A stretch of 12,801 nucleotides of DNA, taken from NCBI GenBank assembly GCA_030630935.1, contig DAOVMD010000034.1:1-12801 (forward strand), written 5' to 3'. Position 1 is the stretch's first letter. Each line of letters begins with the position of its first letter. A program made the translations under genes and the position numbers. The notes under the pieces are model-generated. The model saw nothing but the letters and a program-made list of their open reading frames with translations. It did not search any database and was not told the origin of the DNA. Positions 1 through 12,801 of the stretch are shown one piece after another. The stretch is from Candidatus Mcinerneyibacteriota bacterium (GTDB lineage Bacteria; AUK180; JAQVHJ01).

Positions 1-35
1 GAATTAATTTAAGAAACAATATTTTGATTATCTTT

Positions 36-54
36 TTTATCCCATAGGGATAAA
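36..54. repeat. Small perfect hairpin, 8-bp stem
   Basis: TTTATCCC (36-43) and GGGATAAA (47-54) are exact reverse complements around a 3-nt ATA loop. No T-run follows on the + strand, and on the - strand the stem is followed by A residues, so it does not look like an intrinsic terminator. It is probably a small intergenic palindrome. Confidence 0.5.
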
Positions 55-227
55 GTGAAAGTAGCCCCGCAATTTATTGAACAGAGAACTGAAATCTGAG
101 AACTGACCCAGAACCCATGCACCACAAGGATGCATGACGCAGTACGCACTTCGTTAGGGTATCAGTACGTGGAAGTAGTATTTTTATAGAAAAAGATTTT
201 GAAGATAGCAGAATTACAACCCATTAT

Positions 228-244
228 TCTGTTCTCTATTTTCT
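228..244. repeat. 17-nt pyrimidine-rich repeat, copy 1
   Basis: The 17 bases TCTGTTCTCTATTTTCT occur here and again, same strand, at 8383-8399. Both copies are in noncoding DNA and sit within longer CT-rich tracts of CTGTT/CTCT words. This looks like fragments of one dispersed intergenic repeat. Confidence 0.5.
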
Positions 245-282
245 GATATCTGTTTTCTGCAGATGCAATGGAGTTGTTTGTG

Positions 283-371
283 CAACTGTCCCTACAGGAC
301 AGGCCTGATTTTTCTAACTTTAACCCAGCAATAAATTGCCGGGCTATTATCAATTGTCCTTACAGGACAAA
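283..371. repeat. Pair of direct repeats, each an internal dyad (GTCCYTACAGGAC)
   Basis: Two 21-nt units at 283-303 and 351-371 share the pattern CAAYTGTCCYTACAGGACA and lie 68 bp apart. Each unit is a hairpin: the first pairs CTGTCC with GGACAG, the second TTGTCC with GGACAA. The base differences in the second copy are compensatory (C/G changed to T/A on the two arms), which suggests the pairing, not only the sequence, is kept. The 324-346 palindrome lies between them. Confidence 0.5.
324..346. repeat. Palindromic intergenic repeat, copy in inverted orientation to 62-79
   Basis: CCCAGCAAT (324-332) pairs with ATTGCCGGG (335-343) with one mismatch, which becomes a G-U wobble if the - strand is transcribed. 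The reverse complement of 329-346 matches 62-79 at 17 of 18 positions, so the window holds two inverted copies about 250 bp apart. The shape (GC-rich stem around an AATTTATT core) is what a dispersed palindromic repeat family would give; copy number elsewhere is unknown. Confidence 0.5.
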
Positions 372-455
372 TAGTGAAAACATAAATATCACAAGAAATT
401 TTGTTGATGCACTCCACATTAACAAAAAAATGGGAAAACTCCTGTCATATTTTGC

Positions 456-485
456 TTGACAAAGGTTTGATGATTATGATAAAAT
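456..485 (+). promoter_or_regulatory. Candidate sigma70-like promoter of the radical SAM/GH3 operon
   Basis: TTGACA (456-461) matches the -35 consensus exactly. TAAAAT (480-485) matches five of six -10 positions with an 18-nt spacer. Transcription would begin near 491-493, leaving a leader that barely includes the SD sequence AGGTGA (491-496) before the ATG at 502. The very short leader is a weak point. No other promoter-like pair of similar quality was seen upstream of the operon. Confidence 0.45.
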
Positions 486-501
486 ATTGCAGGTGAATTA
501 A

Positions 502-1854
502 ATGAAAAAAATTAATGATATTCCTATCAAGCTTTTGTTATTACTTCCGGCAGATGCGATACATCGATTTAAAGTCGGCAATTTCAAGAAATCATTAAGA
601 TATGCCCCTCTAACCTTAACTTATTTAGCAGCGTTAATCCCTGATGATATTAATGTTGATTTGCGTATTCTTGATGAAGGGGTTGAATCCTTGAGCTCAC
701 TCCAATTTGAACCTGACCTTGTAGGCATGAGTGTTATGACCGGAACTGCGCCTAGGGCTTACTACCTTTCGGAGAAGTTTAGGGAGAAAGGCGCAAAAGT
801 TGTTTTGGGCGGGGTTCACCCAACTCTATTACCCGATGAAGCAAAGAAATATGGTGATTCTGTGGTAGTTGGGTTTGGGGAAAGGAGTTTTCCGCAGCTT
901 TTATATGATTTTCTAAGAAATGATCTTAAACAAACCTATATTGACACCGAGGATCTTCCTTATGATAAAATTCCCATCCCGCGCCGTGACTTATTGAATA
1001 GGAGAAATTACATTACTGTAAACACCATGATGGCGACGAGGGGTTGTCCGAATAACTGTAAATTCTGTGCAGTACCTCATGTATGGAAGCATCACTTTTT
1101 CCGCAGGCCAATTCCTGATATTATCAATGAGATTCAACAATTTAAGGATAAGAAAGTAATATTCATTGATGTTAATCTTCTGGAAGATGATGATTATACC
1201 AGAAGGTTACTAAAAGCATTGCTTGACCTTAAGCTGAAGTGGGTAGGATTATCCAATACCAAACCCCTGTTTAATCCGGAGGTGTTCTCATTAATTGTTA
1301 AGAGTGGGTGCAAGGGTTTATTAATTGGCTTTGAATCTATTATGGAGGGTTCTCTTTCGGGAATAAATAAAAAATTCAGCAATGTAAATAAATATACAGA
1401 ATTACTTAAGAAACTTCATGATAATGGTATCAGGGTCAATGGAACATTTCTATTTGGAACCGACAACGATACCCTTGATATTTTTGAAAAGACCGTTGAA
1501 TTTGTTGACCGGGTTAAGATTGACCTTCCCCGGTACTCCGTCTTTACTCCCTATCCAGGGACACCGGTATTTAGGGAACTGGAATCACAGGGCAGGATAC
1601 TGGAATATAATTGGGCAATGTATGATGTTGAGCATGTTGTATTCAAACCGAAGAATATGACACCTGAAGAATTGCAAGAGGGTTTGCATTGGGCTTGGAA
1701 CCAAACTTATCGAACAGGTTCAATCTTCAGAAGATTATCCGGTACTTTTTCTATATTTCATTATATGCTCTTTGCCAATTTTGGTTATAAATTCTATGCA
1801 AAGAAATTACCCGGCTATACAAGAGAAGTTATGTTAGAAGGTGGAATGATATGA
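502..1854 (+). CDS. Cobalamin-binding-type radical SAM enzyme (operon paralogue 1)
   Basis: This is a predicted class B radical SAM enzyme of 450 residues. Residues ~1-140 look like a B12-binding fold: the core GxSVMTGTAPRAYxLSxxFR is followed by VVLGGVHPTLLPDEA and a GFGE segment near 124-127, but there is no DxHxxG lower-ligand motif. The radical SAM domain starts at about 175, with the iron-sulfur ligands in RGCPNNCKFC (Cys182, Cys186, Cys189), and the barrel continues through GFES (276-279), FGTD and the PYPGTP loop (350-355). The C-terminal ~90 residues have the YDxxHVVFKPKxMTPEEL pattern often seen in B12-radical SAM methyltransferases, then an aromatic-rich tail. The family usually C-methylates or rearranges unactivated carbons using S-adenosylmethionine; the substrate is unknown. 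The ATG is preceded by AGGTGA. The stop overlaps the next start as ATGA. It lacks the W-x-MEPL segment of the other two paralogues and is the most divergent. Confidence 0.88.
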   Translation: MKKINDIPIKLLLLLPADAIHRFKVGNFKKSLRYAPLTLTYLAALIPDDINVDLRILDEGVESLSSLQFEPDLVGMSVMTGTAPRAYYLSEKFREKGAKVVLGGVHPTLLPDEAKKYGDSVVVGFGERSFPQLLYDFLRNDLKQTYIDTEDLPYDKIPIPRRDLLNRRNYITVNTMMATRGCPNNCKFCAVPHVWKHHFFRRPIPDIINEIQQFKDKKVIFIDVNLLEDDDYTRRLLKALLDLKLKWVGLSNTKPLFNPEVFSLIVKSGCKGLLIGFESIMEGSLSGINKKFSNVNKYTELLKKLHDNGIRVNGTFLFGTDNDTLDIFEKTVEFVDRVKIDLPRYSVFTPYPGTPVFRELESQGRILEYNWAMYDVEHVVFKPKNMTPEELQEGLHWAWNQTYRTGSIFRRLSGTFSIFHYMLFANFGYKFYAKKLPGYTREVMLEGGMI

Positions 1855-3182
1855 AGATTTGTTTTATTCTTCCCGGAGTTGGGCAGAAGAAGAAGTATAT
1901 CAAGACCTGGCAAATGGAACCATTAATGATTGCACAGTTGGCAGCCCTAACCCCAAAGGACGTTGAAATATCTTTTTATGATGATCGAATTGAGGATATA
2001 AATTACCAGGACGATGCAGACCTGGTTGCAATAACGGTTGAGACATATACCGCGAAACGTGCATATGCAATTGCAGATAAGTTTCGAAAAAGAGATATTC
2101 CCGTTCTCATGGGTGGCTATCATCCAACCTTAATTCCTGATGAAGTAATGGAATTTACTGATTCAGTTTTAATTGGTGAGGCTGAAGGTGTCTGGCATGA
2201 AATTATTTCGGATTTAAGAAGTGGTCAACTGAAAAAAAGATATGAAAAACCTTTAACAGAATTTCCTAAGGGTATATTCCCGGATAGATCGATTTATCAA
2301 AGTAAAAAATATGTTCCTGTAAGCTTAGTTGAATCAGCCCGGGGTTGTATATTTAACTGTGGGTTCTGTTCTGTTACAAAGTTTTTTAATCAAAGATATA
2401 AACCACGGGATATTGCAGATGTAGTTGAAGACATTAAAAGAAGTGGTAAGAAAAAGTTCTTTATCGTGGATGATAACATTATTGTTGACATAAACCGAAC
2501 AAAAGAATTATTGAAAGCCTTAATTCCCCTGAAGATTCAATGGTTAGGACAAGGTAGTATCCAGGTTGCAAAAGATCCGGAGCTCTTGCAGCTCTTAAGA
2601 AGATCCGGGTGCAGAATTCTATTGATCGGATTTGAGTCCTTGAATAAAGATGCACTTGCTAAAATGAATAAATCATGGAACCTGTCTCTTGGTGATTATA
2701 CGAACTTGGTTAAGAAGATACATAGGGCAGGGATTGGGATATATGCCACGTTTGTTTTTGGAATAGGGGATGATACAGAAAAAACCTTTGATGAAACTTA
2801 TCAATTTGCACTGGATAATAAGTTTTTCTTTGCTGCATTTAATCACTTTGTTCCTTTTCCCGGGACTGATATTTATAATCAGTTTAAAGAAGAAAACCAA
2901 TTACTATTTGAAAAGTGGTGGTTACAACAAGGGTATCAATATGGAGCAATTGCATTTAAACCGTCAATCCTCAGTCCGGAAAAGTTATCTCAATTATGTG
3001 TCCAAACTCGAAGACGATTTTTTTCCCCGGGATCCATCTTCTACAGAGCTTTAAATATGAGGGCTAATTTGCAATCAATTTCATTTGCAATTATGTATTT
3101 CAGTCATAATTTTCTACAGAGAAAGGAAGTAGAAATGAAATACGGGATACCACTCGGGGAAGGTTTGGAAAAAGAAGAATGA
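1851..3182 (+). CDS. Cobalamin-binding-type radical SAM enzyme (operon paralogue 2)
   Basis: This 443-residue enzyme has the same two-domain plan. The N-terminal B12-binding-like domain carries TWQMEPLMIAQLAALTP (~19-35), the ITVETYTAKRAYAIAD strand-helix (61-76), MGGYHPTLIPDE (87-98) and IGEAEGVW. The radical SAM domain has ARGCIFNCGFC with cluster cysteines at 166, 170 and 173, then FIVDDN, GFES (260-263), a GIGDDTEKTF segment and VPFPGTDIY. A GAAGGTGGA ribosome site sits five bases before the ATG. The start overlaps the previous stop, and the stop overlaps the next start, by four bases each. The C-terminal tail (VEMKYGIPLG) resembles that of the following gene (IKSKYGINKS), so these two are the closest pair by eye. 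The reaction is probably a cobalamin-dependent radical methylation or related carbon chemistry; the substrate is not known. Confidence 0.88.
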   Translation: MKICFILPGVGQKKKYIKTWQMEPLMIAQLAALTPKDVEISFYDDRIEDINYQDDADLVAITVETYTAKRAYAIADKFRKRDIPVLMGGYHPTLIPDEVMEFTDSVLIGEAEGVWHEIISDLRSGQLKKRYEKPLTEFPKGIFPDRSIYQSKKYVPVSLVESARGCIFNCGFCSVTKFFNQRYKPRDIADVVEDIKRSGKKKFFIVDDNIIVDINRTKELLKALIPLKIQWLGQGSIQVAKDPELLQLLRRSGCRILLIGFESLNKDALAKMNKSWNLSLGDYTNLVKKIHRAGIGIYATFVFGIGDDTEKTFDETYQFALDNKFFFAAFNHFVPFPGTDIYNQFKEENQLLFEKWWLQQGYQYGAIAFKPSILSPEKLSQLCVQTRRRFFSPGSIFYRALNMRANLQSISFAIMYFSHNFLQRKEVEMKYGIPLGEGLEKEE

Positions 3183-4486
3183 AAATAACTTTAATTAAAC
3201 CTGCAATGACTCGGTTAATCAAACACAGTAAATTTATCTCCTGGAACATGGAACCCCTGGCAATAGCTATAATTGCCGGAATTACCCCTCCTGAATTTGA
3301 GTTGGAGTTTTTTGATGAGCGTGTTGAAGTTATCCCCCTTGAAATTAACGCGGATTTAATCGGAATCACCGTTGAAACCTTCACTGCACGAAGGGCTTAT
3401 GAACTTGCTGATTCCCTCAGGAGACAGGGAAAGAAGGTTATACTCGGTGGATATCACACTACTCTTATCCCGGACGAAGCCAAAGAGCATGCTGATTCTA
3501 TAGTAATCGGAGAAGTAGAAGGGGTTTGGGACAAGGTTTTAGATGATCTTAAACAGAACAATTTCAAGCCGGAATATAAATCGGAAGAAATTTCTTTTTC
3601 CCAAACCTTACCGGACAGAAGTATCTATAAGGGCAAGAAATATCTCCCCATTTCACTGATTCAGACTTCCAGAGGCTGTCCTTATCAATGTGAATTCTGT
3701 GCTACCGGTTCTATTTACAAGGGCAAATTCCGGTTTAGAGAAATTGATGATATTGTTAGAGAGTTAAGTCAAATTAAGAATCGAAAGATTCTATTTGTGG
3801 ATGAAAACTTTGTAATTAATCCGGACCGGGCAAGAGATTTATTCCAGGCCATAATTCCCCTGAAGAAAAAATGGGTAGCCCAGGTTAGTCCGTGCTTAAT
3901 TAATAATCCGGAATTAATCCCACTCATGAAACAAAGCGGCTGTGCCGGATTGCTGCTGGGGTTTGAGTCAACCGATAAAGATTCATTACTCAAAATGAAT
4001 AAGCAGGTTAATCTTCAAGCTGATTTTCGGGAACTAATTAGAATTCTGCATAAGCATCATATCCTGGTATACGCCTCATTTATTGCAGGATATAACGAAT
4101 CATTTGAAGATGTTAAGACAGCTTTTAAATTATTACTTAAGGAGAAAGTTTTCCTGGCAGGATTCAGCCCTTTAACTCCTTATCCGGGAACTCCTCTATT
4201 TAAACGTCTTAGAGAAGAAGACCGGTTAATAACTTCTGATTGGTGGCTTCGGAATCCTTACCCTTATTGGGAATTTGTATTTAGGAAAAGTACCGGGGAA
4301 AGTTTTAATCAATTTAATTCCGAGCTTCATCGAATAAGGGATAAATTTTACAGTTGGAAAAATATATTCAAACGTTTTTCCCTGACCTGGGCAATTAAAT
4401 CACCCGGTTATGCCTATATATTCTTCATGGTAAATCAGGGAGCTCGGAAAGAGATTAAATCTAAGTATGGAATAAATAAATCATGA
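3179..4486 (+). CDS. Cobalamin-binding-type radical SAM enzyme (operon paralogue 3)
   Basis: This third paralogue has 435 residues. The N-terminal domain repeats the signatures of the second gene: SWNMEPLAIAIIAGITP (~21-37), ITVETFTARRAYELAD (63-78), LGGYHTTLIPDEA and IGEVEGVW. The radical SAM cluster motif is SRGCPYQCEFC (Cys167, Cys171, Cys174), followed by FVDEN, GFES (261-264), an AGYNESFEDV segment and TPYPGTPLF. The sequence closely tracks paralogue 2, consistent with tandem duplication and later divergence. The C-terminal part has WWLRNPYPYWEFVFR and an aromatic-rich segment (YAYIFFMVNQ) that could contact a membrane or a hydrophobic substrate (inference). The ATG overlaps the previous stop by four bases, as does the stop with the next gene. 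A stand-alone function in another pathway is unlikely given this packing. Confidence 0.87.
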   Translation: MKITLIKPAMTRLIKHSKFISWNMEPLAIAIIAGITPPEFELEFFDERVEVIPLEINADLIGITVETFTARRAYELADSLRRQGKKVILGGYHTTLIPDEAKEHADSIVIGEVEGVWDKVLDDLKQNNFKPEYKSEEISFSQTLPDRSIYKGKKYLPISLIQTSRGCPYQCEFCATGSIYKGKFRFREIDDIVRELSQIKNRKILFVDENFVINPDRARDLFQAIIPLKKKWVAQVSPCLINNPELIPLMKQSGCAGLLLGFESTDKDSLLKMNKQVNLQADFRELIRILHKHHILVYASFIAGYNESFEDVKTAFKLLLKEKVFLAGFSPLTPYPGTPLFKRLREEDRLITSDWWLRNPYPYWEFVFRKSTGESFNQFNSELHRIRDKFYSWKNIFKRFSLTWAIKSPGYAYIFFMVNQGARKEIKSKYGINKS

Positions 4487-5592
4487 GCAGGTTTTCAATT
4501 AATTTAGCTGCAGCTAATGATGAGAAGGAACTTCATGAAATCTTAAGGAATATTTACATGGAAGGTTCAATGAAATTAACTCAGAGACGTGAACCTGATT
4601 TCTTTAATAGTTTAGAAATTGACGGGAAAATAACCCAGGTAGTTTTAGGAAAAGATTTAAAAAAAAATAAGATTATCGGATTTGGGCTTAGGGCAATTCG
4701 CGAATTATTTGTTAATGGAGAAGTTTCTGATATCGGTTATATTGGAAATCTTCGATTATTACCGGAATACAGAAATGGTACTATGCTGGCAAGAGGATTT
4801 AAGTTTTTCAAAGAACTTCACAAGGATAACCGCGTGAAAATTTACTTAACGAGTATTGTGGAAGATAATGAATCTGCCTTAAAACTTTTGACCTCAGGGA
4901 AGGCTGGTTTACCTAAGTATAATGATTTCGGGAAGTATTTCACGAGGATGATAGGTTTAAAAAAAAGAAAACGTGTTGTTAGCAGAGGTGTAGAAATTTT
5001 CCAGGGAAATAGAAAAACACTTGATAAAATCTGTAAATTCTTAAATAATGTAGGGAAGGAGAAACAATTTTTTCCCTATTATACTCCTGAAAATTTTATT
5101 AAGCCGACAGGGTTATTAAGAGGATTAAGCGAATCAGATCTTTATTATATTGAAAAGAATGGTGAAATTCTTGGAGTTATTGGGATTTGGTGTCAGGGAA
5201 ATTTTAAGCAAACCGTTGTAAGTGATTATTCTATTGGTTTGAAGATATTAAGGGTTCCCTGGAATTTCGTTTCGAGTATATTGGACATACCTAAACTGCC
5301 GGGACCTGGAAAGTATCTTAATTATTTTTATACCGGGTTAATCGCGGTTAAGAATAATGATGAGGATATTTTTAAAATGCTTATTGAGAAAGCACGTGAT
5401 GTCGGGAGAAAAGCAAACTTCGATTTTATGATATCCGGATTACATGAAAGGGATAGTTTAAATAGTGTAATTGAAAGTTATAGAGGGTACAAATTAAAGA
5501 CCAGAATTTTTATTGTGCATTATGATGACGGCTTGGATACTTTCAAGCAGCTGGATGACAGGATTCCATATCTGGAGGTGGGAACCTTATGA
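4483..5592 (+). CDS. GNAT-like acyltransferase, probably two fused GNAT domains
   Basis: This 369-residue protein shows an acetyl-CoA-type GNAT fold in its first half: ANDEKELHEILRNIY near the start, a KNKIIGFGLRAIRELFVNG beta pair (61-79), then SDIGYIGNLRLLPEYRNGTMLARGF (82-106), which resembles the V-x-P-x-Y-R-x-x-G-x-x-x-x-L acyl-CoA-binding motif A. Next comes YLTSIVEDNESALKLL, a typical strand 5/helix 4. The second half (~168-350) repeats the idea with YYIEKNGEILGVIGIW (221-236) and a later helix, but without a clear motif A, so it may be a degenerate acceptor-binding domain. No signal peptide or membrane span is seen. It overlaps the upstream radical SAM gene by four bases and the next gene by four bases. 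The likely role is acyl transfer to an amine or hydroxyl of the operon's product (inference). Confidence 0.62.
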   Translation: MSRFSINLAAANDEKELHEILRNIYMEGSMKLTQRREPDFFNSLEIDGKITQVVLGKDLKKNKIIGFGLRAIRELFVNGEVSDIGYIGNLRLLPEYRNGTMLARGFKFFKELHKDNRVKIYLTSIVEDNESALKLLTSGKAGLPKYNDFGKYFTRMIGLKKRKRVVSRGVEIFQGNRKTLDKICKFLNNVGKEKQFFPYYTPENFIKPTGLLRGLSESDLYYIEKNGEILGVIGIWCQGNFKQTVVSDYSIGLKILRVPWNFVSSILDIPKLPGPGKYLNYFYTGLIAVKNNDEDIFKMLIEKARDVGRKANFDFMISGLHERDSLNSVIESYRGYKLKTRIFIVHYDDGLDTFKQLDDRIPYLEVGTL

Positions 5593-6302
5593 AAAAGAGT
5601 CCGTTGATTGGAAAGATTATTGATAAACATAAATTGACTGAAGAGAATATTAATGAAATGTATACTTTGTTTCAGAAATATTTTCAATGTGCTGAGAAAT
5701 CATTTCGTGATGATTTAAACGAGAAACAATTTAGGATATTAATTCTTGAACAGGATTCTCAAAAGATAATTGGCTTCTCAAGTGTTTTAATCATGGAAAT
5801 AATGGTAGAAAAGAGAAAGATACACATAGTTTTCTCAGGGGATACGATTGTTGATGAAAAAAGGCGAAACGATAATGTCTTGATCAAGAGTTTCATTGAG
5901 TTGAATTTGAAATTTATTTCCAAGTATGAAAAGTTATATTGGTTTCTTATTTCTATGGGGTATAGAACATATAGAATTTTACCGATTCTTTTTAAAGAGT
6001 TCTGGCCAAGATACGATAAACCAACACCCCCGGAAATTAAGAAAATAATTGATATCACCGCTCAGAATAAATTCGGAATATATTATAATTCTAAAAGAGG
6101 AATCATTAAACCTAAAGCGAAAAATAAATTAAAGCCTCAATTCGCAATGATACCGTCTACAGGGTTAAAGGATCCACACATTAAGTTCTTTATCGAGAAA
6201 AATCCCGGTTATATTCAAGGAGAAGAACTGGCGTGTATTACTGAGTTATCAAAAAAGAATTTCAATAAAACTCTTCTCAGGAGGTTTGGTTTTGATATCT
6301 AA
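5589..6302 (+). CDS. GNAT-like conserved protein with an SGDTIV motif
   Basis: This 237-residue soluble protein has a GNAT-like start: TEENINEMYTLFQKYFQCAEKSFRDDL then a LEQDSQKIIGFSSVLIMEI beta hairpin (53-71) and a VFSGDTIVDEKRR segment (81-93). The next segment, LYWFLISMGYRTYRILP, is a highly patterned block that I associate from memory with a conserved hypothetical GNAT-related family, but I cannot name the family with certainty. The usual acyl-CoA loop (R/Q-x-x-G-x-G/A) is not obvious, so catalytic activity is uncertain. A good GGAGGTG ribosome site lies at 5574-5580, eight bases before the ATG, which itself overlaps the preceding stop. The end overlaps the GH3 start region. A role as acyltransferase or binding partner of the GH3 enzyme is inferred only from position. 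Confidence 0.55.
   Translation: MKKSPLIGKIIDKHKLTEENINEMYTLFQKYFQCAEKSFRDDLNEKQFRILILEQDSQKIIGFSSVLIMEIMVEKRKIHIVFSGDTIVDEKRRNDNVLIKSFIELNLKFISKYEKLYWFLISMGYRTYRILPILFKEFWPRYDKPTPPEIKKIIDITAQNKFGIYYNSKRGIIKPKAKNKLKPQFAMIPSTGLKDPHIKFFIEKNPGYIQGEELACITELSKKNFNKTLLRRFGFDI
6279..6285 (+). promoter_or_regulatory. Ribosome binding site that decides the GH3 start
   Basis: AGGAGGT lies inside the end of the upstream coding region. It is directly next to the TTG at 6286 (no spacer) but six bases from the in-frame TTG at 6292, which favours 6292 as the start codon. Confidence 0.6.
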
Positions 6303-7845
6303 CTATTTCTCCTATTACCTAATGAAGGGAGAGTATAAAAGATTTATTAAAGCGATTTACCACCACAAAGAAACTCAATCTAACGTACTCTTTAATATTT
6401 TAATTGAGAACCAAACAACAGAGTTTGGAAATAAACACAATTTCTCAGGAATAAATTCTTTTTACGATTTCAGGAATAAAGTTAAAATCAATAATTATAA
6501 TGATTTTATTCCTTATCTTGAAAAAATAAAAGATGGCGGTCAGAACATTCTTACATCTCTCCCTGTTACAATACTTGAACCTACAGGTGGTTCTACATCC
6601 GGAACAAAATTAATCCCGTATAACCGGGGATTGAAGAAGGATTTCATTAGGGGAATATACCCATGGCTATTTGATTTCTTTAAGTCCCGTAAATCAATTC
6701 TGAAAGGAAGAAGTTACTGGAGTATTACTCCATCCACAATTAAACCATATCGGACCAAGGGCGGGATCCCGGTCGGGTTTAAAGATGATACCGATTACTT
6801 CGGAATCGCGGGAAAGTTTCTTAAGTGTGGATTAATTGAACCGGAAGGCCTTGAATCAATCGAGAATCATGACCAATTTTATTACCGAACCCTGTTACAT
6901 TTATTACGGGTAAAAAAACTTTCCTTTATCTCTGCCTGGCATCCAAGTTTGTTGATAATTCTAATAGATAAAATGCAAGAATTTAAAAATGAATTAATAG
7001 AAGATGTTCGGATTGGTCAATCAAGATTGGAACCCGGCAGGAAATTCAAGCCGATGAAAAAACGAAGTGATTTCTTAAAATCAAATCTGAATCCTAAAAC
7101 TATCTGGCCCGGGTTAACCACCATCAGCTGTTGGACAGATGGATCTGCAAAAATGTTTGTTAACAGGTTAAAGGAAAAATTTCCGGAAATTGAGATTCAG
7201 GGAAAGGGGCTTCTTGCAACAGAGGGAATCGTATCATTTCCATTTCAAAAGTTAGATGGCAAAATCCTTTCTATCAGGTCTCATTTCTTTGAATTCATTG
7301 ATTATCAAACTCAGGATGTTAAATATTCCTGGGAACTGGAGAAAGGAAAGTTTTATACTGTTATAATCACAACTTCAGGGGGATTTTACAGGTATAACCT
7401 ACATGATATTGTGGAAGTAACCGGATTCTATAATGGTGTTCCCCTGCTTAGATTCTGCGGGAAAGAAGACTTAATCTCTGATTATCGTGGAGAAAAATTG
7501 AATGAATTCTTTGTACGTGATTGTGTTGATCTAATTATTAAACCACTTAATCTTAATCCCGACCTATTACGTTTCAGACCAGTAGAAAAAAAAACATTTC
7601 AATATGAATTAGAGATCTATCTTGGGAAGACTATAAAATTAACAGAGCTAACAGATTTAGAAAAGAAACTGGAACAATTGCTTTGTAAAAATATTCATTA
7701 TAAATATGCCAGGGATATTGGACAAATCGATCCGGTTAGAATTAAAATATTGAAATCCGATAAAAAAATACTTGAAAAGTATATTAAAGAATTATCTCAG
7801 AATAGAAATAAATTGGGAATCATTAAACCATTCATAATAAATTAA
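6292..7845 (+). CDS. GH3-family acyl-adenylate-forming enzyme (amidosynthetase-like)
   Basis: GH3 proteins belong to the ANL superfamily; they activate a carboxylate with ATP and usually join it to an amino group. The ATP-binding loop appears as LEPTGGSTSGTKLIPY (near residue 100), followed by a CWTDGSAKMF block, the LLATEGIVSFPF block (near 307-318) equivalent to the ATEG/ASE motif, and TTSGGFYRYNLHDIVEVTGF plus CGKEDLISDYRGEKLNE in the hinge region. The length of ~517 residues fits the family. I chose TTG at 6292 because the AGGAGGT site (6279-6285) lies six bases upstream; TTG at 6286 would touch the SD, and ATG at 6322 is a shorter alternative. The start overlaps the previous stop by ~11 bases. 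It is the last gene of the operon and supplies the only obvious ATP-dependent activation step. Its acyl and amine substrates cannot be read from the sequence. Confidence 0.85.
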   Translation: MISNYFSYYLMKGEYKRFIKAIYHHKETQSNVLFNILIENQTTEFGNKHNFSGINSFYDFRNKVKINNYNDFIPYLEKIKDGGQNILTSLPVTILEPTGGSTSGTKLIPYNRGLKKDFIRGIYPWLFDFFKSRKSILKGRSYWSITPSTIKPYRTKGGIPVGFKDDTDYFGIAGKFLKCGLIEPEGLESIENHDQFYYRTLLHLLRVKKLSFISAWHPSLLIILIDKMQEFKNELIEDVRIGQSRLEPGRKFKPMKKRSDFLKSNLNPKTIWPGLTTISCWTDGSAKMFVNRLKEKFPEIEIQGKGLLATEGIVSFPFQKLDGKILSIRSHFFEFIDYQTQDVKYSWELEKGKFYTVIITTSGGFYRYNLHDIVEVTGFYNGVPLLRFCGKEDLISDYRGEKLNEFFVRDCVDLIIKPLNLNPDLLRFRPVEKKTFQYELEIYLGKTIKLTELTDLEKKLEQLLCKNIHYKYARDIGQIDPVRIKILKSDKKILEKYIKELSQNRNKLGIIKPFIIN

Positions 7846-8022
7846 TGTGTCGGGTCAGGATGTCTGTGCTTCGCTTGTCAGCAGCTTATTAATATTTAAA
7901 AATCTTCTTTTGTTTTTTTCTTCATGGTCGGAATTTACCCCGATTTATTTTGTTCGGGGTGGTTAAATATTTTTTCGTTTTATTGTTTTTCTCTTTTTTC
8001 TCATGCGGGTGTTTAAATTATT
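7846..8022. other. AT-rich noncoding stretch after the GH3 operon
   Basis: No gene is supported. The first ~40 bases (7851-7890) contain a GC-richer patch, GTCTGTGCTTCGCTTGTCAG, that looks like part of a palindromic intergenic repeat; a hairpin follows at 7937-7960. The rest is T-rich on the + strand. Confidence 0.5.
7937..7960 (+). terminator. Possible intrinsic terminator of the six-gene operon
   Basis: ACCCCGA (7937-7943) and TCGGGGT (7954-7960) are exact reverse complements with a 10-nt T-rich loop. A T-run of seven (7969-7975 region) follows after about nine bases, which is farther than usual, so function as a terminator is only plausible. Its position 90 bases after the GH3 stop fits. 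Confidence 0.4.
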
Positions 8023-8299
8023 CTATATAACTGCGCATATTAGTTTCGACATTTTTTATTGACATTACTAAAAAAAGGAAGTGTTCTTATATAATTTGTT
8101 ATGTTATTTTTATAAATATCCTGTACACAACCACTTTAATAAACCTTTTATGTTTGTGCCTGTTGTACTAATAACTTATTATAGTAAAAAGTATTCCTTA
8201 AAATTATTATTCATGTCCATTGCACGATTGGTCAATTGACCAATCGTGCAACGGACAACAATGTTTTTAATGTCGAAACAAATATGCGCAGATATATAG
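8023..8299. mobile_element. Fold-back, MITE-like element of ~277 bp
   Basis: The 31-nt end 8023-8053 and the reverse complement of 8269-8299 agree at 29 of 31 bases (shared cores CTGCGCATATT and GTTTCGACATT). The inner flanks also show weaker inverted similarity: GACAT followed by AAGGAA- and TAA-rich words occurs on both arms. The centre has GTACACAAC facing GTTGTAC (around 8121-8167). The whole unit could therefore fold back on itself. No open reading frame for a transposase is inside and no clear target-site duplication was found. Alternatives are a large structured RNA or a recombination site. The right arm carries an extra ~50 bp with the perfect palindrome at 8220-8251. Confidence 0.5.
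8220..8251. repeat. Perfect 32-bp palindrome
   Basis: The sequence reads the same on both strands from TTGCACGATTGGTCAA (8220-8235) through its exact complement (8236-8251), with no loop. After one mismatch (8219/8252) pairing resumes for five more base pairs, to 8214 and 8257. Zero-spacer symmetry of this length is more typical of a dimeric protein-binding site or a cruciform than of a terminator. It sits asymmetrically inside the fold-back element. Confidence 0.85.
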
Positions 8300-8382
8300 T
8301 TAGAATTAATTCCCTTAACCACTACAGCATTAGGTATTATAATGCTTATATCTATAAAACAACTGTTCTTTATTCTCTGCTC

Positions 8383-8399
8383 TCTGTTCTCTATTTTCT
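8383..8399. repeat. 17-nt pyrimidine-rich repeat, copy 2
   Basis: Identical to 228-244 over 17 bases, same strand, in a longer tract rich in TCTCTG/CTGTTCTCT words (about 8367-8410). It lies between the fold-back element and the der promoter. Confidence 0.5.
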
Positions 8400-8427
8400 A
8401 TTCTTCCCTGCTATCCGAAAAAAACGG

Positions 8428-8456
8428 TTGATTTTATTATAAATTTATGTTAAACT
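8428..8456 (+). promoter_or_regulatory. Candidate sigma70-like promoter of der
   Basis: TTGATT (8428-8433) and TAAACT (8451-8456) are separated by exactly 17 nt. Transcription starting near 8463 would give a ~30-nt leader with the GTGAGGT ribosome site (8483-8489) before the TTG start at 8494. It is likely to drive der-plsY and perhaps the genes beyond. Confidence 0.5.
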
Positions 8457-8493
8457 ATATAGTCGATTATTAAAAGTAATAAGTGAGGTAAAA

Positions 8494-9828
8494 TTGCGAA
8501 GTACTGTCGTTACGATTGTTGGAAGACCCAATGTTGGTAAGTCAGCATTATTCAATAGGATTGTTGGTAAGCGCACAGCGATTGTAGAAGAGTATTCCGG
8601 AATTACACGAGACAGACTTTATTCAACATTTGAATATGAGGAAGAACACTTTACAATAGTTGATACGGGCGGGATCGAAGGAACCGGGAAGAATGAGTTG
8701 AAGCGGAAGGTTCAGGAGCAGACAAACTTTGCAATTTCTGAAGCTGATATTATATTTTTTGTTGTTGACGGTAATGATGGAGTTATGCCGTTTGATGAAG
8801 AGATTGCGAATAAGCTTCATAAAATCCAAGCTCCTGTTTTTCTTATAATAAATAAGATAGATAATGAAAAGAGGAAATCTTTTATTTATGAATTTCACAA
8901 GCTGGGATTTAAATTCCAATTTCATATTTCTGCAATTCACAATCTTAACATGTCAACTTTATTGGAAAAGACAGTTGAGACTGCGAGAGATTTAAGAACT
9001 CGGGAAACAAAAGTAAATTTTTGTGATTATCCTGAAGATATAGTAAAATTATGTATTGTAGGTTGTCCGAATGTAGGGAAGTCATCTTTAGTTAATTCTT
9101 TAATTGGGGAAGAAAGAAGTATCGTAAATGATTCTCCCGGTACCACTCGAGATGCAATCGATTCAACTTTAAAATATTATGGTATGGATATTGTATTAAT
9201 TGATACTGCAGGGCTTCGGAAGAAAAGTAAGATTAGTGAAAAAATTGAAAGGTATAGTGTAATTAGAACTTTGAAGGCGATTGACCGTTCGGATATCGTT
9301 ATCTTTATGATTGATTCCAATAAAGGAGTAACAATTGGTGATACAAAAATTGCCAGTTACATCTATGAAGCCGGTCGTGGTGTAGTAGTAGTTTTTAATA
9401 AATGGGACCAGATTGAGAAGGATGATAAAACATATTTGAAGTTCCAGGAACAAGTTGACTCAAAGTTATATTTTTTAAATAATCCACCCGTTGAATTTAT
9501 TTCTGCTTTAGATCAAACCCGTATTCATAAAATATTAGAATCTGCAATGAAGGTTTATGATTGTTATAGGATTGAAATTCAAACGAGTAAGTTAAATAAA
9601 ATCATTGAAAAAGCTCAAGCAGATACTCCCGGTGAGCGTAAAGGTTCGCAGGTTTTCAAGATATTCTATGGAACACAAACCGGGCGAAAACCTCCGATTG
9701 TTAAGTTATTTGTAAATAATCCGGATATTTGTAAACCTAATTATAAAAGATATTTAACAAAAAGAATAATTAAAGAGGTCGGTCTTTTTGGAGTTCCATT
9801 AAAGATATATTTAAAAAGCCGTAGATAA
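8494..9828 (+). CDS. der: Ribosome-assembly GTPase Der (EngA)
   Basis: Der is the tandem-domain GTPase that helps assemble the 50S ribosomal subunit in the cytoplasm. The first G domain has GRPNVGKS (10-17), GITRDR (36-41), DTGG (57-60) and NKID (120-123). The second has GCPNVGKS (190-197), GTTRDA (216-221), DTAG (237-240) and NKWD (302-305). The C-terminal KH-like domain is complete, with KIFYGTQTGRKPPIVKLFVN and the ending YKRYLTKRIIKEVGLFGVPLKIYLKSR. At 444 residues it is full length. The start is TTG, supported by GAGGT four bases upstream and because the P-loop lies at the expected distance from the N terminus. The segment after the second G3, ITIGDTKIA, differs from the more usual EQDxxIA. 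plsY follows after 2 bases. Confidence 0.97.
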   Translation: MRSTVVTIVGRPNVGKSALFNRIVGKRTAIVEEYSGITRDRLYSTFEYEEEHFTIVDTGGIEGTGKNELKRKVQEQTNFAISEADIIFFVVDGNDGVMPFDEEIANKLHKIQAPVFLIINKIDNEKRKSFIYEFHKLGFKFQFHISAIHNLNMSTLLEKTVETARDLRTRETKVNFCDYPEDIVKLCIVGCPNVGKSSLVNSLIGEERSIVNDSPGTTRDAIDSTLKYYGMDIVLIDTAGLRKKSKISEKIERYSVIRTLKAIDRSDIVIFMIDSNKGVTIGDTKIASYIYEAGRGVVVVFNKWDQIEKDDKTYLKFQEQVDSKLYFLNNPPVEFISALDQTRIHKILESAMKVYDCYRIEIQTSKLNKIIEKAQADTPGERKGSQVFKIFYGTQTGRKPPIVKLFVNNPDICKPNYKRYLTKRIIKEVGLFGVPLKIYLKSRR

Positions 9829-9830
9829 AA

Positions 9831-10475
9831 ATGATTATTCAAATTATAATCATAGGTTCTTTGTCATATTTAATAGGAGCAATTCCCTTTGCTTATATTA
9901 TGGTTAAGTTAATAAAAAAAACAGATCTTCGAACAGTAGGAAGCGGGAACGTTGGTGCGACAAATGCAATGAGAGTACTTGGTTGGAAATTAGGACTAGT
10001 GGTTTTTCTGCTTGATTTCTTAAAAGGTTTTATTGCAGTCGGTTTAGTTTCAGGTATCTTCGGTTCCTTAACTATACTTGATTCATCACCAAACTTAATT
10101 CGGATAATTGCCGGTATATGCGCTATCTGCGGACATGTCTGGACTGTATTCCTGAAATTTAAGGGCGGGAAAGGAGTCGCAACATCTGCAGGTGTTTTTG
10201 CATTTTTGATTCCAATTCCTTTTCTATTGACTTTAGCAGTTTTTATATTGGTGGTATCAATATCTAGATTTGTCTCACTCGGATCAATATCTGCAGCTGC
10301 TGCTTTTCCAATCCTGACATTTGTTTTTAAACAGGATTTAGATTTGAAAATCTTTACAATCTTCCTTGCTGTTTTAGTAACTTTAACTCATATTTCAAAT
10401 TTAAAAAGATTAATAAATGGAACTGAGAAACGTTTATCATTTAAGAGTTCTAATACAGGTGAAAAAAAAAATTGA
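9831..10475 (+). CDS. plsY: Glycerol-3-phosphate acyltransferase PlsY
   Basis: PlsY is an inner-membrane enzyme that transfers an acyl group from acyl phosphate to glycerol-3-phosphate, the first step of phospholipid synthesis. All three family motifs are seen: GSGNVGATN (37-45), GHVWTVFLKFKGGKGVAT (101-118) and HISNLKRLINGTE (187-199). Several hydrophobic membrane segments are evident (about 1-28, 54-80, 90-108, 122-145, 150-166, 173-188). The length of 214 residues is normal. It starts two bases after the der stop with no clear SD, so it is probably translated by coupling. The next gene, gpsA, makes its substrate. Confidence 0.96.
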   Translation: MIIQIIIIGSLSYLIGAIPFAYIMVKLIKKTDLRTVGSGNVGATNAMRVLGWKLGLVVFLLDFLKGFIAVGLVSGIFGSLTILDSSPNLIRIIAGICAICGHVWTVFLKFKGGKGVATSAGVFAFLIPIPFLLTLAVFILVVSISRFVSLGSISAAAAFPILTFVFKQDLDLKIFTIFLAVLVTLTHISNLKRLINGTEKRLSFKSSNTGEKKN

Positions 10476-10493
10476 ATAATTTTAAAAAAAAAC

Positions 10494-10522
10494 TTGATTT
10501 TTTAATTAAAATCTGTTATCAT
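10494..10522 (+). promoter_or_regulatory. Weak promoter-like pair before gpsA
   Basis: TTGATT (10494-10499) and TATCAT (10517-10522) have a 17-nt spacer. The -10 element ends one base before the gpsA ATG, so the predicted transcript would start inside the gene. It could serve only if translation begins differently or it is a chance match in AT-rich DNA. Confidence 0.2.
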
Positions 10523-10523
10523 T

Positions 10524-11543
10524 ATGAATGTTAAATATAGCGTAATAGGCGCAGGCAGCTGGGGAACAACCCTTGCCAAAGTTCTTTCTGAGAATAACCC
10601 GGATAACGAAATTTTAATCTGGGATATTAATCAGCAGAATTTAAATGATATAAAAAAGTTTCGGGAGAATAAAGTTTATCTTCCCGGAGTTAAGTTACCT
10701 GAGAATTTGAAACCTAATGAAGATATCTCCGGAATGGTTTCTGATTCAGAGATAGTTCTTTTAGTTGTTCCATCTCATACAATGCGTGAAACAATTAAGA
10801 AAATAAAAAGTTCTTTGAAATTTAATAAAATAAAAGCGATCATTACAGCTGTTAAAGGTCTTGAGAAAGATTCCAATAAAAGAATGAGTGAAGTTATTCT
10901 TGATGAATTAGGAATGGAGTATGCTAACAAAGTTATTGCTCTCTCCGGTCCATCACATGCTGAAGAGGTTAGCAGAAGGGTTCCCACTGCAATCGTTGCA
11001 GCCGGGCAAGATCTTGAAGCAATTAAATTTGTTCAAGATATATTTTCTTTAGCTTACTTCAGAGTTTATACATCACTAGATATAATTGGAGTTGAGTTAG
11101 GCGGTTCAATTAAAAATATAATTGCAATTGCAGCAGGTATTCTTGATGGACTTCAACTTGGTGATAACCCAAAAGCGGCTCTCGTTACCCGTGGAATGAA
11201 AGAGATCCAGAGACTCGGGATTAGATTAGGTGCTAAGCAAGAAACCTTTTCAGGGCTTTCAGGAATCGGTGACCTTATTGTAACCTGCTTCAGTAAGCAT
11301 TCCAGGAACCGGTTTGTTGGAGAGAACATTGGAAAGGGTAAGAAATTAGATGATATTCTTAAGTCAATGGTACAGATCTCGGAAGGTGTGAAGACTACTG
11401 CAGTTGTAAATCAACTCGCTAATCAAATGAAAATTGAAATGCCGATTACAAAAGAAGTATATGAAGTTCTTTTTAAGGATAAAGATCCAAAGATTGCAAT
11501 TGAAGCTTTAATGACAAGAAAATTAAAATTAGAAGTGGAATAA
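10524..11543 (+). CDS. gpsA: NAD(P)-dependent glycerol-3-phosphate dehydrogenase GpsA
   Basis: GpsA reduces dihydroxyacetone phosphate to sn-glycerol-3-phosphate, the substrate of PlsY just upstream. The Rossmann motif GAGSWGT is at 9-15, followed by VVPSHTMRE (81-89), AVKGLE (109-114), ALSGPSHAEEV (139-149), the catalytic-lysine segment ELGGSIKNIIAIAAG (Lys197) and GLSGIGDLIVTC (244-255), with the conserved SRNRxxG (260-266). At 339 residues it is full length. The start fits the family N terminus, although no SD is visible and the 48-bp gap is very A/T rich. It is followed 27 bp later by the HU gene. Confidence 0.96.
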   Translation: MNVKYSVIGAGSWGTTLAKVLSENNPDNEILIWDINQQNLNDIKKFRENKVYLPGVKLPENLKPNEDISGMVSDSEIVLLVVPSHTMRETIKKIKSSLKFNKIKAIITAVKGLEKDSNKRMSEVILDELGMEYANKVIALSGPSHAEEVSRRVPTAIVAAGQDLEAIKFVQDIFSLAYFRVYTSLDIIGVELGGSIKNIIAIAAGILDGLQLGDNPKAALVTRGMKEIQRLGIRLGAKQETFSGLSGIGDLIVTCFSKHSRNRFVGENIGKGKKLDDILKSMVQISEGVKTTAVVNQLANQMKIEMPITKEVYEVLFKDKDPKIAIEALMTRKLKLEVE

Positions 11544-11554
11544 AATTTTTCAGA

Positions 11555-11565
11555 AAAGGAGGTGA
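11555..11565 (+). promoter_or_regulatory. Near-perfect Shine-Dalgarno site of the HU gene
   Basis: AAAGGAGGTGA lies five bases before the ATG at 11571 and complements the usual 16S 3' end over its whole length. It predicts very high translation, as expected for an abundant nucleoid protein, and shows that this organism uses SD-led initiation. Confidence 0.8.
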
Positions 11566-11570
11566 ACTAA

Positions 11571-11858
11571 ATGACAAAAGCAGAACTCATCGATGCGATT
11601 GCAAAATCAGCAGGTATTACAAAGAAACAGTCTGAGATGGCTGTAAGAACTTTCACTGATTCAATTACTAAATCATTGAAGAAAGGTAAGAAAGTTACTT
11701 TAGTTGGTTTTGGTACATTCAAATTGACTCGCAGAGGCGCAAGAACCTGTAAACCGCCAGGAGCTACGAAACCTATCAAAGTTCCAGCCAAAACAGTTCC
11801 AAAATTCAGCGCAGGCGCGAAGTTAAAAGCAGCAGTAAAAAATACTAAGGTAAAATAA
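11571..11858 (+). CDS. HU/IHF-family nucleoid DNA-binding protein
   Basis: This 95-residue protein has the HU fold: MTKAELIDAIAKSAGITKKQSEMAVRTF helices, VTLVGFGTFKL strands (43-53), a beta arm, then VPAKTVPKFSAGAKLKAAV at the end. HU proteins bind DNA as dimers and bend it. The beta-arm tip is unusual: where most HU proteins have R-x-G-R-N-P-x-T-G, this one reads RTCKPPGATKP (57-67), keeping a proline for DNA intercalation but replacing the RN and adding a cysteine. The C-terminal end is Lys-rich. A very strong SD precedes it. Assignment as HU rather than an IHF subunit is uncertain; the MerR/tRNA-Pro neighbours resemble the ihfA locus of Proteobacteria from memory. Confidence 0.9.
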   Translation: MTKAELIDAIAKSAGITKKQSEMAVRTFTDSITKSLKKGKKVTLVGFGTFKLTRRGARTCKPPGATKPIKVPAKTVPKFSAGAKLKAAVKNTKVK

Positions 11859-11873
11859 ATATACCTTGTTATT

Positions 11874-11905
11874 TTAAACGGGCGGGTTAATTCCCGCCCG
11901 TTTAA
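11874..11905 (+). terminator. GC-rich hairpin between HU and MerR genes
   Basis: TTAAACGGGCGGG (11874-11886) and CCCGCCCGTTTAA (11893-11905) are an exact 13-bp stem with a TTAATT loop. Only a short TTT follows the GC part, so termination may be partial. The end of the stem overlaps the AAGGAAA ribosome site (11904-11910) of the next gene, so the structure could also lower its translation. Confidence 0.65.
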
Positions 11906-11915
11906 GGAAATTAAT

Positions 11916-12323
11916 ATGGACATAAAAAATATTGAAAATAAACTTAATATCCCTAATAAATTATTTTTCTCCATTAGGGAAGTTAGTAAGATCCTCGAAT
12001 TGAATGCTTCCGTTTTACGGTATTGGGAAAAGGAATTCCAAATAATCCAACCCAAACGTAACGAATTCGGCCACCGCCAATATAGAAAGAATGATGTCGT
12101 TTTATTAGGTCTGATTAAGGAACTATTATACGATAAAAAATTCTCTATCCAGGGTGCGAAACAGGAGATTAAAGGTATCTTTTCTAACAAACGAAAGTCT
12201 TCAAAAGGAAAAGATGTAAAAACCACAAGCCCCGCATTATCGGATGATTTCGTTATTAAATTGGATTTAGTAATTAATTCCGTGGAAAAATTAATCCAGG
12301 AAATTGATTACCTTATTCGTTAA
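11916..12323 (+). CDS. MerR-family transcriptional regulator
   Basis: This 135-residue protein has a winged helix-turn-helix of the MerR type at ~17-87: [24 protein letters not shown], then [42 protein letters not shown]. The YWEKEF and RQYRKNDV signatures are those of the MerR proteins often found after ihfA in Proteobacteria (recalled). A basic linker ([11 protein letters not shown]) leads to a short C-terminal amphipathic helix ([19 protein letters not shown]), a likely dimerisation coil. There is no metal- or ligand-binding cysteine set, so the inducer is unknown. AAGGAAA is the ribosome site and lies against the hairpin at 11874-11905. The tRNA-Pro gene follows after 7 bases. Confidence 0.88.
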
Positions 12324-12330
12324 TACAAAT

Positions 12331-12407
12331 CGGGGCGTAGCGCAGTCCGGTAGCGCACTGGCATGGGGGGCCAGTGGTCGCTGGTTCAAATCCAGTCGCC
12401 CCGACCA
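12331..12407 (+). tRNA. tRNA-Pro (anticodon GGG), CCA encoded
   Basis: The 77-nt cloverleaf is complete. The acceptor arm CGGGGCG pairs with CGCCCCG (12397-12403), the D stem is GCGC, and the anticodon stem is CTGGC/GCCAG with loop ATGGGGG (12363-12369), giving anticodon GGG at 12365-12367. The T arm is GCTGG-TTCAAAT-CCAGT, with discriminator A at 12404 and encoded CCA at 12405-12407. It reads CCC and CCU proline codons. It starts 7 bp after the MerR stop and may share its transcript. Confidence 0.96.
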
Positions 12408-12440
12408 AAAGTTTTCTCTCGAAAACAACAGTAAACAGAC

Positions 12441-12487
12441 CGAGATATCCCCAAAACCACGTAGGGTTTTGGACTAAAGAGATCTCG
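12441..12487 (+). terminator. Nested hairpin after tRNA-Pro, possible terminator
   Basis: CCAAAACC (12451-12458) pairs exactly with GGTTTTGG (12465-12472) around a 6-nt loop, and an outer stem CGAGAT (12441-12446) pairs with ATCTCG (12482-12487). TTTATACAATA follows, a weak U-tract. It may end the tRNA transcript or be a small structured RNA; the internal loops (12447-12450 and 12473-12481) are unequal. Confidence 0.45.
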
Positions 12488-12526
12488 TTTATACAATAAT
12501 CTGACAAATACATTCTCAATCCGAAG

Positions 12527-12550
12527 TAGCGTACCCAACGTGGTACGCTA
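12527..12550. repeat. Perfect 9-bp inverted repeat
   Basis: TAGCGTACC (12527-12535) and GGTACGCTA (12542-12550) are exact reverse complements around CAACGT. No T-run follows. It is probably a dispersed palindrome or a protein-binding site. Confidence 0.6.
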
Positions 12551-12603
12551 TCAATCTGAAAAATTAAAAATAAAATCACTTTTCCATATACAAACTTTTA
12601 TTT

Positions 12604-12648
12604 GTCATTGCGATGGAAAGCTCAAAGAGCTTGACTGCGGCAATCTCT
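12604..12648. repeat. REP-like repeat of the GTCATTGCGA...GCAATCTC type
   Basis: The unit begins GTCATTGCGA and ends GCGGCAATCTC. ATTGC (12607-12611) pairs with GCAAT (12640-12644), and an inner stem AAGCTC (12618-12623) pairs with GAGCTT (12627-12632). From memory, GTCATTGCGAGG...GCAATCTC sequences are a very common dispersed intergenic repeat in diverse bacterial genomes; this copy is a variant with a different inner part. Confidence 0.6.
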
Positions 12649-12695
12649 TAAATTCGAAGACCAAAGAATTGTTTCGATTTTGGAGTGCATTGATG

Positions 12696-12708
12696 GGGGT
12701 GAAACCCC
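12696..12708. repeat. Short hairpin GGGGT-GAA-ACCCC
   Basis: A 5-bp GC-rich stem with a GAA triloop, followed by TTTG. It may be part of a larger repeat unit that includes the REP-like element 50 bp upstream, or a weak terminator. Confidence 0.35.
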
Positions 12709-12760
12709 TTTGTTTATGCGTAGTAATAATACATGAAATTATATAAAAGTATTAACATCA

Positions 12761-12783
12761 TCACGCTCCAGTTTGGAACGTGA
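12761..12783. repeat. Imperfect 9-bp inverted repeat near the window end
   Basis: TCACGCTCC (12761-12769) and GGAACGTGA (12775-12783) pair at eight of nine positions; the odd pair becomes a G-U wobble on the - strand (TCACGTTCC...GGAGCGTGA). The word TTCCAAACTGGAGCGTGA resembles the CTGGAGxTTGGGAACG intergenic repeats I recall from other bacteria. Confidence 0.5.
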
Positions 12784-12801
12784 CATGATTAGATTTACAA
12801 C

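Follow-up and report, generated by a model that had tools for sequence, protein, structure and literature searches.

A conserved and apparently undescribed biosynthetic gene unit combining B12-type radical SAM enzymes, GNAT-like proteins and a GH3-type ligase

The six genes found between positions 502 and 7845 of the window (the whole 12,801-nucleotide stretch analysed, contig DAOVMD010000034.1 of assembly GCA_030630935.1 from a Candidatus Mcinerneyibacteriota bacterium) constitute one operon and serve one biosynthetic pathway, a conclusion that is well supported, and five of them form a core that very probably builds one small molecule, since these genes have stayed together, frequently in an unchanged order, across distant lineages. 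The set is a real, conserved biosynthetic unit of known protein families and, apparently, an undescribed one: neither NCBIfam nor the literature, which was searched in open-access full text, yielded a description or a characterised cluster matching it. Within that scope the impression of the initial annotation, that this combination of genes belongs to no described pathway, was supported.

All six genes lie on the + strand in the order R1-R2-R3-N4-N5-GH3, each open reading frame being confirmed at its place, and they are joined by four 4-bp overlaps of the ATGA type and by a fifth, between N5 and GH3, of 17 bp. Among promoter-like matches in the scanned region, the best (TTGACA-18-TAAAAT at 456–485, + strand, 11/12, its second hexamer preceded by TG) stops 17 bases 5′ of the R1 ATG, at position 485; the number of promoter-like matches in that region does not exceed chance expectation. 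No cobalamin riboswitch was detected in the seven loci scanned, namely the window and six related loci. On its 3′ side the operon is followed by genes that we take from their translations to be der, plsY, gpsA, an HU-type gene and a MerR-type regulator, and by a tRNA-Pro. Two further elements occur in the flanks. Upstream, an Acido-Lenti-1 RNA (RF01687) match is present at 324–369 on the + strand (40.6 bits, the cut-off being 37), and a portion of its hairpin recurs at 283–301. Between GH3 and der, at 8023–8299, 31-bp inverted repeats (94% complementary) flank 215 bp containing a near-perfect palindrome with 27-bp arms (8209–8262); to judge from its sequence, this element looks like a small non-autonomous mobile element.

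The first three genes, R1 (502–1854), R2 (1851–3182) and R3 (3179–4486), encode B12-binding (class B) radical SAM proteins, scoring above the Pfam cut-offs for both Radical_SAM (65.1, 61.4 and 70.4 bits, respectively) and an N-terminal B12-binding domain (52.3, 34.8 and 33.5 bits), the cut-off of 32.1 bits for the latter being passed only narrowly by R2 and R3. The presence of this domain suggests that all three would use cobalamin. Each carries the CxxxCxxC motif (CPNNCKFC in R1, CIFNCGFC in R2 and CPYQCEFC in R3), which is kept in all aligned orthologues. R1 and R2 represent two core subfamilies, R1 being 44–51% identical to its orthologues in other clusters and R2 43–51% identical to its own. 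Phylogenetically, R1 falls in a group of 14 rows (support 93/84) having a sister group, R1′ (99/99), whereas the R2 clade of 31 rows (100/99) comprises several paralogous subgroups common to distant genomes; within this clade R3 is a basal, divergent extra member, no orthologue of which was seen in other genomes. Solo radical SAM genes on Paraclostridium, Treponema, Synechocystis and Aureibacter plasmids, 32–37% identical to R1, were placed by the tree outside the R1 group.

The nearest NCBIfam models to the R proteins are those for BchE, HpnJ, the PhpK type and the ladderane-associated family, and because all of these score far below cut-off the reaction of R1, R2 and R3 is not assignable from them. 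BchE, HpnJ and HpnR, of the bacteriochlorophyll and hopanoid pathways, have the same two-domain architecture and act on large hydrophobic substrates, but the best scores of the R proteins against their models are 98.5, 92 and 73 bits versus cut-offs of 481, 578 and 650, and the cluster is devoid of tetrapyrrole or hopanoid genes. Likewise, TIGR04072, the ladderane-associated family, is a B12-binding radical SAM family of lipid biosynthesis, against whose cut-off of 360 bits the R proteins reach only 74–88. Methylases make up the majority of the cobalamin radical SAM enzymes, but there are other members, for instance BchE, an oxidative cyclase that depends on cobalamin (PMC13142503). Since BchE, which is not a methylase, is among these nearest, albeit distant, subfamily models, methylation would be only one option for the R proteins.

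GH3 enzymes adenylate carboxylic acids and form amides. The last gene of the operon (6286–7845) encodes a predicted acyl-adenylating ligase of this type, whose N-terminal (142.5 bits) and central (GH3_M, 67.6 bits) Pfam domains are well above the cut-off of 23.6 bits, while the C-terminal domain reaches 17.6 bits against the same value. Translation more likely starts at the TTG at 6292 than at 6286, because the latter is too near the AGGAGG from which the former is well spaced. The protein belongs to the same family as the plant acyl acid amido synthetases JAR1 and GH3.12, with which it shares the nucleotide motifs and among which its nearest solved structures are found; unlike it, these plant enzymes carry out a single-enzyme hormone conjugation and are not encoded in operons alongside radical SAM or GNAT genes. 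All three nucleotide-binding motifs (TGGSTSGTK, LLATE and GFYRYNLHD) are intact by comparison with those described for OlsH, a bacterial GH3 protein that joins a free fatty acid to ornithine (PMC12493201). Like OlsH/OlsI of Singulisphaera acidiphila, the window offers a bacterial GH3-type ligase in an operon, the step expected of it being the coupling of a carboxylic acid with an amine at the expense of ATP; unlike that system, however, it has neither the OlsG methyltransferase nor the OlsI hydrolase and contains instead radical SAM and GNAT-like genes, and its GH3 scores 27.5 bits against the OlsH equivalog model, the NCBIfam cut-off being 620. In the GH3 tree, 20 cluster-associated sequences are separate from six solo GH3s (support 94/91), several branches being long. 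A GH3 scan of genome contigs returned only two distant GH3 loci, and the one examined (Obscuribacterales) was without other cluster genes. A different GH3 is found on a plasmid of Streptomyces sp. SGAir0924 (L094, 3917–5587), its neighbours being a type I polyketide synthase, a P450 and an aminotransferase, together with a copy of thrS; this is another cluster, unrelated to the set described here.

The open reading frames, their overlaps, the Pfam identities of R1–R3 and GH3 and the synteny elsewhere all hold. Of the two genes preceding GH3, which had been annotated as GNAT-like, N4 earns the label through its homologues, and for N5 the label is weak. Neither window protein has a significant Pfam match of its own. 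N4 (4483–5592, 369 amino acids) is a tandem GNAT-like protein on the strength of its relatives, 7 of 20 homologues giving Acetyltransf_1 matches (best 2.7e-6) and the N4 profile finding GNAT enzymes as its best, albeit weak, PDB matches in both halves. N5 (5589–6302) is small and probably GNAT-like: its profile matches the first domain of N4 (E 1.7e-4, probability 49%), and a few members match GNAT models weakly (best 5e-4). Invariant over 24 N5 homologues are SGDT, W118, G124, TY at 127–128 and C216. On inspection no clear canonical acetyl-CoA loop was seen in N4 or N5, the PDB profile search found no solved relative of N5, and single-sequence AlphaFold predictions gave mean pLDDT values of 35.6 (N5) and 35.1 (N4), hence no usable model. 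The host itself has a second N5 gene, 49% identical, on another contig (C197; L024, 3775–4497), where it adjoins genes named from their translations as Trk-like potassium transport genes and is without other cluster genes.

The evidence that these genes belong together comes from their recurrence elsewhere, which goes far beyond what chance would give. The order R1-R2-N4-N5-GH3 is found in at least five other genomes (G212, G511, G496, G498 and G502), and in a sixth (G111) R1-R2-N4-N5 occur in the same order on a contig that ends after N5. On a Citrobacter portucalensis plasmid the arrangement is N5-GH3-R1-R2-N4-R2-R2-PAP2, followed on the opposite strand by R1′ and a desaturase, the record naming the cluster genes only generically (radical SAM protein, N-acetyltransferase, GH3 auxin-responsive promoter family protein, hypothetical protein). 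In the probable Fusobacteriota group the set is present but rearranged, and in Leptotrichia-like genomes N4 lies several kb away from the other cluster genes. Altogether, 28 of the 32 N5 loci examined, the window included, have GH3 nearby, and in 25 of these 28 one or more R1/R2-type genes are present. Of the four N5 loci lacking GH3, two sit at the end of a contig, a third is on a contig of 5.5 kb, and the last is a true orphan, located in a single-contig genome (G464; L052, 10207–10905) that has no GH3, N4 or R1 orthologue. Conserved order in distant genomes was the sign by which the initial annotation proposed to recognise a dedicated pathway, and scattering of the genes in related genomes the outcome that would have spoken against it; the set being syntenic and co-inherited, the idea of a single dedicated pathway was upheld.

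When 386 genomes were surveyed with the N5 profile, five further carriers belonging to five families emerged, and N5 is present in 13 genomes of a 39-genome phylum and in 11 of a 98-genome phylum, the latter probably Fusobacteriota. No further carrier was found in three small phyla of N5 carriers, and among six other genomes of the host phylum none has N5 and none was matched by GH3. Among plasmid records the GH3, N5 and N4 queries share the same four best records, the only ones matched by N4. A viral-contig scan with the N5 profile returned nothing, and DNA-level searches with the Citrobacter cluster brought up neither another plasmid nor any match in E. coli genomes. N5-like matches in Azospirillum (~21% identity) were set aside, no core gene being labelled in those loci. 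The distribution is patchy even among close relatives and in part plasmid-borne, and the best reading is that the gene set spreads as a unit, i.e., as a mobile pathway.

Within the 98-genome phylum GH3 is found in 10 genomes, all of them carriers of N5 (itself in 11), N4 occurs in 11 genomes of which 10 are GH3 carriers, and R1 orthologues scoring 684–745 bits are present in the same 10, the next matches reaching at most 408 bits. A naive hypergeometric calculation gives 8e-13 to 7e-14 for this co-occurrence, a figure that ignores shared ancestry, the ten carriers representing three genera. Pairwise locus distances among N5, N4, GH3 and R1 correlate at 0.85–0.94; the correlations involving R2 are lower (0.59–0.64) because R2 paralogues are hard to pair.

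The neighbourhoods in Burkholderia, Acinetobacter, G515 and G212 indicate a core of N5-N4-GH3 that is usually joined by the radical SAM enzymes, with lipid-type oxidative enzymes able to stand beside these or in their place. In Burkholderia arboris the three core genes occur, without any R1/R2 gene within a 31-kb stretch, next to several FA_desaturase proteins, a PAP2, a Metal_hydrol/AurF-like protein, a Rieske oxygenase and an FAD-binding monooxygenase. In Acinetobacter baumannii overlapping genes N5-GH3-TolC-N4, devoid of radical SAM genes, lie downstream of HlyD-/EmrB-type exporter genes (presumably EmrAB/TolC-like, as named from their translations), an amidase and a LuxR-type regulator. 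The G515 cluster includes a PAP2 and an AurF-like protein, and that of G212 adjoins an Aas-like protein with MFS, acyltransferase and AMP-binding domains. Replacement of the radical SAM enzymes by oxidative ones is a lead and not a result, being seen in one aerobic locus, that of Burkholderia, whereas Acinetobacter has neither. A hydrophobic substrate had initially been surmised from aromatic-rich C-terminal tails of the radical SAM proteins; such a substrate is suggested by the desaturase, PAP2 and Aas-like accessory genes, which occur in some clusters only, and not by the tails.

In the pathway that can be envisaged, the core trio would make the scaffold: GH3 would adenylate a carboxylic acid (a fatty acid, probably, or another lipophilic one) at the expense of ATP and join it to an amine, and N5 and the tandem-GNAT N4 may be responsible for additional transfers of acyl or aminoacyl groups, as expected from their presumed family. 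R1 and R2, supplemented locally by R3, would perform an oxygen-independent radical modification of the hydrocarbon part, be it methylation, desaturation, hydroxylation or cyclisation, which would leave a modified acyl amide or amino lipid as the product. Secretion of this product is probable in Acinetobacter at least, where one operon holds both the trio and the EmrAB/TolC-like exporter. Taken as a whole, this explanation, in which GH3, N4 and N5 assemble an acyl amide or amino lipid that the radical SAM enzymes modify and whose genes travel as a mobile set, is the one towards which we lean, with moderate confidence.

Two narrower views of the product deserve consideration, and both appear rather doubtful. 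The product may be a structural membrane lipid of the ornithine- or glycine-lipid type with chains altered by the radical SAM enzymes, as suggested by the desaturase, PAP2 and Aas-like neighbours and by the precedent of OlsH, a GH3-type lyso-ornithine lipid synthetase (PMC12493201); yet the low score against the OlsH model, the patchy presence of the set even among close relatives and the exporter genes of Acinetobacter fit poorly with such a role. The same exporter, with the LuxR-type regulator and the amidase beside the Acinetobacter core, would instead suit a small acyl amide secreted as a signal or an antibiotic-like compound, for which the radical SAM enzymes would be tailoring C-methyltransferases, in keeping with the prevalence of methylases among cobalamin radical SAM enzymes (PMC13142503) and with the patchy, plasmid-borne distribution. 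This possibility, to which we assign the same limited likelihood, is at odds with the lack of any transporter or regulator in the window operon and with the fact that the accessory oxygenases and desaturases of the aerobic clusters are not methylases.

That the unit serves detoxification, GH3 conjugating an external toxic carboxylic acid much as plant GH3 enzymes do with hormones, seems improbable. The conjugation of acids is indeed what the plant enzymes, the nearest solved structures, are known for, and the Acinetobacter exporter could be accommodated, but the retention of one to five radical SAM and two GNAT-like genes with GH3 fits biosynthesis better than a one-step conjugation. As to a fortuitous packing of unrelated genes or an assembly error, the fragmentation of the host assembly (3.16 Mb in 471 contigs, 80% complete) could be invoked; the recurrence of the unit in independent genomes, including single-contig genomes and a complete plasmid, refutes this notion by synteny and leaves it a negligible probability.

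Returning to the assembly and radical modification of an acyl amide or amino lipid, it is conceivable, and offered tentatively, that a single lipo-amide pathway makes use of two chemistries around N5-N4-GH3, namely cobalamin radical SAM enzymes in anaerobes versus diiron desaturases, Rieske and AurF-like oxygenases in aerobes, the Citrobacter plasmid cluster having both radical SAM genes and a desaturase. If true, this would parallel the BchE/AcsF pair and imply oxidative, non-methylating roles for the R1 and R2 families.

To our knowledge, no reaction is known for the R1 and R2 families, and the products of bacterial GH3 ligases are mostly unknown. Some carriers are complete, apparently cultured genomes and their close relatives do not have the set, so that strain comparison and gene deletion offer ways to find the product. 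The operon exemplifies a widespread, unnamed biosynthetic unit, recognised through its co-inheritance in several distant lineages, a Citrobacter plasmid and probably Fusobacteriota among them, and provides a concrete setting for two cobalamin-type radical SAM families and for bacterial GH3 ligases.
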